From Bdellovibrio reynosensis (GTDB lineage: Bacteria; Bdellovibrionota; Bdellovibrionia; Bdellovibrionales; Bdellovibrionaceae): 64,000 nt of DNA. Position 1 is the first letter of the stretch. The number at the start of each line of letters is the position of its first letter. The notes beneath the pieces were generated by a model. It was given only the letters and a program-made list of their open reading frames with translations. It was not told the DNA's origin and ran no database searches. The translations under genes and the position numbers were made by a program. Shown here in pieces: positions 1-64,000 of the stretch. The stretch is taken from the NCBI RefSeq assembly GCF_022814725.1, contig NZ_CP093442.1, positions 1 through 64,000 on the forward strand, read 5' to 3'.

Positions 1-1
1 T

Positions 2-1672
2 ACCCGCGCTTCAATCACAGTAGATGCTCAAGGTCGCTTGACTGCGGCAAGTAGTGGTGCGGCGATTGGTTTAGCTTCGGCCGATGTAACTGGTACTTTA
101 CCAATTGCCAACGGTGGTACAGGTCAAACAACAGCAATTGCGGCATTCAATGGTTTATCTCCATTAACCACCAAAGGTGACATCATCGTAAATGACGGTA
201 CGAATGATATTCGCTTGCCTGTGGGAACTAACGGTCAGGTGTTATCAGCGAACTCGGCGCAAGCTTCGGGTTTACAATGGGTGACTCCGACGGCTGGAAC
301 GGTCACAAGTGTAACTGGCACGGCACCAATTTCAGTGGCGACGGGAACTTCGACTCCAGTAATTTCAATTGCGAACGGAACAGCGACGGGCCAAACTCTT
401 CGTTGGGGTGGCGCTGCGTGGAGTGCAACAAAATTAACCTACACAGATCTAATCAATGCAACCTCCGCTAGTCCATGGCCTGCATCGTCTTGTACGTCGG
501 GCCAAGCAATTACTTGGAGTTCAGCATCTGATTCATTTACTTGTTCGACAATTGCAATTACAGGATCGAACTTTTCTACACAGACTGCGAATTCAGTTTT
601 CGCGGGTCCAACAACAGGTGCAGCAGCAGCGCCAAGTTTCAGAGCTTTAGTTGCTGCAGATCTTCCAGTGACTGGTACAGGTGGTGCTATCGTTAATGGC
701 GGTAACACACTTGCTGCTGCGGCGACGGTTGGTACGAATGATGCGCAAAACTTAGTTCTTGAAACGAATAATAGTGCCCGTGTGACGATTCTTTCAACCG
801 GCGAAGTCGGTATTGGTCAAACACCCGTAGCAAATTTCCAAGTGAACGGTGCGGCTATAATCGGTTCTGGTAACGGTACTTTTACTAACTGGAGCAACTT
901 TATCTTTGGTTCTAGCAACACGATTACGAATACATCTGGTGGCAGTACCGGTTCAATGAATATCATCGGATCTGGCAATGACGCTACAACCAATCTAGCT
1001 TCATTCAGCTACTCCTTGGATATCTTTGGGCGCGACAATACTGTTACAAATGCTGGTAACGCTTTTGTGGCCGGTAGAAGCAATACTGTTACTGGCACGA
1101 ACTCTGTGACAATCGGTAATTCCATCACGAACTCAGTAGCAAGCTCATTGCAAATTGGTATAAGTAATACTTCAAAGATGACTTTCCTAACTACGGGTTA
1201 CGTCGGTATCAACACAACGGCGCCAAGTGAAGCTTTAGAAGTCAACGGAAACGTGAAAGCCACTGCCTACTTATATACTTCAGATGCAAGACTTAAAAAA
1301 GAAATCATCACTTTGCCAGACGCTTTAGAAAAAGTCTTAAAACTTCGCGGTGTAAACTTCGTTTGGAAAAATACCAATGAAAAAACTGTTGGTTTCATCG
1401 CTCAAGAAGTGGAAGCGGTTTACCCAGAGCTAGTAAAAACAGACGCTAAGTCTGGATACAAAGCCGTTCAGTACGGAAACATCACAGCGATTCTTATTGA
1501 AGCTTTAAAAGAAGAACACGCGCAAAGAATTCAAGCTCAAGATCAATTGCAACGCGGAATCGCTTCCGTTAGCGAGCAGTCTGAGGCACGATATAAAAAA
1601 CTCGAGAAAGAGAACCAAGATCTGAAGGCTCGTCTAGAAAGACTAGAACAAGTTCTTCTGAATGGAAGATAA
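2..1672 (+). CDS. Surface fibre / adhesin-like protein with C-terminal S74 chaperone (5' partial)
   Basis: The reading frame is open to the left edge, so the gene begins outside the window; a TTG at 38 is only an internal codon. The N-terminal part carries phage-tail-fibre-like repeats (VDAQGRLTA, LPIANGGTGQTT). The middle (about nt 870-1180) is rich in SNTITN / DNTVTN / SNTVTG repeats like the head roll of YadA-type trimeric adhesins. The C-terminus is a Peptidase_S74 intramolecular chaperone: the SDARLK motif begins at nt 1280, with the Ser and the sixth-position Lys expected of the self-cleaving dyad, followed by VGFIAQEVEAVYPELV and a coiled coil at the end. In this family the chaperone folds a trimeric fibre and is then released. 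The protein probably forms a long cell-surface or tail-like fibre. The next gene starts 3 nt downstream, so they are probably co-transcribed. Confidence 0.8.
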   Translation, partial: TRASITVDAQGRLTAASSGAAIGLASADVTGTLPIANGGTGQTTAIAAFNGLSPLTTKGDIIVNDGTNDIRLPVGTNGQVLSANSAQASGLQWVTPTAGTVTSVTGTAPISVATGTSTPVISIANGTATGQTLRWGGAAWSATKLTYTDLINATSASPWPASSCTSGQAITWSSASDSFTCSTIAITGSNFSTQTANSVFAGPTTGAAAAPSFRALVAADLPVTGTGGAIVNGGNTLAAAATVGTNDAQNLVLETNNSARVTILSTGEVGIGQTPVANFQVNGAAIIGSGNGTFTNWSNFIFGSSNTITNTSGGSTGSMNIIGSGNDATTNLASFSYSLDIFGRDNTVTNAGNAFVAGRSNTVTGTNSVTIGNSITNSVASSLQIGISNTSKMTFLTTGYVGINTTAPSEALEVNGNVKATAYLYTSDARLKKEIITLPDALEKVLKLRGVNFVWKNTNEKTVGFIAQEVEAVYPELVKTDAKSGYKAVQYGNITAILIEALKEEHAQRIQAQDQLQRGIASVSEQSEARYKKLEKENQDLKARLERLEQVLLNGR

Positions 1673-1675
1673 GTC

Positions 1676-3106
1676 GTGCGCTCGCTTACAAAAATCATCT
1701 TATTATTAACTATCAGTCTTACGGTGATGGGTATCAACACCGTAAGCACTGGATTCAAAGTCGACCATGGCACGACTAGAGCCATCTACGCCCACAACGT
1801 CTGTAAGAAGGTCGTTAATGCCCATGCGACCAGAGATTATTTTGTTCCCACTAAAACAGCGGCTGAGTGGACCGCGTTCAGGGGAGCAACTATCACAGGC
1901 GTTACTTTACAAAAATGCAGCTCCTGCTTAGATATTTTAAATAATAATGGATCCACCGGTGATGGCGTTTATTACGTTGATCCGACCGGCAGTTCTCCGT
2001 TCCCGGTTTATTGTGACATGACCACTGATGGTGGGGGATGGACAAGGGTTTTTAAACACAATATTGCTGGTGGTTATTTTGTGGATTCAGCGGATGCCGC
2101 CGTTAAAAACCCCACAGATCCGACCGCAAATCATCACTCTATTTTAAATCAGATCGATAACTTTAGAACTCCGACGAATCGTTATCATTTCCGTTTAACT
2201 TGGCCAGGCCAAACATTAAAAAATTTGTGGTGGCAAACATCGGATCCACGCGCGGATGTGGACGTTGCAGGATATACTACGGAATTCGTGCAAGGACATA
2301 CTAATGCCTGGGGTGGGTTAGAGCTTTCACAAGGAACCCACGGGCCTGCATCAACTTCTGCCCACATTGACGGTTCTGTAAACCACGGGAATTGGTACTA
2401 TGCGATTGGTTCATTCGCCGCGTGGGGAACAGCACCTGACGTAGGTCTTCCTGCCTCCGATGTACTAGGAAGTGGTAAAGGTGTGCCCGAAGTAAATCTA
2501 TGGATGCGTGAAACTGACACTCATACAGTTTATAATTCTTGTAAAGCGATCTTAAATGCCGGTGCTTCAAAAGGTGATGGCCTTTATACGATTGATCCTG
2601 ATGGTGCGGGGGCGGGCGCAGCTTTTGAAGCATATTGTGATATGACGACAAGTGGTGGTGGATGGACACTTGTAGCGTATTCAAACGGATCAACTACTGG
2701 TACAACTCCGAATGATTTCTTTGTAAATACTTATTCCCAAGCCACCATCGGTCGCCATTTATCGGGTACGGCCCAAGCTTCAATCAATCCAGAGTCTTTT
2801 TCTATAACGGTGAACACCACAGACGCTATGTTTATTTCACCATCCTATAATGGTGGCGCAGCTTACATCGATCTTGCCGGCGGTAACTGGAATTATAATA
2901 ACACCAAGTGTACCGGGGTCCTTCGTCACACCAGTCGAACCGCAGGTTGTGCTGGCCAAAATGCTAATGACGGTTATAATGGTGCGGATGCATTCAACAT
3001 CGCTGTGGAAGCGGGAATGGAAGGGATCGTTCCATCCTATAAGGCTACGGAAGTTTGCTACAGCGGTAAAGGTAACGCGTGTTCGTTCAAATTCTATTTA
3101 AGATAA
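1676..3106 (+). CDS. Secreted protein with two fibrinogen-C-like domains
   Basis: GTG start 3 nt after the fibre gene. An N-terminal hydrophobic stretch (residues about 5-22) suggests export. Two modules share the layout Cys-x-x-Ile-Leu-Asn, a GDG(V/L)Y turn, then YCDMTT and GGGWT: one around residues 80-130, the second around residues 285-340. This YCDM-GGGWT signature is that of fibrinogen-related domains, which bind sugars or proteins at surfaces in other systems. Paired Cys residues suggest disulphides. Linkage to the S74 fibre suggests that the two act together in attachment, which is inference. The last 9 nt overlap the convergent sensor gene. Confidence 0.7.
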   Translation: MRSLTKIILLLTISLTVMGINTVSTGFKVDHGTTRAIYAHNVCKKVVNAHATRDYFVPTKTAAEWTAFRGATITGVTLQKCSSCLDILNNNGSTGDGVYYVDPTGSSPFPVYCDMTTDGGGWTRVFKHNIAGGYFVDSADAAVKNPTDPTANHHSILNQIDNFRTPTNRYHFRLTWPGQTLKNLWWQTSDPRADVDVAGYTTEFVQGHTNAWGGLELSQGTHGPASTSAHIDGSVNHGNWYYAIGSFAAWGTAPDVGLPASDVLGSGKGVPEVNLWMRETDTHTVYNSCKAILNAGASKGDGLYTIDPDGAGAGAAFEAYCDMTTSGGGWTLVAYSNGSTTGTTPNDFFVNTYSQATIGRHLSGTAQASINPESFSITVNTTDAMFISPSYNGGAAYIDLAGGNWNYNNTKCTGVLRHTSRTAGCAGQNANDGYNGADAFNIAVEAGMEGIVPSYKATEVCYSGKGNACSFKFYLR

Positions 3107-4747
3107 AAAGTCTTTATTTTGCCGTTCGTTATGCTTAGCTAAATTAGCGTTTTCAATGGCAAGACCAATGTATTCAGTTAAATCTAAAGCGATGATAAGA
3201 TCTGATTTCTGATAAAGATGATCAGGCCTGTGGGATGCAAAGATCACCGAGCCAATACTGCTGCCATGAATCTTAATTGGCAGCACCATTAAAGACTCAA
3301 CCCCTAATTGTTTCAATTGAACTTTGTCTAATTTGATTGTCGACTCGTCCAAGTATTCCGGGGTGATTTTTGTTACAAGTTGGGGGGCTGACAATTGTTC
3401 TGGATCTGCAGTGATCGTTCTAAATAAGGCCGTCTTTTCTGGGAAGACGTGGGACTCGGCAACTCGGATTAAATTTCCTTCTTCAAAAATATCAATAGCA
3501 CAAAAATCCGCCATGAAGGGGGTGGCAAGGTCGGCAACTGTTTTTAACATTTTTTTATAATCAAGCGACGAACACAGCTGATTGGCAGAATCGCTTAAAA
3601 AAGTTAAGCGCTTAGCGCCGGCTTCTGCTTCGCGCGTGCGGGATTCTAAATCCGATGCCATATCATCAAACGTGTGCGCCAAAGTTTCTAATTCGCCAAA
3701 GCCACTTTTTAATCCAGTGCGTGCCGTAAGGTCGCCCGCTTTTAAGCGTTTGGCTGCTTTTTGAATTTTTTTAATTTGATAAAGAAACAAAAAACCTGCG
3801 ACCCAAGCAAAAAGAATTTCTATGAAGGTGACAAAGGCTTCTCGCGACATGCTTTTATTCAGCATCTCTTCAACTTGGGAATAAAACACAAAATTCGGAA
3901 CACCCACGGTCAAATATATATTGCCAGCTTCAGGGGCTGTGCGCAGTTTTCTAAAAACAAACATGCGGTCTAGGCTATCGATCTTAGAACTTTCAATCAC
4001 TGTCTCATCGCTGTTAGAACGGATGGCTTTAAGAATATTCTGATCCGCTATCACTTTACCGATGCGCAGATCTGAATCAGGAAAGCGAGCCAGGATGAAA
4101 CCTTTATGGTCTAAAATCATCATCGTCGCCTGCGTAGGTAAAACTGCTGTATTGGCTAATTGTCCCAGCCAAGATAAATCCAAGGCCACATAGATAACGT
4201 ATTTAACATTTTTATTTTCATCTAAAACTACATTGCTAAAATTCAAAGAGGGTTTTTTGGTGATACGGCCGATTTGAAATTCACCGATGGCAAAAGATTT
4301 TTTTTCAAGAGCTTTTGTGAAATACAAGCGATCAGCCAAGTTCGTTTTAGGGGGAACTTGCAAAGCGCTGCATAGGACATTTCCCTTTAAATCGATCACA
4401 CCTAAATTGCCATAAAGGGGATGTTGCTTTTGGATCTTTTTTAAAAACGGAGTGCATACGTTAGGTTTGCCGCTTTGAATTTCTGGAACTTCGACAAGGA
4501 CAGATAATAATTGCTGAACATTGGCGACAAGCCGTTCGTGATCATGGGCAGCAAGTTGGACCAAGCGAATCGCTTCTTTGTGCGCGTATTCTGAAGCTTC
4601 ATTACGGGTGATTCTTGCGGTATACCAAAATTCGCCAAGGGTGGGCAGAACTTCAAAGATCATCACCAGCAGAACGCTCAGTGAAAGACTTTTAAGCGCC
4701 AGGGATCTAAAATTTTTCCAGCGTTGGGACTTTTTGGTGTTTTCCAT
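3098..4747 (-). CDS. Cache-HAMP-GAF membrane sensor lacking an output domain (truncated histidine kinase?)
   Basis: 549 residues. Order of parts: TM helix (about residues 15-35), a periplasmic dCache-like ligand domain (about 40-280, with GNLGVIDLKGNVLC and MMILDHKGFILARFP), a second TM (about 300-325), a HAMP segment (KRLKAGDLTARTG), a short coiled coil, and a GAF domain (about 385-540). The protein ends with NERQNKDFLS and a stop. In GAF-linked histidine kinases the KD(E)FLS sequence is the first turn of the HisKA domain, just before SHELRTPL, so the gene looks cut at the kinase boundary. No kinase, GGDEF or receiver domain is present here or just downstream. It may act as a signal-sensing partner for another protein or be a decayed kinase. 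Its 3' end overlaps the fibrinogen-like gene by 9 nt. Confidence 0.75.
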   Translation of the reverse strand: MENTKKSQRWKNFRSLALKSLSLSVLLVMIFEVLPTLGEFWYTARITRNEASEYAHKEAIRLVQLAAHDHERLVANVQQLLSVLVEVPEIQSGKPNVCTPFLKKIQKQHPLYGNLGVIDLKGNVLCSALQVPPKTNLADRLYFTKALEKKSFAIGEFQIGRITKKPSLNFSNVVLDENKNVKYVIYVALDLSWLGQLANTAVLPTQATMMILDHKGFILARFPDSDLRIGKVIADQNILKAIRSNSDETVIESSKIDSLDRMFVFRKLRTAPEAGNIYLTVGVPNFVFYSQVEEMLNKSMSREAFVTFIEILFAWVAGFLFLYQIKKIQKAAKRLKAGDLTARTGLKSGFGELETLAHTFDDMASDLESRTREAEAGAKRLTFLSDSANQLCSSLDYKKMLKTVADLATPFMADFCAIDIFEEGNLIRVAESHVFPEKTALFRTITADPEQLSAPQLVTKITPEYLDESTIKLDKVQLKQLGVESLMVLPIKIHGSSIGSVIFASHRPDHLYQKSDLIIALDLTEYIGLAIENANLAKHNERQNKDFLS

Positions 4748-4995
4748 TCTTGCCAGAAGTTCCTCTGGCTTTAATTTTCAGGGACTCTAAGACGGCTGGC
4801 AATGGCAGAATCACGCCTTGTCGATAGACACCGGGCCTATGGTTTTCGTTTCGCTTTTATTCGTTCTTTAGGTTTTATGAATAGATGAAGAATATAGAAA
4901 ACTGTCAAAGTTAATCCCAAAGGAAAGTGAACTATTTTAGTTTTAAAAAAATTCTTCATCACCGATATACAAAATCCCTAGGCCCTTAAGGCCCA

Positions 4996-6651
4996 CTATC
5001 GCTGGAACCCGTTTATGAGATTTGCCATAAACACACAATCCCAACCCATCGAAGACTCGTAAGCTTTATCCTCAATTTCTCTTTCCCAACTCCACTGATG
5101 CTGGCGGGTGGGGGCGGCGGAACCAAAGGCAGGACAGTATTTATCTAGTAATTCAAAAACTCTTTTTTCTTTACCGAAGGCTAAAAATCTAAAAAATGGA
5201 TTTTCAGGTTCTCTGGCGCTTAGGACCTTCGCAGCAAGATCGATATTCACGTTTTTAGTTTTCTGATGAAGGTGGTTCAAAACTGCCACGGCGACCAGGT
5301 GTAAACGGAAGCCTCGTTCGTTAGTTAGGGACTGAATCAGAAGCCAAGATGGTTCATAGCCATAATCCGGAAAGTGATCCGTATTTACTCCTAACTGATT
5401 GCCAAGCCTTTTTAACCAATACCAATCATCGCCCATAAGCTGACAAGTGCCGTTGGTGTCTTTAAAGCAGCTACGGTGAAAAGTCAGTCGTGGGGTACCC
5501 GCCGCCGGAATATCTTTAGTGTTGGCTAAAAGGAAATTCACCCAACGATTATAAGAAGCAATATCCTTTGTTTTATGCAAATAGGCCATAGCCCCAGCAA
5601 ACATGTCGCCGGAAAAGTCATTGGTCTGTTCGTTTGATCCAATCAGATGGGGACTGCGCCACCACTGACCTTTTTGATCTAAAGAGTCTGCGACCATCTT
5701 ACAGCCTTCTTCTTCACCACTGAGGCATAATAGACCTGAAAACAGAGTCATATCGCCCGTCTCACAGTTTCCTTTACTTGGATAAGGAATTTGTTTGTGC
5801 TCACATAAAGGGGCGATGCTTTTCCAATGCTGAATGCGCTCGTTAGCGACGACATTGAAAGCGGGTGTGGCAGGCTCAAGCATGGCTAGGATGTTATTTA
5901 AACTTTCTGAAAATTTCTCTAGCGGCCATTTCATTTGTAAACACACGAAATTGGCACTTGAAACATTAATTGCGTTTGGAACCGAACAATCATCAAGAGA
6001 AAGGAAAGTGTAAGGTTCCAGTTCCTTTAATAAGTACATTCGCCCCATTTTTTCGACAAGATCACTGTCTTGGAAGATGGACTCGCCAATTTTTAAAAAG
6101 AAATTTTCGGCGGGAAGGGATGCAATTTTATCATTCAGTTTATTTTTGACCCAATCGCCTAAATTCAACGTTTGCCCAAGGGCTCCATTAACTTCGCAAT
6201 CTTTAATAGGTTCGCGATCCAGAACTTCAATAATAGATCTTTTTATAAGATCCGGTTTCATGTGAATACGAACATAAGCGTTACAGCGAATGCGGGGCTC
6301 AAAGGGAACCTTTTTTGGGATGACGTGGAACCAGGTGTGCAAAAACAATGTCGAGTCTTGAGGATTATGATTTATCAATCTTACATAACCTTCACCCCAT
6401 TTGATGTCAGGATGATTTTTTAAGGTCTTTAGTAGTTCCTGGGTTAAAAGATTTTCTAGCCAATCATTTCTAAGTGCCACCTTTACATTTTGTGGGTTCC
6501 AAGAAATATGCACTAAACCATCAAAGTTTAAGTAAGAATTAGCAGCAGAAAGGCGGTTGTATACTTTTTTAGAAAGCGGACTTAAATTTTCTGCCGAAGC
6601 CACAGACAAGAAAAGGAAAAAGAAAATAAAAATATATCTACGGAATTTCAT
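4996..6651 (-). CDS. Exported protein of unknown function
   Basis: Not recognised. I chose the ATG whose product begins MKFRRYIFIFFFLF, because a GAGG ribosome site lies about 7 nt upstream and a clear signal peptide follows (cleavage near SVASA-EN); an in-frame ATG 51 nt further upstream lacks both properties. The mature protein of about 530 residues is rich in Trp and Cys (CNAY, DCSVPN, CEHKQ, CETGD, CKMV, CFKD, CQLMGDD), which suggests a disulphide-bonded periplasmic or outer-surface protein. The second half has regular Trp/Tyr-rich helical segments that could form an alpha-toroid, but this is only an impression. It stands alone on the minus strand. Confidence 0.55.
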   Translation of the reverse strand: MKFRRYIFIFFFLFLSVASAENLSPLSKKVYNRLSAANSYLNFDGLVHISWNPQNVKVALRNDWLENLLTQELLKTLKNHPDIKWGEGYVRLINHNPQDSTLFLHTWFHVIPKKVPFEPRIRCNAYVRIHMKPDLIKRSIIEVLDREPIKDCEVNGALGQTLNLGDWVKNKLNDKIASLPAENFFLKIGESIFQDSDLVEKMGRMYLLKELEPYTFLSLDDCSVPNAINVSSANFVCLQMKWPLEKFSESLNNILAMLEPATPAFNVVANERIQHWKSIAPLCEHKQIPYPSKGNCETGDMTLFSGLLCLSGEEEGCKMVADSLDQKGQWWRSPHLIGSNEQTNDFSGDMFAGAMAYLHKTKDIASYNRWVNFLLANTKDIPAAGTPRLTFHRSCFKDTNGTCQLMGDDWYWLKRLGNQLGVNTDHFPDYGYEPSWLLIQSLTNERGFRLHLVAVAVLNHLHQKTKNVNIDLAAKVLSAREPENPFFRFLAFGKEKRVFELLDKYCPAFGSAAPTRQHQWSWEREIEDKAYESSMGWDCVFMANLINGFQR

Positions 6652-6790
6652 GAAACCTCGCTTCGTTATTTTTTGAATAGATAAATTAAATTTTAGATTC
6701 AAGCTTTAAAAAAAATGTATTTTAACTGTCCGGCTGTCGGATCTGAGAAAAAGATTAAAGCTTGCTCGCTGAAGGGTTGAAATATTATTC

Positions 6791-7795
6791 ATGGTTGCAT
6801 CACGAAACGAAGCGAAAATTCAGCTGGTTGTGGACGATAATTTCATGGACTTTCTTTTACCGCTTTTAGAAAGCGCCAAGAAAAGCATCGATATTTTGCA
6901 ATACTCTTTTGCGATCGGCAGTGCTGCGGGGAAATTAAATACTAATACAACGCCCTTTGCCATTGCAGAAAAGCTGGTGGCTTTAAAAGAACAAAAACCT
7001 CGCTTGCGCATTCGCCTTTATCTTGAAGGATTAAGGGAAACCTACGATCGCAACGTCATCACCGGAAGATATCTAGAAGATGCAGGTATCGAAATTGTTT
7101 ATGGTGCGACCCACGCGAAGGGCTTTTGTGTTGATCAAAGCACGGTGCTTTTTGGTTCGACGAATTTAACTCACCAGTCCTTAGTGAAAAATGCTGAAAC
7201 AAATTTGTTGATCAAAGATAAGTCCGTCGCGAAAGAATTTATGCGCTACTTTGAACATCTGTGGGAAGGTGGGGGTCACGGAGGAATTGATTTAAAAGAA
7301 CCAATGCACGCAGATGGTGCTTTTAAGGACGTTCTTTTAGAAATGATCGGTTCTGCAAAAAGAACTTTGGAATTTTCGATATACTTTTTTGATCAAAAAG
7401 ATATTCGCGATGCTTTCATTAAAGCCCATGAACGCGGGGTAAAAATCAAAGGTTTCGTTCATCACCATTCAGCTTTTGCCATGAGTTATGTGCGCAGAAC
7501 CCAAAAGACCATTTACAAAATGAAGTCCGAAGGTATGCAGGATCTGCACTTTGCCCCTGGGACTCATTTCACCCATTCGAAATATTTGATTAAAGATAAA
7601 GCGGAAATCGCTTTGGGTACGGGCAACTGGTTGAATGAGGATGTGAATATCCATCCCCAACTTTATATACATCTTAAAAATGCAGAATTAGCTAAACAGC
7701 TTTCGCGCCATTTAAGTCGCCAAATAGAGGAGAGTCATGTTGAACCCATCAGAACTTCTAAAACAAAAATGCCATCCCACCGAAGCTGGGCTTAA
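6791..7795 (+). CDS. Phospholipase D-superfamily protein (two HKD motifs)
   Basis: 334 residues with two PLDc half-sites: HAKGFCVD followed by FGSTNLT (about residues 112-130), and HSKYLIKD followed by LGTGNWL (about 258-280). Two HxKx4D motifs are what a complete PLD active site needs; they act through a phospho-histidine intermediate. No signal peptide is visible, so it is probably cytoplasmic, acting on phospholipid or nucleic-acid phosphodiesters; the substrate cannot be told from sequence. Its last 59 nt overlap the start of the pterin dehydratase gene, so the two are translated from one message. Confidence 0.8.
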   Translation: MVASRNEAKIQLVVDDNFMDFLLPLLESAKKSIDILQYSFAIGSAAGKLNTNTTPFAIAEKLVALKEQKPRLRIRLYLEGLRETYDRNVITGRYLEDAGIEIVYGATHAKGFCVDQSTVLFGSTNLTHQSLVKNAETNLLIKDKSVAKEFMRYFEHLWEGGGHGGIDLKEPMHADGAFKDVLLEMIGSAKRTLEFSIYFFDQKDIRDAFIKAHERGVKIKGFVHHHSAFAMSYVRRTQKTIYKMKSEGMQDLHFAPGTHFTHSKYLIKDKAEIALGTGNWLNEDVNIHPQLYIHLKNAELAKQLSRHLSRQIEESHVEPIRTSKTKMPSHRSWA

Positions 7796-8075
7796 TGACA
7801 AAGCCCTTCCGGAGTTTTTAGCAGCCGTGCCTGGCTGGGATTTACAAGATGGAAAAATCCAGCGTAAGTTTTCATTTAAAAACTTTTATGAAACTATTGG
7901 CTTCGTAAATGCTGTGGCTTTTATTGCCAACCGCGAAGATCACCATCCGGATTTAGAAGTGGGCTATAACCGCTGTGTGGTAAAGTTTAATACCCATTCT
8001 GTTAATGGTGGAAAAGGTGGCATTTCAGAAAACGATTTTATTTGTGCCGCAAAAATAAATGCGCTTTCTAATTAA
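7737..8075 (+). CDS. phhB: 4a-hydroxytetrahydrobiopterin dehydratase (PCD/DCoH family)
   Basis: 112 residues, the usual length for pterin-4a-carbinolamine dehydratase, which dehydrates 4a-hydroxytetrahydropterin during recycling of the aromatic-hydroxylase cofactor. The family motif is present: EDHHPDLEVGYNRCVV then FNTHS and GISENDF. The ATG has an AGAGGAGAG ribosome site and lies inside the 3' end of the PLD-like gene. The convergent DHFR-like gene overlaps the last 4 nt; the pairing of two pterin/folate-related enzymes may be meaningful or chance. No phenylalanine hydroxylase gene is in the window. Confidence 0.88.
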   Translation: MLNPSELLKQKCHPTEAGLNDKALPEFLAAVPGWDLQDGKIQRKFSFKNFYETIGFVNAVAFIANREDHHPDLEVGYNRCVVKFNTHSVNGGKGGISENDFICAAKINALSN

Positions 8076-8626
8076 TATTCGATGGAATAATGAACTTCGA
8101 TAAAAACATCCATGATGGGTTTTACCGATAATAGTTTAAAAGGAGGTTTTGCCGTCCTTGGGAAAAGGGGAGCTCCTCCGTCTAAAGTCAGCGGAGCTAA
8201 TTGCCAAATCACTTCATCTAAAAGACCTGCATCATAAAACTGACCAGCAAGTTCACCACCACCCACGACCCAGATGTTTTTTCCTGCAGCGAATTGTTGC
8301 ATTTCTTTATGAACTGGTTTGACGTCACCTTTGGCGAAGCGAATATCAGCGCCGGGAATGGTTGGAAGGTTCCGAGTTGTAAAAACCCACGCCGGCATGT
8401 CATAGGGCCATGGCTGTCCTTTAGAGATTTGATGTTCTAATAACCATTCGTAGGTGGTTGACCCCATGCAAATAGCTCTCACATCTTTTATAAAAGTCGT
8501 GTAGGACTCTGGACCACTGCTTTCGCCACCTTTATCGAATTGAAACAACCAGTCTAAAGAATTTTTTTTATCAGCGATAAAACCGTTAATACTTGTGGCG
8601 CCGTAATAGATTGTTTTCATATTCAT
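8072..8626 (-). CDS. Dihydrofolate reductase-like / RibD C-terminal domain protein
   Basis: 184 residues with the RibD_C/DHFR-like fold pattern: YYGATSINGFIADKKNSLDWL at the N-terminus, CMGSTTYEWLL in the first third, IWVVGGGELAGQFYDAGLLDE in the C-terminal half. Stand-alone proteins of this type are NADPH-dependent reductases of pterin- or pyrimidine-like substrates, usually of unknown specificity. The start may be either of two ATGs 6 nt apart (MNMK); the first is used here. It overlaps the pterin dehydratase gene by 4 nt tail to tail. Confidence 0.82.
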   Translation of the reverse strand: MNMKTIYYGATSINGFIADKKNSLDWLFQFDKGGESSGPESYTTFIKDVRAICMGSTTYEWLLEHQISKGQPWPYDMPAWVFTTRNLPTIPGADIRFAKGDVKPVHKEMQQFAAGKNIWVVGGGELAGQFYDAGLLDEVIWQLAPLTLDGGAPLFPRTAKPPFKLLSVKPIMDVFIEVHYSIEY

Positions 8627-8726
8627 ATACTAATGACTTGTCGCAGGAATTGAGCAAGTTTTTTTTAATTATAGGCAGTAAAGATAAGATAATATGTTAA
8701 TTAAAGGTTTCCATCGCGGAGGAATT

Positions 8727-9083
8727 ATGAAGATGAGATTTTTAATTGCAGCTGTTTTTTGTTCGCTGTTTACTTTTGCAGGTTTCGTTAGTGCCGCAGA
8801 AAAATTGCAAATCGTAGCTAACGAGAAAGTTTGCATGGTGACTAATATGGTTTTTCCGCGCACACAAATTCCTGTAAGCCATCAAGGCAAAACATATTAC
8901 GGATGTTGTGAAAACTGCAAAAAGACTTTGTCGGAAGATGCATCTGCTCGAGTCAGTGTAGACCCGGTTTCAGGCAAATCTGTTGATAAAGCAAAAGCGG
9001 TCATCGCGGCCAAGGAAGATGGCACTGTGATCTACTTTGAAAGTAAAAAGACCTTTGAAAAGTTCGCAAAGCAAGGGAAGTAA
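8727..9083 (+). CDS. Periplasmic protein with one intact and one degenerate YHS-type domain
   Basis: The start is the ATG after GGAGGA (8718-8723), giving MKMRFLIAAVFCSLF and a signal peptide ending SAA. The mature part begins with a YHS/TRASH-like unit: CMVTNMVFPR, then YYGCCENCKKTLSED, with three Cys able to bind a metal. A second unit follows, DPVSGKSVDKAKAV then VIYFESKKTFEKF, which keeps the YHS skeleton but has Ser where metal-binding Cys are usually found. YHS proteins are associated with copper, other soft metals and c-type cytochrome biology. A perfect 8-bp palindrome (9076-9092) overlaps the stop codon. Confidence 0.65.
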   Translation: MKMRFLIAAVFCSLFTFAGFVSAAEKLQIVANEKVCMVTNMVFPRTQIPVSHQGKTYYGCCENCKKTLSEDASARVSVDPVSGKSVDKAKAVIAAKEDGTVIYFESKKTFEKFAKQGK

Positions 9084-9179
9084 ATTACTTCCACGCTACA
9101 TAGTTTCATAAAAGTTAATGCAACATAATCCTTGTTCGGTGCTAGCCTTTGTTGTGCTTTCATCGAACAGGAGAGTCCC

Positions 9180-10088
9180 ATGGTGGCATACTTATTCCCC
9201 GGTCTAAATGCTCTTTTAAGAAGGACTGATCGCCACCGTTTCACCCACCTTCCGGAAGTTCAAAGTTATTTTTCAAGAGCTGAGAAAGTGATTTTAGAAC
9301 GCTTCGGTCAGAAAATTTCTTTTACTGAATTCCTTGAGCTTCCCACGGAACAAGTTTACTCCCTGAAAAATATCAGCATCGCTGCCGTAGCCATATGCTG
9401 CATCCAAGTCGGTGTTGCGGAAAAGCTGCGCGAGAAAATGGGCGATCCACATTGGGTCATGGGGTGTTCTCTTGGAGATCTAGCCCGAGCGGTTTTTGTG
9501 GGCTGTTATACTTTTGAAGATTTAGTTTACAATCATCTTCGCTTTACTGGTCATATTGACGGTATAGATTCCATTGGAAGAAACATAGGGGTGCTAGCAC
9601 CGCACTTAGCTCCGTTTGAATTTAACGATTATCAGTGGTTTGAAGATCAAGGGGTGGATGTTTCTATTCTGACTCCACGTTTTTTAAATATCAGTGGCAG
9701 ATTTGACGACCTGGCGAAGGTTGAAAAGCGCGCTGAAGACAAGAACTGGAACATCATTAATATTTTAAATTATCCCGTTCATTCCCGTTATATCCTACCT
9801 TATGTATTAGCGGTGAAGAGTGAATTTAATTTAGTTGAAACAAAAGCGCCGCGGATTCCTATTTTTTCTAGTGTCAGCGCCCGCGCGATTTCTGAAACTG
9901 AAATTATAAAAGAAGAGTTTTTACTTTGTATAACTCAAGCCGTTCAGTGGTCCAAAGCCATTCAGTCTTTAGTACATGATAAAGGTATTTCAAAATTCGT
10001 GAATATCGGTCCTTGTCGTAGTCTGACAGGGCTCATGCGAGATATTCCCGTCGAAGTTGAAACTGTTGAGGCTTATCAGTTGTTATAA
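9180..10088 (+). CDS. Stand-alone acyltransferase domain protein (FabD / PKS-AT family)
   Basis: 302 residues from the ATG that follows an AGGAGAG ribosome site. Acyltransferase hallmarks are visible: FPG near the N-terminus, the nucleophile elbow GCSLGD (normally GHSxGE), the His segment NYPVHSRYILP, and the C-terminal NIGPCRSLTGLM. The family transfers malonyl or other acyl groups from CoA to an acyl carrier protein. No carrier protein, ketosynthase or other fatty-acid gene is adjacent, so this is an orphan and unlikely to be the housekeeping FabD. The oxyanion-side residue after the Ser is Leu-Gly-Asp rather than Gly-Glu, so the substrate may differ. Confidence 0.7.
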   Translation: MVAYLFPGLNALLRRTDRHRFTHLPEVQSYFSRAEKVILERFGQKISFTEFLELPTEQVYSLKNISIAAVAICCIQVGVAEKLREKMGDPHWVMGCSLGDLARAVFVGCYTFEDLVYNHLRFTGHIDGIDSIGRNIGVLAPHLAPFEFNDYQWFEDQGVDVSILTPRFLNISGRFDDLAKVEKRAEDKNWNIINILNYPVHSRYILPYVLAVKSEFNLVETKAPRIPIFSSVSARAISETEIIKEEFLLCITQAVQWSKAIQSLVHDKGISKFVNIGPCRSLTGLMRDIPVEVETVEAYQLL

Positions 10089-10245
10089 AACGGCTTTCTA
10101 TCTTGGTTTTGCGTAAGACTGTGTCGTTCATAATTAAAACAATTTAAACAGGTTTGTCTTTCTCATTTCGTTCTCAATTTAATTTGCTCCTTCAACATGC
10201 GCGTTCCTAGGATGTCGTAGAAATAAAAATTAAACGGAGAGAAAA

Positions 10246-11556
10246 ATGAAAAATCAGTCTTCATTTAGAAAAAAGCTGCTTTATTTTTCAGGTATTCTAA
10301 TTTTAGGTCTTTCTGCAGCAGCTTTTACGATCGATTCCATCAACGAAAACAGTCATCAGCGTCTGTTTTCGCAAGGTCGCAAAATATTTCGTTATGACAC
10401 TTTCGGCAGTGAAGAATTCTGGGGCGGAAAGTTACGCCTACATGATGCTATCAAGGGCGAAAAAAATGGTGGGGTTGGTCCCGGTGTCAGTCCTGCGACA
10501 GCTTTGGCAGTGGGGCTGAAGGTTGATGTTGAAGAATTGTCCCGCGCCACTTTAAATGCCATCAAAGCTGGAAAAGTAGATCTTAACGATCCTAATTCAA
10601 CTCTTGTCTTATTAAAAGAAGATGCCGTGATTGGCGTAAAAGGTTTCTTCAGCAAAGAAGGAAATTTAACTTCTGTGGGAATTCAGTGCGCCCTTTGTCA
10701 CTCGACCGTGGATAATTCTTTGACGACGGGTATTGGCAGAAGATTAGACGGATGGGCCAATCGCGATTTAAACGTGGGTGCGGTTATTAATCTTTCTCCT
10801 GATTTAACAGTAGTTAATGATCTACTTGGTGTCAGTGATGAAACCACTAGAAAAGTGGTCTTAGCCTGGGGGCCAGGAAAATTTGATGCGATTCTTTTCT
10901 TAGACGGAAAAGGTTTTCGACCCGATGGAAAGACAGCGGCCACTTTGTTGCCTCCCGCGTTTGGCTTGGCAGGCGTTAACCTACACACCTACACAGGCTG
11001 GGGATCGGTTACGTACTGGAATGCCTTTGTCGCGAATTTAGAAATGCACGGGCAGGGTACTTTCTTCGATCCAAGACTTGATGATGCCCAGAAATTCCCG
11101 GTGGCTGCGCGGGCAAGATTGGGACACACTAAAGCGGCAAAAGATCTCATTACCAGCAAGCTTGCGGCTCTTCATCACTATCAACTTTCTTTACCTGCAC
11201 CAAAGCCGTCTAAACAAACCTATGACGAAATTGCTGCGGCACGGGGACAGAAACTATTTAATGAAAAAGCAAAGTGCGCGACTTGCCATGTGCCACCTCT
11301 TTACACCGAACCAGGATGGAATATGCATACGGCCGAAGCTATCGGTATTGATGACTTCCAAGCCAAACGTTCACCTGACGAACGTTATAGAACGACACCT
11401 TTAAAAGGACTATGGAGTCATCAAAAAGGAGGCTTTTATCACGATGGTCGTTTTGCTGATCTTAAAGCGGTAGTGGATCACTATAATGGACATCTAAAAC
11501 TCGGACTGTCTTCGGCAGAGTCGGAAGATATAGTTCAGTTTTTAAAATCTCTTTAA
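10246..11556 (+). CDS. Dihaem c-type cytochrome, cytochrome c peroxidase-like
   Basis: 436 residues, good GGAGAG ribosome site. An N-terminal hydrophobic segment (about 10-27) exports or anchors it. Two haem-c sites are seen: CALCH (about residue 148) and CATCH (about residue 345). The C-terminal part (RYRTTPLKGLW, GFYHDGRFADLKAVVDHY, LGLSSAESEDIVQFLKSL) matches the C-terminal haem domain of the bacterial CCP/MauG superfamily. The N-terminal domain is less typical, so peroxidase activity is not certain; it may only transfer electrons. It would act in the periplasm. No obvious electron-donor gene is next to it. Confidence 0.8.
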   Translation: MKNQSSFRKKLLYFSGILILGLSAAAFTIDSINENSHQRLFSQGRKIFRYDTFGSEEFWGGKLRLHDAIKGEKNGGVGPGVSPATALAVGLKVDVEELSRATLNAIKAGKVDLNDPNSTLVLLKEDAVIGVKGFFSKEGNLTSVGIQCALCHSTVDNSLTTGIGRRLDGWANRDLNVGAVINLSPDLTVVNDLLGVSDETTRKVVLAWGPGKFDAILFLDGKGFRPDGKTAATLLPPAFGLAGVNLHTYTGWGSVTYWNAFVANLEMHGQGTFFDPRLDDAQKFPVAARARLGHTKAAKDLITSKLAALHHYQLSLPAPKPSKQTYDEIAAARGQKLFNEKAKCATCHVPPLYTEPGWNMHTAEAIGIDDFQAKRSPDERYRTTPLKGLWSHQKGGFYHDGRFADLKAVVDHYNGHLKLGLSSAESEDIVQFLKSL

Positions 11557-11623
11557 TTATTTCTTTGCGGCGCTACTGACCATCAGCATATTCTTTATCC
11601 AGAACTTCAAGGATGGAGAGCGT

Positions 11624-11920
11624 ATGAAGGTGGTCGGTTTTATTTTTGCCTTGGGCCTAGTGATATCAACAGGATGTGGTCTAAAGGTTGTGAACCCTAA
11701 TGACAAAAATCCGAATGAGGGAGCCTTGGCTTTGGATCTTAGCGAAGGAAAAGTGAGCCTAGTTGCTACCTATACCTGCAAGCTTGAATCCATGGGAAAT
11801 CGCTTTTCTGCCATGGGAAAAACAGAAGCTGAGGCCCGTGATGCGGTCTTAGATAAGTGCCGCAGTCGAACTTTGGTTTCGATCTGCGAGCCTGAAAAAA
11901 CCAAGTGTGTGAAGAACTAA
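11624..11920 (+). CDS. Small lipoprotein of unknown function
   Basis: 98 residues with a type II signal peptide ending in STGC, so probably lipid-anchored. The rest has five further Cys in pairs (YTCKLES, LDKCRS, SICEPEKTKC), which suggests disulphides. The ATG is preceded by GGATGGAGAG. It follows the dihaem cytochrome by 67 nt on the same strand and may share its message. The family is not recognised. Confidence 0.6.
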   Translation: MKVVGFIFALGLVISTGCGLKVVNPNDKNPNEGALALDLSEGKVSLVATYTCKLESMGNRFSAMGKTEAEARDAVLDKCRSRTLVSICEPEKTKCVKN

Positions 11921-12059
11921 TTTTTCTTTAAAAAGGTGGATTTTTTCGTCCGCTTTCCAAGATTCAAATCCCAATAACTTGGATTTCAGTGGTCGATAAG
12001 ACTTTAAATCCAATATAGTGGTTTTAAATTGAGCACCGGTACTGCATTAGCTCTAAGCC

Positions 12060-13145
12060 ATGCAAAACCTAAAAAATAGAATTCACAAGTACTTTAAAAA
12101 ATCCTCAGCCAAGAAATCCCATCCGATCACCCGATTATTTGTCGCTACATCATTCTTATGGGTGGCTGGCCAGATGTTTTCCTTCGATAATCGTGTTGAT
12201 ACAGTTTCCGCTAACATCCTTGCTTCGCGAATTGCTGATACCTGGAAAGACCTTAAAGCAAAAAATCTGATCAGTGGAAGCATCCTCATCCAACAGGGTT
12301 CACAGGTTCTTTATTCAGATGGATCCCTAACAAAGCATTATCCGATTGCCAGTATTTCAAAGTCTTTTGTTGGCATGATGTACTATGAACAAGCCAAACG
12401 GAAAAATCTAAGTTTGCAAACGCCAGTATGCCATTGGCTAAAAAATTTCTGTGTTGGGAAACTTCAACAGATCACATTACAACACCTTTTAGATCATAAA
12501 GGTGGCTTCGGTCGTGACTTAGGTATTTTAAGTTTCTTAAAGCGAACTTTTAACGATGACTGGCAACTTCAAGACATCGACACATTAGTTCTTGCTGACA
12601 CTGATTTATTAAGATCGCCAGGTGAAACGTTCGATTATTCAAACTTTGGTTTTTTAGTTCTTTCAAGAATTCTTGAAATTCATAGCGGAAGAAGGTTTTC
12701 TGAGCTAGTGGCAGAACTAGCGAGTAAAACAAATATGACTTCAACATCGGCGATTTCAAAGCAAGATAGTTTTCCGGTGAAGGGTTTAATTCCCTACATG
12801 GATATATCAGGTAATATGGATTCAAAAAGATCTTTGCATATCCTTGCTGGCACTGGAGGAATCCAATCAACGGCCTATGATCTAATAAAGTGGTTAGAGT
12901 ACGCTCAAGAAAGTGGAATCATCGAAAAGCTTGATAAGTCCAAGCTGTTTTATACCCACGGGTGGGTCAAGACTGAATCTCAGTCCTATAAAGGATACTG
13001 GCATAATGGCTCGACTCCAGGCTTCTATTCTTTAGTCGCTCATGTGCCGCAATCAGATCTTAAAGTTGTCATCCTTATGGATAGCTATAAATTTATTAAA
13101 CAATGGGCAGAAAAGACGGAAGTGTTTGAACAATACTTTTACTAA
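12060..13145 (+). CDS. Serine hydrolase of the class C beta-lactamase / penicillin-binding family
   Basis: 361 residues. A membrane or signal segment lies near residues 25-40. The catalytic motifs of the family are present in order: SISK (SxxK) in IASISKSFVGM (about residue 97), YSN (YxN) in FDYSNFGFL (about 197), and HNGSTPGF replacing the KTG/HxG box (about 319). Such proteins act as esterases, D,D-peptidases or D-aminopeptidases in the periplasm; a true antibiotic-degrading role is unlikely without closer similarity. No strong ribosome site is visible before the ATG. Confidence 0.8.
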   Translation: MQNLKNRIHKYFKKSSAKKSHPITRLFVATSFLWVAGQMFSFDNRVDTVSANILASRIADTWKDLKAKNLISGSILIQQGSQVLYSDGSLTKHYPIASISKSFVGMMYYEQAKRKNLSLQTPVCHWLKNFCVGKLQQITLQHLLDHKGGFGRDLGILSFLKRTFNDDWQLQDIDTLVLADTDLLRSPGETFDYSNFGFLVLSRILEIHSGRRFSELVAELASKTNMTSTSAISKQDSFPVKGLIPYMDISGNMDSKRSLHILAGTGGIQSTAYDLIKWLEYAQESGIIEKLDKSKLFYTHGWVKTESQSYKGYWHNGSTPGFYSLVAHVPQSDLKVVILMDSYKFIKQWAEKTEVFEQYFY

Positions 13146-13150
13146 CAGCT

Positions 13151-13861
13151 TTAGGGACTTTTATTCAGATTATCTTTAATCAAAGGATATTGACTAAGAT
13201 TTCCGGTAAGCTGTTTTTTTAAAGCAGCTTCAATCTTCGGAAGATCGCTGCGATAGGATTTTTTCAAGGACACATAAACAGGTATTTCCAAAACTGGTTT
13301 CATGTGCATGACGATATTCTTTTGTGCGTCGGGAATGGCCTCTACGGAAGACATTCCAACCTCTTTTAAAGCAATACAGTAGTCAGCAGTTTTATCTAGT
13401 ACCATTTGAATGCATTGGTAAGGGGAGTGTGCTTCGCTAAATTTTAACTTTTGTTTTTTTGCGAACTGAACCACCCGTCGATTATTGTGTAAGATAACGC
13501 CGCGATAAAGATTCAGCTTACTGTCATCGACGGGATTTCTTCGGGTGTAGAAAATATGGGCTTGGGTTGTGGCCACTGGGAAACTTGTTGAGATGACATT
13601 TTCTCTGCCAGATCCTTCTGCCATATCGTCGTAGGCGATGGAGTCAACTTCCCCGGAAACTAGCATTTCAAAAGATGACTTAATGGCCACTGGCTTTGGC
13701 ACTAAGGTGTATCCCGCTTCTTTGAAAGCCGTTTTGTATAACAGTGCATATTCAAGCAAAGCCTTATTGCGATCAAATTTATAAGGATAACCCATAGTGA
13801 TCTCAGGCTGCGCCTGACTGACAAATGGAAATAAGAGAAAGAGCATCACTAAGGTTTTCAT
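13151..13861 (-). CDS. Periplasmic solute-binding protein, family 3-like
   Basis: 236 residues with signal peptide (MKTLVMLFLLFPFVSQAQP). The pattern EITMGYPYKFDRNKALLEYALLYKTAFKEAGY, then LVSGEVDSIAYDDMAEGS, then a second-lobe segment (YRGVILHNNR, DKTADYCIALKEVGMSS) is that of bacterial extracellular solute-binding proteins of family 3, which bind amino acids and similar small molecules. No ABC permease or ATPase is nearby; orphan members in this lineage often act as sensors or have unknown ligands. It converges on the serine hydrolase gene with a 5-nt gap. Confidence 0.65.
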   Translation of the reverse strand: MKTLVMLFLLFPFVSQAQPEITMGYPYKFDRNKALLEYALLYKTAFKEAGYTLVPKPVAIKSSFEMLVSGEVDSIAYDDMAEGSGRENVISTSFPVATTQAHIFYTRRNPVDDSKLNLYRGVILHNNRRVVQFAKKQKLKFSEAHSPYQCIQMVLDKTADYCIALKEVGMSSVEAIPDAQKNIVMHMKPVLEIPVYVSLKKSYRSDLPKIEAALKKQLTGNLSQYPLIKDNLNKSP

Positions 13862-14059
13862 TTGCTTAGAATAATAAACAACAACTTCGGCAGCAAATTA
13901 CAGACGGTTAAACCGAAAATACTTTAAAAAAAATTAGATCACAGTCTAGCGTAATATTTAAATTTCTCTGGTTTTCTGATGGGGAAATCAAACAGGAGCG
14001 ACACAAGTTGCAAACAGACGGACTGCTGCTACTAAAGGCGTCGCACCTTCGACTAAGAA

Positions 14060-14515
14060 TTATTTATTCGTGCGCGGATCATCTGCAGGATTGACGTAAG
14101 TAATTCCCCAAGGGCCGACGCCGTTTAACTGAACAACAGCCTCTTTTTCACTTTTTGCAAAGTGCTGAGTGCCCACCTTCATCACCGCAAAACTACCCGC
14201 AGGAAGATTCATTGGCTTTGCTTTCGCATCTGCTCCTAATCCCATTAATAGAGTTCCAGAAATAACAGTTACAACTTCATCTTTTGGATGAGTATGCGGA
14301 GGAATTAAATAATTAGCTGGAAATTTAATTCTCATCGCAAATGGACCCTCTTTAGACGGGTCACCGTAAATCACAGCTGTCTTGGCACCCTTGGGTAGGG
14401 ATGTTGGAGCATCCATCCATTTTACTTCTTCTGACTTCATCATGATGTGGTCCGCAGAGTCTGCGGCGAGTGATGGTTGCGGAACTAGAGATAGTGCTAA
14501 TAATAATTGAATCAT
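14060..14515 (-). CDS. Exported cupin-domain protein
   Basis: 151 residues, AGGAG ribosome site 6 nt before the ATG and a short signal peptide ending in LAAD. The cupin barrel motif 1 is seen as PPHTHPKDEVVTVISG, with two His and one Glu as metal ligands, and motif 2 as PAGSFAVMKVGTQHFA. Such small cupins bind a divalent metal and may be oxygenases, isomerases or merely binding proteins; the substrate is not known. It lies downstream of the haemoglobin/DUF488 pair on the same strand, with a 73-nt gap. Confidence 0.78.
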   Translation of the reverse strand: MIQLLLALSLVPQPSLAADSADHIMMKSEEVKWMDAPTSLPKGAKTAVIYGDPSKEGPFAMRIKFPANYLIPPHTHPKDEVVTVISGTLLMGLGADAKAKPMNLPAGSFAVMKVGTQHFAKSEKEAVVQLNGVGPWGITYVNPADDPRTNK

Positions 14516-14588
14516 GGCTTAACTCCTTTTGTGTGAAGATATGCAAAAGAAGTCAGGACCTTAAATAAAAATGTGTTAGAGTGTTAAA

Positions 14589-15023
14589 CTACTTTTTATC
14601 TTTAAGTGCGGCAAATTCTTCTTTTAAAAGATCGTTGCGGATTGAAAGGCTTTCACCCATTCTTTCTGCAATCATCTTCCAAAGCTTTGCTTGATCTGGC
14701 TTTAAGTGGGTTGCAAGAGTTTCGCCAAAAATCTCTAGCCAGCGGGTTAGCAGCTCGCGATTAAATCCTGCATAGAAGTGTTTTGCTACGGGGTTGTAAT
14801 CGTTAAAAAGATATATCCTTCCCCCAAAACGAGCCCACCAAAAGTGGGTAAGTCTTTCGATATGCTCGGGCCAATCGTGAACAGATTGAAAGGGCACCTT
14901 TAAAGCGGGGTCATTTTGAATTCGCGTATAAAAATCATCAACCACGTCAAAGATATCTTTATGTGAAAAAGAAATGCCGTTAACAATAATTGCTTCGTCG
15001 TCTTGCGGTTTTCCTTGGGTCAT
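14589..15023 (-). CDS. Truncated haemoglobin, group III
   Basis: 144 residues. The 2-on-2 globin pattern of group III is visible: VVDDFYTRIQNDPALKVPF, then FWWARFGGR, a probable proximal His in VAKHFYAGF, and LLTRWLEIFGETL. Group III proteins bind oxygen or nitric oxide in the cytoplasm and are linked with microaerobic respiration and nitrosative-stress responses. The start overlaps the stop of the DUF488 gene by 4 nt, showing translational coupling. Confidence 0.85.
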   Translation of the reverse strand: MTQGKPQDDEAIIVNGISFSHKDIFDVVDDFYTRIQNDPALKVPFQSVHDWPEHIERLTHFWWARFGGRIYLFNDYNPVAKHFYAGFNRELLTRWLEIFGETLATHLKPDQAKLWKMIAERMGESLSIRNDLLKEEFAALKDKK

Positions 15024-15559
15024 GAACTATTCTCCGGATAAGTAATCTTACCAGCCCTGACCCGCGCAAAGGAAGTCAGTTTATGGGGACGATGCGACGT
15101 CTTCGTGAATATTTCTTCAGAGGAAATTTTTTTAACTATAAGGGCGTCAGAGATCAGGGAACGGTGACATCTCCATGGCACCGCTTCAGAACACATGATA
15201 ACTAACCTTTTGCGCTTGGATTTATTGATCAGTCTTACAAGATTTTTCTGAAATTCTTCAGTTTGCATATAGTCGGCATAGCCGCGAAACGAAGTGTTTC
15301 TCCAGGCTTTGTTTTTTGAATCTTTTTTTGGATGACGAAGTCCTCCCAGTCCTTTCATCTGTACGTACTCGATGCCAGCCTTTTCTAGGGATCTTGATAT
15401 TTTCGTTTCGCCAAATTGCGGGTTATGACGAGATTTCGGAATAGTGCGAACGTCGATAAGAAGTTTTAACTTATAGGCTTGAAGCATTTCGATAAATTCT
15501 TTTATCGAGCGATTGGAATGGCCCACAGTAAAGATGCGCACAGGTTTTTGAGTTTTCAT
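15020..15559 (-). CDS. DUF488 family protein
   Basis: 179 residues with the DUF488 signature: FTVGHSNRSIKEFIEML at the N-terminus, LIDVRTIPKSRHNPQF, LGGLR, FRGYADYM and the conserved CSEAVPWRCHRSLI box, whose Cys, Arg and His are invariant in the family. The biochemical function is unknown. It is the first gene of a two-gene operon with the truncated haemoglobin, which suggests a redox or gas-related role by association only. Confidence 0.85.
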   Translation of the reverse strand: MKTQKPVRIFTVGHSNRSIKEFIEMLQAYKLKLLIDVRTIPKSRHNPQFGETKISRSLEKAGIEYVQMKGLGGLRHPKKDSKNKAWRNTSFRGYADYMQTEEFQKNLVRLINKSKRKRLVIMCSEAVPWRCHRSLISDALIVKKISSEEIFTKTSHRPHKLTSFARVRAGKITYPENSS

Positions 15560-15764
15560 AAACTTGAAGTTCCCATGGGTGGACGCTTTAAAAAACTAGA
15601 GGTGCAGAAGTACATTACGAGTGAAGAATCAATGTTCCGCCATCTTCTGCGGAATCAAGCTTCTCTCTCTTAAATGTCTGTCACACTACATTCCTTTGTT
15701 GTGCGAACGAATTTCCTCGGTATAAATCGCGTCCTTCACTAAAAAAACAAAAAGGGAGAAATTT

Positions 15765-16313
15765 ATGAAACTTAATTTATCAAAAAAAGCAGCGATGCTT
15801 TCATTAGCTAGCTTACTTGCAGCAGCTCCTGCGCCAGCGGTTGTGTGTTTAGCTCCGCATCCAGTGTGTGGTGTAGTGATCATCGGTGGTTTGGTTGTAT
15901 CTATCATTGCTGCGCGCGATGCTGCAAAAAAAGGTAATAACCTTGATCCTATCGCCGTCGAGCAAAACCAAGCAAAACTTCGCACAATCTCTAAAAAACT
16001 TGAAGGTACAAATTACGCTTTAAGAATGAAAGAGCATGCAAATTACTCTCAAGGCTATAGCGCAGTTGTTAGTCGCTACCAAAAAGGCAAAATCTATGGT
16101 CGCTTAAGTCTAACCAGCCTGATGAAGTTCAGTCCACAATTATTTGCCGATTTAGATAAAATGGAAGAAATGTTGGCTTATGAGTACGGTAAAGAAGTAA
16201 CCACTCAAGTATACGGAACGAAGTACAACACAGATGGTTCTATTAACTGGAAACGTTATAGCCTTTTAGCGCAAGATTCTTTAGCTATTTATTCTAATTC
16301 CTGGAAAGACTAA
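15765..16313 (+). CDS. Small exported protein of unknown function
   Basis: 182 residues with a signal peptide (residues 1-26, ending APAPA), then a short hydrophobic segment (VIIGGLVVSIIAA) after CLAPHPVCG. The remainder is polar and helical, with many Tyr and Lys. A GGGAGAA ribosome site precedes the ATG, and a strong terminator follows, so it is a single-gene unit. Family not recognised. Confidence 0.6.
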   Translation: MKLNLSKKAAMLSLASLLAAAPAPAVVCLAPHPVCGVVIIGGLVVSIIAARDAAKKGNNLDPIAVEQNQAKLRTISKKLEGTNYALRMKEHANYSQGYSAVVSRYQKGKIYGRLSLTSLMKFSPQLFADLDKMEEMLAYEYGKEVTTQVYGTKYNTDGSINWKRYSLLAQDSLAIYSNSWKD

Positions 16314-16322
16314 TTCATTATT

Positions 16323-16354
16323 AAAGATGCGGTGAGAGCCGCATCTTTATTTTT
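16323..16354 (+). terminator. Rho-independent terminator
   Basis: Perfect 10-bp stem AAAGATGCGG / CCGCATCTTT with a 6-nt loop, followed by a T-rich run. It ends the small exported protein gene and may also serve the minus-strand regulator. Confidence 0.9.
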
Positions 16355-16360
16355 ATAGTA

Positions 16361-16618
16361 TCAAGAGATGTACTTAGTAATCTCTTTCAGTTCTGATAAG
16401 TCCACGTGATTGCCATCCAGGCAATGTTCTATATGATCGTGGATGTAGGTCGCCTTAGCCGCGATAATTGCATTAGAAACAGCGTGCAGCTGCCTTGCCA
16501 CATCTACGCATTCTTGTCCGTCTTCAAGCATTTGAATAACCTTCTCAAGGTGCCCTTTGGCCCTTTTCAGTCTTTTTGATACTTCGTCATGACTTGTGTG
16601 TTGATTTTTATGGCTCAT
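16361..16618 (-). CDS. Metal-sensing repressor of the CsoR/RcnR/FrmR family
   Basis: 85 residues from the MSHKNQH start. The family forms all-helical tetramers that leave DNA when metal or formaldehyde binds. The sensing residues are Cys37, His62 and Cys66, with the 25- and 4-residue spacing of copper CsoR and nickel InrS; RcnR would have His at the last place. Extra His at positions 3, 7, 10 and 23 could serve as N-terminal ligands as in nickel/cobalt sensors, so the metal is uncertain. It is divergent from the ferroportin gene, and a palindrome sits between the two starts. An upstream in-frame ATG at 16657 would place the palindrome inside the coding region and is less likely. Confidence 0.85.
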   Translation of the reverse strand: MSHKNQHTSHDEVSKRLKRAKGHLEKVIQMLEDGQECVDVARQLHAVSNAIIAAKATYIHDHIEHCLDGNHVDLSELKEITKYIS

Positions 16619-16629
16619 AGATTTATACG

Positions 16630-16648
16630 TATCCCCTCCCTGGGGATA
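16630..16648. promoter_or_regulatory. Probable CsoR/RcnR-type operator
   Basis: Perfect 7-bp inverted repeat TATCCCC-N5-GGGGATA between the divergent regulator and ferroportin starts. G/C-tract inverted repeats flanked by AT pairs are typical operators of this regulator family. Its location allows control of both genes. Confidence 0.65.
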
Positions 16649-16662
16649 GGATGTCAATTAGT

Positions 16663-17952
16663 ATGAATGGTTTTTTTAACGTAGAGAAAAGATTGCTTCT
16701 TGGAAGATTGTTAACTCGTTCCGGCGATCAGGCCTGGGATTTTGTGATTCCTTTTGCCTTGTTGCATGTCTTTCCGGGGCGCCTTCAGATTGCGGCCTTC
16801 TATTATCTCATTGTTAAAATCGGAACTTTCTTTTTAACGACCTCTGCCGGCAAGTGGATAGATGCGAACCAAAGAATTCGAGTCGTCAGTGCAGGGGTTT
16901 GGCTGCAGTTTATTGCCGTTCTAGGTGGGATCTTTAGTTTTTACTATTTAGATAAAATCGTCCATCAGGGACTTGGCTTTTCGGATGCTCAAGTATTGTC
17001 AGTGTTTGCCGTTCTAAGCTTATTTGGAATTCTTGCTTCTATCGGTTCGGTTATTACAGATATCTCCGTGGGGAACGATCTAGCTCCGTCACTAGTTCCT
17101 ATTGATCGTCTGACATGGTTTAATAGCTGGTTACGCAGAATTGATCTGGGCACTGAAGTGGGGGCACCCATCATTGCTGGGCTTATTTATTCTTTAGAAT
17201 CAGCCTCGGTTCATTTATTAGGGTTAGCCCTGATTGCGCTTTGGAATCTGGCATCGTTTGTTCCAGAGTTTCTGCTTTTAAGAAACGTCGTTAATAGTTC
17301 TAAAGTTTTAAAAGAAGTAAAAAGCAGCACCGAAAGTTGGAAAGACCTTGTTCAAGTTGATTTGAAAAAAGCAGTGAGCAATCCCATCTTTTTCTTAATC
17401 TTCAGTTATGCTCTTTTATGGCTGTCGGTCTTAAGTCCCCACGGAGTTTTATTAGCGGGTTACCTAAAAGATCAAATATCCTTACCAGAATCAGAGATTG
17501 GTTTGTTTCGTGGTTTGGGCGCCTTGTTTGGACTTATCTCAACCTTTAGCTTTCCGTTTTTAGTGAATAAGTGGGGATTAATAAAAAGCTCTAAGGCCCA
17601 TCTGGCTTTTCAGGGCGGGATGTTAGCAGTTGGGATTTTGGCATTCAGCTTTGATGATAGATTTGCCGTTTATGTGTTTTTAATCTGCATTCTTTTTTCA
17701 AGAATCGGGCTTTACGGATTTTCAAATGGCGAGTTTGAATTGCGCCAACGACTTATCCCCGAAGCTAAGCGGGGGGAGCTTAATTCCTTAAGTTATTTAA
17801 TGACGACGTTAGCAACTTTGGTGCTGTTCGTATTAGGAAGTCTTTTGCCTAACACCGAGGATTTTAAATACCTGGTGTATGGATCCTTTGTTGCTGTGCT
17901 GTTGGCTAATTTTGTATTCTTCAGATGGTCGAAGCACCACAGACAAAATTAG
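16663..17952 (+). CDS. Ferroportin-family divalent metal exporter
   Basis: About 429 residues, 11-12 TM helices. Similarity to SLC40/ferroportin is clear: SGDQAWDF in TM1 (eukaryotic GDRMW), GKWIDANQRIRV after TM2, and NSWLRRIDLGTEVGAP (eukaryotic TIRRIDQLTNILAP). Metal-site residues reported for the crystallised Bdellovibrio homologue appear kept: the Asp in GDQAW, the NLASF triad (Asn, Ser, Phe) and the His in SPHG. The family exports Fe2+, and bacterial members also bind Co2+ and Ni2+. The second ATG is chosen because it has an AGGA site upstream and gives numbering close to the studied protein; an ATG at 16651 is the alternative. Probably derepressed by excess metal through the adjacent operator. 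Confidence 0.85.
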   Translation: MNGFFNVEKRLLLGRLLTRSGDQAWDFVIPFALLHVFPGRLQIAAFYYLIVKIGTFFLTTSAGKWIDANQRIRVVSAGVWLQFIAVLGGIFSFYYLDKIVHQGLGFSDAQVLSVFAVLSLFGILASIGSVITDISVGNDLAPSLVPIDRLTWFNSWLRRIDLGTEVGAPIIAGLIYSLESASVHLLGLALIALWNLASFVPEFLLLRNVVNSSKVLKEVKSSTESWKDLVQVDLKKAVSNPIFFLIFSYALLWLSVLSPHGVLLAGYLKDQISLPESEIGLFRGLGALFGLISTFSFPFLVNKWGLIKSSKAHLAFQGGMLAVGILAFSFDDRFAVYVFLICILFSRIGLYGFSNGEFELRQRLIPEAKRGELNSLSYLMTTLATLVLFVLGSLLPNTEDFKYLVYGSFVAVLLANFVFFRWSKHHRQN

Positions 17953-18647
17953 GGAACATACCAGCATGGCGGCGGCAAATTTCTTCCGACCATGCCTGAA
18001 ATAAATGTATCCAGTCGGCATTGAGGTGTGGGGTAGTCTGTCAGGGTTTCAGTAACTTTGGGGGCACCTAACTTTTCAATACTTGGGGCAGAGTGGTTTT
18101 TCGATGTTTTTGCACTTAGCTGAGCGATAAATAATGAGGCCTCAGTGGAGCGTATACAAAATGTTTCATTTAATCTTGAAGATTGAAGTGAGCAAAATCT
18201 GGTTGTTGAAGCGGATGCAGGTCGGCTTACCTGCGGTAAGAATTTAAAAATCTTAGGAAAACACTGTTTCATAGCCCAGAAGTCAGCCATTCCTTCAGCA
18301 GAGGCCCAGCGCTCGCCCGACATGCTAGGAAGATAAGGGGCTCCCGCAAAATGATGTCCTAGTTCATGGCAAAGCACCAAAGCCAGATCATCCGTCGTAA
18401 TTCCTTCGATGTGGTTAAGACCTGCCATAACCATGACGGCCTTATCGCCAAAAAACTGAATGGCCTGTGCATTCACTTCTTCAGAATCCGCAGAATAAAT
18501 AAACTGCACGTCAGAAAACTGAGTTTCAAAGATGGCTAGGACTTCGCGGATTTTTTGATCATCGCTACTGCTGGAAGCAAAAGCGCAGTTACACCCAAGA
18601 AGTACTAAGGAAAAACTAAATAGCAGAAGTGTTCTGATTAAACTCAT
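17949..18647 (-). CDS. Exported zinc-metalloprotease-like lipoprotein (HExxH)
   Basis: 232 residues. The signal peptide ends LLGC, so it is probably a lipoprotein. The zincin motif HELGHH lies in LALVLCHELGHHFAG, and SAEGMADFWA about 30 residues later can provide the third ligand, as in gluzincins. The C-terminal third has several Cys. Substrate unknown; likely periplasmic or outer-membrane. Its end overlaps the ferroportin stop by 4 nt, tail to tail. Confidence 0.7.
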   Translation of the reverse strand: MSLIRTLLLFSFSLVLLGCNCAFASSSSDDQKIREVLAIFETQFSDVQFIYSADSEEVNAQAIQFFGDKAVMVMAGLNHIEGITTDDLALVLCHELGHHFAGAPYLPSMSGERWASAEGMADFWAMKQCFPKIFKFLPQVSRPASASTTRFCSLQSSRLNETFCIRSTEASLFIAQLSAKTSKNHSAPSIEKLGAPKVTETLTDYPTPQCRLDTFISGMVGRNLPPPCWYVP

Positions 18648-18714
18648 AAGGACTATGAATTTAGTCCCTACGCAAAGAAACTGCTAACGCTTATTGATAG
18701 CGTATAACACTTTC

Positions 18715-18748
18715 AAGAGGCTGGCTGATTGTTCAACACGAGCCTCTT
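18715..18748 (-). terminator. Possible terminator after the HEARH protein gene
   Basis: 8-bp inverted repeat AAGAGGCT / AGCCTCTT with an 18-nt loop just after the stop at 18761. The T-run is weak, so it may be a partial terminator. Confidence 0.4.
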
Positions 18749-18760
18749 TCTATAAAGCTT

Positions 18761-20116
18761 TTAATGCATTTCTAGGAACTGATAAGTCTGATGAGGCACG
18801 ATTTCGTGAATATGACCGTCAATAGAGGTCTTAACCGGCGCTTCTTGAGTACCATTGATTTGGTATAACAAGCCATCAAATGTCAAAGCCATGACCTTAT
18901 TACCAACCTTATGAACGCGCTTGTACCTTTGATCTAATTTGACTGATGAAGGACGTAACGTCGGTCGGCCCCCTGGGCAGCCAAATTCATAGATAGTCCC
19001 AGTCGAAGTCATTACGTAATGCACATCCGCAGTTCTTGTGTAACCGTTAATATACAAGATTCCAACAGCGGTCACGCCATTGAAACTTAAGTCCGTTGCC
19101 GCTGCTGAACGGGGATCACATGCCAAGTTCACTTTATCGGTATAGATTTTTCCTACCCATTGAGCGGCGATATGCAAATCAACTAAACGGCTTCGTTCAG
19201 CTGCAGATTTAGAATTGTACTCTACCACAGCATCACCCGCAGATTGCGCGATTTCGCCCGCGTTTTTAGTGAATAGGTAGCGAGCCGTTTGCGCCTTATC
19301 ATCCGGGAATAGAATCATGTGCTGACCACGCAGAACAAGGTGACCTAAAGCAGGTGTTTGGCCTTGAGCTTCCATGCGGAAAGCATTTTGCACATCCATT
19401 AAGAATAGATCGCGGGATTCAGCCATTAAAAGAAGATTGTCTTGGTGATTCACTCGCGCCGGAACTTCAAATGTTTCTTCAGCGTAAGTAGCAGCTGTCG
19501 CCATAGAATAAGCGCGCAAAGCCGGGTGAAGATCCGTCGCATATTTTGCAAGTTGTGCGTAGGTTTCAACCGTTACCGCGTAAGAACCGCCGTCAGAAAT
19601 TCTATTATCACAAGCGCCAGCTAGATTTTTTCTAGCTCCACTTCGGCAAGTGATGTGTGGAAAGCCGTCGATGTGACGGGCTTCATGCATAAATACGCTG
19701 GCACGATCAATCGCCGAAAAACTATCTGTTAACATCATCGGGCACACGTACATAGTGTTGCCCCAGCCGTAAACAAAGGCACCAACGCCTTTAGGGCAGC
19801 TTGCTTGAACATCCATCTCATCAATGCGGCCGATAAAATATTGATACCAGCTTTGCGCAAAACGGCCAGAGAATAGCTCATCTTGGCTTGGTTTCATGTC
19901 AGCTGCAAAAGCTGTCTTACGCATGTACATCACTGTCGCGATTAAATTCGCGGTTTGCGATCCATCGTAACAGTATTCTTTCGTCGCTAGATTTTTAAAC
20001 TGAGAAAAGTGAGAAGCAATTTCTGCCATCTCTTTTTGTGAAACACACTCTGCTGCGAAGGCAGAAGAACCCATGCCCGCAAGAATGAAACTTATAGCCG
20101 ATAAAAGTATTTTCAT
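18761..20116 (-). CDS. Exported protein with HExxH motif
   Basis: 451 residues, signal peptide ending AFAAE. A zincin-like motif HEARH sits in SVFMHEARHIDGFPH (about residue 145) in a Cys-containing N-terminal half. The C-terminal half (about 340-451) has beta-rich repeats such as VHYVMTSTGTIYEFGC and NKVMALTFDGLLYQING, which look like propeller blades. The family is not recognised; a secreted metallopeptidase with a C-terminal binding domain is a reasonable guess. A second exported gene lies upstream on the same strand. Confidence 0.55.
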   Translation of the reverse strand: MKILLSAISFILAGMGSSAFAAECVSQKEMAEIASHFSQFKNLATKEYCYDGSQTANLIATVMYMRKTAFAADMKPSQDELFSGRFAQSWYQYFIGRIDEMDVQASCPKGVGAFVYGWGNTMYVCPMMLTDSFSAIDRASVFMHEARHIDGFPHITCRSGARKNLAGACDNRISDGGSYAVTVETYAQLAKYATDLHPALRAYSMATAATYAEETFEVPARVNHQDNLLLMAESRDLFLMDVQNAFRMEAQGQTPALGHLVLRGQHMILFPDDKAQTARYLFTKNAGEIAQSAGDAVVEYNSKSAAERSRLVDLHIAAQWVGKIYTDKVNLACDPRSAAATDLSFNGVTAVGILYINGYTRTADVHYVMTSTGTIYEFGCPGGRPTLRPSSVKLDQRYKRVHKVGNKVMALTFDGLLYQINGTQEAPVKTSIDGHIHEIVPHQTYQFLEMH

Positions 20117-20212
20117 AAAACCCCCTCGTTTTTAAAAATACGTCGCGGACGATCCTATTACAAAGGGGCAAGCTGGCACCAAAAAAGTGCCTTTGCGGGG
20201 CGCATTAATTCA

Positions 20213-20866
20213 TTATTTTAGCTCTCTGATTCTGCGCTTTGCATAATCCTGTAATGCAATGTTTTCAATGCGCGGAATTCTGTCGTTTAACTGGTTTTTA
20301 AAGCGGGGATCTTGGCGGGCTTTTTCAATTAATGCATCGATGGCCATGCGACGAAGACTGTGTTCTTGGGCTGATAAAGTCTCATCGGTCGAGTGAACTT
20401 GAGCGTCCCCAGTGATCTGAAGTGGAGCTTCCATCACGAAAAATAAAGTCTCAGCAGTTTTGTTCGGTGCAATCGTAAGAAGATAAGTTGCAAGGATTCT
20501 TTGTTTTGCGGGCCCTGACATGTCGACACTTTGTTTTCCTAGAAACCTAATTTCGTCAGCTTGCATATTGTAAACGCGCTCGCGCAGTTCTAGTTCTTTG
20601 ACTTTAGGGTTGCTCGCAGATTTTTCTACGTTTTCAGCTTCACTAGAAAACCATTGCTTAAATTCTGCAGTGGTTTTCGAGTCGTCACTGATCGCAGTGG
20701 CAGCAGGAGCTTTCATTTGATCAGTAGTTGCAGGATTTTCTGCAGTGACTATCGCAGCGGAATATGTTCCCGGAGTATTATCTTGTACTTCATTTTTCTT
20801 TGATAAAAAGAAAACGAAAAAACCAACAACGATAAGAAGACTAAGTAGAAGAGCTTTTTTTCCCAT
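20213..20866 (-). CDS. Single-TM anchored protein of unknown function
   Basis: 217 residues: N-terminal TM anchor (ALLLSLLIVVGFFVFFL), a low-complexity Ala/Thr/Asp linker to about residue 65, then a charged helical domain (FKQWFSSEAENVEKSAS to the end). Such a layout suggests an inner-membrane protein with a periplasmic helical domain. It may be co-transcribed with the HExxH gene 96 nt downstream. A GGCAC/GTGCC hairpin with a six-base loop (20175-20191) lies between them. Confidence 0.5.
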   Translation of the reverse strand: MGKKALLLSLLIVVGFFVFFLSKKNEVQDNTPGTYSAAIVTAENPATTDQMKAPAATAISDDSKTTAEFKQWFSSEAENVEKSASNPKVKELELRERVYNMQADEIRFLGKQSVDMSGPAKQRILATYLLTIAPNKTAETLFFVMEAPLQITGDAQVHSTDETLSAQEHSLRRMAIDALIEKARQDPRFKNQLNDRIPRIENIALQDYAKRRIRELK

Positions 20867-21012
20867 GGGCCCATCTGAATCTAATTTTCAGTTGGGAGCA
20901 ACCTGCTATTACTAATTGGCCAGGAGCAATAAAACCCCAGAAGGGCCACCCGGATTCCTTTAAGTTAAGTCCCCGAACAACCGATAAGTCTAGACTGGGG
21001 TAGAGTATTATT

Positions 21013-22149
21013 ATGAGATTTGTGTTGTTGATAGCGGCGGCTTTGATCACGGTTGTTACTTTTCAAAATTGTGCCGGGCAAAACCCCGCTGACTTGGGTG
21101 TAAGCCATGACCATGATGAGGCTGAAGCAGAACTAGCTAGTTTAGAAGAAGAAGTAGCCTTTGACGAAGCTATGTCGATGAAGGCAACAACGGTGACGCC
21201 TCAGAAGCCTGCCTGCATAGTATTAAAATCATCCTACGTGGCAAAGCTTACTAAAATGTATGAACTGCAGGGCGTGCGAGTTTTTTATAGCACCGATGCT
21301 GCGAACCCAGATGCAGTCAAATATTTGGCTGATAAAAATAAAAACAAACATCCAGACTATGTCGAAGATATCGCCCGTCAAATTGTCGCCGCTAGGGCGG
21401 GATTGAACGAACTTGGTTTTATGGATCCGGTGCAAAGCCCGCGATATAAAGCCTACGGTGTGCAATATATTGATGTGCATGTCAGAAACCTATCAGGTAA
21501 CGGTCTTGCGTATGATGAAGCGACAGTTTATTCAAACAATCCATTAAAGAAAAATGCCTGCACATTGCGAATTGATTTGTCTAACAAGCTAGAGGCATTC
21601 CCAGGTGGATGGACAGTTGGTGCCCACGAGTTATTTCACTTGTATGAATACGGCTACACCATGTTTAAGCGCAGTTGGTTCCTAGAGGGAATGGCTGCAT
21701 GGGGCGAAAGAGTTGTTAGATTAGGCGCTTTACGCAGTAATGGTTTAACTCCGCTTCCAGCTACAGCCAGACAATTACAAGAAGAGGTCTTTGCAGTGAA
21801 CTATAATTTTATGTGGGATCGCCTGGCTTACCTGTCAGAGTCCAACAAGAATGTTCAATTTTCGTTAAGTACGAATTTGCAAAAGGCGACTTATATTGAT
21901 GGCTCCAATGTATATAGAGATCAAAAACTTCTAGGTATCGCATTGATGAAATCTATCATGCGGAATCTTGCTAAAGAATCCACAGCGATTTCAGCAGAAA
22001 AAGGCTGGAGCAATTTTTTCTGGGCTGAAGCTGATCAAAAAGATCCTGTACATGATAAACGCATGATCAGAGCCGTTCAGCGCGCGATCAAAGAGATGAA
22101 TCTTGATCGCGCTAACACCTCCGAGATTTCAGCGTTCTTAAAGCTGTGA
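21013..22149 (+). CDS. Lipoprotein zinc-metalloprotease (HELFH)
   Basis: 378 residues. The signal peptide ends TFQNC, an unusual lipobox also seen in the DUF1592 protein at 30500. The zincin motif HELFH occurs in VGAHELFHLYEYGY, followed 19 residues later by WFLEGMAAWGE, whose Glu fits the third zinc ligand of a gluzincin. The preceding region (NKHPDYVEDIARQIVAARAGLNELGF, then YIDVHVRN) resembles the pre-domain of secreted M4-like or MXAN_6640-type proteases of predatory bacteria. Probably displayed on the outer membrane or in the periplasm; a role in digestion or surface processing is inference. Confidence 0.7.
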   Translation: MRFVLLIAAALITVVTFQNCAGQNPADLGVSHDHDEAEAELASLEEEVAFDEAMSMKATTVTPQKPACIVLKSSYVAKLTKMYELQGVRVFYSTDAANPDAVKYLADKNKNKHPDYVEDIARQIVAARAGLNELGFMDPVQSPRYKAYGVQYIDVHVRNLSGNGLAYDEATVYSNNPLKKNACTLRIDLSNKLEAFPGGWTVGAHELFHLYEYGYTMFKRSWFLEGMAAWGERVVRLGALRSNGLTPLPATARQLQEEVFAVNYNFMWDRLAYLSESNKNVQFSLSTNLQKATYIDGSNVYRDQKLLGIALMKSIMRNLAKESTAISAEKGWSNFFWAEADQKDPVHDKRMIRAVQRAIKEMNLDRANTSEISAFLKL

Positions 22150-22238
22150 TTTTACTATTGCCAAAGCACATGGGTTCTTGGCGATTGATTTGAATCATTT
22201 CAGCTCTCGTATTAGCGTTTAGTTCCGGAGGATCCTCT

Positions 22239-22904
22239 ATGAAACTAAACGCATTATTGGCTCTAACCGTCGCAAGCTTGGGCCTTATTGGCTGTCAAAG
22301 CATGGTCCAAAAAGCAAAAAACGAAGTGAAGTATTCAGCCTACGAGATGGTGGGTGTTGAAAAGCGCGATCTCTTTAAAAAAGACGTTAAGAAAGTTAAG
22401 AACAGCCAAGAAGATGCCGGCGAGGCTTTTGAAGATGCTTTGGAAAAGCTTCAGAAAATTTACGCTGTGGATGGTGGCAACTTAGAAAAACAATACAAGT
22501 CTTTAAATTCAAGTTTTGAGGATTCAAAAGAAGAAGTCGAAGCTGTTCACGAAAGAGTTAAAACCTTAGAAACCACCGCTGAAAATCTTTTTGAAGAATG
22601 GCAAGAGGAAATCAGCGGGATGTCGTCGGCGGATTTAAGATCAAAAAGTTCAGCTCGACTGAAAGAAACCCGGGAACGCTATAAAGTTTTTCATGCTTCT
22701 TTGAAGTCATCTGAAGCCCGAATGGACCCGGTCTTAAAAAAATTAAGTGATCACGTTTTATATCTTAAACACAATTTAAATTCTAAAGCCATTGCGGGGC
22801 TAAAAGTAGAATCAAATAAGATTCAAAATGATATTGAGTCCTTGATTAAGGATATGAATAAGTCTATTTCTCAAGCTGAAGATTTCGCAAAAACCATAGA
22901 ATAG
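22239..22904 (+). CDS. DUF2959-like coiled-coil lipoprotein
   Basis: 221 residues; signal peptide ending IGCQ, a standard lipobox. The following EVKYSAYEMVGVEKRDLF and the charged heptad helices (residues 50-215) match the DUF2959 pattern. Function unknown. A strong GGAGGA site precedes the ATG. The next gene begins 9 nt after its stop and is probably in the same operon. Confidence 0.7.
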   Translation: MKLNALLALTVASLGLIGCQSMVQKAKNEVKYSAYEMVGVEKRDLFKKDVKKVKNSQEDAGEAFEDALEKLQKIYAVDGGNLEKQYKSLNSSFEDSKEEVEAVHERVKTLETTAENLFEEWQEEISGMSSADLRSKSSARLKETRERYKVFHASLKSSEARMDPVLKKLSDHVLYLKHNLNSKAIAGLKVESNKIQNDIESLIKDMNKSISQAEDFAKTIE

Positions 22905-22913
22905 ATTTTATTG

Positions 22914-23426
22914 ATGGAACATGTCCTTTCAAATTTAGCTTGGATCGAAGAACTTCTGCCGTTGGGATATGATGCCGTGCCTAAGCATGGGGGCCTGGCC
23001 TATTACGTGGATATGAACCTGGTAATGATCCTTGTAGAGCGAAAAGGCCTATATGAACATAAAGGGGTGAGTTACCCCTTTGAACTTTGGAACGGCGCTA
23101 TTTTTCCGGTTTTAAAAATTAGACAGAACGCCTTTTTCCTAAAGTATTTATTTTTAGAAAATCATCCTGCCAATAAAGATTGGCTTTACATCCCTGCAGA
23201 ACACGAAGACTTCGAAGACGAAGTAAAACAATTCATGCGCGAAGTCCAAAAGGGAAATCCGTTATTGGGAATTCCGATGAAGAGCGAATCTTTATCGAAG
23301 TCCGATGAAAAAGTTCCGCGCGCGAAAAAGAAAGTCACAGCGAAAAAAGTAAAAGCCGACAAGAAAACCGAAAATGCCTTGTTCCTGTCGATCGCTAAAA
23401 AGTCCTTCGATCCTAATAAAAAATAA
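22914..23426 (+). CDS. Unknown protein with Lys/Ala-rich basic tail
   Basis: 170 residues from ATG (a TTG lies just upstream). Residues 1-120 form a compact domain (GYDAVPKHGGLAYYVDMNLVMILVE, YPFELWNGAIFPVLKIRQN); the tail (about 125-160) is rich in Lys and Ala (RAKKKVTAKKVKADKK), like histone H1-like tails, and could bind nucleic acid. No signal peptide, so cytoplasmic. It follows the DUF2959-like gene by 9 nt. Not recognised. Confidence 0.5.
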   Translation: MEHVLSNLAWIEELLPLGYDAVPKHGGLAYYVDMNLVMILVERKGLYEHKGVSYPFELWNGAIFPVLKIRQNAFFLKYLFLENHPANKDWLYIPAEHEDFEDEVKQFMREVQKGNPLLGIPMKSESLSKSDEKVPRAKKKVTAKKVKADKKTENALFLSIAKKSFDPNKK

Positions 23427-23441
23427 TTTTCAAAATAGACT

Positions 23442-23870
23442 TTAATGGTGGGAATGTCCGCCAGAGGATTTTTGATTAAACTTCAAAGGCAGTTTGTACC
23501 TTGCTTCTTGGCCCACTTTTCCATCTCGAGCAGCTTGAATTACTATTTCTGCTTTTTTAGAAAATCTTTTTGAAGGTACACATTGAAAATGATCCGCTGC
23601 CGGGGAGCACGCAAATGGAATCACTGCCTTCCCATCCTTTGCTGCCATTTTAACACTTGAGTTCTGAACCGTTGGATTTTGGAAGTTAATATCAGACAGG
23701 TAAATCTTCGCACTCTGATCATCATTTAAAATAAGTTCAACGTGAAATGCCCCTGGCATCCGAATACTACCACTATGGGGCCCTGGCTTTTCTTCACCGT
23801 GGGCTAAGGCAATGGAGGAGGAAAGGAATAGAATGGCAGTAATGAATTTTAGATAGGTCATAACTTGATG
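23442..23870 (-). CDS. His-rich exported protein, probably copper-related
   Basis: 142 residues from MTYLKFITAILFL, which gives a clear signal peptide ending ALA-HG. The mature protein starts HGEEKPGPHSG and ends GGHSHH, so both ends can bind metal. The core (FHVELILNDDQSAKIYLSD, then IPFACSPAADHFQCVPS) is a beta-rich domain with two Cys. It lies beside a CsoR-type regulator and near another His-rich exported protein, which favours a copper or other soft-metal role. A longer start at 23954 would bury the signal peptide and is rejected. Confidence 0.6.
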   Translation of the reverse strand, partial: HQVMTYLKFITAILFLSSSIALAHGEEKPGPHSGSIRMPGAFHVELILNDDQSAKIYLSDINFQNPTVQNSSVKMAAKDGKAVIPFACSPAADHFQCVPSKRFSKKAEIVIQAARDGKVGQEARYKLPLKFNQKSSGGHSHH

Positions 23871-23982
23871 ATAGCCAAACTTAGGAATAATTTCGCTATT
23901 TAAAGCTGATATAAATGCAAATAGTATGACCTTGCGCATGCTTGTGATTGCCACCGTACTATGACTGAGATATGAGAGCGGT

Positions 23983-24264
23983 ATGAAAAAGATAACGTCA
24001 TCTCATCCTGATCATGGAATTCATAAAAAACGCCTGAATCGCGTTCGCGGCCAAATTGATGGAATCGAAAAGATGATCGATGAAAGACGTTATTGTCCTG
24101 ATATTCTGATTCAGCTGCGAGCCGCTTCAAAAGCGCTTGAGTCGATTGAAGCTGAGATTATGAAAAGCCACATTCATGGCTGTGTTAAAACGGCGATTAA
24201 GTCTAAAGACGAAAAAGAAGTCGGAAGTAAAATCGAAGAGATAATGAATCTTGTACAGCGATAG
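23983..24264 (+). CDS. csoR: CsoR-family copper-type repressor
   Basis: 93 residues. Helix 1 reads HKKRLNRVRGQIDGIEKMI, as in CsoR. The sensing residues fall in RRYCPDILIQL and SHIHGCV: Cys, then His 25 residues on, then Cys 4 further, the Cu(I) trigonal set of CsoR. An N-terminal SHPDHGIH stretch adds possible ligands. The family represses copper export and storage genes and is released by Cu(I). Two matching operators lie 0.85-0.9 kb downstream in the 25064-25214 gap. A strong terminator separates this gene from the convergent His-rich gene. Confidence 0.85.
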   Translation: MKKITSSHPDHGIHKKRLNRVRGQIDGIEKMIDERRYCPDILIQLRAASKALESIEAEIMKSHIHGCVKTAIKSKDEKEVGSKIEEIMNLVQR

Positions 24265-24267
24265 CAA

Positions 24268-24296
24268 AAAAAAGGGCCCCGATGAGGCCCTTTTTT
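24268..24296. terminator. Bidirectional rho-independent terminator
   Basis: Perfect 11-bp stem AAAAAAGGGCC / GGCCCTTTTTT with a 7-nt loop. It has A- and T-runs on both sides and so can end both the csoR gene and the convergent minus-strand gene. Confidence 0.93.
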
Positions 24297-24301
24297 AATT
24301 C

Positions 24302-25063
24302 TTATTTTCCAACTGATACCGATAGTGGAACTGTTTTTAATTCACCTTTATCAATGAATTGCACCCAAACTCTGTAATCACCAGGTTTCGGGAATGTTGC
24401 GTGTAACATTCCAGTATTAGCTGCACGTCCCTTCATAGGGTGTACGTGGATAAGGCTTGCTCCGTCTGGAGAAACCGCTATCACGTGGGCAAATGCACCA
24501 AGATAAGGTGTGATCTCAGGAGATTGGCCATCAGCTCTAGTGATTTCAAAATTGATCATCACCATTTTGCCTGCAGTTACTTTGGTATTTTGCAGAGTTA
24601 AAGTTGTGCCGTTGACAGTCTCAGTGCGCTTGTCGCCAACCGGTTTCACAGGGATTTCAGCTGTTCCACCTTGTACTTCGGTTCTGATGTAAGTTGAAAA
24701 CTCTGGTCCGTTTTTTAAAGCACCTTGTGCCCAGAAAAAGTATTTTCCGTTCACTGGTAGAGTTAACTCTGCAGTCCAGTTTGTGCCATTGAAAGTAGGG
24801 TGCACGTGATTGAATTCGTTAAGTGAAGAGTCATAAACAATGACGTGAAGTTTTTTAGTGTGAGTTTCAACCAAATCTTGTTCGCCGATAGCCTTATGCG
24901 TTTCGTCGTCAAAAAGATCAAAGTTAAACAATACAGTTCCTGCGTTGACCGGGCCTTGTACTTCAGCTTCGATTTCCACGCGGCTTGCCCCACCGTGAGC
25001 GTGTGCCGATGTTAAGCCCATCGTGCCGATTAAAAGTAAGCAGATTGCTAATAGTTGTTTCAT
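24302..25063 (-). CDS. Exported His-motif protein with two copies of an HVHP domain (copper-associated)
   Basis: 253 residues; AGGAG ribosome site, signal peptide ending AHAHGG. The mature protein contains two beta domains, each ending near an HVHP motif: FNHVHPTFNG (about residue 88) and LIHVHPMKGR (about 203). The second domain ends in a DYRVWVQF strand, typical of YtkA/CopC-like folds. Such proteins often bind copper in the periplasm. The upstream gap has two CsoR-like operators, the nearer one 38 nt before the ATG, so copper control is likely. Confidence 0.6.
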   Translation of the reverse strand: MKQLLAICLLLIGTMGLTSAHAHGGASRVEIEAEVQGPVNAGTVLFNFDLFDDETHKAIGEQDLVETHTKKLHVIVYDSSLNEFNHVHPTFNGTNWTAELTLPVNGKYFFWAQGALKNGPEFSTYIRTEVQGGTAEIPVKPVGDKRTETVNGTTLTLQNTKVTAGKMVMINFEITRADGQSPEITPYLGAFAHVIAVSPDGASLIHVHPMKGRAANTGMLHATFPKPGDYRVWVQFIDKGELKTVPLSVSVGK

Positions 25064-25100
25064 TGCTTGAACTCCTTATTAATTTCAAAGAATGATCAAA

Positions 25101-25115
25101 TACCCTAACGGGGTA
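25101..25115. promoter_or_regulatory. CsoR-like operator, copy 1
   Basis: TACCC-TAACG-GGGTA, preceded by TCAAA. It lies 38 nt upstream of the minus-strand HVHP protein start. The same half-sites and the same TCAAA lead recur at 25171. Confidence 0.65.
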
Positions 25116-25162
25116 TCGGAAGCGAGTGGAAAACATCGCGTCAAGAAGCGTATTAATAAAAG

Positions 25163-25189
25163 TTGTCAAATACCCCCAGTGGGTATAAT
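25163..25189 (+). promoter_or_regulatory. Promoter of the exported operon, with operator between -35 and -10
   Basis: TTGTCA at 25163-25168 and TATAAT at 25184-25189, 15-nt spacer. The TACCC-N5-GGGTA operator fills the spacer, an ideal place for repression by blocking RNA polymerase. Confidence 0.6.
25171..25185. promoter_or_regulatory. CsoR-like operator, copy 2
   Basis: TACCC-CCAGT-GGGTA, again preceded by TCAAA; 70 bp from copy 1. It overlaps the -10 hexamer of the plus-strand promoter. Confidence 0.65.
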
Positions 25190-25214
25190 TCATGGCGTTT
25201 TAGAAGGGGGATTC

Positions 25215-25838
25215 GTGAACCAATTATTAGCAATAACAGTAATGATCGCGGGCATTTTGTCTATAAGCCCATCCCAGGCTTCCCATGCGAGTGTTCCAGA
25301 AAAAACTGTGGAAACGGCACAAGATTATCGCAATCTTACTCTAAAAGTTAGAACCGCCGCAGAATTTATGGTGCCATTTCCTGGAATGAAATCTTCGATC
25401 ACCTATTCTTTTGAATTTGCTGAGCCAGCTTATCAGCTACCGATTATTTCTGACATTCATATGGCGAGTAGCCCCGTTTATTTCTACCGCAATTTCTGGG
25501 ATCGCATCTTCTTTAAAGATGGATCGTATATGGAAATTAACGGCGAAAGATTGCCTCTAACATGCATGTTTATCTCAGGTCAGGACAATAGATACGGTCA
25601 AAAAGATTCTTCCCCCCTTTTTCCTGAGTTTGTGATTCGTGTTTACCTTGTTGCTAACGATTACAGCTGCCAAGGGCCTAAGAAGCCGGGATGGCCAGAG
25701 GTAGGAGGCAAAGAGGAAAACTGGGATACATATATTCATTATGAAATTAAAGATCCCACAATTATGCTGCCAGTTGATGCTAAAATTCGTTACCGCTGGA
25801 ATGAATTCAACATGGTTCTAGTAGATAGAGGTGCATGA
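25215..25838 (+). CDS. Exported protein, first gene of a putative copper-responsive operon
   Basis: GTG start chosen because AGGGGG lies just upstream and MNQLLAITVMIAGIL gives a signal peptide ending QASHA. About 207 residues. The mature part is beta-rich with few Cys (LTCMFIS, YSCQGPKK) and aromatic segments (YFYRNFWDRIFF). Not recognised. The next gene overlaps the stop as ATGATG, so translation is coupled. Expression probably responds to the CsoR-like operator embedded in its promoter. Confidence 0.6.
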   Translation: MNQLLAITVMIAGILSISPSQASHASVPEKTVETAQDYRNLTLKVRTAAEFMVPFPGMKSSITYSFEFAEPAYQLPIISDIHMASSPVYFYRNFWDRIFFKDGSYMEINGERLPLTCMFISGQDNRYGQKDSSPLFPEFVIRVYLVANDYSCQGPKKPGWPEVGGKEENWDTYIHYEIKDPTIMLPVDAKIRYRWNEFNMVLVDRGA

Positions 25839-26746
25839 TGAAGTACTTATTATTCGCTTTAATTTTTATTTCGACACCATCTTCATTCGCTGCACCTTCT
25901 TGGTATCCACTGCCTAAAGAAGCTTATCAGTTCGGGAATCTTTATCCTGAAGCGCAAAGACTTCTTTACGCTTTTGATTATGGGCATGCTTTAGTTTACG
26001 AGCGTCTTATTCATAATAAAGGGGAGATCAAGAATCCTCGCGCTTTTGAAAAACAAATTCTTTCAGACATTCAAAGCATTCTTAAAAATCCACCAAATGT
26101 TAAAGTGGATGAAGATGATATTGCGCCAGAGTATGTTTACACGTTTCCTTTGATGGTCAGTGCATTTGATTGGTCACATATGCTTCATCAATTTGTGCTT
26201 GATGCTATGGCTATAAGAAAAGATGGCGAACCTTTCAATCATCGAGTGAACGAAATCTTTGCACAATATAAAGCGAACAAAGCCTTGGCGATTACGGATG
26301 TCTGCAAGACTATGCTTTTTATGGACGGGCATTACTTTTCAAAAGAATTCCGTCGTAATTATCCAAGCTTCAACTTACTGATTTGGTCGTATCATTGGTT
26401 TCAAATCCGTCTTTATGAAGATTTGATGTTGCCGACAAAAGCGCAAAGGGATCTTGCGGTTCAAAAGACTGTGAATCAATTCTGGCAGCTTATCAGTGAT
26501 CTTCCGGACTCTGCAGAGTTTGATATGATGCCAGAAACTCGTATCGAAGCTCCGCAGTTTTCAAAAGCCTTTCCTTTGATCGCAGCTTCTTTTGATAACA
26601 ACCATATGCTACATGATATCGTCAGTGACATCTTAACCTCATCAAAAGTAGCACCTGAAAATATGCGTAAAGTTGGTATTGAATATGGGCGCATGGCCCT
26701 AGATCCCTTAGCTTTTAAATCTAATAAATGTTTGGCGTATCCGTAG
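25835..26746 (+). CDS. Exported protein of unknown function, second gene of the operon
   Basis: 303 residues with signal peptide (ends SFAAP). Two similar segments, FPLMVSAFDWSHMLHQFVLDAM (about residue 107) and FPLIAASFDNNHMLHDIVSDIL (about 249), share FPL, a SFD or AFD, and HMLH. These look like an internal duplication with His pairs that could bind metal. Two Cys are spaced far apart. Family not recognised; the copper-type promoter upstream and the haem gene downstream suggest a periplasmic redox or metal role. Confidence 0.55.
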   Translation: MMKYLLFALIFISTPSSFAAPSWYPLPKEAYQFGNLYPEAQRLLYAFDYGHALVYERLIHNKGEIKNPRAFEKQILSDIQSILKNPPNVKVDEDDIAPEYVYTFPLMVSAFDWSHMLHQFVLDAMAIRKDGEPFNHRVNEIFAQYKANKALAITDVCKTMLFMDGHYFSKEFRRNYPSFNLLIWSYHWFQIRLYEDLMLPTKAQRDLAVQKTVNQFWQLISDLPDSAEFDMMPETRIEAPQFSKAFPLIAASFDNNHMLHDIVSDILTSSKVAPENMRKVGIEYGRMALDPLAFKSNKCLAYP

Positions 26747-26754
26747 GAGGATTT

Positions 26755-27333
26755 ATGAAATCTTTAATTCTTTCATTGCTGGTTTTTTCATTTTCATCAG
26801 TAGGTCTTGCCCAAGAAGCGACGGTTTCTGTAGCGAAAGCGGCTGAACTTACAGCTCACAGAATTGATCGCTTGGTTACTTTAGGTAAAATTGATTCGTC
26901 TTTTTTAACTTCACTTGAAACAATTGAAGTTGAAGTATTGCAAAACCAATCGCCTGCAGTCTTTAAGTCTATTTCAACACAAACGGCTCCAGTAGCCGGG
27001 GAACCTCTAAAACTTGAGGTTCTTTTAGACGGCAACGGTAAGGCTTTGTCATATCAAGTTTCCTCTTCAGGCAGCGCTGGCGTATCAAAAAACTGGCCAG
27101 AAAAAGACGCCGTTTCGTTAACCGAGAATGCGCTTCACTACGTGTTAGAAAACAACATGGATCCGAAGGTTGCGTTATTTGATTCAGCATTATCCTCTAT
27201 AATGTTGGAAAAGGGTGTTTTGGATGGTGTTGACGTGGCTATTGGCAAAATGAAGTCTACTCTGACCACCGAAACTCTTTTGGTCTACCTAAAATTAGAT
27301 GGATCATTTATTTCAGCGGAAATGGTGCCGTAG
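26755..27333 (+). CDS. Exported protein of unknown function, third gene of the operon
   Basis: 192 residues from the ATG after GGAGGA; signal peptide ending GLAQE. No Cys and few aromatic residues in the mature part; two alpha/beta stretches with a VSVAKAAELTAHRIDRLVTLGKI helix at the front. Not recognised. It starts 8 nt after the previous stop, and the next gene starts 1 nt after its own stop. Confidence 0.55.
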   Translation: MKSLILSLLVFSFSSVGLAQEATVSVAKAAELTAHRIDRLVTLGKIDSSFLTSLETIEVEVLQNQSPAVFKSISTQTAPVAGEPLKLEVLLDGNGKALSYQVSSSGSAGVSKNWPEKDAVSLTENALHYVLENNMDPKVALFDSALSSIMLEKGVLDGVDVAIGKMKSTLTTETLLVYLKLDGSFISAEMVP

Positions 27334-27334
27334 C

Positions 27335-27682
27335 ATGAAAGCGCTCATCGCGATCTTTTTCCTTTTTTCAAATGTAAACCTGGCTCATGCAGAAGTGCTT
27401 GAACCGACATTTGAATCCATTGATCGTTTGGTTTTTCAAAAGACATGCACTGATTGTCATTATGCGGGCGGGGATGGAAAAAGAGTTCTGCTTGATAAGA
27501 ATTCTTTGTTGAACAGCCCCTTAGAGCTTGTAATACCGGGCAACCCGGATGAATCAGGATTGATTATTTCGTTTGAGCGAACTGACGACAAACGTATGCC
27601 GCCTGAAGAAGACGGCTACGATGCTTTGACACCAGAAGAAATTTCGGTCATCAGAAAGTGGATTGAAATCGGAGCGCCTTAA
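27335..27682 (+). CDS. Small monohaem c-type cytochrome (planctomycete-type)
   Basis: 115 residues with signal peptide (ends AHAEV). One haem site, CTDCH (about residue 38), followed by LVIPGNPDESGLI and a MPPEEDGYDALTPEEISVIRKWIEIGAP end. This is the pattern of planctomycete-type cytochrome c domains; the Met in DKRMPP is the likely axial ligand. It is the last gene of a four-gene exported operon. Periplasmic electron transfer is likely, the partner unknown. Confidence 0.8.
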   Translation: MKALIAIFFLFSNVNLAHAEVLEPTFESIDRLVFQKTCTDCHYAGGDGKRVLLDKNSLLNSPLELVIPGNPDESGLIISFERTDDKRMPPEEDGYDALTPEEISVIRKWIEIGAP

Positions 27683-27729
27683 AGAATAAAGAAGCTTTTG
27701 CGGGCAATGTATTTTTGCCTGCTAGACAC

Positions 27730-27751
27730 GCTGAGCATGGAGTAGCTCAGC
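27730..27751. repeat. 7-bp perfect inverted repeat upstream of the luciferase-like gene
   Basis: GCTGAGC-N8-GCTCAGC in the 90-nt gap before the LLM-type oxidoreductase. No T-run follows, so it may be an operator or a messenger hairpin. Confidence 0.35.
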
Positions 27752-27772
27752 AGATTGTGCTTTTCTGTTTCT

Positions 27773-28804
27773 ATGAAGCAGATTGAATTTGGATTAGATA
27801 CCTTTGGTGATGTTACTTACGATGAAAACGGCAGAACTTTGCATCAAGCGCAGGTTTTGCGAAACATAGTTGCTGAAGGAGTGTTTGCTGATCAAGTCGG
27901 TCTTGATTTCTTCGGCGTCGGTGAACATCACCGTGATGATTTCACTGTGTCAGCTCCAGAGATTGTCCTTGCTGGCATCGCAACACTAACTAAAAAAATA
28001 CGCCTAGGTTCCGCAGTGACGGTTCTAAGTTCCGACGATCCTATACGTGTGTTTGAAAGATTCTCTACATTAGATGCTATTTCGAATGGTCGCGCCGAAG
28101 TGATCGTCGGCCGTGGATCCTTCATTGAATCCTTTCCACTTTTTGGTTTTGATCTAAATCAGTATGAAGTGTTGTTTGAAGAAAAGTTGCAGCTTTTTGC
28201 TAAGCTTATTAAAAATACGCCAGTCACTTGGCAGGGTAAAACTCGCACACCTTTAAAAGATCAGGATGTTTATCCTAAATTAGAAAAAGCTCCGCTGCGC
28301 ACTTGGATCGCGGTGGGGGGAACTCCGCAATCGGTTCGTCGTGCCGCCCACTATGGAATGCCGTTGATGCTTGCGATTATCGGCGGGGAGTATGCGGCAT
28401 TTAAGCCCTTTGTTGATCTTTACAAAAAATCATTAAAACAATCGGGGTTCGAAGATGCGCCGATGATTGGTGTTCATTCGCCAGGTTATGTAGCAGCGAC
28501 TGACGAGCAAGCTAAAGACGAGTGCTGGCCTCACTATCGTGCGATGGTTTCAAGAATTGGCAGAGAACGCGGCTGGCCACCAATCACTCGAGAACAATTT
28601 GAACTTGGTTGCGGATCAGATGGTGCTTTGTTTGTGGGTTCGCCGCAAACCGTAGCTAAGAAAATTATCAACGCTATTAAGATTCTTGAATTGTCGCGTT
28701 TTGATTTAAAATACAGTCACGGGACGATTCCCCACGAAAATCTGATGAAGTGTATAGAGCTTTACGGGAAAGAAGTTGTGCCGTTAGTACGTGCGGGACT
28801 TTAA
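27773..28804 (+). CDS. LLM-class flavin-dependent oxidoreductase (luciferase-like)
   Basis: About 343 residues, a TIM barrel of the bacterial luciferase superfamily: LDFFGVGEHHRDDF near the N-terminus, IRLGSAVTVLSSDDPIRVFE, NGRAEVIVGRGSF, and GSPQTVAKKI at the C-terminal end. These enzymes oxidise substrates with reduced flavin (FMN) and oxygen. No flavin reductase is adjacent. The start is the MKQIEF ATG; a GTG 18 nt upstream is possible but no clear ribosome site marks either one. Confidence 0.85.
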   Translation: MKQIEFGLDTFGDVTYDENGRTLHQAQVLRNIVAEGVFADQVGLDFFGVGEHHRDDFTVSAPEIVLAGIATLTKKIRLGSAVTVLSSDDPIRVFERFSTLDAISNGRAEVIVGRGSFIESFPLFGFDLNQYEVLFEEKLQLFAKLIKNTPVTWQGKTRTPLKDQDVYPKLEKAPLRTWIAVGGTPQSVRRAAHYGMPLMLAIIGGEYAAFKPFVDLYKKSLKQSGFEDAPMIGVHSPGYVAATDEQAKDECWPHYRAMVSRIGRERGWPPITREQFELGCGSDGALFVGSPQTVAKKIINAIKILELSRFDLKYSHGTIPHENLMKCIELYGKEVVPLVRAGL

Positions 28805-29626
28805 TTAGCGCGTTTCTAACTTGATGTTTACGATTCTTTTGCCAGGGCCACTGACGGATTCAATCAGCCTGTCGTTAATATAAAATCGGAATTGATATTT
28901 GTCGCGGCTGACTTCTTCACCGCGGCGGTAACTTTGATTCTCGTTACCATTATAAGAGTGCGCGAAGTTTTGTTCGTTACCGTCATCGCCGGCGCCATCA
29001 TTGCCCTCTCTTAGGAAAAAGACGGATGCGAAGGGATATTTAGCTAAGGCAAAAACATCTAAATTTAATTTCCCCGTATTCAACATTTCCTGGCGAAAGG
29101 CTTCCCATTCTGTATAGGTGTAAGTTGCCTTAAGCGGGATGTGCACTGTGAATGGTTCTTCTGAGGATTCAAAATGCATGCGAATCGCATCTTTCACCGC
29201 TAGGGTCTGACAGCCGTTGAGCGTGTCAGTACTTCCGAAAAATCCACCTGCAACAGTAACTTCATTAGCCCTGATAGGCAGATTGTGTTCGCCACCTTCA
29301 GAGAATATTGCAAAGTCTGGGGAGCGGTCAGCTGTATACCAACGCGAATTACCTTTTTCACTTTGATCGCTTACAAGGTATATAACTGGTCGGCCTTGGG
29401 ATTTAAAATCCTGAACAAGTTGATCAATGCCGGCAGCCGCAGTTTTCGTCGTATCGAATTCTGTGGTTGCATGTACTACAAGCAGCGCATGGCGATTGGC
29501 GATGCCGTTTGGGGTTTCATGAATAGATAGGGGTCTTAGCTGCGTTTCTTCTGAAGCAGGACTTCTTGGGATGTGCTGACATCCAAGAATCGAAAGCGAA
29601 AATAAAAGTGAAAAGACTAATTTCAT
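28805..29626 (-). CDS. Lipoprotein of unknown function
   Basis: 273 residues, lipobox ILGC. The N-terminal half contains an alpha/beta pattern (ANRHALLVVHATTEFDTT, RPVIYLVSD) like a Rossmann-type or isochorismatase-like domain; the C-terminal half is polar, with Gly/Asn-rich loops (EGNDGAGDDGNEQN). Not recognised. The start overlaps the stop of the upstream epimerase-like gene by 4 nt, so the pair form an operon. Confidence 0.5.
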   Translation of the reverse strand: MKLVFSLLFSLSILGCQHIPRSPASEETQLRPLSIHETPNGIANRHALLVVHATTEFDTTKTAAAGIDQLVQDFKSQGRPVIYLVSDQSEKGNSRWYTADRSPDFAIFSEGGEHNLPIRANEVTVAGGFFGSTDTLNGCQTLAVKDAIRMHFESSEEPFTVHIPLKATYTYTEWEAFRQEMLNTGKLNLDVFALAKYPFASVFFLREGNDGAGDDGNEQNFAHSYNGNENQSYRRGEEVSRDKYQFRFYINDRLIESVSGPGKRIVNIKLETR

Positions 29627-30366
29627 GAAAGAGCGAAGTCTCCATTAAGGTTAGGGTAAACCCAATCAGGGTAAAGCTCTAGCAAATAGTCAGACTCTAT
29701 AATTTTATGGGGCTCATTGGTCTTGATAAAGTGAATGGGGGCTAATCCTAATTTCTTCGCCAATTCACCGTAATAATCTTCTTTCCTAGGGTGAGCTGGT
29801 GCTACGGCATTGATGGTTAGTGGAGGTTTAGAGGATTCTGAAACCGTGCAAATAATATTAATAAGATCTTCGCGATGAATTAAGTTAACGGGTGTATCAG
29901 CGCTAACGGGCGATTGGCTTTTTGAAAGATGAAAAGCAGGATGACGATTTCCACCGATAAGTCCGCCCGGTCTAATGATGATTATTTCTTCCGGAAATTT
30001 TTTTATTAAAAGTTGTTCGACGGTTGCAAGCCATTTTCCGCTAGCAGTTCTCGGGAGCGGTAGAGTGCTCTCAGTTAGAATGCCGCTTTGATCTCCATAT
30101 ACGGAAATAGAGCTAATGAAGATGATCTGCTCGCGCGCAGGAATTTTTGCGACAAAATCTTCCGGAGAAATATCAGCCAAAGGTGGTGTATTTAAGAATA
30201 AAACGTCGCAAGCTCGCTTCGGAAAATCATGAATCCGCCAGTCAAAGTCCGCGCGGTGAGTTCCCCAGGTTTTTACTCCGTGGGAATTTAGGTTCTCGGA
30301 TAGAGATTGCCCGAGCCAGCCTAAGCCCACTATTCCCCATATTTTCTGGTAATTCATTTTTGTCAT
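29623..30366 (-). CDS. NAD(P)-binding epimerase/dehydratase-like protein (YeeZ-like)
   Basis: About 247 residues. Rossmann motif WGIVGLGWLGQSL near the start, VLFLNTPPLAD, IIFISSISVYGDQSG with the SDR Tyr, and IIIRPGGLIGG. This is the pattern of the extended SDR-like proteins related to YeeZ, whose substrates are unknown. The start is uncertain: MTKMNYQ is used, and MNYQ 9 nt later is equally possible. Coupled by a 4-nt overlap to the lipoprotein downstream. Confidence 0.65.
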   Translation of the reverse strand: MTKMNYQKIWGIVGLGWLGQSLSENLNSHGVKTWGTHRADFDWRIHDFPKRACDVLFLNTPPLADISPEDFVAKIPAREQIIFISSISVYGDQSGILTESTLPLPRTASGKWLATVEQLLIKKFPEEIIIIRPGGLIGGNRHPAFHLSKSQSPVSADTPVNLIHREDLINIICTVSESSKPPLTINAVAPAHPRKEDYYGELAKKLGLAPIHFIKTNEPHKIIESDYLLELYPDWVYPNLNGDFALS

Positions 30367-30499
30367 CAATTTATTAGTTTCAAATTGAGATTGTGCTGTC
30401 AAGAACGTCGTCAGATTCAAACGCTTCAAAGAAAAAATCAATAATCATTTTAGAGGCTTAACTGCGAAACCGATAAGAACTTAGGTTAACGGAGAGTGC

Positions 30500-32599
30500 A
30501 TGCGCTTATTCAGAATCTATCAGTTAGCAATTGCGACCGGCTTGGTATTCACATTCCAAAATTGCACTAATCAATTTGCCATCAGCCCTGACTCTACCCA
30601 AGCAGCATCGCCCGCTACCGGACAAGACGTAACAGAACCTCCCGATGATACCAGATTTAAAAGTGCCATTGAAATCATCAATGCTCGTTGTGTGTCTTGT
30701 CACAAAACTGGAGGCAGTGCTGCCTTTGCTCCGTTAAACTTTCAGTCTGAGCAACTTTTTATTTCGCAAAGTCTTGTGGTTCCAGGGGATCCATCAAAAT
30801 CAAAACTGATCTACCGCTTAAAAAATTATCCTGATGCGACTGCGACGAATAGAACTATGCCGGTAGGTTCTGATCTTTCCCAAGACGAGTACAACATCCT
30901 TTATACGTGGGTTTCTAAAATGCAGCCCGATGATTCTGGTCCGTTTGCCTGTGATACCCGGGATACGTTGCTTGCGCGTTCCTTGCCGCGATCCATGAAG
31001 CGCTTATCTAAAAGACAATACACAAATACTTTGGTTGATCTTCTTTCTCGTGGAATGTCTGTTTCTAATGCGACGACGGCGGTGGAGCAGACTCTTAATA
31101 ACGTGACATTACCAAAAGACGATGACACCGTTTTTTCACGCTTCGATGGAAGTGTGGTCGCGCAGCACATGAGAGCTTATTTTGATGTGGCGGATTCCGT
31201 TGCCGCTCGAGTTACTAACAGTACTTATTATAATTCTTTTGTTACTTCAATGATCGGTCTTAATGCTGGAGGTTGTTCTAGCATTAACACGGCAAGTTTA
31301 TCTGCCGCGTGTTCTGATCGCTTTATTAATAACTTCGGATTGCGCGCTTTACGACGTCCCTTGAATTCTGAAGAGTTAATCTTGTATCGAACGACCTATG
31401 AAACTGCTGGCAGAAATGCAGCAGGTATTAATGCTGTTGTATTCAGATTTCTGATGGCGCCGAATTTCTTATTCAGAATTGAAAATGAAGGATCTGCTGT
31501 CACCGCTGATCTTTTAAAAATGAATTCATACGAAGTGGCCTCTCGCCTTAGCTATATGTTCTGGAACTCGATGCCTGATGAAACGCTAATAAGCTTAGCT
31601 GCTTCCCGCGATTTAAGTACGGATGCTTCGTTTTTAAGTGCTTTAAATTATGTGGCGGATAGTACGAAGTCCCAGGATAGCATGAAAGAGTTTACGGAAG
31701 AATGGCTTCATCTTTCAAAGATTCCGCAGTTTGCCACAAATAACGCTACTTTAAATTATATGGCTGACGGAATTACCTTAGACACCAGTTTGCGTACGGC
31801 CATGATTGAAGAAGTCAAAGACCTGAGCGCCTACGTTTATCGCAATAACATGTCATTCTTAGATCTTTTCACTTCTAATGTTTCTTTTGCGCGCGATAGT
31901 CGTTTAGTCAGTATCTACGGCGTTACTAATCCAGCTCCTGCGAACGTGACACCAACAAATGCCATTCGTTTCCCGTCAGGGGAAAGAGCAGGGGTGTTAA
32001 CGCGCGCCGCTTTGTTAGTGGGTGGAAGTGAGCTTGCTAATCCAATTAAGCGTGGAATCAGAATCCGAAAAGACATTCTTTGCCTGTCTTTAGAAAATCC
32101 GCCAGCAGATCTTACTAATGCGCTTGAACCGCCACCAGCGGATATCAACATGACGACTCGTCAGCGATATGATCATGCGACCAATCCTACTGCCTGCATG
32201 AACTGTCACCAATATATAAATTCATTAGGGCATGCATTGGGAGCTTACAATTCATTCGGTAAAACATGGGTGCAAGAGCCGATCTTTGATGAAAACGGTG
32301 CTTTCACCAATAGATATTTACCAGTAAATACATTCGTTGATTTAAGCACGAGTATTGCGCCGGGGCTTAATGCCAATGGTCCGCTTGAGCTTTCAACTCA
32401 AGTGGCTAACCAGCATTCAACGCTGAAATGTTTTTCCGAAAAAGCTTTGCGCTTTACTGAAGAAAGAACTGAGAACGTAAGCAAAGAAGGCTGTCGCCTG
32501 AATAACCTTTATTCAAAGTTAAAACAGTCGCAATCACTTAAAGATTTTTTTAAAAGCATGGCCCAAGACCCCGAGTTCCGCCATCGACTTATGCAATAG
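30500..32599 (+). CDS. DUF1592-type protein with planctomycete haem c domain
   Basis: 699 residues. Signal peptide ends TFQNC, suggesting a lipoprotein with an odd lipobox. Domains in order: a haem-c segment CVSCH (about residue 67); a DUF1587-like piece (MKRLSKRQYTNTLVDLLSRG); DUF1595 (NFGLRALRRPLNSEELILY); DUF1592 (APNFLFRIE, YEVASRLSYMFWNSMPDE); DUF1588 (GVLTRAALLVGG, then CMNCHQYINSLGHALGAYNSFG, itself a second CxxCH); DUF1585 at the end. It has the domain set of the large planctomycete cytochrome-like family, whose biochemistry is poorly known. It is paired with a DUF1552 gene, as is usual. Confidence 0.85.
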   Translation: MRLFRIYQLAIATGLVFTFQNCTNQFAISPDSTQAASPATGQDVTEPPDDTRFKSAIEIINARCVSCHKTGGSAAFAPLNFQSEQLFISQSLVVPGDPSKSKLIYRLKNYPDATATNRTMPVGSDLSQDEYNILYTWVSKMQPDDSGPFACDTRDTLLARSLPRSMKRLSKRQYTNTLVDLLSRGMSVSNATTAVEQTLNNVTLPKDDDTVFSRFDGSVVAQHMRAYFDVADSVAARVTNSTYYNSFVTSMIGLNAGGCSSINTASLSAACSDRFINNFGLRALRRPLNSEELILYRTTYETAGRNAAGINAVVFRFLMAPNFLFRIENEGSAVTADLLKMNSYEVASRLSYMFWNSMPDETLISLAASRDLSTDASFLSALNYVADSTKSQDSMKEFTEEWLHLSKIPQFATNNATLNYMADGITLDTSLRTAMIEEVKDLSAYVYRNNMSFLDLFTSNVSFARDSRLVSIYGVTNPAPANVTPTNAIRFPSGERAGVLTRAALLVGGSELANPIKRGIRIRKDILCLSLENPPADLTNALEPPPADINMTTRQRYDHATNPTACMNCHQYINSLGHALGAYNSFGKTWVQEPIFDENGAFTNRYLPVNTFVDLSTSIAPGLNANGPLELSTQVANQHSTLKCFSEKALRFTEERTENVSKEGCRLNNLYSKLKQSQSLKDFFKSMAQDPEFRHRLMQ

Positions 32600-32614
32600 G
32601 ATAGGGAAGTTCGT

Positions 32615-34259
32615 ATGAAGTATAATAAAATGTCACGACGAATGTTTCTGCAGGGTGCTGGTCAAATGCTTCCTATTCCTTTTTTAGTTTCGCTTTTGCC
32701 TAGGGAACTTTGGGCGCAATCAACATCGGGTGCAGCGGTAAAGCGCTATATTGGTGTATCAAGTAACTTTGATTACGGCAGACACTCAAACTGGTTTCCG
32801 ACGATGAATAGACCTGCATTGACGTTAAGCCCTGGGAATGGTGATCGTGATGTTTATTATGCCCCACTTTCATCGTACTTAACTTCGTCAACGGCGAACT
32901 TATCTAGAGTTTTTGGTAATCATCTAAACTCTAATATCAATAGCATCAACATCATTCGCGGTTTGGATTTATCTACACGCATTGCGCACGGTAATGGTCA
33001 TATCTTCGGAAATTTCCAAGCCAATGATAACCACGAAGCAAACTCTAGCCAATGTTCTGCTATTCGCACGATTGACCAAGTCTTACGCGACAGTGCGAAA
33101 TTTAATACTTCGGGTAAAGACGTGGCAGTCCTTGGTAATGATGGACGGTCCTGGCGCAGAGACTCTTCAGGAAATATTGTTCGCGCAAACTTAGTCGCGA
33201 ATAACTTGCGGGGAACTTACAACTATCTTTTTAATAATGGAAGTCTTCCGGAAACGACGGGAACATCGCAAACAACTGCGGCTCATCCCCGTGCGGCGAG
33301 TATGAATGGCATCATGGAGGACTATACCCGGGTTCGTAACAGTCGTCAGATCAGTGCTGGTGATAGAACTGCATTAAGTAATGCTATGGACCTTTTATCT
33401 GACATTCAACGTGGTCTTCAAGGTACGACAACTCAAGCTGGTGGTACTTGCAGCCATCGTTCCATGAATAATCTTAGCAGTACTGGAATCTACATGATGA
33501 ACGAAGCGCAAATGACGACATTTGCAAATATGATCGTCGCAGCCATCATGTGTGATGTTACTAGAATCTTTATGTGGAACGGATGGGTGAATGAAGATTT
33601 ATTCGATACCCACCCTTCAGAAGATTTCCATCAAGGCCACAGCCATATTCCGTTTTCGACAGTGAACGGTCAGTTGAACTGGCAATACATGGGTGATGTG
33701 CAAAGATCTTTCGTCAGAGGTTTCATCGCTCCACTAGTAAATGGCTTAGCTGGCGCGGTGGATCCTTCCAATGACCAAAGTTATTTATATAACTCGCTTG
33801 TACATTTCACCCTTGAGGCATCACAAGTTCACAGTCCGAACTATCAACCTTGTATGTTAGCCGGTAACGCTGGTGGAATCATCGGGTTATCTTTTAGACT
33901 ACACGGATCGCACGCGAGTAAGTCCGTGGTGTGCAGATTCGTTTGAAACGTCTGCTGGCGAGCGATTCTCTGAAGAATATGTCGGTGTTCCAATGAACAG
34001 GGTGTTTAATACCATCTTGCAAGCCATGGGTTTAAGCCCGGCTGATTATGAAAGTTCAAGCTTGAACACGTCTTTCCAAAATGTTTCTAACGGAAGATAC
34101 GGAGCTGCCAATAACGGAATCGCCAGTATGGGCGGCTACGGTCATTGGGGGCCAGGAACTTCCAGTTATGGTAATGACTACCTAACGCGAGCCGCACTTT
34201 ATAATCTTCATAATTTTAAGAGAGTTTTACCGATGCCTTCGCGCTCTGCAGGGTCTTAG
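32615..34259 (+). pseudogene. DUF1552 protein gene, frameshifted near nt 33885
   Basis: The N-terminus has a twin-arginine signal (SRRMFLQGAGQ), so it would be exported folded by Tat. The first frame reads to a stop at 33946, but its last residues (LSFRLHGSHASKSVV) look unlike the family; the +1 frame from 33873 reads GYLLDYTDRTRVSPWC and continues to the stop at 34259. Removing one base from GGG at 33884-33886 joins the frames as AGGIIGYLLDYTDR, so the event looks like a single inserted base. It may be a true disruption, a sequencing error, or a frameshift site. The partner DUF1592 gene is intact 15 nt upstream. Predicted whole length about 547 residues. Confidence 0.75.
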
Positions 34260-34307
34260 TCCTACTAAAAATGTACTTTTTAAGGCTGTTCGTCTATCCT
34301 AGCCGTC

Positions 34308-36590
34308 GTGCAAACTCGCATTGAAGGCTTTATTTTTACCGGGACTAGTTTAGATTTGGCGGACCGCCAAGTCCTTAAACTTTATGGCCAGTCAAACCAA
34401 GGTTCTTTTCTGGTCACTATTGATCAATTTCAAAATTATTTTTTCGTTGAAGCCAATAAACCCACTTCAATCCGAAGTCTCAATGGGCACTGGGCAGAAA
34501 AAGTTTCTTGTTCTAGCCAAGCCATCTTATTAGATAAAAGACGGAAATTTGAAAGCGAAGGGTTACGAACCTTTGAAGCTGACATAAAACCTTTAGACCG
34601 CTTTTTAATGGATAATCGAATTTTCGCTCAAGTCACTGTGGAAGGTGACGGCGTTATGAAAAACGGTCTTCTGACTTTTATTAATCCAAACATCACTCCT
34701 GGTAACTACTATCCTGATTACAAAATTTTGTCTTTTGATATCGAGACGGGAAGAGATGGCAGAATTCTTTCACTTGCCTATTGTGCGCGAGGTAAAGAAT
34801 TTGATGAGCGGAGAACCATTGTGTTGGGTTCTGGTGCTGAAACTCCAGACGTTAAGTTTTCTAAGGACGAAAAAGGCATTCTATTATTCTTCCAAGAAGC
34901 CATGCAAAGAATTGATCCAGACATCGTCACGGGCTGGAATGTTATTGGGTTTGATTTAAATTTTATATTCAACAAGTCCCAACAATTAAAGACTCCACTT
35001 GTTTTAGGCCGTGGCACGCGTCCTTTTAACATGTTTAAAAACGCTCGGGGTGAATGGTTTGTGAATCTTGAAGGCCGCGTTGTTGTAGACGGCCCCCGCG
35101 CGCTTAAAATGAATTTCTTTAGTTTTGAAAGTTACAGCCTTAATAACGTTTCAAAGGATGTTTTAGGTGATTCCAAAGACATTGACGAAGATGAGGGTAT
35201 AAATAAGTGGGATGAGATCGAACGCCGCTTCCGTGAAGATAAAATGGCATTAGCTCGTTATAACGTGAAGGATGCTGTATTAGTTTTAGATATCTTTGAA
35301 AAAACCAAACTTATCGATCTGCTATTAACTCGCTCTTATATCTCGGGACTTCTTTTAGAAAGAGTCGGCGGGTCGGTAGCGTCTTTTGATCATTTCTATT
35401 TGCCTTCTTTGCATGATGCAGGATTAGTCGCGTCTAATGTTGATGACGTTGAATTCAGTGGCACTGGAAAAGGTGGATTCGTTCTAAATCCCAAAGTGGG
35501 GATTCATTCAAACGTTCTAGTGATGGATTTTAAAAGTCTATATCCTACGGTGATTAGAACTTTCTTGATTGATCCGCTTTCGCGTTTTGCTCGCGATCAC
35601 GAGACTTTGACGACTCCGGTGGGACTTCGCTTTTCTCGCACCAAACATATTTTGCCGGGTAAAATTTCTGAACTTCTAGAAAGAAGGCGTCAGGCCAAAA
35701 AAGAAAAAAATGAAAACCTGTCCCAGGCGATTAAAATTTTAATGAATAGCTTTTATGGAGTTATGGGATCCACGGGCTGTCGCTTTTATCATGAAGATCT
35801 TCCTAACGGCATCACAGGAAGCGGGCAGTGGATCTTAAAAACCGTTATCGATTTCTTAGAAGAAAAAAAGTTCAGCGTTCTTTATGGGGACACAGACTCT
35901 TTATTTGTGCAACTGCCTGCTTACGAAGACTATACGATTCAGGCTAAGCAACTCGTAAATGAAGTGAATGCCTTTTTAAGTGAAAAACTCAAACAAGATT
36001 ATGCGGTCGAATCCCACCTTGAAATTCAGTACGACAAATTTTTTAAAACTTTGATTCTTACCAGTACTCGCGGCATGGATGAAGGCGCGAAGAAGCGGTA
36101 TGCCGGACTTGTGGAAAAGAAAGTCGATGGAAAGACAGTCGAAGAAATCATTTTAACCGGCATGGAGTATGTACGCTCTGATTGGTCGCTCCTAGCACGT
36201 AATTTTCAGTACGAGCTTGTCCGTCGAGTTTTCTATGGTGAAGACATTCAAGAATATATTGATTCCATTTTAAAAAAGCTTGAAGACCGAGAGTTGAATG
36301 ATCACCTTGTTCTTAGTAAACGCTTATCAAAACCGTTATCAGAATATGTCAAAAATGTTCCACCCCATGCCCGTGCGGCTAAAATTCTTTTTGAAAAAAA
36401 AGGAATTTTGCATCGCAGGCCCCGTTATGTAATGACTTTAAGAGGTCCCATTCCCGTTGAACTTCAACACGACGATATTGATTTTGACTATTACATTTCT
36501 CGTCAGTTAGCTCCTATTGCAGATAGTATTCTTGCGCTATTTGGCAAAAGTTTTGAACAAATGCGCGGGAAGCAGCTTTCATTATTCTAA
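34308..36590 (+). CDS. polB: DNA polymerase II (B-family, proofreading)
   Basis: 760 residues, close to the 783 of the E. coli enzyme. The exonuclease domain shows LSFDIETG (Exo I) and TGWNVIGFDLNF (Exo II). Polymerase motif A is MDFKSLYPTVIRTF, motif B holds NSFYGVMGS, and motif C is YGDTDSLF, so all catalytic Asp are present. The enzyme takes part in replication restart and lesion bypass after damage. The start is GTG (34308) with no strong ribosome site. No LexA-type box was recognised upstream. Confidence 0.93.
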   Translation: MQTRIEGFIFTGTSLDLADRQVLKLYGQSNQGSFLVTIDQFQNYFFVEANKPTSIRSLNGHWAEKVSCSSQAILLDKRRKFESEGLRTFEADIKPLDRFLMDNRIFAQVTVEGDGVMKNGLLTFINPNITPGNYYPDYKILSFDIETGRDGRILSLAYCARGKEFDERRTIVLGSGAETPDVKFSKDEKGILLFFQEAMQRIDPDIVTGWNVIGFDLNFIFNKSQQLKTPLVLGRGTRPFNMFKNARGEWFVNLEGRVVVDGPRALKMNFFSFESYSLNNVSKDVLGDSKDIDEDEGINKWDEIERRFREDKMALARYNVKDAVLVLDIFEKTKLIDLLLTRSYISGLLLERVGGSVASFDHFYLPSLHDAGLVASNVDDVEFSGTGKGGFVLNPKVGIHSNVLVMDFKSLYPTVIRTFLIDPLSRFARDHETLTTPVGLRFSRTKHILPGKISELLERRRQAKKEKNENLSQAIKILMNSFYGVMGSTGCRFYHEDLPNGITGSGQWILKTVIDFLEEKKFSVLYGDTDSLFVQLPAYEDYTIQAKQLVNEVNAFLSEKLKQDYAVESHLEIQYDKFFKTLILTSTRGMDEGAKKRYAGLVEKKVDGKTVEEIILTGMEYVRSDWSLLARNFQYELVRRVFYGEDIQEYIDSILKKLEDRELNDHLVLSKRLSKPLSEYVKNVPPHARAAKILFEKKGILHRRPRYVMTLRGPIPVELQHDDIDFDYYISRQLAPIADSILALFGKSFEQMRGKQLSLF

Positions 36591-36640
36591 TTGCCAGCTC
36601 TTCGACATTCTGAAATGATCCCTGCGATGAAGGGGACAGT

Positions 36641-37627
36641 ATGGGGCAAAGGCACTTAACCCACATTCTAATATCTCTTTTAGGTTTCTTTATGGGATCC
36701 AGCGTTTTTGCTGCTGACCTGACCGATGTCTTTCATAACTCCTTAAATATCCCATCCCTTAGTAACTCCGAACTTTCAGTTTTAAAAGGCTATGACATTT
36801 ACTTGGTCCCGGGAATCCTTTCAGAAACTTTTCTAGATGATGATGATAGATCCTCCGTCACTTTTTCGCGATTGACTGGTGAGTACTTCGAAACCCAGCA
36901 AAATCTTTTAGAAAAGAAATACGGATTAAGAAGTCAGCGTTTATCTAGCTCGTCTCAGTCAGTGGCTGAAATTAGAACGTCCATTCAAAGAGCTTTAGCA
37001 GAATCCAATACGGCTAAAAGGAAAGCCGTATTTATAGCCCATTCATTGGGTGGTTTGGCCCTATTAGAAGAGGTTGTAAGTTTCCCTGCTCATCAAAAAA
37101 ACGTAGCAGGCATTATCTTTTTGCAAACTCCTTTTAAAGGTTCCCCGGTTGCAGATGTTTATTTTGAAGGTCCGCTGCATTTAGATAAATTGTTAAAGCC
37201 GGTGATTCCGTATTTTAATACTTCACCCCAGATCATCCGCTATTTGGGGACGGTCAGTCGCAATAACTTCATGACTGAAAACGCTGGCAGTGTTCAATCG
37301 CTATTGCAGAAAGTCCCAATAATCACAGTCGGCGGAGTGGTCAATGACGATCCAAGTTTGTTCTCACCCGCAGTGAGCATCATTGCAAATGGCTGTTTTA
37401 AAAAAGTCCTTGGTCAATGTGTCGTGCAAACGTCATTTAAGGGACCTTTTGATCTTAGTGATGGCATGGTTCCATTTCAAAGTTCTAAACTTCAGGGCGC
37501 TGACTTCATCAAGCTTGAAGGGGTTGATCACGGTGAGACTGTGGTAAACATCCCATTTGAGACTTATGATAAAGCCGCCGTCACGAAGAGCTTGCTTAGA
37601 ATCTTGATTTCAAAAATTGCAAACTAA
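36641..37627 (+). CDS. Exported alpha/beta-hydrolase (lipase-like)
   Basis: 328 residues with signal peptide (ends SVFAAD). Nucleophile elbow AHSLGG (about residue 138) after a KAVFIAH strand, an acid candidate in DLSDGMVPFQS, and the His in GVDHGETV near the end complete a Ser-Asp-His triad. IFLQTPFKGSPVADV is typical of lipase-like hydrolases. Likely periplasmic or secreted esterase. RBS AAGGGGA. Confidence 0.75.
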   Translation: MGQRHLTHILISLLGFFMGSSVFAADLTDVFHNSLNIPSLSNSELSVLKGYDIYLVPGILSETFLDDDDRSSVTFSRLTGEYFETQQNLLEKKYGLRSQRLSSSSQSVAEIRTSIQRALAESNTAKRKAVFIAHSLGGLALLEEVVSFPAHQKNVAGIIFLQTPFKGSPVADVYFEGPLHLDKLLKPVIPYFNTSPQIIRYLGTVSRNNFMTENAGSVQSLLQKVPIITVGGVVNDDPSLFSPAVSIIANGCFKKVLGQCVVQTSFKGPFDLSDGMVPFQSSKLQGADFIKLEGVDHGETVVNIPFETYDKAAVTKSLLRILISKIAN

Positions 37628-37734
37628 CTAGACCTTTGTCTTGAAAGTTGATCTCTCAAATCGCTTATGCTTCAATATAGGTAAAAGCTAGCCTAAAGTA
37701 CTGGCATCTGAGAATCGACATCAAGAGGTGGTTT

Positions 37735-38484
37735 ATGGGATCAATCGTAGCATTTATTAATCAAAAAGGCGGAGTCGCTAAAACTACGACAGCAATCAAT
37801 GTTGCTGCACAATGGGCTCACAACGGCAAAAAAGTTTTGCTAGTGGATTTAGACCCACAATCTTCCGCAACTCGTTCGATCTTTGGCGACATGGACTTTG
37901 AAAACACTATTTATGACGTTTTGACGGGGGAACTTGCTGCCGAAGAAGCCGTGGTCGCTTCCGAAACATTCGGCTTTGACGTGATTCCTTCAGAAATCAT
38001 GTTAAGCGGTATTGAAATTATCTTGGCGTCAAAATTTGGACGTGAAAGCATTTTGAAGCGCGGCCTTGCGGAGATTAAAGACAACTACGATATTATCGTG
38101 ATTGATTGCTCGCCATCCTTGGGTCTTTTGACAGTGAATGCTTTGATTGCATCAAAAGATATCGTGATTCCAATTTGCCCAGAATACTTCTCTTTAAAAG
38201 GTATCGAGCTCATCCTAGAAACTTTAAAGAATATCCATCAAGGCTTGGGTCATAAAATTGACGTACGTGGGATTATTATTTCTAAGTACCGCAATCGTAA
38301 GATCGTAGAAAAAGTTATTAACGATCTTCGTACTAACTATACAATTCCGGTATTTAGTAACTACATTCCGGATTCAATCGTGGTTGAAGAAGCCCATCAC
38401 AATCACAAACCAATGCTTCAATATTCGCCGAAAAATCCTGCAGGCCAAGCCTTAGCTAATCTTGCTGTGGAAATGTGGGCGTAA
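37735..38484 (+). CDS. ParA/Soj-family partition ATPase (orphan)
   Basis: 249 residues. Deviant Walker A KGGVAKTT at the N-terminus (the second Lys is the ParA signature), Walker A' near LLVDLDPQSSAT, Walker B IIVIDCSPSLG. The family binds DNA as ATP dimers and moves plasmids, chromosomes or protein cargo. No ParB gene lies beside it; instead a small unrelated gene overlaps its stop by 10 nt, which suggests that this ParA positions a protein complex rather than DNA (inference). Confidence 0.85.
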   Translation: MGSIVAFINQKGGVAKTTTAINVAAQWAHNGKKVLLVDLDPQSSATRSIFGDMDFENTIYDVLTGELAAEEAVVASETFGFDVIPSEIMLSGIEIILASKFGRESILKRGLAEIKDNYDIIVIDCSPSLGLLTVNALIASKDIVIPICPEYFSLKGIELILETLKNIHQGLGHKIDVRGIIISKYRNRKIVEKVINDLRTNYTIPVFSNYIPDSIVVEEAHHNHKPMLQYSPKNPAGQALANLAVEMWA

Positions 38485-38957
38485 ACAATCTGAATCCTTT
38501 ATTCGTAGACTCTACAAAACCCATTGGTGATAAAGTCGTCACCAATGTGGAATTGTTATCCGTTGTCTTACGCGACGGGGATTCCGTATTTTTTGAAGTC
38601 AGCGATGAGTTTGGTTTTCAGCAGCGCTTTCTGCTAAAAGCTATCGAAACTAAAAAGTCTATTAAGTACACAGCCGAAGTGTGGTTGAAGTATCAGTACG
38701 AATACCAATATCGTTTCGTGATGATAAACGCTGAAGAAGAGGTCTTTGCTTCCGCTACGCAAAGTGCCCGCGCGGGGCATGTGATTTCTGAAAAGTGGGC
38801 TCCGACGTTTAAGCCCGATTCATTGCGCGAAAAGAAAAAGCGTCCCGTGCAGAAAAGTGAACCTAAAGCCCCGCGTGAAGTTAAGACGGCCGTGAAGCCT
38901 TTAGGGCAGCCGAACATGTTATCTCAGATCAAGTCTTTGTTAGACGACTTATTGTAG
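38475..38957 (+). CDS. Unknown partner of the orphan ParA
   Basis: 160 residues; GTG start inside the ParA stop region (10-nt overlap). An N-terminal beta-rich domain (residues 20-100), then a Lys/Pro/Ala-rich linker (REKKKRPVQKSEPKAPREVK) and a C-terminal amphipathic helix (MLSQIKSLLDDLL). A basic linker with a short terminal helix is a common way for ParA-type cargo adapters to contact the ATPase. Not recognised. Confidence 0.6.
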   Translation: MGVNNLNPLFVDSTKPIGDKVVTNVELLSVVLRDGDSVFFEVSDEFGFQQRFLLKAIETKKSIKYTAEVWLKYQYEYQYRFVMINAEEEVFASATQSARAGHVISEKWAPTFKPDSLREKKKRPVQKSEPKAPREVKTAVKPLGQPNMLSQIKSLLDDLL

Positions 38958-38992
38958 ATCGCACCCATCCATTTGACTCGAGAGAGGTCGAA

Positions 38993-40219
38993 GTGAAAAA
39001 TCTTGAAAAACAACTGACGGAAAAATTTTTTCGTTATCTAGCAGTCAGTTCGCAAAGTGATGAAAATGTTGCGGAACTGCCAAGTACTCCTGGTCAGCAG
39101 AAACTTGCTGAATTGTTAGCACAAGAACTGAAAGCGCTAGGACTTCAGGATATTAAGATCGACAAACATGCGACGGTGACTGCGGTTAAACCGGGAACAA
39201 AAAAGGGTGGGCCGCGCATCGGTTTTATCACTCATATCGACACGGTGGATGTGGGTCTTAGTCCCCATATTCATCCGCAGATTCTTCGCTTCACTGGCGA
39301 AGATGTTTGTCTTGATAAAAACGAAAATATCTGGTTAAAAGTTTCTGAACATCCTGAAATTCTTCCTTATAAAGGACAGGACATTATATTTAGTGATGGG
39401 ACTAGTGTTTTAGGCGCTGACAATAAGGCGGCCGTCGCTGTGGTTATGACCCTGCTTGAAAACCTTCGAAGCGATCAAGAGTATGGTGATATTGTCGTTG
39501 CCTTCGTGCCCGATGAAGAAATCGGCTTACTTGGCGCTAAATCCATGGACTTGTCTCGCTTTGACGTCGATTTCGCCTACACGATTGATTGTTGCTCTTT
39601 AGGTGAAGTCGTTTATGAAAACTTCAACGCAGCCACGGCAGATATGACTTTCACAGGCGTAACCGCGCATCCGATGTCAGCAAAAGGGGTGTTGGTAAAT
39701 CCGATTTTGATGGCGCAAGATTTTATCAATCATTTCGATCGCGCAGAGACTCCAGAAAATACCTCTGGCCGAGAGGGTTACGTGTGGTTTAATTCCATGA
39801 ACGCTACCCAGCAGGAAGCAAAGCTATCAGCTTCTATCCGAGATTTTGATTTAAAAAGTTTTGCCGCGAGAAAGAAAAAAATCGAAGAGGTGACTGAAGT
39901 CATAAGAGCGAAATACCCAACGGCGAAAGTCGCTACAAAGATCACTGATACCTATAGCAATATCAGCAATTCTTTAGGCGAAGACCGTCTGGCGATTGAT
40001 TTAATTTTCCAAGGCATGAAAGAAATTGGCGTTGAACCAAAAGTGATCCCGATGCGCGGCGGGACTGATGGTGCTGCGCTGTCAGCGAAGGGAATCTTGA
40101 CGCCAAACTTTTTCACCGGCGCTCTAAACTTCCACTCGATGTATGAGTTCCTGCCGATTCCGTCCTTTGTGAAGTCTTATGAATTAGCAGAAAAGATCTG
40201 TTTGCTTGCGGCTAAGTAA
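38993..40219 (+). CDS. pepT: Peptidase T (tripeptide aminopeptidase)
   Basis: 408 residues, the normal length for PepT (M20B). Metal-site segments are present: THIDTVD (His, Asp), LGADNKAAVAV (Asp), PDEEIGLLGAKS (Glu-Glu), TIDCCSLGE, and GALNFHSMYEFLP at the end (His). The enzyme removes the N-terminal residue of tripeptides using two zinc ions, in the cytoplasm. GTG start after GAGAGAGG. It would help recycle peptides from digested prey protein, which is inference. Confidence 0.92.
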   Translation: MKNLEKQLTEKFFRYLAVSSQSDENVAELPSTPGQQKLAELLAQELKALGLQDIKIDKHATVTAVKPGTKKGGPRIGFITHIDTVDVGLSPHIHPQILRFTGEDVCLDKNENIWLKVSEHPEILPYKGQDIIFSDGTSVLGADNKAAVAVVMTLLENLRSDQEYGDIVVAFVPDEEIGLLGAKSMDLSRFDVDFAYTIDCCSLGEVVYENFNAATADMTFTGVTAHPMSAKGVLVNPILMAQDFINHFDRAETPENTSGREGYVWFNSMNATQQEAKLSASIRDFDLKSFAARKKKIEEVTEVIRAKYPTAKVATKITDTYSNISNSLGEDRLAIDLIFQGMKEIGVEPKVIPMRGGTDGAALSAKGILTPNFFTGALNFHSMYEFLPIPSFVKSYELAEKICLLAAK

Positions 40220-40255
40220 CTATTTGCAAAATGGTGTTTTATCCAATAGTTACTT
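40214..40255. repeat. 11-bp perfect inverted repeat at the pepT stop
   Basis: AAGTAACTATT-N20-AATAGTTACTT starts within the last pepT codons. No T-run follows, so it may be a weak terminator, an mRNA-stabilising hairpin or an operator. Confidence 0.4.
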
Positions 40256-40452
40256 CCCCTGTTTTCGGGTCTAAGTTGAATTACGTGATTGATCCTGAGC
40301 ATTACAGCAATATGGCCTTCACTGTGATCAAATCGTGTGTCGCTCAAAGAACATATCCAATTTTGGTGTTATCCGTCCTTCGATTCTCAAATTTAATAAT
40401 TAAGTCCTAATAGACAGACTTTAATAATCTGATCTTTTAATTAAGTAAAAGA
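40256..40452. other. Non-coding stretch upstream of the peptide cassette
   Basis: Part of the 313-nt gap between pepT and the peptide gene. AT-rich, no open frame with a ribosome site, no clear RNA. It may hold regulatory sequence for the cassette. Confidence 0.4.
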
Positions 40453-40480
40453 TTGCACTTTAAGCTCGGCACGCTATCTG
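40453..40480 (+). promoter_or_regulatory. Possible promoter of the peptide cassette
   Basis: TTGCAC (40453-40458), 16-nt spacer, TATCTG (40475-40480), 52 nt before the peptide ATG. A reasonable sigma-70-like match, not verified. Confidence 0.4.
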
Positions 40481-40532
40481 CAGTTCGTCCTTTCAACAAG
40501 GTCATTTTGACGAATATTAAAAGGAGATTAAA

Positions 40533-40679
40533 ATGAACAAAAATGAATTATTCCAAAACATCATTTCTGAGAAAAAAGGTGGTAATGCGGTGGGGGTGCA
40601 AAAGGAATTGAAGTCTGAAAATATTCCAGACGAAGTAAAAAATATTTTGCACGCACGCAAAGCAAAAAAACTTAATTAA
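40533..40679 (+). CDS. Small peptide, possible RiPP precursor
   Basis: 48 residues, beginning MNKNELFQNIISEKKGG and continuing NAVGVQKELKSENIPDEV, with a basic end. AAGGAGAT lies 7 nt before the ATG, an ideal ribosome site. The N-terminal acidic/hydrophobic half plus a GG at residues 16-17 resembles a double-glycine leader; the part after it has a single Pro (residue 32), one His and several Asn/Asp that a hydroxylase could modify. A strong hairpin follows, then a 2OG-Fe(II) oxygenase and an ABC exporter on the same strand. No C39 peptidase is encoded in the cassette, so processing would need another protease. Confidence 0.6.
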   Translation: MNKNELFQNIISEKKGGNAVGVQKELKSENIPDEVKNILHARKAKKLN

Positions 40680-40702
40680 AAAATTTTGTAAGTATTTAAG
40701 TA

Positions 40703-40727
40703 AAAGGGAGAATGACATTCTCCCTTT
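40703..40727 (+). terminator. Strong hairpin between peptide and oxygenase genes (attenuator-like)
   Basis: AAAGGGAGAA / TTCTCCCTTT, a perfect 10-bp stem with a 5-nt loop (the bases at the loop base can also pair). The T-run after it is weak. It probably reduces read-through so that the peptide is made in excess over the downstream proteins, as is common in peptide-bacteriocin operons. Confidence 0.6.
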
Positions 40728-40743
40728 CATATTTTGGTGGGAT

Positions 40744-41328
40744 ATGGATTCATCATTTTTATTAAATTTGGAAGTCAAAAAATATGACAATCCTTGGTCA
40801 TACTACGTAATTGATAACTTTCTTCCAAGTGAAAGTTTTAAAAAATTACAACAACAACTTTGTGCTGTTGATGCGGGATTTGAAAAACAAGATGACGATA
40901 TTTTTCAAATAAATTTCATGTTCCTTCCGGATCTCACATTGGCAAAATTTTTTATTGGTGAAGCCTTCCAAGAATTTTTGCAAAGAGTAACTCAGAAAAG
41001 TCTTGAAATTAGTGACACGGGTCTCGTGCAACTTCGTCGAATGACGCCTAACTCCCCAGCCATGCCTCCCCATATAGACGCGGCTGACGAACGCTCATTA
41101 GTATGCATTTATTATCTTTCACCAAATTGGCATCCGCAATGTGGCGGCGAACTGCTTCTTCATCCCGACAATTTAAGAATATCCCGCCAGGAAGCAGTGG
41201 CAATTGAGCCACTAGCGAACAGGATGGTATTATTTTTCACAGATAATACAAATTGGCATAGTGTTGTGAAAGTAAATAACTGGAACCGATACTCTGTTTT
41301 ATCCGAGTGGATCGTGCAGGAAGGCTGA
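40744..41328 (+). CDS. 2-oxoglutarate/Fe(II)-dependent oxygenase (prolyl-hydroxylase-like)
   Basis: 194 residues. The facial triad is seen as PHIDAADER (His-x-Asp) and, about 75 residues on, the distal His in NTNWHSVVKV; the Arg in NRYSVLSEWI would bind 2-oxoglutarate. CGGELLLHP and NRMVLFF between them are typical of the P4Hc-like double-stranded beta-helix. The family hydroxylates Pro, Asn or Asp side chains in proteins and peptides. No signal peptide, so it acts in the cytoplasm. The gene lies between a small peptide and an exporter, which suggests that the peptide is the substrate. Clearly AT-rich: one 60-nt line (40801-40860) has 15 G/C against 28 in a pepT line (39601-39660). Confidence 0.8.
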   Translation: MDSSFLLNLEVKKYDNPWSYYVIDNFLPSESFKKLQQQLCAVDAGFEKQDDDIFQINFMFLPDLTLAKFFIGEAFQEFLQRVTQKSLEISDTGLVQLRRMTPNSPAMPPHIDAADERSLVCIYYLSPNWHPQCGGELLLHPDNLRISRQEAVAIEPLANRMVLFFTDNTNWHSVVKVNNWNRYSVLSEWIVQEG

Positions 41329-41330
41329 AT

Positions 41331-42668
41331 ATGAAATCTTTAGTACTTAAATATGTTGATAGGCCGCTTGCCGCTAAAATATTAGTATATAGTTTTATTC
41401 AACAACTTGTGGCAGCAACAGGAACCTATGCACTAATTAAAGCGGGTTTGTCATTTGATGCCCCAGTTTTTTTAATAGCGTGGCTTGCAATCACTCTAGC
41501 TTGTCATGTGTTGACACCGTTCTTTGGTATTATCACGAAGCCGCTTGAGATAGAATTAACGTTCAAATCATATAAAAAATTTCTTGAAGAAAAACTACTT
41601 AGCAAAGCCTCTTCTTCTTCTCTTTGGTTGCAAAAAAATGAGCGCGAAAGATTTCTGGCCTCTGTTGGTGCTGAAACTGAATTATATCTAGGCGCCATAG
41701 TATATGTCTTATTAGACCTCTTTTCATTCGGACTATCGATTATCTTCAGCATCACCGTGTTGGGATTTTCGCTCGATATGATGTTTATCCCTGCTTTCGC
41801 CATGGCTGGTATTGTTAGCTTTTTTTGCTATAGCTACCTTCAGAAAAAAATTACACACGCCTTTGAGGTTGAGCAGGAAGCAAAGACCAGTTTCGCGAGT
41901 TACCTGTTATCTTCCTGGGATAACATTTTTTTTAAAAATGCGGGAGTTATTAGGCGCTACCAAGATCAATTTAGTCAACGTTTTGATGTGGCAAAATCAA
42001 GATCTGTCGAAGCAGCTCGTTGGTATGAGGTGATGGTATCTGTATTGAGTTTGGTTTCGAGCTTGCCTGTTATTACAGTTTTAATTTGGCTTGCCTTTAA
42101 GAACCAAAATAACAACGCTGTTCTTGTTGCGCTACTGGCCGTTGCTCCACGTCAGTTAAATATTCTGTCGACGTTTAGAAATATATTTCAAACAACAGCA
42201 TCATTTTTAAGCTTCGAAGCTAAATTCAGAAGACTTTCTCAAAATGCGACTTTAATTGAACAACCAATTACAGGAAGAATCCAACATACAGGCATCAGAG
42301 TAGAAGATAACTATCATCAAACTCTTGAGTCACTTGAGAAAACTATTATAGGCAGTCCACCTAAACGAATTGAGATTCGTGGTCCTAATGGCGTCGGAAA
42401 ATCAACGCTGCTATTGCATTTAAACCAAAAGTTAGATTCTTCATTTTACTTGCCTGCAAATCCGCAGTTTGACTTACCAGAAAACGCAGTTAGCTCCACG
42501 GGGGAGAATCTAGTAAGACATATTGAGTTTTTATCTACCCAAGATGACCGTTATATTTTGTTGGATGAGTGGGATGCAAATTTAGATCAGAACACGATCG
42601 ACAAAGTTCATGGACTTCTTAATGAGCTTTGTAAAACCAAAGTGATTGTGGAAGTTCGGCACCGTTAA
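41331..42668 (+). CDS. ABC exporter with compact ATPase domain
   Basis: 445 residues. Six predicted TM helices (residues about 14-38, 43-67, 120-145, 147-175, 235-260, 268-295), then an ATPase domain at the end. Walker A is GPNGVGKST, Walker B is YILLDEWDAN, the D-loop is NLD, and VEVRHR supplies the H-loop His. The signature position reads STGEN instead of LSGGQ. Only about 110 residues separate the start of the ATPase domain from the end of the protein, half the usual size, so the helical subdomain is largely missing. It starts 2 nt after the oxygenase stop, with AGGA upstream. Most likely it exports the modified peptide or a relative. Confidence 0.72.
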   Translation: MKSLVLKYVDRPLAAKILVYSFIQQLVAATGTYALIKAGLSFDAPVFLIAWLAITLACHVLTPFFGIITKPLEIELTFKSYKKFLEEKLLSKASSSSLWLQKNERERFLASVGAETELYLGAIVYVLLDLFSFGLSIIFSITVLGFSLDMMFIPAFAMAGIVSFFCYSYLQKKITHAFEVEQEAKTSFASYLLSSWDNIFFKNAGVIRRYQDQFSQRFDVAKSRSVEAARWYEVMVSVLSLVSSLPVITVLIWLAFKNQNNNAVLVALLAVAPRQLNILSTFRNIFQTTASFLSFEAKFRRLSQNATLIEQPITGRIQHTGIRVEDNYHQTLESLEKTIIGSPPKRIEIRGPNGVGKSTLLLHLNQKLDSSFYLPANPQFDLPENAVSSTGENLVRHIEFLSTQDDRYILLDEWDANLDQNTIDKVHGLLNELCKTKVIVEVRHR

Positions 42669-42701
42669 TTGAGTGGAACAACGTCGGCTTCTTATCAACT
42701 C

Positions 42702-42815
42702 CTACGAAAAAATATAAACCGCTATGAAAGTTGCGATGATTGGAAGAATGAAAGTAAGGCCTAGGACTATCAGGGTTTTGGATTTTACTTCTGATTCGTT
42801 GTTTTCAGTCGTCAT
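42702..42815 (-). CDS. Small single-TM membrane protein
   Basis: 37 residues: MTTENNESEVKSK, then a 23-residue hydrophobic helix (TLIVLGLTFILP and on), ending YIFS. AAGGAAA stands 4 nt before the ATG. The size and layout recall accessory subunits of respiratory complexes such as NapE/TorE, but this is only a resemblance. Other frames here show nothing better. Confidence 0.5.
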   Translation of the reverse strand: MTTENNESEVKSKTLIVLGLTFILPIIATFIAVYIFS

Positions 42816-42967
42816 TTTATTTCCTTTTTGAAGAATAAAACAAGAACGTCACAGATTATCAAGCTGGCTGGCCTTCGGCGCCGCAATTTGTTTCCCGGTA
42901 TAGGCAAAGGCGGCTCGGTCTTCCCGCGAAAAGGCATCACGCCTTTTCGTCCCGGAGCCGGGGCTTC
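42816..42967. other. GC-rich non-coding segment
   Basis: Noticeably more GC-rich than its surroundings and holds a perfect 9-bp hairpin CGAAAAGGC-ATCAC-GCCTTTTCG (42927-42949). Two overlapping open frames on opposite strands are probably chance. It leads straight into the inverted tRNA remnant. Confidence 0.4.
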
Positions 42968-43022
42968 TTCGAGTCCTGCTACTCCATACTGTCGGGGCCG
43001 AATTTTTCCCCTATGCTTAAAT
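42968..43022 (+). repeat. Inverted partial copy of the tRNA-Gln 3' end and flank
   Basis: 42968-42987 repeats, in the opposite orientation, the T-arm and acceptor end of the tRNA-Gln at 43119-43194 (TTCGAGTCCTGCTAC then TCCAT for CCCAT). 43001-43022 is a perfect 22-bp inverted copy of 43097-43118, which flanks that tRNA. No 5' half of a tRNA is found, so this is a remnant or a rearrangement scar. Confidence 0.75.
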
Positions 43023-43118
43023 GCGAGTTTCACAGGCGAACCAATACACGAATGCAAAGCTAGCACTGACTAACAAGAGCCGAGGACTGTCTGAGTATTT
43101 AAGCATAGGGGAAAAATT

Positions 43119-43194
43119 TGGATGGGGTAGCAGGACTCGAACCTGCGAATGACAGAATCAAAATCTGTTGTCTTACCAACTTGACGATACCCCA
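43119..43194 (-). tRNA. tRNA-Gln (UUG)
   Basis: Minus strand: 7-bp acceptor TGGGGTA/TACCCCA; D-arm with GTTGGTAA; anticodon stem ACAGA/TCTGT around loop TTTTGAT, anticodon TTG; T-arm GCAGG-TTCGAGT-CCTGC; then discriminator T and an encoded CCA (43121-43119). All arms pair fully. An inverted copy of its 3' end lies 131 nt away. No other tRNA is adjacent. Confidence 0.95.
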
Positions 43195-43307
43195 GTAAGA
43201 ACGCTGAACGAGTCGCTAAATTACGGATTCTGGGGACGAAAAGCAAGATAAGATGCGGCGCGCAACCGATGCGGTGGTAACAAACCGGGCTTTAACGCGG
43301 TGGATAC

Positions 43308-43342
43308 CCAAAAAAGAAGCAGGCACCTTTCGATGCCTGCTT
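43308..43342 (-). terminator. Terminator of spoVG
   Basis: Minus strand: AAGCAGGCA / TGCCTGCTT stem (9 bp, 8-nt loop), then CTTTTTT. The downstream 21 nt are shared with the msrB terminator at 59632. Confidence 0.8.
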
Positions 43343-43429
43343 TAAATGGTCCACGGGTCTTTTTTGAAGCCGCCTCTGACTTGCTAACTCCACATTCGAA
43401 AGCAAGCAGGCGTGAGCAGGGTACTTCGA

Positions 43430-43756
43430 CTAGTAATCGTCGCCGTAGTCGCTGTTAGGCGCCTTTTGGCGTTTTAGGTTTACTAGTGTTTCGCCCATGG
43501 ATTTAAGTTCTTTTTCATAAGCCTCAAACACAAGATCCTCGATCATGGTTCTTGTTTCTTGGTTTAAGGGATGTGCGATATCTCTGAACTGTCCGTCTTT
43601 GCGTTTTTTGCTCGGCATCGCTACGAACAAACCGCTAGTGCCTTGAATGACCTTCAAGTCTCTGACTACAAAGCAATTATCGAGGGTGATTGAGACATAA
43701 GCTTTAAGCCTGTCTTCGTTGACGGGAAATACTTTAACTTCGGTGACTTTCATGAG
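43430..43756 (-). CDS. spoVG: SpoVG-family regulator
   Basis: 108 residues from the [11 protein letters not shown] start, as in other SpoVG proteins. Family residues are all present: ISLDNCFVV-like [46 protein letters not shown]. SpoVG is a small DNA/RNA-binding regulator that affects cell division, envelope and virulence genes in many bacteria. A Tyr/Asp-rich tail (NSDYGDDY) ends it. An open frame upstream of the start is not needed. Terminator downstream at 43308. Confidence 0.92.
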
Positions 43757-43938
43757 GTGTCCCTTTCCTGTTGCCGTTCCTGTTGCAATTCTTGGAGCCA
43801 TACGATGGTCCGTAATTCTTCTCGGACTGAATTGAGAAAAACTAAAGACCTAGGTCGGGGAATTCAGGTGAAAAGCCAAAATTCACCGAACATGTCTCAG
43901 GGTGAGACGAAGCTGCCGAAGTTTATAGCAAAGGAAAA

Positions 43939-43968
43939 CAAAAAAAGCCTCCCCGAAGGAAGGCTTTA
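43939..43968 (-). terminator. Rho-independent terminator of the HtrA gene
   Basis: Minus strand: AAAGCCTTCC-TTCG-GGGAGGCTT followed by a T-run. Lies 37 nt beyond the protease stop. Confidence 0.8.
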
Positions 43969-43984
43969 ATGCGCCGTAGACTGG

Positions 43985-44006
43985 AAAAAGTGCCAGGCAC
44001 CTTTTT
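43985..44006. repeat. GTGCC palindrome at the end of the HtrA gene
   Basis: AAAAAGTGCC-A-GGCACCTTTTT, near-perfect with one bulged C; it overlaps the protease stop codon. Related GTGCC/GGCAC hairpins occur at 20175, 43317 and 59634. Confidence 0.6.
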
Positions 44007-45429
44007 AGTTCGTGATGTTTATGATTTGGATGCGGGCATTGCGGGCGATACGCAAAGTGTTTTGACCTTTTTTAAGGGCTTTGAGGACATCTTTTGAAGT
44101 CTCTACTGCCACTTTGTTCACGTCCAAAACGATGTCGCCCACGCGAAGACCGCTTCGGCTTGCTGCCGAGGATCTGTCCGTTTGAATCACCACGGGTTGT
44201 TTCATGTCTTCAGGAAGGCCCCACTCCATTCTTAATTGCGGAGTTGGATCCATAACCGAAAACCCTAAATCAAACGGAGCTTTGTGGCCTGATTCGTTTT
44301 TAGCAAGCGGGCGAGTGGCAACTTTGGGTTCCACTTTTTCTGCCACGTTGACGTTCAAACTCATCTCTTTATTGTTGCGGATCAGTTTTGCTTTTGCTGG
44401 TTTACCAATCGGTGAGTCACTCACGGCATCGATTAAATCTAAAGAGCTTTTAATCGATTTACCGTTAAATTCAGTCACGATGTCATAAATTCTGAAACCC
44501 GCTTTTAGCGCAGGGCCCTTCGGATCCATATTAGTGATAACAGCACCGCGAATATCGCCCATCCCAAGATACTCCGCAGCTTCGGGATCAAGGTCACCCA
44601 ATGCAGCACCGATATATCCGCGAGCAATTCTTCCTTTGCTTTCAAGCACTGGCAGGATCGCCTTCACTTCATCAATTGGAATCGCAAAACCGATACCTTG
44701 AGCTCTGGCGTCGATCGCAGAGTTAACCCCGATGACTTGTCCTTTGGTATTTACTAAAGGACCGCCAGAGTTCCCCGGGTTGATGCTAGCGTCAGTTTGA
44801 ATCAAAGGAATTTTATTAATCTCTGTGATCGCACGACCCAAGGAAGAAATAATCCCTTTCGTCATCGAATGATCGTGACCAAACGGATTACCAAAGGCCG
44901 CTACCCATTCGCCGACTTCAAGGTCTTTTGAAGACCCCATAACAGCGACAGTGAGTTTATTTTTCGGAGTGATTTTAATTAATGCGATGTCAGAACGTTC
45001 ATCGCTACCAACCAAAGTCGCTTCATAAACGGTCTTATCCTTACCACTTAATTGAACGTTAATTTGGTCTGCACCCGCGATCACGTGATTGTTCGTCACA
45101 ATCAAACCATCTTCACGGATGATAAAGCCCGTTCCTAAACCAATTTGTTGAGGACGTTGGCTTTGCTGAGGTTGTTGCATGCGAAAGCCATAAAGCTGTT
45201 CAAGCATATCTAACATCGGATCACGCATGCGACCGACGTTTTTAGGAAGAGCTGTCGTAGAAATATTAACGACCGCTGGATTGATAGCCTTGGCTAATTC
45301 TTGAAATAGATTTCCTGGTAAAGGTTCGCTCAGTTTTAGTTTCGGGGGATCTTTAGGAAACGTTTGCGCTTGGCCTGGAACTGCAAGCGCTACGGACATG
45401 GCGAACGCTAAGAACACAGATTTTTTCAT
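44005..45429 (-). CDS. degP: DegP/HtrA-type periplasmic serine protease
   Basis: 474 residues, signal peptide ending GQAQ. The trypsin-like domain has His in VTNNHVIAGA, Asp in SDIALIKI and Ser in DASINPGNSGGPL, all three catalytic residues. Two PDZ domains follow (about residues 265-355 and 385-470; IRGAVITNMDPKGPALKAGF and SRSGLRVGDIVLD). These proteases and chaperones clear misfolded envelope proteins. Ends in a palindrome and a terminator. The DUF1844 gene lies 37 nt upstream on the same strand. Confidence 0.92.
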   Translation of the reverse strand: MKKSVFLAFAMSVALAVPGQAQTFPKDPPKLKLSEPLPGNLFQELAKAINPAVVNISTTALPKNVGRMRDPMLDMLEQLYGFRMQQPQQSQRPQQIGLGTGFIIREDGLIVTNNHVIAGADQINVQLSGKDKTVYEATLVGSDERSDIALIKITPKNKLTVAVMGSSKDLEVGEWVAAFGNPFGHDHSMTKGIISSLGRAITEINKIPLIQTDASINPGNSGGPLVNTKGQVIGVNSAIDARAQGIGFAIPIDEVKAILPVLESKGRIARGYIGAALGDLDPEAAEYLGMGDIRGAVITNMDPKGPALKAGFRIYDIVTEFNGKSIKSSLDLIDAVSDSPIGKPAKAKLIRNNKEMSLNVNVAEKVEPKVATRPLAKNESGHKAPFDLGFSVMDPTPQLRMEWGLPEDMKQPVVIQTDRSSAASRSGLRVGDIVLDVNKVAVETSKDVLKALKKGQNTLRIARNARIQIINITN

Positions 45430-45466
45430 AAATATGTCTCCTGTCTACACTCCGACTTTGTCGGTA

Positions 45467-45715
45467 CTAAATGGACACGTACTTCATTTGCAAATCACTA
45501 ATTAAGTTTTCCAAAAATTTAGCTTCATCGCTAGAAAGATTTCCCTTGGTCTTTTCTTGCAGGACCACCAAAAGGTCGATGTTAAATCGAGCCATATTTT
45601 TATCTTTCGTCGTTTCGCCATTTTGGGGGTTTGGTGCTAAACCCATAGCCATTACGGCTGATGAGGCGATGGACATAATCAAAACAGAAAATGAAGCTTC
45701 TAATGTTTCAGCCAT
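45467..45715 (-). CDS. DUF1844 family protein
   Basis: 82 residues. The DUF1844 pattern is complete: ASFSVLIMSIASSAVMAMGL, then ARFNIDLLVVLQEKTKGNLSSDEAKFLENLISDLQMKYV. The N-terminal hydrophobic helix may sit on the membrane. Function unknown; the family is common in delta-type proteobacteria. GAGGA precedes the ATG. It probably shares a message with the protease downstream. Confidence 0.9.
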   Translation of the reverse strand: MAETLEASFSVLIMSIASSAVMAMGLAPNPQNGETTKDKNMARFNIDLLVVLQEKTKGNLSSDEAKFLENLISDLQMKYVSI

Positions 45716-45761
45716 AAAAAATCCTCAAATCAAAGATGTGTTCTTGTTTTTCCCTGTCAAG

Positions 45762-46574
45762 TTAGATGGGATAATAACCCATTAACTTTTGCAGCCTAAC
45801 CTCAATGGCCGGATGCGATCTTAAAAATAAATTCTTTTGTCTAAAGCCTTCTGGATTCACCATAAAAAGGTGGCTCGTGCAAGGCGGGACGCTTAAAGGT
45901 TGGGTTTGTGCTAACCCTTCCATGCGCCATAGGACTTCACCTAATTCGTTGCGGCTGGCTAATAGCTCTGTTGCCATTAAATCATTTTCATAAAACGATT
46001 TTTCATTCACGACGGACTTAATAATAACCCAGCCGATGGGTGAAAGAAGTGCAGCAAAAAATTGCACTTTTTTTGGAAGTATTGAGTCTAAAAACTGTCC
46101 AATTCCGACAACAGAGTTCGCAAGAGTACTTGACGCCCCGAAGGCGAAAGTATCAAGTCTGCGAATGTGACATAATTGATGGGCGACGACGGCCGTTAAT
46201 TCTCTTTCAGAAAAAGTTTTCAACAGCCCCGCAGTAAAACCCAACGATCCTCGTTTCCAAGAATGGCCAACACAGAAAGCATTAGCAGAAGAATGGGGGG
46301 TTATATAAATCGCTGGAGCTGGAATTCTTAATTCTTGGGAAACGCGCTCAACAATATCAATAACTCCCCAAGCATCTTGGCCTTTAACGCGTTTTGCATT
46401 CAGCTTCCCAAGCACTCGATTTTCGCCATAGAAGAAAACAAAAAAGTTAAGCAACAGGGCAAGCAAGAAGCCGATGCTTAAACCTAAGCGTTCACCAACT
46501 TGGTAACCGGCGATCAGCAGCGCTAGGGAGCTTATAAGAATGAAAAGCCAGACTTTTGTATTGTTGTTTATCAT
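45762..46574 (-). CDS. M48 (HtpX-like) membrane protein with altered active site (HQxxH)
   Basis: 270 residues, the layout of HtpX: two N-terminal TM helices (about 10-50), a cytoplasmic peptidase-like domain, two more hydrophobic segments (about 165-195). INAFCVG-like SSANAFCVGHSWKRGSLGFTAGLL is the family strand. The zinc motif reads HQLCH (residues 132-136; 46181-46167) where active members have HExxH; the Glu codon GAA has become CAA. A later Glu (FYENDLMATEL) can still bind zinc. Without the Glu that activates water it should be proteolytically dead, so it may bind clients or regulate another protease. Confidence 0.85.
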   Translation of the reverse strand: MINNNTKVWLFILISSLALLIAGYQVGERLGLSIGFLLALLLNFFVFFYGENRVLGKLNAKRVKGQDAWGVIDIVERVSQELRIPAPAIYITPHSSANAFCVGHSWKRGSLGFTAGLLKTFSERELTAVVAHQLCHIRRLDTFAFGASSTLANSVVGIGQFLDSILPKKVQFFAALLSPIGWVIIKSVVNEKSFYENDLMATELLASRNELGEVLWRMEGLAQTQPLSVPPCTSHLFMVNPEGFRQKNLFLRSHPAIEVRLQKLMGYYPI

Positions 46575-46698
46575 ATATTTTTTGTCCCACTTATTCAGGT
46601 ACTTGGCAAGGGTATGGGAAGCGCTGTTCTACAAAGTCTAAGCTTGCGGAGTTAGAAGGAAAATTGTGAAATAAACTGTCTGTCCTAGGAGGAACATC

Positions 46699-47691
46699 GT
46701 GAGTGAAGTTGACATCATGGCCCTGAACGCCGCCATTAAGCAAGAAAGCCAATTTATCGAAAAAATGATGGCTGAGATTAACAAAGTTGTCGTTGGTCAA
46801 AAAGAAATGGTTGAAGGCATTATGATGGGCCTTTTAACGGGTGGCCACATTCTGTTAGAGGGTGTTCCGGGCTTAGCGAAAACTTTAACAATCGCGACAG
46901 TTTCAAAATCAATCTCTTTAGATTTCCAAAGAATTCAATTCACTCCTGATCTGTTACCAACAGACTTGATTGGTACGATGATTTTTAATCCAAAATCAGG
47001 GGAGTTTGCTCCTCGTAAAGGTCCGATCTTTACAAACATCGTGCTTGCCGACGAGATTAACCGTGCGCCTGCCAAAGTTCAATCAGCACTGCTTGAAGCG
47101 ATGGCCGAAAAACAAGTGACGATCGGTGATGTGTCTTACAAACTTTCTAATCCTTTCTTAGTTCTTGCGACTCAAAATCCGCTAGAACAAGAAGGTACTT
47201 ATCCGCTGCCTGAAGCGCAGATGGACCGCTTCATGTTTAAAATTAACGTTGTTTATCCAGGTAAAGGTGAGGAGCTAGAAATCCTAAACCGCATGGGTAC
47301 GAATGAAAAACCTGTGGTGAATTCCGTAATTTCTCAAGAAGACTTATTAAGAGCTTCTTCACGCGCAGACCAAATTTACGTCGATAATAAAATTAAGAAC
47401 TACATTGTTGAATTGATCATGGCTTCGCGTAAGCCAGGCGAATACGGTTTAAGTCGTATCGCAAATCTGATCAATGTCGGTGGTTCACCGCGTGCAACGA
47501 TCAGTTTGTATCGTGCAGCAAAAGCCCACGCGTTCATCCGCGGAAGAGGTTACGTAACGGCTGAAGACGTAAAAGCAATTGCTTACCACGTGATGAGACA
47601 TCGTCTGATTCTTACTTACGAAGCTGAAGCTGAAAACATCAAAACTGATGACATCATCAAAGAAATCTTGAGCCAAATTGAGGTGCCATAG
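46699..47691 (+). CDS. MoxR-family AAA+ ATPase, first gene of the Bat operon
   Basis: 330 residues; GTG start after AGGAGGA. Walker A is GVPGLAKT, Walker B LADEINRAP, sensor 1 LATQNPLEQEGTYPLPEAQMDRF, all as in the MoxR/RavA group. These ATPases work with von Willebrand A proteins, perhaps as chaperones or to insert metal. It overlaps the DUF58 start by 1 nt and leads a seven-gene operon. Confidence 0.92.
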   Translation: MSEVDIMALNAAIKQESQFIEKMMAEINKVVVGQKEMVEGIMMGLLTGGHILLEGVPGLAKTLTIATVSKSISLDFQRIQFTPDLLPTDLIGTMIFNPKSGEFAPRKGPIFTNIVLADEINRAPAKVQSALLEAMAEKQVTIGDVSYKLSNPFLVLATQNPLEQEGTYPLPEAQMDRFMFKINVVYPGKGEELEILNRMGTNEKPVVNSVISQEDLLRASSRADQIYVDNKIKNYIVELIMASRKPGEYGLSRIANLINVGGSPRATISLYRAAKAHAFIRGRGYVTAEDVKAIAYHVMRHRLILTYEAEAENIKTDDIIKEILSQIEVP

Positions 47692-48557
47692 TGAGTTTAC
47701 CTCCTGAGGTTCTAAAAAAAGTTAAGCTCTTAGAGATCAACACAAGAAAACTTGTGAACAATCTTTTTGCAGGCGAATATCACACGGCCTTTAAGGGTCA
47801 AGGGATGACTTTTGCGGATTTCAGGGAGTATGTGCCAGGCGATGACGTGCGGAGCATTTCATGGCCCCTGACTGCACGTACAGGAAAACCCTACATCAAA
47901 ACTTTCGAAGAAGAGCGTGAGCTGACTTTGATTTTAGCAGTCGACGTCAGTGGCTCTAGTGACTTTGGAACTGGCCCTTACTTTAAAGGTGAAGTCATGA
48001 CCCACATGGCAGCCCTTTTAGCTTTTTCGGCGGTGAAAAATAATGACCAGGTCGGCTTACTACTTTTTAGTGATCAAGTTGAACACTTCGTTCCACCTAA
48101 AAAGGGACGTGGCCATGTGCATAGACTTCTTCGCGATTTATTTTACTTTCAGCCTAAAAGCCATCGTACCAAACTGTCTTCAGGCTTTAGTTACCTGCAA
48201 GGTATTTTAAAAAAGCGCGCGACAGTTTTTGTGTTCAGCGATTTCATGGATCAGGGCTTTGATCAAAGTTTAAGACTTCTAGGTCGCAAACACGACGTGG
48301 TTGCGTGCGTGGTCAATGATGCTGCCGAATACTCGTTACCGCGCATGGGTGTGATTGAAGTTCAAGATGCTGAAACTGGCGAAATTCTAACGGTAGACAC
48401 TTCTTCACCGGGCTTCCGTGCCCAGTATGAAGAGGCTGTTTTAAAACGCAAAGATCAACGTGATAAAGCTTTAAGGCTTTCTCAAGTTGAACGCGTGGAT
48501 GTGAAATCCAGCGAAGATTATGTAAATCCGCTGGTCGCATTTTTTAAGAAGAGATAA
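47691..48557 (+). CDS. DUF58 protein of the Bat operon
   Basis: 288 residues. DUF58 core: GEYHTAFKGQGMTFADFREYVPGDDVRSISW, then a von Willebrand A-like strand LILAVDVSGSSDFG with a MIDAS-type DxSxS. Usual partner of MoxR. GTG start 1 nt before the end of the ATPase gene. Cytoplasmic, role in envelope integrity inferred from the operon. Confidence 0.9.
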   Translation: MSLPPEVLKKVKLLEINTRKLVNNLFAGEYHTAFKGQGMTFADFREYVPGDDVRSISWPLTARTGKPYIKTFEEERELTLILAVDVSGSSDFGTGPYFKGEVMTHMAALLAFSAVKNNDQVGLLLFSDQVEHFVPPKKGRGHVHRLLRDLFYFQPKSHRTKLSSGFSYLQGILKKRATVFVFSDFMDQGFDQSLRLLGRKHDVVACVVNDAAEYSLPRMGVIEVQDAETGEILTVDTSSPGFRAQYEEAVLKRKDQRDKALRLSQVERVDVKSSEDYVNPLVAFFKKR

Positions 48558-48559
48558 TA

Positions 48560-49450
48560 ATGGCAACGATTCAGTGTAAAGTGGAAGTCCCCGCTGTTGA
48601 GGGATTAAATGAAAATGAAATCACTGTCGGACGAGAAATTCTTCTAGCATGTGAAGGGGAGTTTCCAAAAAACCTAGATCAGGAAAAGCTTCATTTCGTC
48701 TTAAAGCCAGAGATGAAATATAAAATCCATTTACTAAAATTTGAATTTAGAAGTTCGACGGCGGCTGATATCACGGCCACAGCGTATAAAGCTGGTGAAA
48801 TTCAAATCGATGACTTGCAATTAAGTGACGGCACGCAAACTTTAAGCCTTGGTGCTATTCAGTACGGTGTGCAATCTGTGCTACCGAAACAGGCTCCGGG
48901 TGCGCCTGAAGTTAAACAAGAACCCTTTGGTCCCTTTGGACCCGCACAGCTTTCTGTGCCGATGTTATATTGGGCAATGCTTGCTGCATTTATCGGTTTA
49001 GTAATTCTTTTGGTGGTCGCAAAAATCTATCGTGTGGTTCAGCGCCGAAATATGTTACAGCGCCTTAAAGAACATGATTCAGCGTTATCGCCGCTAGCGC
49101 AATTCCATCAAAGCTTTAGAAAATTACAGCGCATAAACTCTGTGTTCTTCGGTGTAGCCGCAAGTAAAGAAGACATCCAAACTTGTCTTGAAGACACGAA
49201 CAAGATGTTAAAACTTTTCTTAACTCGTCGTTACCAAGTGCCTGCTTTAGAGTGGAATGATCGATTGATTTTAAAAGATCTTAAAAAACACCATCCTAAA
49301 GTTCACCAGCATTTTGGCGACGATTTAAAAAAGCTGTTAAATGAATACAGTCGGGGCTTCCAGGATAAAGAAAATCTTAAAGAACAGGATGTCTTAAACA
49401 TCGCAACTTCAACCCGTCACTTAGTTGAAGAAATGGAGAGAATGTCATGA
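48560..49450 (+). CDS. Bat-operon membrane protein of unknown function
   Basis: 296 residues: an N-terminal beta-rich domain (1-110), a Pro-rich linker, one TM helix (about 135-158, YWAMLAAFIGLVILLVV), then a helical domain (about 165-296). The position between DUF58 and BatA is often taken by a protein with a single TM and helical tail (DUF4381-like), but identity is uncertain. The stop overlaps the BatA start by 4 nt. Confidence 0.7.
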   Translation: MATIQCKVEVPAVEGLNENEITVGREILLACEGEFPKNLDQEKLHFVLKPEMKYKIHLLKFEFRSSTAADITATAYKAGEIQIDDLQLSDGTQTLSLGAIQYGVQSVLPKQAPGAPEVKQEPFGPFGPAQLSVPMLYWAMLAAFIGLVILLVVAKIYRVVQRRNMLQRLKEHDSALSPLAQFHQSFRKLQRINSVFFGVAASKEDIQTCLEDTNKMLKLFLTRRYQVPALEWNDRLILKDLKKHHPKVHQHFGDDLKKLLNEYSRGFQDKENLKEQDVLNIATSTRHLVEEMERMS

Positions 49451-50457
49451 CCTATCATTCTCTTTGGGCTTTTTGGTTTCTAATTCCGCTAGTTTTAATT
49501 CTTGTTTGGACATTCTGGAATCGTCGTAAAAAAACACCGACGTTACAGTTTGGTTCAGTTGACGTCTTAAAAAGCGTGACGCCAAGTCTGCGTACCAGAC
49601 TTATGCACTTACCAACAATTCTAAAAGCATTGGCATTGGTATTTGCAATCATGGCTTTAGCCCGACCGCAAACCATGAACACTAAGATCCGTAAGAACGT
49701 AGAAGGTATCGATATTGTCATCTGTTTAGACGTGTCTGACAGTATGTTGATTGAAGATATGAAGCCTTTAAATCGTTTAGAGGCCGCTAAAGAAACTATC
49801 AAAAAATTCATCGAAGGCCGAAGCTCTGACCGTATCGGCCTTGTGGTGTTTGCTGGTGAATCTTTCACTTTAGTTCCACCAACTTTGGATTACCAATTGA
49901 TCTTACAACGAGTGGGCGAGATCACCAGTGCTTCAAGTGCTAAAATCAAAGACGGTACAGCTCTAGGTGTTTCAATGGCGAATGCAGCAGGAAGATTAAA
50001 AGACTCCCAAGCAAAAAGCCGCGTGATGATTTTCATGACCGACGGGGAAAACAACTCTGGAACCATCGATCCTGAAACGGGTTTAGAAATCGCCAAAGGT
50101 TATGGCATTAAAGTTTATTCCATCGGTGTAGGTAAAGATGGTCCAACTAGAATTCCAGTTTATTCTCGGGACATTTTTGGCCAGAAAGTAAAAACCTATC
50201 AACCGTTTGAAAGTACAGTGAATGAAGACTTACTTTCCCGTATGGCAAAGGATACCGGCGGTAAGTTCTATCGCGCGACCAATGAAGGTGCCTTACAAAA
50301 AGTCTTTAACGACATCGACAATCTAGAGAAAACTAAAATTGACGTGAACAAATTCACTAACTACACGGAAAAATTTCCGCCGTATTTAGTAATTGCCATC
50401 GTCTTGTATTTAACAGGTCTACTTTTAGGCAGATCATGGTTAAGGAGGGTGCCATAA
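49447..50457 (+). CDS. batA: BatA-type von Willebrand A protein
   Basis: 336 residues. Two N-terminal TM helices (about 6-22 and 60-76), a von Willebrand A domain with MIDAS DVSDS in IVICLDVSDSML, then FMTDGENNSG, and a C-terminal TM (about 312-330). The aerotolerance (Bat) proteins support envelope stress resistance in Bacteroides and other bacteria, the mechanism being unknown. It shares 1 nt with batB (TAATG). Confidence 0.9.
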   Translation: MTYHSLWAFWFLIPLVLILVWTFWNRRKKTPTLQFGSVDVLKSVTPSLRTRLMHLPTILKALALVFAIMALARPQTMNTKIRKNVEGIDIVICLDVSDSMLIEDMKPLNRLEAAKETIKKFIEGRSSDRIGLVVFAGESFTLVPPTLDYQLILQRVGEITSASSAKIKDGTALGVSMANAAGRLKDSQAKSRVMIFMTDGENNSGTIDPETGLEIAKGYGIKVYSIGVGKDGPTRIPVYSRDIFGQKVKTYQPFESTVNEDLLSRMAKDTGGKFYRATNEGALQKVFNDIDNLEKTKIDVNKFTNYTEKFPPYLVIAIVLYLTGLLLGRSWLRRVP

Positions 50458-51521
50458 TGTTTCGCTTTGAAAACGTGGCCGCTTTTAACTATTTGTGGCT
50501 GATTCCAATTATTATTGTCGTAGGCTATTTCTTTGATCGTCGTTCGAAAAAAAGAATGACTGAGGCCATTGGCTCAAGACTTTATCCATTTTTAGCAAGT
50601 TCCGTTTCAAACAAAAAAAGAAAACTTAAAACGTTCTTGCAAGTTTTAACTGTGTTCTTATTTGTTCTAGCTTTAGCCCGCCCGCAGATGGGTGAAAGCC
50701 AGCAAGAAGTTAAATCAGAAGGTGTTGAAATCATTTTTGCTGTCGACGTTTCAGAAAGTATGATGGCCGAAGACGTGAAGCCTTCGCGTTTAGCCCAAGC
50801 TAAAAGTGAACTGAGCCGTCTGATGGATTTGATGCCTGGAAACAAAGTGGGAGTCGTCGCATTTGCAGGCTCTGCAGCCCTTTTATCACCTCTAACGAAT
50901 GATCCGGGCGCGATTAAAATGTATCTTGAGTCTTTAGAGCCAAGTTCAGTTTCATCGCAAGGTACCAACTTTACTGAAGCTTTGAACGTAGCTAAAGACG
51001 CTTTCAATCGCGGTGGTGTAACAACCGATGATACGGTCAAAGTAACTCGCGTTATCTTAATCGCATCAGACGGTGAAGATCATGAACCGGGAGCTTTAGA
51101 AGAAGCTAAGAAAATGGCTAGCGAAGGTGTGCGTATTTTCTCGCTAGCTTACGGCACTGAAAAAGGTGGCGCCATTCCCGTCAGAGACGGCATGGGCTTT
51201 TTAAAGGGTTATAAAAAAGACCGCCAAGGGCAGACGATCCTGACAACTGTTAAAGGTGATGCTTTAAGATCCATCGCTGAAGCAGGCAAAGGCAGTTTTT
51301 ATTTCGCAACCTTTGGCGGCGATCAAACCAAACTTTTAGTCGAAGATATCACCAAACTTGAAAAGACTCAGTTTGATGCCACCATGGCGACACAATACGA
51401 AGAGCGTTTTCAAACAGTGCTGTTATTAGGTATTTTAGTCGCATTAATCGAGTTATTCCTGGGCGAACGCCGTCAAGGTTTCCGCTTCTGGAAAGGACGA
51501 TTCGAGGTGCCCCCTGCGTAG
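50457..51521 (+). CDS. batB: BatB-type von Willebrand A protein
   Basis: 354 residues from ATG (after AAGGAGGG). Same layout as BatA: TM helices near residues 8-25 and 55-72, MIDAS in IIFAVDVSESMM, LIASDGEDHEPG, and a C-terminal TM (about 318-335). A GTG 21 nt upstream is not favoured. Its last 8 nt overlap batC. Confidence 0.9.
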   Translation: MFRFENVAAFNYLWLIPIIIVVGYFFDRRSKKRMTEAIGSRLYPFLASSVSNKKRKLKTFLQVLTVFLFVLALARPQMGESQQEVKSEGVEIIFAVDVSESMMAEDVKPSRLAQAKSELSRLMDLMPGNKVGVVAFAGSAALLSPLTNDPGAIKMYLESLEPSSVSSQGTNFTEALNVAKDAFNRGGVTTDDTVKVTRVILIASDGEDHEPGALEEAKKMASEGVRIFSLAYGTEKGGAIPVRDGMGFLKGYKKDRQGQTILTTVKGDALRSIAEAGKGSFYFATFGGDQTKLLVEDITKLEKTQFDATMATQYEERFQTVLLLGILVALIELFLGERRQGFRFWKGRFEVPPA

Positions 51522-52260
51522 TTTAATTTATTCTTCGATAGTTATAGCTTTATTAACTGGTTGTGGACCGGGCCGTCCTGACTTGCGCACTTTGCAGTTA
51601 AATCAAAATGCAAATAACGATCTTAAAGGACAGACCTTTCCATCGGCGATGGAAAAATATCTTGAAGCTTTAAGGTATGATCCTTTCGTCGGTGCCTTGC
51701 ATCTGAATTTGGGTTTAAGTTTTGAAGGCTTGCAGCAAGCTGAAAAAGCCTTAGCTTCTTATAAAGAAGCAGAAACCTTGGCCTTAAAAGAACAAAACCA
51801 AGAATTAGTATTTATGGCACGCTTCAATCAAGCGCAGCTTTTAGGCAAAGCCAAACGCATCGATGAAGCCTTGAGCTTGTACCAAAAAGCCTTAGAGATC
51901 ATTCCCACCTCTAAAGAAGTGAAAACCAATATCGAACTTCTAACCCAAGGCGAAGGCGGCGGGAACGGTGGTGAAAACCAAAAGGATCAAAAAGATCAAA
52001 GTGGTGATCAGCAAAAAGACCAAAACAAAGACGGTCAAGGCGATCAAAATAAAGATAAAGAACAAGACCAAGAACAAAAAGACGAAAAAAAAGAAATGAA
52101 ACAATCGCCAAAGTACAAACCTCGTCCTTTCCAAGGAAAAGAGTTGTCAGAAGCGGATGTTAAAAAAATCTTGGGCGAACTAAAACAGCAAGAAGAAAAA
52201 ATCAGAGCTGAGTACAATAAGAAAGAAGTGAAGGAGCAGCCTCGTGACAAAGATTGGTAA
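51514..52260 (+). CDS. batC: BatC-type TPR lipoprotein with probable CTG start
   Basis: 248 residues if translation starts at CTG 51514. In this frame the only upstream standard codon fitting a ribosome site is this CTG, with GAGG 6 nt before it; the product then begins MRSLIYSSIVIALLTGC, a clean lipoprotein signal with Cys17. The in-frame TTG at 51583 would lack the signal peptide. The body has tetratricopeptide repeats (AMEKYLEALRYDP, then ALHLNLGLSFEG), a Gln/Asp/Lys/Gly-rich low-complexity linker (about 145-195) and the conserved KKILGELKQQEEKIR end with KDW. The end overlaps batD by 17 nt. Confidence 0.8.
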   Translation: MRSLIYSSIVIALLTGCGPGRPDLRTLQLNQNANNDLKGQTFPSAMEKYLEALRYDPFVGALHLNLGLSFEGLQQAEKALASYKEAETLALKEQNQELVFMARFNQAQLLGKAKRIDEALSLYQKALEIIPTSKEVKTNIELLTQGEGGGNGGENQKDQKDQSGDQQKDQNKDGQGDQNKDKEQDQEQKDEKKEMKQSPKYKPRPFQGKELSEADVKKILGELKQQEEKIRAEYNKKEVKEQPRDKDW

Positions 52261-54235
52261 TTATCTGTTCTTTCTTAGCTTGATATTTTGGGGAGTGCTA
52301 GCGTCAGCCGCCGGCACGACCGTGCAAGCAACCGTGGACCGCAATGAAATTGGCGCTGGTGATACGTTCACTTTAACAGTCGCTGTAGTTTCATCAGAAG
52401 AAGATGTGGATATTCAAGATCCGCGAGTTCCTGATCTTGACGGTTTTGATTTATTAAACAATTGGACTTCAACCGCGGTCGCGCAAAAGTTAGTGAATAC
52501 GGGTTCAGGAATGCAGTTTGAAACTCAAAGACGTAAAGAGTTTCATTATATGCTTGGACCAAAAAGAACTGGTAACTTAAGTCTATCCGCTTTTGAAGTG
52601 GTCGTAAATGGCAAGGTCTTTAGAACTCAGCCCGTCGTTATTAAAGTAGCTAAAGACGGGGCAGCACCGAAACCTCGTCCTCGTCCAAATCAAATGCCGG
52701 GAATGCCGGGCTTTGAAGATCCGTTTGAAGCCATGGACCGCGCCGAAGAAGAAATGTTTAACCAGCTTCTTCGTCAGCGTCAGCGTTTGATGCAACAACA
52801 AATGCCCGGCGCCCCTGATGAAGACTATCCCTCAGGTGTAAACACTGGATTGCCAGAAGCCGCTTTTAGAAGTCTTCCGACAAATCCTAACGAAGCGTTC
52901 TTTATATCTGTGGAAGTAGATAAAACCGAAGTCTACGAAGGCGAACAGGTCACTGTGAACTGGTACATCTATACCCGTGGCCAGATGGAAACATTAGATC
53001 GCTTAAAATTCCCAAGTCTTAGAGGCTTTTGGAAAGAGATCATCGAAGAAGTTCCATCCATTCAATTTAGCGAAGAAGTCGTAAACGGTGTTCCTTGGAA
53101 AAAGGCCCTGCTTGCATCCCACGCTTTGTTCCCAATCAAGGCGGGTACTGCGAACATTGATGAATATAAAATCAAATCCCGCGTTAGGACTCCGGCTCAA
53201 GGTTTTGGTGGATTCTTTGGTAAACCCTATGAATACACAAAAAGTTCAGCGCGCGTTCCTATTAAAGTAAAACCTTTGCCAGTGGAAGGCAGACCTTCTG
53301 ACTTCACTGGCGCTGTAGGGCAGTTTGAAGTGAATGCTACGGTCGAAGGGACAAGTGTTCCTGTGAACCAACCGTTAAGTTTAAGAGTGCGCTTTGAAGG
53401 AGCTGGTAACGCTAAACTTATCGACTTGCCAGCGATCAATTGGCCAACTGGGTTAGAGCAATACGACACAAAATCTGAATCCAAATTTTTTAAAAACGGT
53501 CGCAGCTTTAAAGAGTTTGAAGTTTTAGTGATCCCGCGCCAAGAAGGGGATCTGACAATTCCTGCGATCAGTGTAAGCATGTTTGATCCGCAAACAAAAA
53601 AATACACAACCCGATCGACTCAGCCGATCCAACTAAAGATCGTGAACAATCCGAATGCTCCCGTGGGCTCTTCATCCCGCATGGGTGATCCAGCCAAACC
53701 AGCAGTGAAACCAAAGATCGTTGAAAACCGTTTGCCAGATCCATTGGTGACTTGGCAGCCAGCAGTTGAAGCAACGGTGCTTTATCGCCCGTGGCTGTGG
53801 TTCTTAGTTTATGGCGGAATTTCATTAGTGTTACTAGCGAAAGCGCAAAGAGCTTTTGGTTGGGGACGCCGTCGCAGATCGCTGAAGGAAATGGTAGCAA
53901 AACGATATAAACAAGTTGATTCGGCTTTAAATAAAGGTGACTTCAGAAAAGTCGGGGTTGAAATGACAAACATCTTTTACACCGTTCTAGGTAACGTTGC
54001 CGGTGAAGGGGGTGCTGCTCAAGAGCTTGAAACCCTGCTAGGTAAAATGCCACCAAGCTTAAGACGTGATCATGGTGAAGAAATTAAAAAGAACTTTGAA
54101 GTTTTCCAAACCTTAAGCTTCGCACCAGAAGAAATGCTTGGAACTTTAAAGGACACGTCCGTCATGAAAGGTCACGTAGACCGCGCTAAAAAAGTTCTTA
54201 ATGCAGTCATCGCAGGTGTAGAAACGAAAGCTTAA
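52244..54235 (+). CDS. batD: BatD-type exported protein
   Basis: 663 residues, GTG start within batC (17-nt overlap). Signal peptide ending ASAAG, then BatD Ig-like beta modules (TTVQATVDRNEIGAGDTFTLTV; PFYISV-like AFFISVEVDKTEVYEGEQVTVNWYIYTR), a TM near residues 510-528 and a cytoplasmic helical tail (540-663). A Met/Arg/Gln-rich stretch occurs at about 160-205. It is the last gene of the Bat operon. Confidence 0.9.
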   Translation: MTKIGNYLFFLSLIFWGVLASAAGTTVQATVDRNEIGAGDTFTLTVAVVSSEEDVDIQDPRVPDLDGFDLLNNWTSTAVAQKLVNTGSGMQFETQRRKEFHYMLGPKRTGNLSLSAFEVVVNGKVFRTQPVVIKVAKDGAAPKPRPRPNQMPGMPGFEDPFEAMDRAEEEMFNQLLRQRQRLMQQQMPGAPDEDYPSGVNTGLPEAAFRSLPTNPNEAFFISVEVDKTEVYEGEQVTVNWYIYTRGQMETLDRLKFPSLRGFWKEIIEEVPSIQFSEEVVNGVPWKKALLASHALFPIKAGTANIDEYKIKSRVRTPAQGFGGFFGKPYEYTKSSARVPIKVKPLPVEGRPSDFTGAVGQFEVNATVEGTSVPVNQPLSLRVRFEGAGNAKLIDLPAINWPTGLEQYDTKSESKFFKNGRSFKEFEVLVIPRQEGDLTIPAISVSMFDPQTKKYTTRSTQPIQLKIVNNPNAPVGSSSRMGDPAKPAVKPKIVENRLPDPLVTWQPAVEATVLYRPWLWFLVYGGISLVLLAKAQRAFGWGRRRRSLKEMVAKRYKQVDSALNKGDFRKVGVEMTNIFYTVLGNVAGEGGAAQELETLLGKMPPSLRRDHGEEIKKNFEVFQTLSFAPEEMLGTLKDTSVMKGHVDRAKKVLNAVIAGVETKA

Positions 54236-54245
54236 AGCGTCTGCC

Positions 54246-55628
54246 TTAAAAATCTGCGCGCAGACGCAAATAAACGTTATTCAATTCGCGGTCCGTGTTT
54301 CTAATCGGACCGCCTGTAATGCGATAACTAGTTTGAACTTTGTTACGATATCCAAGTCTAAGAATAAGAAAATCAGTCAGCTTGTGAGTGAGATACACAT
54401 GCTTTCCCCAACCAGGATTGCGGTAATAGTCATAAAGGTCTTCATCGGTAAAGGCGAAGCTGATGACTTGTCTTGAAATTTCTAAGTACTCAGCTCCCAC
54501 CGCCCAACGTTTCCATCGGTAACGACCGTCAAACATAAGACTGTAGCCATGGGCGTGGGTTTCATCTGTCGTTGATCCAGCGCCAATACCAGGCGCTGCT
54601 AAACCGTAACTCTCAGTAATCGATTGAGTGAAGCTAGCAGCAAGGTCAAAGCGTGAACGAAGAATACCTTGAGCTTCCATATACAAGGTGTTGTTCATCG
54701 CTGAATATTCTAAGTTCGAAGTTCCTTGCCCAGAAAAAAAGCGATAATCCCGCAGCAACGTTCCTTGTAAAACGACGTTAGTCCGTTCGCTATAATCATT
54801 TTGAGTTGAAAGATAATCCATCTGCAAAGCACCGATATTGATTAGCGGTGCCATATCGCTGCCTGCAGCAGCGTTACCAGTCGTGATATCTCCTTTGGGT
54901 GGATCGATATACCACTCATTTCCCGTATTACCTAGATTTACAATTGAAAGAGGAGTAAATAGCCCACGGAACAAAAGCTGTTCATGTGGCGTATGGAGGT
55001 ATCTGTAAGTTCCAGCAATCCCATCCAATGCTAAGTTAAAATTTAAAATCGGATAAGTCCCTTGCGTCGGTTGCATATCCCAAAGGTGACTGGGCGGTCC
55101 TTCCACCGTCGGAAGGCGTCCAATTGAAAAAGTCCATTGGGGAACAGGAGTGTAATCAAGATAGGCTTTTTCTAAAAACACGTGGGGGCCTTGATGTCTA
55201 AAGGCCATTTCCATATCGTTAAACTGGCGCGCTATGTTTCGTCCTTCTGAAAAAGCACGGTTAAAAAATTTAGTCGTAGTGAATCGAGAATAAATTTTAA
55301 CTTTCGGATCTAAATCCACATTGGCATCTAAAGAAAAACGCAGGCGCAGATAATTGACACGGCGAAGATCCCGGGGTGTGGGGTAAGTTTCTTTAGTGGC
55401 AATTTCGTCGTAAGAAGATGTCAGCTGTCCATGGATTGAAACAATCTCAAGCTCTTGTTCCGCCTTTACATCGGCGAGTTCTTGTTCCATGAGTCGCATT
55501 CTTTGCAGAATTTCATCGATTTGTTTTTGTTGGTTATCTTCGCTGGAAAGCACCGTCGCATAAGGGGATTGTTGCGCGAAGGCCTGAGAGGCTAAAAGCA
55601 ATGAAAAGAGGAAAGACGCTATTTTCAT
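54246..55628 (-). CDS. Outer-membrane barrel protein, paralogue 1 (DUF3373-like)
   Basis: 460 residues from MKIASFLFSLLLASQAFAQ. After the signal peptide, a short coiled coil (QIDEILQRMRLMEQEL), then TSSYDEIATKETYP, a barrel with LRLRFSLDANVDLDPKVKIYSR and SIGRLPTVEGPPSHLWD, ending LRADF; a C-terminal Phe is the usual BAM signal. The two other paralogues upstream share TSSYDDI, KLPTVEG and the same end. DUF3373-type porin-like proteins match this layout, though the specific transport role is unknown. A small Cys-rich gene overlaps its start by 4 nt. Confidence 0.8.
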   Translation of the reverse strand: MKIASFLFSLLLASQAFAQQSPYATVLSSEDNQQKQIDEILQRMRLMEQELADVKAEQELEIVSIHGQLTSSYDEIATKETYPTPRDLRRVNYLRLRFSLDANVDLDPKVKIYSRFTTTKFFNRAFSEGRNIARQFNDMEMAFRHQGPHVFLEKAYLDYTPVPQWTFSIGRLPTVEGPPSHLWDMQPTQGTYPILNFNLALDGIAGTYRYLHTPHEQLLFRGLFTPLSIVNLGNTGNEWYIDPPKGDITTGNAAAGSDMAPLINIGALQMDYLSTQNDYSERTNVVLQGTLLRDYRFFSGQGTSNLEYSAMNNTLYMEAQGILRSRFDLAASFTQSITESYGLAAPGIGAGSTTDETHAHGYSLMFDGRYRWKRWAVGAEYLEISRQVISFAFTDEDLYDYYRNPGWGKHVYLTHKLTDFLILRLGYRNKVQTSYRITGGPIRNTDRELNNVYLRLRADF

Positions 55629-55870
55629 CGTCCAATAACCATCCCAGGGGACGTTTTTAAGCACTTCACAGTGCAGCCTTCTCTGATATCCACTTCAGAA
55701 TCAGGAATGCACGATAAATAAAGCTGACGAATGTGACGAAGGGCTTCTTCGTCAGTCACGCTCATATTGCATTCAGCCATCAGCACTTCCTTCACGGTTT
55801 CAATTTTTCCCGGGTTGGCGAAGCTGAGTGGAAAAAATAATATTGAGAGAACAAAAATCATTGTTTTCAT
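55625..55870 (-). CDS. Secreted four-cysteine protein, paralogue A
   Basis: 81 residues with signal peptide (ends SFANP). Mature part has four Cys: C-NMSVT, LSCIPDS, EGCTVKC. A paralogue at 58614 repeats them (YLTCIPDSN, DCSLPC). The stop overlaps the start of paralogue 1 barrel by 4 nt. Perhaps a disulphide-bonded periplasmic partner of the barrel proteins. Confidence 0.7.
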   Translation of the reverse strand: MKTMIFVLSILFFPLSFANPGKIETVKEVLMAECNMSVTDEEALRHIRQLYLSCIPDSEVDIREGCTVKCLKTSPGMVIGR

Positions 55871-55877
55871 ATCACCC

Positions 55878-57218
55878 CTAAAAATCCGTTCTTAAGCGAA
55901 TATAATAGTTTCGAATATCTCGATCCGTGCTGTAGATGGGCCCAGGCCCCACATAATAGTTGTTCTGGGTCTTGTCGCGGTAACCAATACGCAAAGTTAA
56001 AAAGTCGTTGAGCCTTTTCGTAAAATAAATGTGATACCCAAAGCCAGGGTTGCGATAAAAGCGAATCAGGTCTTCATCAGCAGTAGAAAAACTAAACGCC
56101 TGTCGTGAGTTCTGAATGTATTCCGCACCTAAAATCCACTTATTAAACTTATACCTGCCGCTAATTAATAAACTCTGCCCATACATGTGGGCTTCACGCG
56201 TGGTGCCGCCGGCTCCAAGGCCTGGAGCAAAAAAACCATAGGCATCAATAATGGTATAGGAATACATCGCTGTGATATCAAAGCGTGATAGCAGAAAGTC
56301 CATAAACTCAACATACAGAGTATGAATCTCGCCACTGTAACTTAAGCTCGATGTGCCCATCCCAGAAGGCAAAGGTAAATCCCGCAACTTTGTCGCTTGA
56401 TAAATAAGGCTGTTGCTTTTTCCTAAAGGGCTGTCTTGGGCTGAATAATCTAGTTGCAGCGTAAAAGCATTACTCATCGGCGTCACGTCTCGCCCAACTG
56501 GGGTGGTTCCGTTCGTATCTTCTTTGGGTGGATTGATATAGGAATTAGATCCATCACCAAGGTTGACGAAAGTGATTGGAGTATAAAGAGCGCGCAAAGC
56601 TAATATGTGGCCTTCAGGTAAATCTTCACTTATCTTATAAGTCGCTGCGATGCCATCCAGAGGAATGTTGAAATTCATATACGGATAAGTTCCCTGGCGC
56701 GGTTGATTGTCCCAGAGATGGGACGGGAAGCCTTCGACAGTGGGAAGTTTTCCTATGGATAACACCAAGTCCGGAGTAGCTGAGTAATCTAAATAACCTT
56801 TTTCAAGAATAACTGAAGGGCCATTGTATTTGTGAGCGGCATCAAGATCGGTGGGTCTTGTTACCAAACCTTGCGCCGTCACGCGATTGTAAAACTTGGT
56901 CGTGGTCATCCGCGTGTAAACTTTTAAGCGCGGATCTAAATCCATGTACATGTCAAAAGAATAGCGCAAGCGAAGATATTGCAAGCCCGTTGCATCGATC
57001 GTATCAGGATAGGTTTCTTTGACATTGATGTCGTCATAGGATGACGTCATCTGTCCACCAAAAGTGATAAAATCTAATTCCTGTTCGGCCTGCAAAGCGT
57101 TCAGTTTTTCCTCTAAAATTCGCGCGCGTTCGATCAATGCCGGATCATCGTCTGACTGTTGAGCCAAAGCGGAACTAGAAAAGATCGCTAGAAAAAGGAA
57201 TAGTACAAAACGTTTCAT
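55878..57218 (-). CDS. Outer-membrane barrel protein, paralogue 2 (DUF3373-like)
   Basis: 446 residues. Signal peptide ends ALAQQ, then the coiled coil RARILEEKLNALQAEQEL, TSSYDDINVKETYPD, LRYSFDMYMDLDPRLKVYTRMTTTKF, SIGKLPTVEGFPSHLWD and an LRTDF end. Close to paralogue 3 in every landmark. It lies 5 nt after paralogue 3 and 7 nt before the small Cys-rich gene. Confidence 0.8.
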   Translation of the reverse strand: MKRFVLFLFLAIFSSSALAQQSDDDPALIERARILEEKLNALQAEQELDFITFGGQMTSSYDDINVKETYPDTIDATGLQYLRLRYSFDMYMDLDPRLKVYTRMTTTKFYNRVTAQGLVTRPTDLDAAHKYNGPSVILEKGYLDYSATPDLVLSIGKLPTVEGFPSHLWDNQPRQGTYPYMNFNIPLDGIAATYKISEDLPEGHILALRALYTPITFVNLGDGSNSYINPPKEDTNGTTPVGRDVTPMSNAFTLQLDYSAQDSPLGKSNSLIYQATKLRDLPLPSGMGTSSLSYSGEIHTLYVEFMDFLLSRFDITAMYSYTIIDAYGFFAPGLGAGGTTREAHMYGQSLLISGRYKFNKWILGAEYIQNSRQAFSFSTADEDLIRFYRNPGFGYHIYFTKRLNDFLTLRIGYRDKTQNNYYVGPGPIYSTDRDIRNYYIRLRTDF

Positions 57219-57223
57219 TGACC

Positions 57224-58561
57224 TTAAAAATCCGTTCTTAAACGTACATAAAAGTTTCTGATGTCTCTGTCCGTTGTGACCACATCGCCGGCCGTTAGAT
57301 TAAAATTAGTTTGAGTTTTATGGCGATACCCTAAGCGCAGGGTGACTAGATCGGTAAGCTTTCGAGTTAGATAAAGGTGCTGGCCCCACCCTGGAGTTCG
57401 ATAAAATCTCACAAGATCTTCATCAGCAGTGGAAAAACTAAACACGTTACGGGAAACTTCTAAATACTCCGCGCCGATAGCCCATTTCTTTAAATCATAG
57501 CGGACATCCATCACTAAGCTATGTCCATAGGCGTGGGCTTCAGATGTATTTCCACCGATGCCTACTCCAGGGGCGGCAAAACCAAAGGCATCAATTCCTG
57601 TATAGGTAAAGGAAGTTACGAAGGTTAAAGGTAGATCGAACAATTTGCTTAAACGTAAATACAGAGTATCGGCTTGGGCTGTGTAACGAAGGTTGGAGGT
57701 TCCAGCCCCCGTCATCGCAGGAGCATCCGGTAGGCGAGTGGACTGAACCGCAAGGGAATTCAGTGTTTCTGAAAAACGTGTCGGGAAATTATATTCCACT
57801 TGAACAGCAAATAAATTAAAAATGTTTTTAATGTCTGCACCCATAGGAGTGATGCCGCTAAAATCTTCCTTCGGAAATTTTAAGTAAGCGTCATTAGGTC
57901 CGCCTAAATTTACGACTGTAAAGGGTGTGTATAAAAGTCTTAGAAATGCAGCGTAGCCAGCAGGCATACTAAACTTATATGTGCCGGCAACTCCGTCTAA
58001 AGGAACGTTGAAGTTCATCATGGGATATGTTCCCTGACGCGGCTGACTGTCCCAAATATGACTAGGTCCACCTTCAACCGTCGGTAGTTTTCCAACCGAG
58101 ACGGTGAATTTTTCATTCACCAAATAATCCAAGTAGGCCTTTTCAAGAAAAACATTGGGCGGACCATATCTGTAGGCCGCATCAAAATCATTCGGTCTTG
58201 TCTCAAGACCTTGGGCATTGGTGCGATTGAAAAATTTTGTGGTGGTCATCCGCGTGTAAATTTTTAGTTTCGGATCTAGATCAGCAAGCATATCCAGCGA
58301 AAAACGCAGACGCAGATAATTTAAACCGGTGTTATCTTTGGGATCTGGGTATTCTTCCTTTACAGCGATGTCGTCATAGGACGAAGTCATCTGTCCGCTG
58401 AATTTAAAAATATTCAAAGACTGTTGAGCTTCTGCTTCAAGAACCCTTTGTTCTAAAATTTTTATTCGCTGTTCAAGAGTTGGTTGCTGCTCCTGAGCTT
58501 TTGCCAGCAAGGGAATCAACGCGATCAGTGTTAAGATTAAACGTGCCGAATTTCTCATCAC
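57224..58561 (-). CDS. Outer-membrane barrel protein, paralogue 3 (DUF3373-like)
   Basis: 445 residues, signal peptide ending LLAKAQ. Coiled coil LEQRIKILEQRVLEAEA, then TSSYDDIAVKEEYPD, LRLRFSLDMLADLDPKLKIYTRMTTTKF, SVGKLPTVEGGPSHIWD, and an LRTDF end. Two ATGs adjoin (MMRN); the first is used. It follows the small Cys-rich paralogue B by 52 nt in the same direction. Confidence 0.8.
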   Translation of the reverse strand: MMRNSARLILTLIALIPLLAKAQEQQPTLEQRIKILEQRVLEAEAQQSLNIFKFSGQMTSSYDDIAVKEEYPDPKDNTGLNYLRLRFSLDMLADLDPKLKIYTRMTTTKFFNRTNAQGLETRPNDFDAAYRYGPPNVFLEKAYLDYLVNEKFTVSVGKLPTVEGGPSHIWDSQPRQGTYPMMNFNVPLDGVAGTYKFSMPAGYAAFLRLLYTPFTVVNLGGPNDAYLKFPKEDFSGITPMGADIKNIFNLFAVQVEYNFPTRFSETLNSLAVQSTRLPDAPAMTGAGTSNLRYTAQADTLYLRLSKLFDLPLTFVTSFTYTGIDAFGFAAPGVGIGGNTSEAHAYGHSLVMDVRYDLKKWAIGAEYLEVSRNVFSFSTADEDLVRFYRTPGWGQHLYLTRKLTDLVTLRLGYRHKTQTNFNLTAGDVVTTDRDIRNFYVRLRTDF

Positions 58562-58613
58562 TCCACTATAGTTCTGAGAGTCTAGGCGGCGGAATTAAAT
58601 ACCCGCAGATGTG

Positions 58614-58868
58614 TCAAGGACCAACAACAGTTTCCACAGTGGCTTTTCTGCAGGGCAGTGAGCAGTCTTTCAATACCGAAACATTCGAATCGGGTATGCA
58701 AGTTAGATAAATCATTTTTACGAATTGCAGGGCTTGTTTTTCCGAGATGGATTTTTGGCACTGGCGATTGACTAAACTTTTTAAAATATCGGCTTTGCGA
58801 TCTAGACCGAAGCTCACCGTCGGAATGAACAAAATGAAGAGTAAAAATAATGATGCCTGGTTTTTCAT
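58614..58868 (-). CDS. Secreted four-cysteine protein, paralogue B
   Basis: 84 residues, signal peptide (ends VSFGLD). Four Cys at RQCQKS, YLTCIPDS, KDCSLPC match paralogue A in spacing. It is the first gene of the operon that carries three barrel proteins. A GGAG ribosome site stands before the ATG. Not recognised as a known family. Confidence 0.7.
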   Translation of the reverse strand: MKNQASLFLLFILFIPTVSFGLDRKADILKSLVNRQCQKSISEKQALQFVKMIYLTCIPDSNVSVLKDCSLPCRKATVETVVGP

Positions 58869-59122
58869 AATGGACTCCTTGAAACTTTCCTTCGCAACAT
58901 TAACTACTGTTTACCTTCATGTTACGAACAATGGGATACTTATGAAAAATCAAAAGATCTTTGCACCAAACTTGCTCCTGCGAAATGGACTCACGGTTTT
59001 ATTTAAGAAATGGGATGTTAGTGCACAAAGCTAACGTCTTCTTTAGAGAACTAAAGTCGTAAGGGAGCTAATAACAAATCAAAAGAAGAGGTAAAATAAT
59101 AACCGAAATCGGGGAGGCTTGT

Positions 59123-59629
59123 ATGAAAGATTTCTCAAGCTATCACAAACCAGAATTAAGTGAATTGAAGCGTAAACTAAATGCTCTTCAATATGAATGC
59201 ACGCAGATGGAAGGGACGGAACATCCTTTTCGTAATAAATATTGGGACAATAAGAAACCGGGTTTGTATGTAGATGTGGTTTCAGGCGAGCCCCTTTTTT
59301 CCTCTTTAGATAAATATGATTCAGGAACAGGTTGGCCCAGTTTCACAAAACCTTTGGATGAAAAAAACATCGTGATGAAGCCAGACATTCATCTTTCCCA
59401 TCCGCGAGTGGAAGTCCGCAGTAAATTCGGTGATAGCCACTTAGGACACGTGTTTGATGATGGCCCTGCACCTACAGGAAAAAGATATTGCATGAATTCA
59501 GCTTCACTGAAATTCATTCCGGTAAAAGATTTAGCCAAAGAAGGTTACGAAGAATATTTGCCGCTGTTTGAACAATCGGAACAAAAATCCACCAGTGGTG
59601 AATCCGAAGCGGGCGCCCCAGGATATTAA
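59123..59629 (+). CDS. msrB: Peptide methionine (R)-S-oxide reductase
   Basis: 168 residues. MsrB landmarks: [29 protein letters not shown], and the catalytic Cys in [13 protein letters not shown]. It reduces the R epimer of methionine sulphoxide. The four Cys of the usual zinc site (CxxC pairs) are missing ([11 protein letters not shown] where CxxC is expected), so it belongs to the zinc-free kind. No signal peptide; cytoplasmic. GGGAGG precedes the ATG. Confidence 0.92.
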
Positions 59630-59648
59630 AAGTGCCTGCTTCTTTTTT
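59606..59648 (+). terminator. Terminator of msrB, with one arm in the coding end
   Basis: GAAGCGGGC (59606-59614, inside the last codons) pairs with GCCTGCTTC (59634-59642), then TTTTTT. The right arm and T-run are identical to the spoVG terminator. Confidence 0.65.
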
Positions 59649-59652
59649 GGGT

Positions 59653-60372
59653 CTACAGAGCGTCAGAATCTAGAAAGTAGTTCACTAACTTGCGAACTTC
59701 CACAGTCGCTGGTCCGATGAAGTGTTCAGAAAACGAAGAAGAGATTTCAGTTTCTTTGGTATTCACTTCAAACTTTTGCGCTTTCCAAGCCACTTGCACA
59801 AACCCCGCAGCAGGGTAGACGTTGCCACTAGTACCGATGCTTATAAAATAATCTGCCTTATCTAAGGCATCATAGATCTCTTCCATATGATAAGGCATTT
59901 CCCCAAACCACACGATGTCGGGTCTAACTCCGCCTTTTCTGCCGCAATGAGGGCAAGTCTCATCTACAGCTAGATCTTCAAGCCATTCAAACTTTTCAGA
60001 ACAAAACTGGCAGTAAACTTTGTCTAGCCTTCCGTGCATGTGGAGCAAGTTTTTCGACCCAGCACGACGGTGTAGATTATCTACGTTTTGGGTCACTAAC
60101 AGAAAATTTCCCTCCCAAGCAGCTTCTAATTCTGCCAAAGCGAAATGAGCGGCATTTGGCTGAACATCATTGGATTTTAGTTGGGCCCGGCGCAGATTAT
60201 AAAAGCGCTGAACCAGGGCAGGGTTCCGTGCAAAAGCCTCGGGCGTTGCGACATCCTCAATGCGATGCTCCTCCCATAAACCATTTTGGTCCCGGAAGGT
60301 GCGAATGCCGCTCTCAGCAGAGATTCCAGCACCTGTGAGGATCACTATATTTTTGAAAAGCCGAAGGTCCAT
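59653..60372 (-). CDS. cobB: Sirtuin NAD-dependent protein deacylase (class III-like)
   Basis: 239 residues from MDLRLFKNIV (GAGG before the ATG). NAD-binding GAGISAESGIRTFRD, TQNVDNLHRRAG with catalytic HMHGRL, zinc Cys in YCQFC and CPHCG, then GTSGNVYPAA. RFYNLRR carries the Tyr-x-x-Arg pair that marks sirtuins active on succinyl- and malonyl-lysine (SIRT5/CobB). The gene is divergent from aconitase and could set acylation of metabolic enzymes, which is inference. Confidence 0.9.
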   Translation of the reverse strand: MDLRLFKNIVILTGAGISAESGIRTFRDQNGLWEEHRIEDVATPEAFARNPALVQRFYNLRRAQLKSNDVQPNAAHFALAELEAAWEGNFLLVTQNVDNLHRRAGSKNLLHMHGRLDKVYCQFCSEKFEWLEDLAVDETCPHCGRKGGVRPDIVWFGEMPYHMEEIYDALDKADYFISIGTSGNVYPAAGFVQVAWKAQKFEVNTKETEISSSFSEHFIGPATVEVRKLVNYFLDSDAL

Positions 60373-60457
60373 TATGCCTCGCACAAACACTGTCAAACAT
60401 TGAGCTTTCAACTGATTTTCATTAGGATGAGGCGTTCATCAAAGAAAGGCAATTACA

Positions 60458-62719
60458 ATGGCTTCTAAAATCGAAACGTCGCCAGAAATGGTACAGAACG
60501 TTTACAAGAAAACAGCTGAAAGATTGGCTGTCGTTCGCAACCGCTTGAACCGTCCTTTGACACTTGCAGAGAAAATTTTGTTCGGTCACTTAGACGATCC
60601 ACAAAACCAAGAATTGGTGCGTGGTGAAAGTTTCCTTCTTCTAAGACCTGACCGCGTAGCGATGCAAGATGCGACTGCACAAATGGCTTTGTTGCAATTC
60701 ATGCTTGCCGGAAAAGATGAAGCAGCTGTTCCTTCAACAGTTCACTGCGATCATTTGATCCAAGCTTACAAAGGTAAAGAAGCGGATATGAACGCTTCAA
60801 ATATGTCGAACAAAGAAGTTTTTGAATTCTTGGCGACGACCGCTTCTCGTTACAATATCGGTTTCTGGAGACCAGGCGCTGGTATCATTCACCAAGTAAT
60901 CCTTGAAAACTACGCTTTCCCAGGTGGTTTGATGATCGGTACTGACTCTCACACGCCAAATGCGGGTGGTCTTGGTATGTGCGCAGTGGGTGTTGGTGGT
61001 TCTGACGCTTCTGACGTAATGGTTGGTCTTCCTTGGGAAGTTAAAAATCCAAAACTAATCGGTGTTCACTTGAAAGGTAAACTTTCTGGTTGGGCTTCTG
61101 CTAAAGACGTGATCTTAAAACTTTGCGGAATGCTGACTGTAAAAGGTGGAACAGATAAAATCGTTGAGTACTTCGGTGAAGGTACTGCTTCAATTTCTTG
61201 TACTGGTAAAGCAACCATCACAAACATGGGTGCTGAACTTGGTGCGACTTGCTCGGTGTTCCCGTACGACGACCGTATGGCTGCTTACTTGAAATCTACA
61301 GGCCGCGATGAACTTTCAAAAGTTTCTGACGCTCACAAAGATCTTCTTTCTGCAGATGCTGACGTTGTTGCAAACCCAGGTAAATACTTTGATGAAGTTT
61401 ACGAAATCGACTTGTCGGCGCTTGAGCCACACTTAGTGGGACCACACTCTCCAGACATCGCTCGTCCCATTTCTGCTCTTAAAAAAGAAGCTGCAGAAAA
61501 AGGCTACACTTTGAAAATTTCTTCAGCCCTTATCGGTTCTTGCACAAACTCTTCTTACGAAGATATCGGCAGAGCAGCTTTCGTAGCAAAACAAGCGATG
61601 GATATCGGCGTGAAAATGAACCAACCTTTCTTGGTTTCTCCAGGTTCTACGCAAATCCAAAAAACGATTGAACGTGACGGCCAAATGGCGACATTCAACG
61701 AAGTAGGCGCAACTGTTCTAGCGAACGCTTGCGGACCTTGCATCGGTCAATGGAGACGTGACGACGTTAAGACGGGTGAAAAGAACACGATCGTGACTTC
61801 TTTCAACCGTAACTTCCGCGCACGTAACGACGCGAACCCAGAAACTTTGGCGTTCATCGGTTCACCAGAAATGGTTATGGCGTTGGGCCTTGCAGGTCGT
61901 TTGGATTTCAACCCTGCGACTGACGAACTTGAAGGACCAAAAGGTAAAATCAAACTTCAAGCTCCTGTAGCTCCGGAACTTCCTGCTAAAGGATTTATCC
62001 CTGATACAGAAGGTTACCAAAAACCAGCAGGTGCGACTGCTCAAGTAGCGGTAAGCCCGACTTCAGATCGTTTGCAGCTTCTTTCTCCATTTACTAAATG
62101 GGACGGTAAAGACTACGTTGATAATTTGGTTCTTGCGAAAGCAAAAGGCAAATGTACAACGGATCATATCTCTCCGGGTGGTAAATGGTTGAACTACCGT
62201 GGTCACTTGGACAACATTTCTAACAACATGTTGTTGGGTGCAGATAACGCGTTTACTGGTGAAATCGGTAAAGGTAAAAATCACTTAACTAGTGAAACTG
62301 GTATTGAGTTCGCACAAATCGCCCGTAACTATCAAAAACAAGGGCGTGGCTGGGTTATCATCGGTGATGAAAACTACGGTGAAGGTTCTTCTCGTGAACA
62401 CGCAGCGATGTCGCCAAGATTCTTGGGCGGTACAGCTGTAATCACGAAGTCTTTTGCGCGTATCCATGAAACAAACTTGAAAAAACAAGGTGTGTTGGCT
62501 TTGACGTTCGCTAATCCAAAAGATTACGACAAAATCCAAGAACAAGACCTTGTGAGCTTAGTTGATCTAAAAGATCTAGCTCCAGGTAAGAACGTAACTA
62601 TGGTGATCAAACATCAGGACGGTACTTCTGAAAAAATCGAGTTGAAACACACCTACAACGCTGAACAGTTGAAATGGTTCCGCGCGGGTAGTGCACTAAA
62701 CTTGATTCGTGGTTTGTAG
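60458..62719 (+). CDS. acn: Aconitate hydratase, mitochondrial-type
   Basis: 753 residues, the usual length of the mitochondrial (ACO2-like) type. [4Fe-4S] ligands are the Cys of GSCTNSS and the two Cys of NACGPCIGQ. Other family blocks: [48 protein letters not shown] and [15 protein letters not shown]. It converts citrate to isocitrate in the TCA cycle. Codon use is strongly biased, as in highly expressed genes. Followed by a strong terminator. Confidence 0.96.
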
Positions 62720-62760
62720 TCTGATCTTTAGCTGAAAAGCTGATGAGAAAATTATGAAAT

Positions 62761-62790
62761 AAAAAAAGCGGAGGAGACTCCGCTTTTTTT
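62761..62790. terminator. Strong bidirectional terminator
   Basis: Perfect 13-bp stem: 62761-62773 pairs with 62778-62790 around a GAGA loop; AAAAAAA and TTTTTTT ends allow it to work for aconitase and for the convergent minus-strand gene. Confidence 0.95.
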
Positions 62791-62811
62791 ATTTCATATG
62801 TTCGTGCGAAA

Positions 62812-63093
62812 TTATTTTTTAGATTTTTGAGTCAAACACTTGTCATAACAACGTTCAAAAACGGATTCATCGTTGTATTTATCTAAAGCTGGTTCACAAG
62901 TGTGGTAACAAGCCATTTTAGTGTCGATTCTTTTAGTTTCACACTTATTGAAGCAGGCTTGATATTCTTCCTCAGTGCCACCCATGTAAATGATAATTCC
63001 GCAGTCTTCTTGGCAGCTAAGTGCTGCAAATGCAGAACTTGTTACAGTTGTTGTCGCTAAGAATGCGAATGCCAGTAAAATAGATTTGATCAT
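62812..63093 (-). CDS. Exported protein with four CX3C motifs
   Basis: 93 residues from MIKSILLAFAFL (GGAG before the ATG), signal peptide ending AFAAL. The mature part has eight Cys in four CX3C pairs: CQEDC, CFNKC, CYHTC, CYDKC, with 15, 10 and 15 residues between them. Two such pairs 15 apart form a helical hairpin in twin-CX3C and hairpinin proteins, so this protein probably folds as two disulphide-stapled hairpins in the periplasm. Not assigned to a family. Confidence 0.7.
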   Translation of the reverse strand: MIKSILLAFAFLATTTVTSSAFAALSCQEDCGIIIYMGGTEEEYQACFNKCETKRIDTKMACYHTCEPALDKYNDESVFERCYDKCLTQKSKK

Positions 63094-63207
63094 TGAATGC
63101 TCCTTTTTTTTCGAAAGGAGCGGTATATGCAATTAAGGGGTGGGTGACAACTATAAACACCATCATGATTATAGTCTCAAAGAACTGTAATGAAATTCAT
63201 CGAGATT

Positions 63208-64000
63208 CTATGGAAGAAGCGTGGTTTTTACAGCTTCGTAGCGGTTTTTTACTTTTGCCCAGATATCACTATGCGGCCCTGTGATACCGTCTTCACCAAT
63301 CTGATTTCCGCTTCCAGCGATTCCGCGCTGAGGAGCCAATGAATTTCCCGGCAAAAACCTTTCAAGGTCTTTCGTACTTATGCTGGAAGAATCATCTTCG
63401 TCGACAGAAGCAGGACCGCGCCCTGATTTCTTTTCTACCGTAGCGGCCTCAGTCGGACCTGCTTGCGCCTGTTGAGTTGAACCACTGCCACCGTAAAATC
63501 CGCCCAGCACACTTCGATCGCTGATATTCTTTTTACCTTTGCTGCGTTTGTCAGGGGCCGCAGAAAGTGGACGGGCATTTAAAGAAACTTGATTGCCTTG
63601 ACGGCCATCAATACTTTCACCAGGTCCACCTTCAGGACGGGGAGCTTGCTGCAATTTATTTAGATCACTCAAGTCAAGGCCACCGGTTGTTTTCTTATTC
63701 TTTAAACGACTGTCCAATACGACTCCAGCGGTCTGGCCAGGAGCATCTGAAGCATTTCTGCACATGGAATGCATGGGATTGGCGCGACATACGCAAACTT
63801 TATCATTAGCCATTTTAGGATTGTTACAATCCATTTTTTCTTCAGCCCCGCAGCCGGGATAATCAGGATTTGATAAGCATAGTTCTGTTGGGCCATCGCC
63901 GGCACCGGTAGTTAATGAAGCGCAATCTTTGGCATTCATCTCAATGGTCGCGTAATTTTGTGCGGCTGCAGCGGCATCTTCCATCTTTCCAGAAAAGCCA
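63208..64000 (-). CDS. Unknown protein, 5' partial
   Basis: The frame stays open to the right edge (codons GFSGK precede the first ATG), so the start lies outside the window. A Cys-rich part (about 40 residues: CLSNPDYPGC, DCNNP, VCVCRANPMHSMC) is followed by a long low-complexity Gly/Ser/Thr/Lys stretch and a short end (VKNRYEAVKTTLLP). It could be an exported or surface protein, but the N-terminus is not visible. Confidence 0.55.
   Translation of the reverse strand, partial: GFSGKMEDAAAAAQNYATIEMNAKDCASLTTGAGDGPTELCLSNPDYPGCGAEEKMDCNNPKMANDKVCVCRANPMHSMCRNASDAPGQTAGVVLDSRLKNKKTTGGLDLSDLNKLQQAPRPEGGPGESIDGRQGNQVSLNARPLSAAPDKRSKGKKNISDRSVLGGFYGGSGSTQQAQAGPTEAATVEKKSGRGPASVDEDDSSSISTKDLERFLPGNSLAPQRGIAGSGNQIGEDGITGPHSDIWAKVKNRYEAVKTTLLP

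Follow-up and report, generated by a model that had tools for sequence, protein, structure and literature searches.

We found that three genes on the + strand of the window, which is the whole 64,000-nucleotide stretch analysed from the complete 3.58-Mb genome of Bdellovibrio reynosensis, likely form a RiPP operon, in which a 2OG-Fe(II) oxygenase would modify a 48-residue peptide and an ABC exporter with a miniature nucleotide-binding domain (mini-NBD) would secrete it. The original prediction of a RiPP cassette was well supported by the linkage of the three genes, by a conserved coding peptide, and by exporter relatives that lie in cassettes of a peptide and a RiPP-type enzyme. The tight same-strand unit that had been described was found with its open reading frames where they were predicted, the exporter ATG (41331) lying 2 nt past the oxygenase stop and a ribosome site, AAGGAG, preceding the peptide gene. 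The conserved unit, the co-occurrence of its genes, the motifs, the promoter-like sites and the hairpins were computed, and the features in the window are as follows.

40467..40482, + strand: sigma-54-type -24/-12 promoter-like site CGGCACGCTATCTGCA, 65 nt 5' of the peptide ATG.
40521..40526, + strand: Shine-Dalgarno AAGGAG, seen in the sequence, with similar sites 5' of most homologous peptides.
40533..40679, + strand: 48-aa precursor peptide, the candidate substrate, with 8 homologues, all linked, and coding conservation.
40703..40727, + strand: hairpin between the peptide and oxygenase genes, present in 7/8 cassettes.
40744..41328, + strand: 2OG-Fe(II) oxygenase, 194 aa, with H110/D112/H172/R182, assigned from Pfam, NCBIfam, ligands and fold.
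41331..42668, + strand: ABC exporter, 445 aa, with a miniature nucleotide-binding domain and no C39 peptidase domain.
42381..42665, + strand: mini-NBD, with Walker A, signature-like motif, Walker B and H-loop.
42381-42407, + strand: Walker A GPNGVGKST.
42492-42506, + strand: signature-like SSTGE.
42555-42587, + strand: Walker B ILLDEWDANLD.
42651-42665, + strand: H-loop EVRHR.

To establish how the three genes are distributed, a profile of the peptide was searched against 359 genomes from its phylum. Only eight of these genomes gave strong matches (E below 1e-11), and in each of the eight the peptide adjoins the same exporter; no convincing unlinked homologue was found with this profile among the 359 genomes. 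The oxygenase beside the peptide is intact in seven of the eight and a remnant in the eighth (G004). When 60 relatives were searched with the oxygenase, six close homologues were found, all from the same genus and all with a peptide homologue just 5' and an exporter homologue just 3'. Across the genus, peptide and oxygenase occur together in 7/24 genomes, plus the one with the oxygenase remnant, and the exporter is linked in 8/8 (Fisher p = 2e-5 and 1e-6 for co-occurrence). Hence the check proposed originally, whether peptide and oxygenase go together, gave a positive answer, and a short precursor gene adjoins the enzyme and is conserved with it, as in RiPP clusters.

In G004 the reading frames of the peptide and the exporter are open and the oxygenase survives as a remnant; therefore, modification may not be essential. 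This genome would fit an export pathway for an unmodified peptide (a bacteriocin or signal), with the exporter as the essential partner and the oxygenase as a losable accessory, and so would an exporter relative found apart from a recognisable peptide (L057). We consider this explanation very unlikely, given that the oxygenase is intact with all of its ligands in 7/8 cassettes and that some modifying enzyme is present in nearly every sister cassette (one carrying the same exporter type) with a recognisable peptide.

The peptide of the proposed RiPP operon is a conserved coding sequence. Peptide homologues without coding conservation had been named as a finding that would count against the prediction; instead, pN/pS was 0.04 for the closest pair and <1 in every pair. 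M1, G21, L26, I31 and P32 are invariant among the 8 homologues, and the overall pattern is a variable charged stretch at about residues 13-20 followed by GVxxxL....IPxE...L, the C-terminal half (GVxxxL....IPxE) being the most conserved part. The GG reported at residues 16-17 is present (G16-G17), but it is private to this genome, the relatives having KGAS, RGAF, KGSN, NKSG, NGRF or NRSG at this place; therefore it does not mark a conserved leader site of the double-glycine type, and the description as a GG peptide with a conserved processing site did not hold. Since the GG is not conserved and the exporter has no C39 domain, a C39 leader site was ruled out. The homologue alignment was also inspected, as had been suggested, for a conserved N-terminal leader and a variable C-terminal core; this classical RiPP pattern was absent, the conservation being C-terminal. 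The leader-then-core order is typical of RiPPs and not universal, and some RiPPs carry a C-terminal follower.

Peptides from sister cassettes with TP-methylases resemble the C-terminal half of this peptide, with an hhalign score of 20.8 compared with 15.1 for the best of 200 column shuffles, in a comparison of four sequences only. The likeness was found by profile-profile comparison alone, and hmmsearch with the peptide profile detected none of the TP-methylase peptides. Since the sister-cassette peptides, which have other enzymes and the same exporter type, resemble that part, the conserved C-terminal GVxxxL....IPxE...L may serve as a docking segment. The main candidate modification sites would be the variable charged stretch and the invariant Pro32. 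Pro32 is also kept in the TP-methylase cassettes L098 and L099, whose examined stretches contained no 2OG gene, and therefore it may be structural rather than a target.

The oxygenase matches PF13640 and PF13661. HxD...H...R is kept, and all Fe and 2OG ligands are invariant in the 7 intact oxygenases. In its AlphaFold model (mean pLDDT 88.9), the closest folds were PolD, OGFOD1, the HIF prolyl hydroxylases (PHD2) and Pseudomonas P4H, and kinship with prolyl hydroxylases was also found by sequence. The Pfam matches and the OGFOD1/PHD-like fold agree with the prolyl-hydroxylase-like 2OG-Fe(II) oxygenase proposed originally. The enzyme is of a peptide-tailoring type with an intact active site, its nearest NCBIfam families being the RiPP oxygenases FlmC (24.9 bits, curated cut-off 240) and YhhC (23.2 bits, cut-off 150), both at scores far below family membership. 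Pro hydroxylation is an attractive reaction for this enzyme, given its descent from prolyl hydroxylases and the proline at residue 32 that never varies in the peptide.

The best structural neighbours OGFOD1, PHD2 and Pseudomonas P4H act on large proteins, OGFOD1 on ribosomal protein uS12 and the Pseudomonas enzyme on EF-Tu, which would suit an oxygenase that hydroxylates prolyl residues of a cellular protein, with the peptide regulating it or binding to it, and something else passing through the exporter. Such a role appears unlikely, since the patchy presence of the gene (7/24 genus genomes) is unlike that of a housekeeping modification, and since the oxygenase is in strict linkage with a short peptide and with an exporter whose type elsewhere accompanies peptide-modifying enzymes. 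Peptide tailoring is therefore the reading we prefer, with the 48-residue peptide as the putative substrate.

The exporter of the proposed RiPP operon belongs to the type I ABC exporters, and its nucleotide-binding domain is degenerate, matching Pfam ABC_tran only at E=0.005. Its class is clear from the profile, the fold and the conserved motifs, and it has the transmembrane domain, Walker A, signature, Walker B and H-loop of ABC type I exporters. PCAT1 and McjD were among the best solved structural neighbours of the exporter model. The lack of a C39 protease noted originally was confirmed: a C39 peptidase domain was sought in the model and was absent, the N-terminus beginning with transmembrane helices. 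Having neither C39 nor a conserved GG in its partner peptide, the protein is not a C39 double-glycine exporter (PCAT). Relative to Sav1866, 77 residues separating Walker A from the signature motif are absent from the exporter profile, and therefore the Walker A lysine and the signature serine are 32 residues apart. The signature is replaced by S-x-G-[EQ] and the stretch ahead of it is deleted. Twelve homologues all retain this S-x-G-[EQ] motif, along with DEWDANLD and the H-loop RH. With most of the region that usually forms the helical subdomain missing, such an exporter would test what the ABC motor requires. A second mini-NBD exporter is encoded in the same genome (2159075-2160412, - strand; L057 5070-6413) and groups with the exporter of the G019 cassette; no recognisable peptide or tailoring gene was found beside it.

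Relatives of the exporter inside the phylum and beyond belong to one family, of which a scan of genome contigs found at least five members, so that its distribution beyond the phylum is a lower bound. In many of these loci a short peptide gene comes first, then one or more tailoring enzymes, then the exporter; the enzymes include HExxH proteins (aKG-HExxH), TP-methylases, a ryptide-like radical SAM/SPASM protein and DUF6875. One sister HExxH protein scores above the cut-off for aKG-HExxH peptide beta-hydroxylases. The mini-NBD exporter relative directly follows the HExxH enzyme in L058 and L151, and L060 and L102 each combine a TP-methylase, a relative of the 2OG oxygenase and HExxH proteins in one locus. 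In L058 (locus 2883-6392) and L093-L095 the HExxH protein is accompanied by a further protein of about 360 aa, for which no Pfam or NCBIfam match was found in L058, and the peptides found in L058, L094 and L095 end in an MxMIAFD-like motif. On plasmids of Acinetobacter, Moraxella and Methylophaga, the mini-NBD exporter is labelled as an ATP-binding or hypothetical protein and lies next to either a putative peptide modification protein of the HExxH kind or DUF6875, which may be an uncharacterised peptide-tailoring enzyme. Plasmid peptides ending in CGWGGGWSW (L152 3324-3482) and PPRPPVTPWRW (L149 4765-4887) are followed by DUF6875 and the mini-NBD exporter. A gene of the tryptophan halogenase family (PF04820, 430.8 bits; L056 2250-3863) lies 5' of the G019 cassette at a distance of about 1 kb.

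The cassettes also share features outside the genes. A sigma-54-like -24/-12 site was found in 8/8 cassettes, 44-65 nt upstream of the peptide. With assigned consensus weights and the near-duplicate G022 left out, the summed score of seven cassettes was 135.5, compared with a shuffle mean of 99.1 (sd 3.8; 0/1000 shuffles). Eleven sister cassettes, scored with assigned consensus weights, gave 199.0 compared with 159.1 +/- 4.4 in shuffles. A score of 19 or more was seen in 2/87 control upstream regions, and rpoN is present in this genome. The hairpin occupies the same position in 7/8 cassettes with differing sequences, is missing in G011, and is also found in several sister cassettes; at 40703-40727 it is probably a partial terminator.

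We propose that the sigma-54 promoter would drive the peptide gene and that the hairpin would let part of the transcripts pass, and with partial read-through the peptide would therefore outnumber the enzyme and the exporter. The oxygenase would hydroxylate or otherwise oxidise the peptide in the cytoplasm, and the mini-NBD exporter, which has no C39 protease, would export it, probably uncleaved or later trimmed by a general protease. From the sigma-54-like promoters, a specific activator seems to be required for production, and this requirement may account for silence in culture.

The G+C content of the cassette is 37.9%, compared with a mean of 42.6% across the window (sd 1.7%, 2.2-kb segments) and 44.6% for pepT, making it the lowest-G+C stretch in the window, about 2.8 standard deviations under the mean. 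The unit is thus AT-rich as originally noted, but only moderately so. Several different chromosomal neighbourhoods host the cassettes among relatives, and the surroundings of pepT in relatives differ from those in the window, which is compatible with mobility and no proof of it. An empty site beside pepT was sought in relatives as proof of insertion and was not obtained, because the relatives carry pepT in other neighbourhoods. Directly downstream of the cassette, inverted repeats (42968-43141) copy part of the 3' end of tRNA-Gln in inverted orientation (20 nt, 95%), together with the sequence adjoining that end (25 nt, 96%), and are possibly the remnant of an integration event. A 37-aa membrane-like ORF (42702-42815, - strand) with a sub-threshold DUF3923 match lies just 3' of the exporter. 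A defence role was rejected, generic PADLOC matches being all that was found for it.

The recurring plan of promoter, peptide, enzyme and exporter, with the enzymes swapped, points to an under-recognised modular family of ribosomal-peptide pathways. On balance, we lean slightly towards a modular RiPP class set by its exporter, in which cassettes on chromosomes and plasmids would combine a sigma-54 promoter, a short peptide, a hairpin, one or a few interchangeable enzymes (2OG-Fe(II), HExxH, TP-methylase, rSAM or DUF6875) and a mini-NBD exporter without the usual alpha-helical subdomain; the Bdellovibrio-type genus would use a cupin 2OG-Fe(II) oxygenase as sole modifier. The lone 2OG oxygenase that had been singled out as unusual is indeed the only modifier here, but it is one version of this wider family. 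The exporter is a genome-mining hook for RiPP cassettes whose peptides lack common sequence. For the predator-rich Bdellovibrio order, the cassette offers a testable peptide pathway, and with one enzyme and one substrate it is suited to in-vitro work.

RiPP clusters with 2OG oxygenases (PMC13097080) and with HExxH enzymes (PMC12636437) are already known. In the part of the literature searched, the oxygenase as sole tailoring enzyme, the mini exporter as common denominator and the sigma-54-type control look new, and no work joining RiPP, RpoN, ABC transporter and precursor peptide was found there. Like YhhC and FlmC (NCBIfam) and CorC of corallotide, a peptide tailoring enzyme that acts after an ATP-grasp synthetase (PMC13097080), the protein belongs to the 2OG-Fe(II) oxygenases named or shown as peptide tailoring enzymes; unlike them, it is encoded by the only tailoring gene of its cassette. 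In NCBIfam, YhhC and FlmC are accompanied by two radical SAM entries, YhhB and FlmE/OhkG, and a literature search for FlmC, OhkG and YhhC found only unrelated uses of those names. The aKG-HExxH peptide beta-hydroxylases (TIGR04267; PflC, PosC) hydroxylate peptides with iron and 2-ketoglutarate and are encoded with a short peptide and transporter genes; the pfl cluster encodes additional enzymes as well as two transporters (PMC12636437). The present cassette likewise has a short peptide followed by an iron/2-ketoglutarate-type enzyme and a transporter, although the HExxH enzymes are a family separate from the cupin-type 2OG-Fe(II) oxygenase found here. Sister exporter loci recall borosins in having TP_methylase proteins with short peptides, two of them also with a 2OG oxygenase, and these methylases may be borosin-like; this cassette has no methylase and so lacks the TP-methylase (alpha-N-methyltransferase) of borosins. 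Finally, the exporter shares the six-helix fold of McjD and PCAT1, but it has no C39 domain and its nucleotide-binding domain is about 77 residues shorter.
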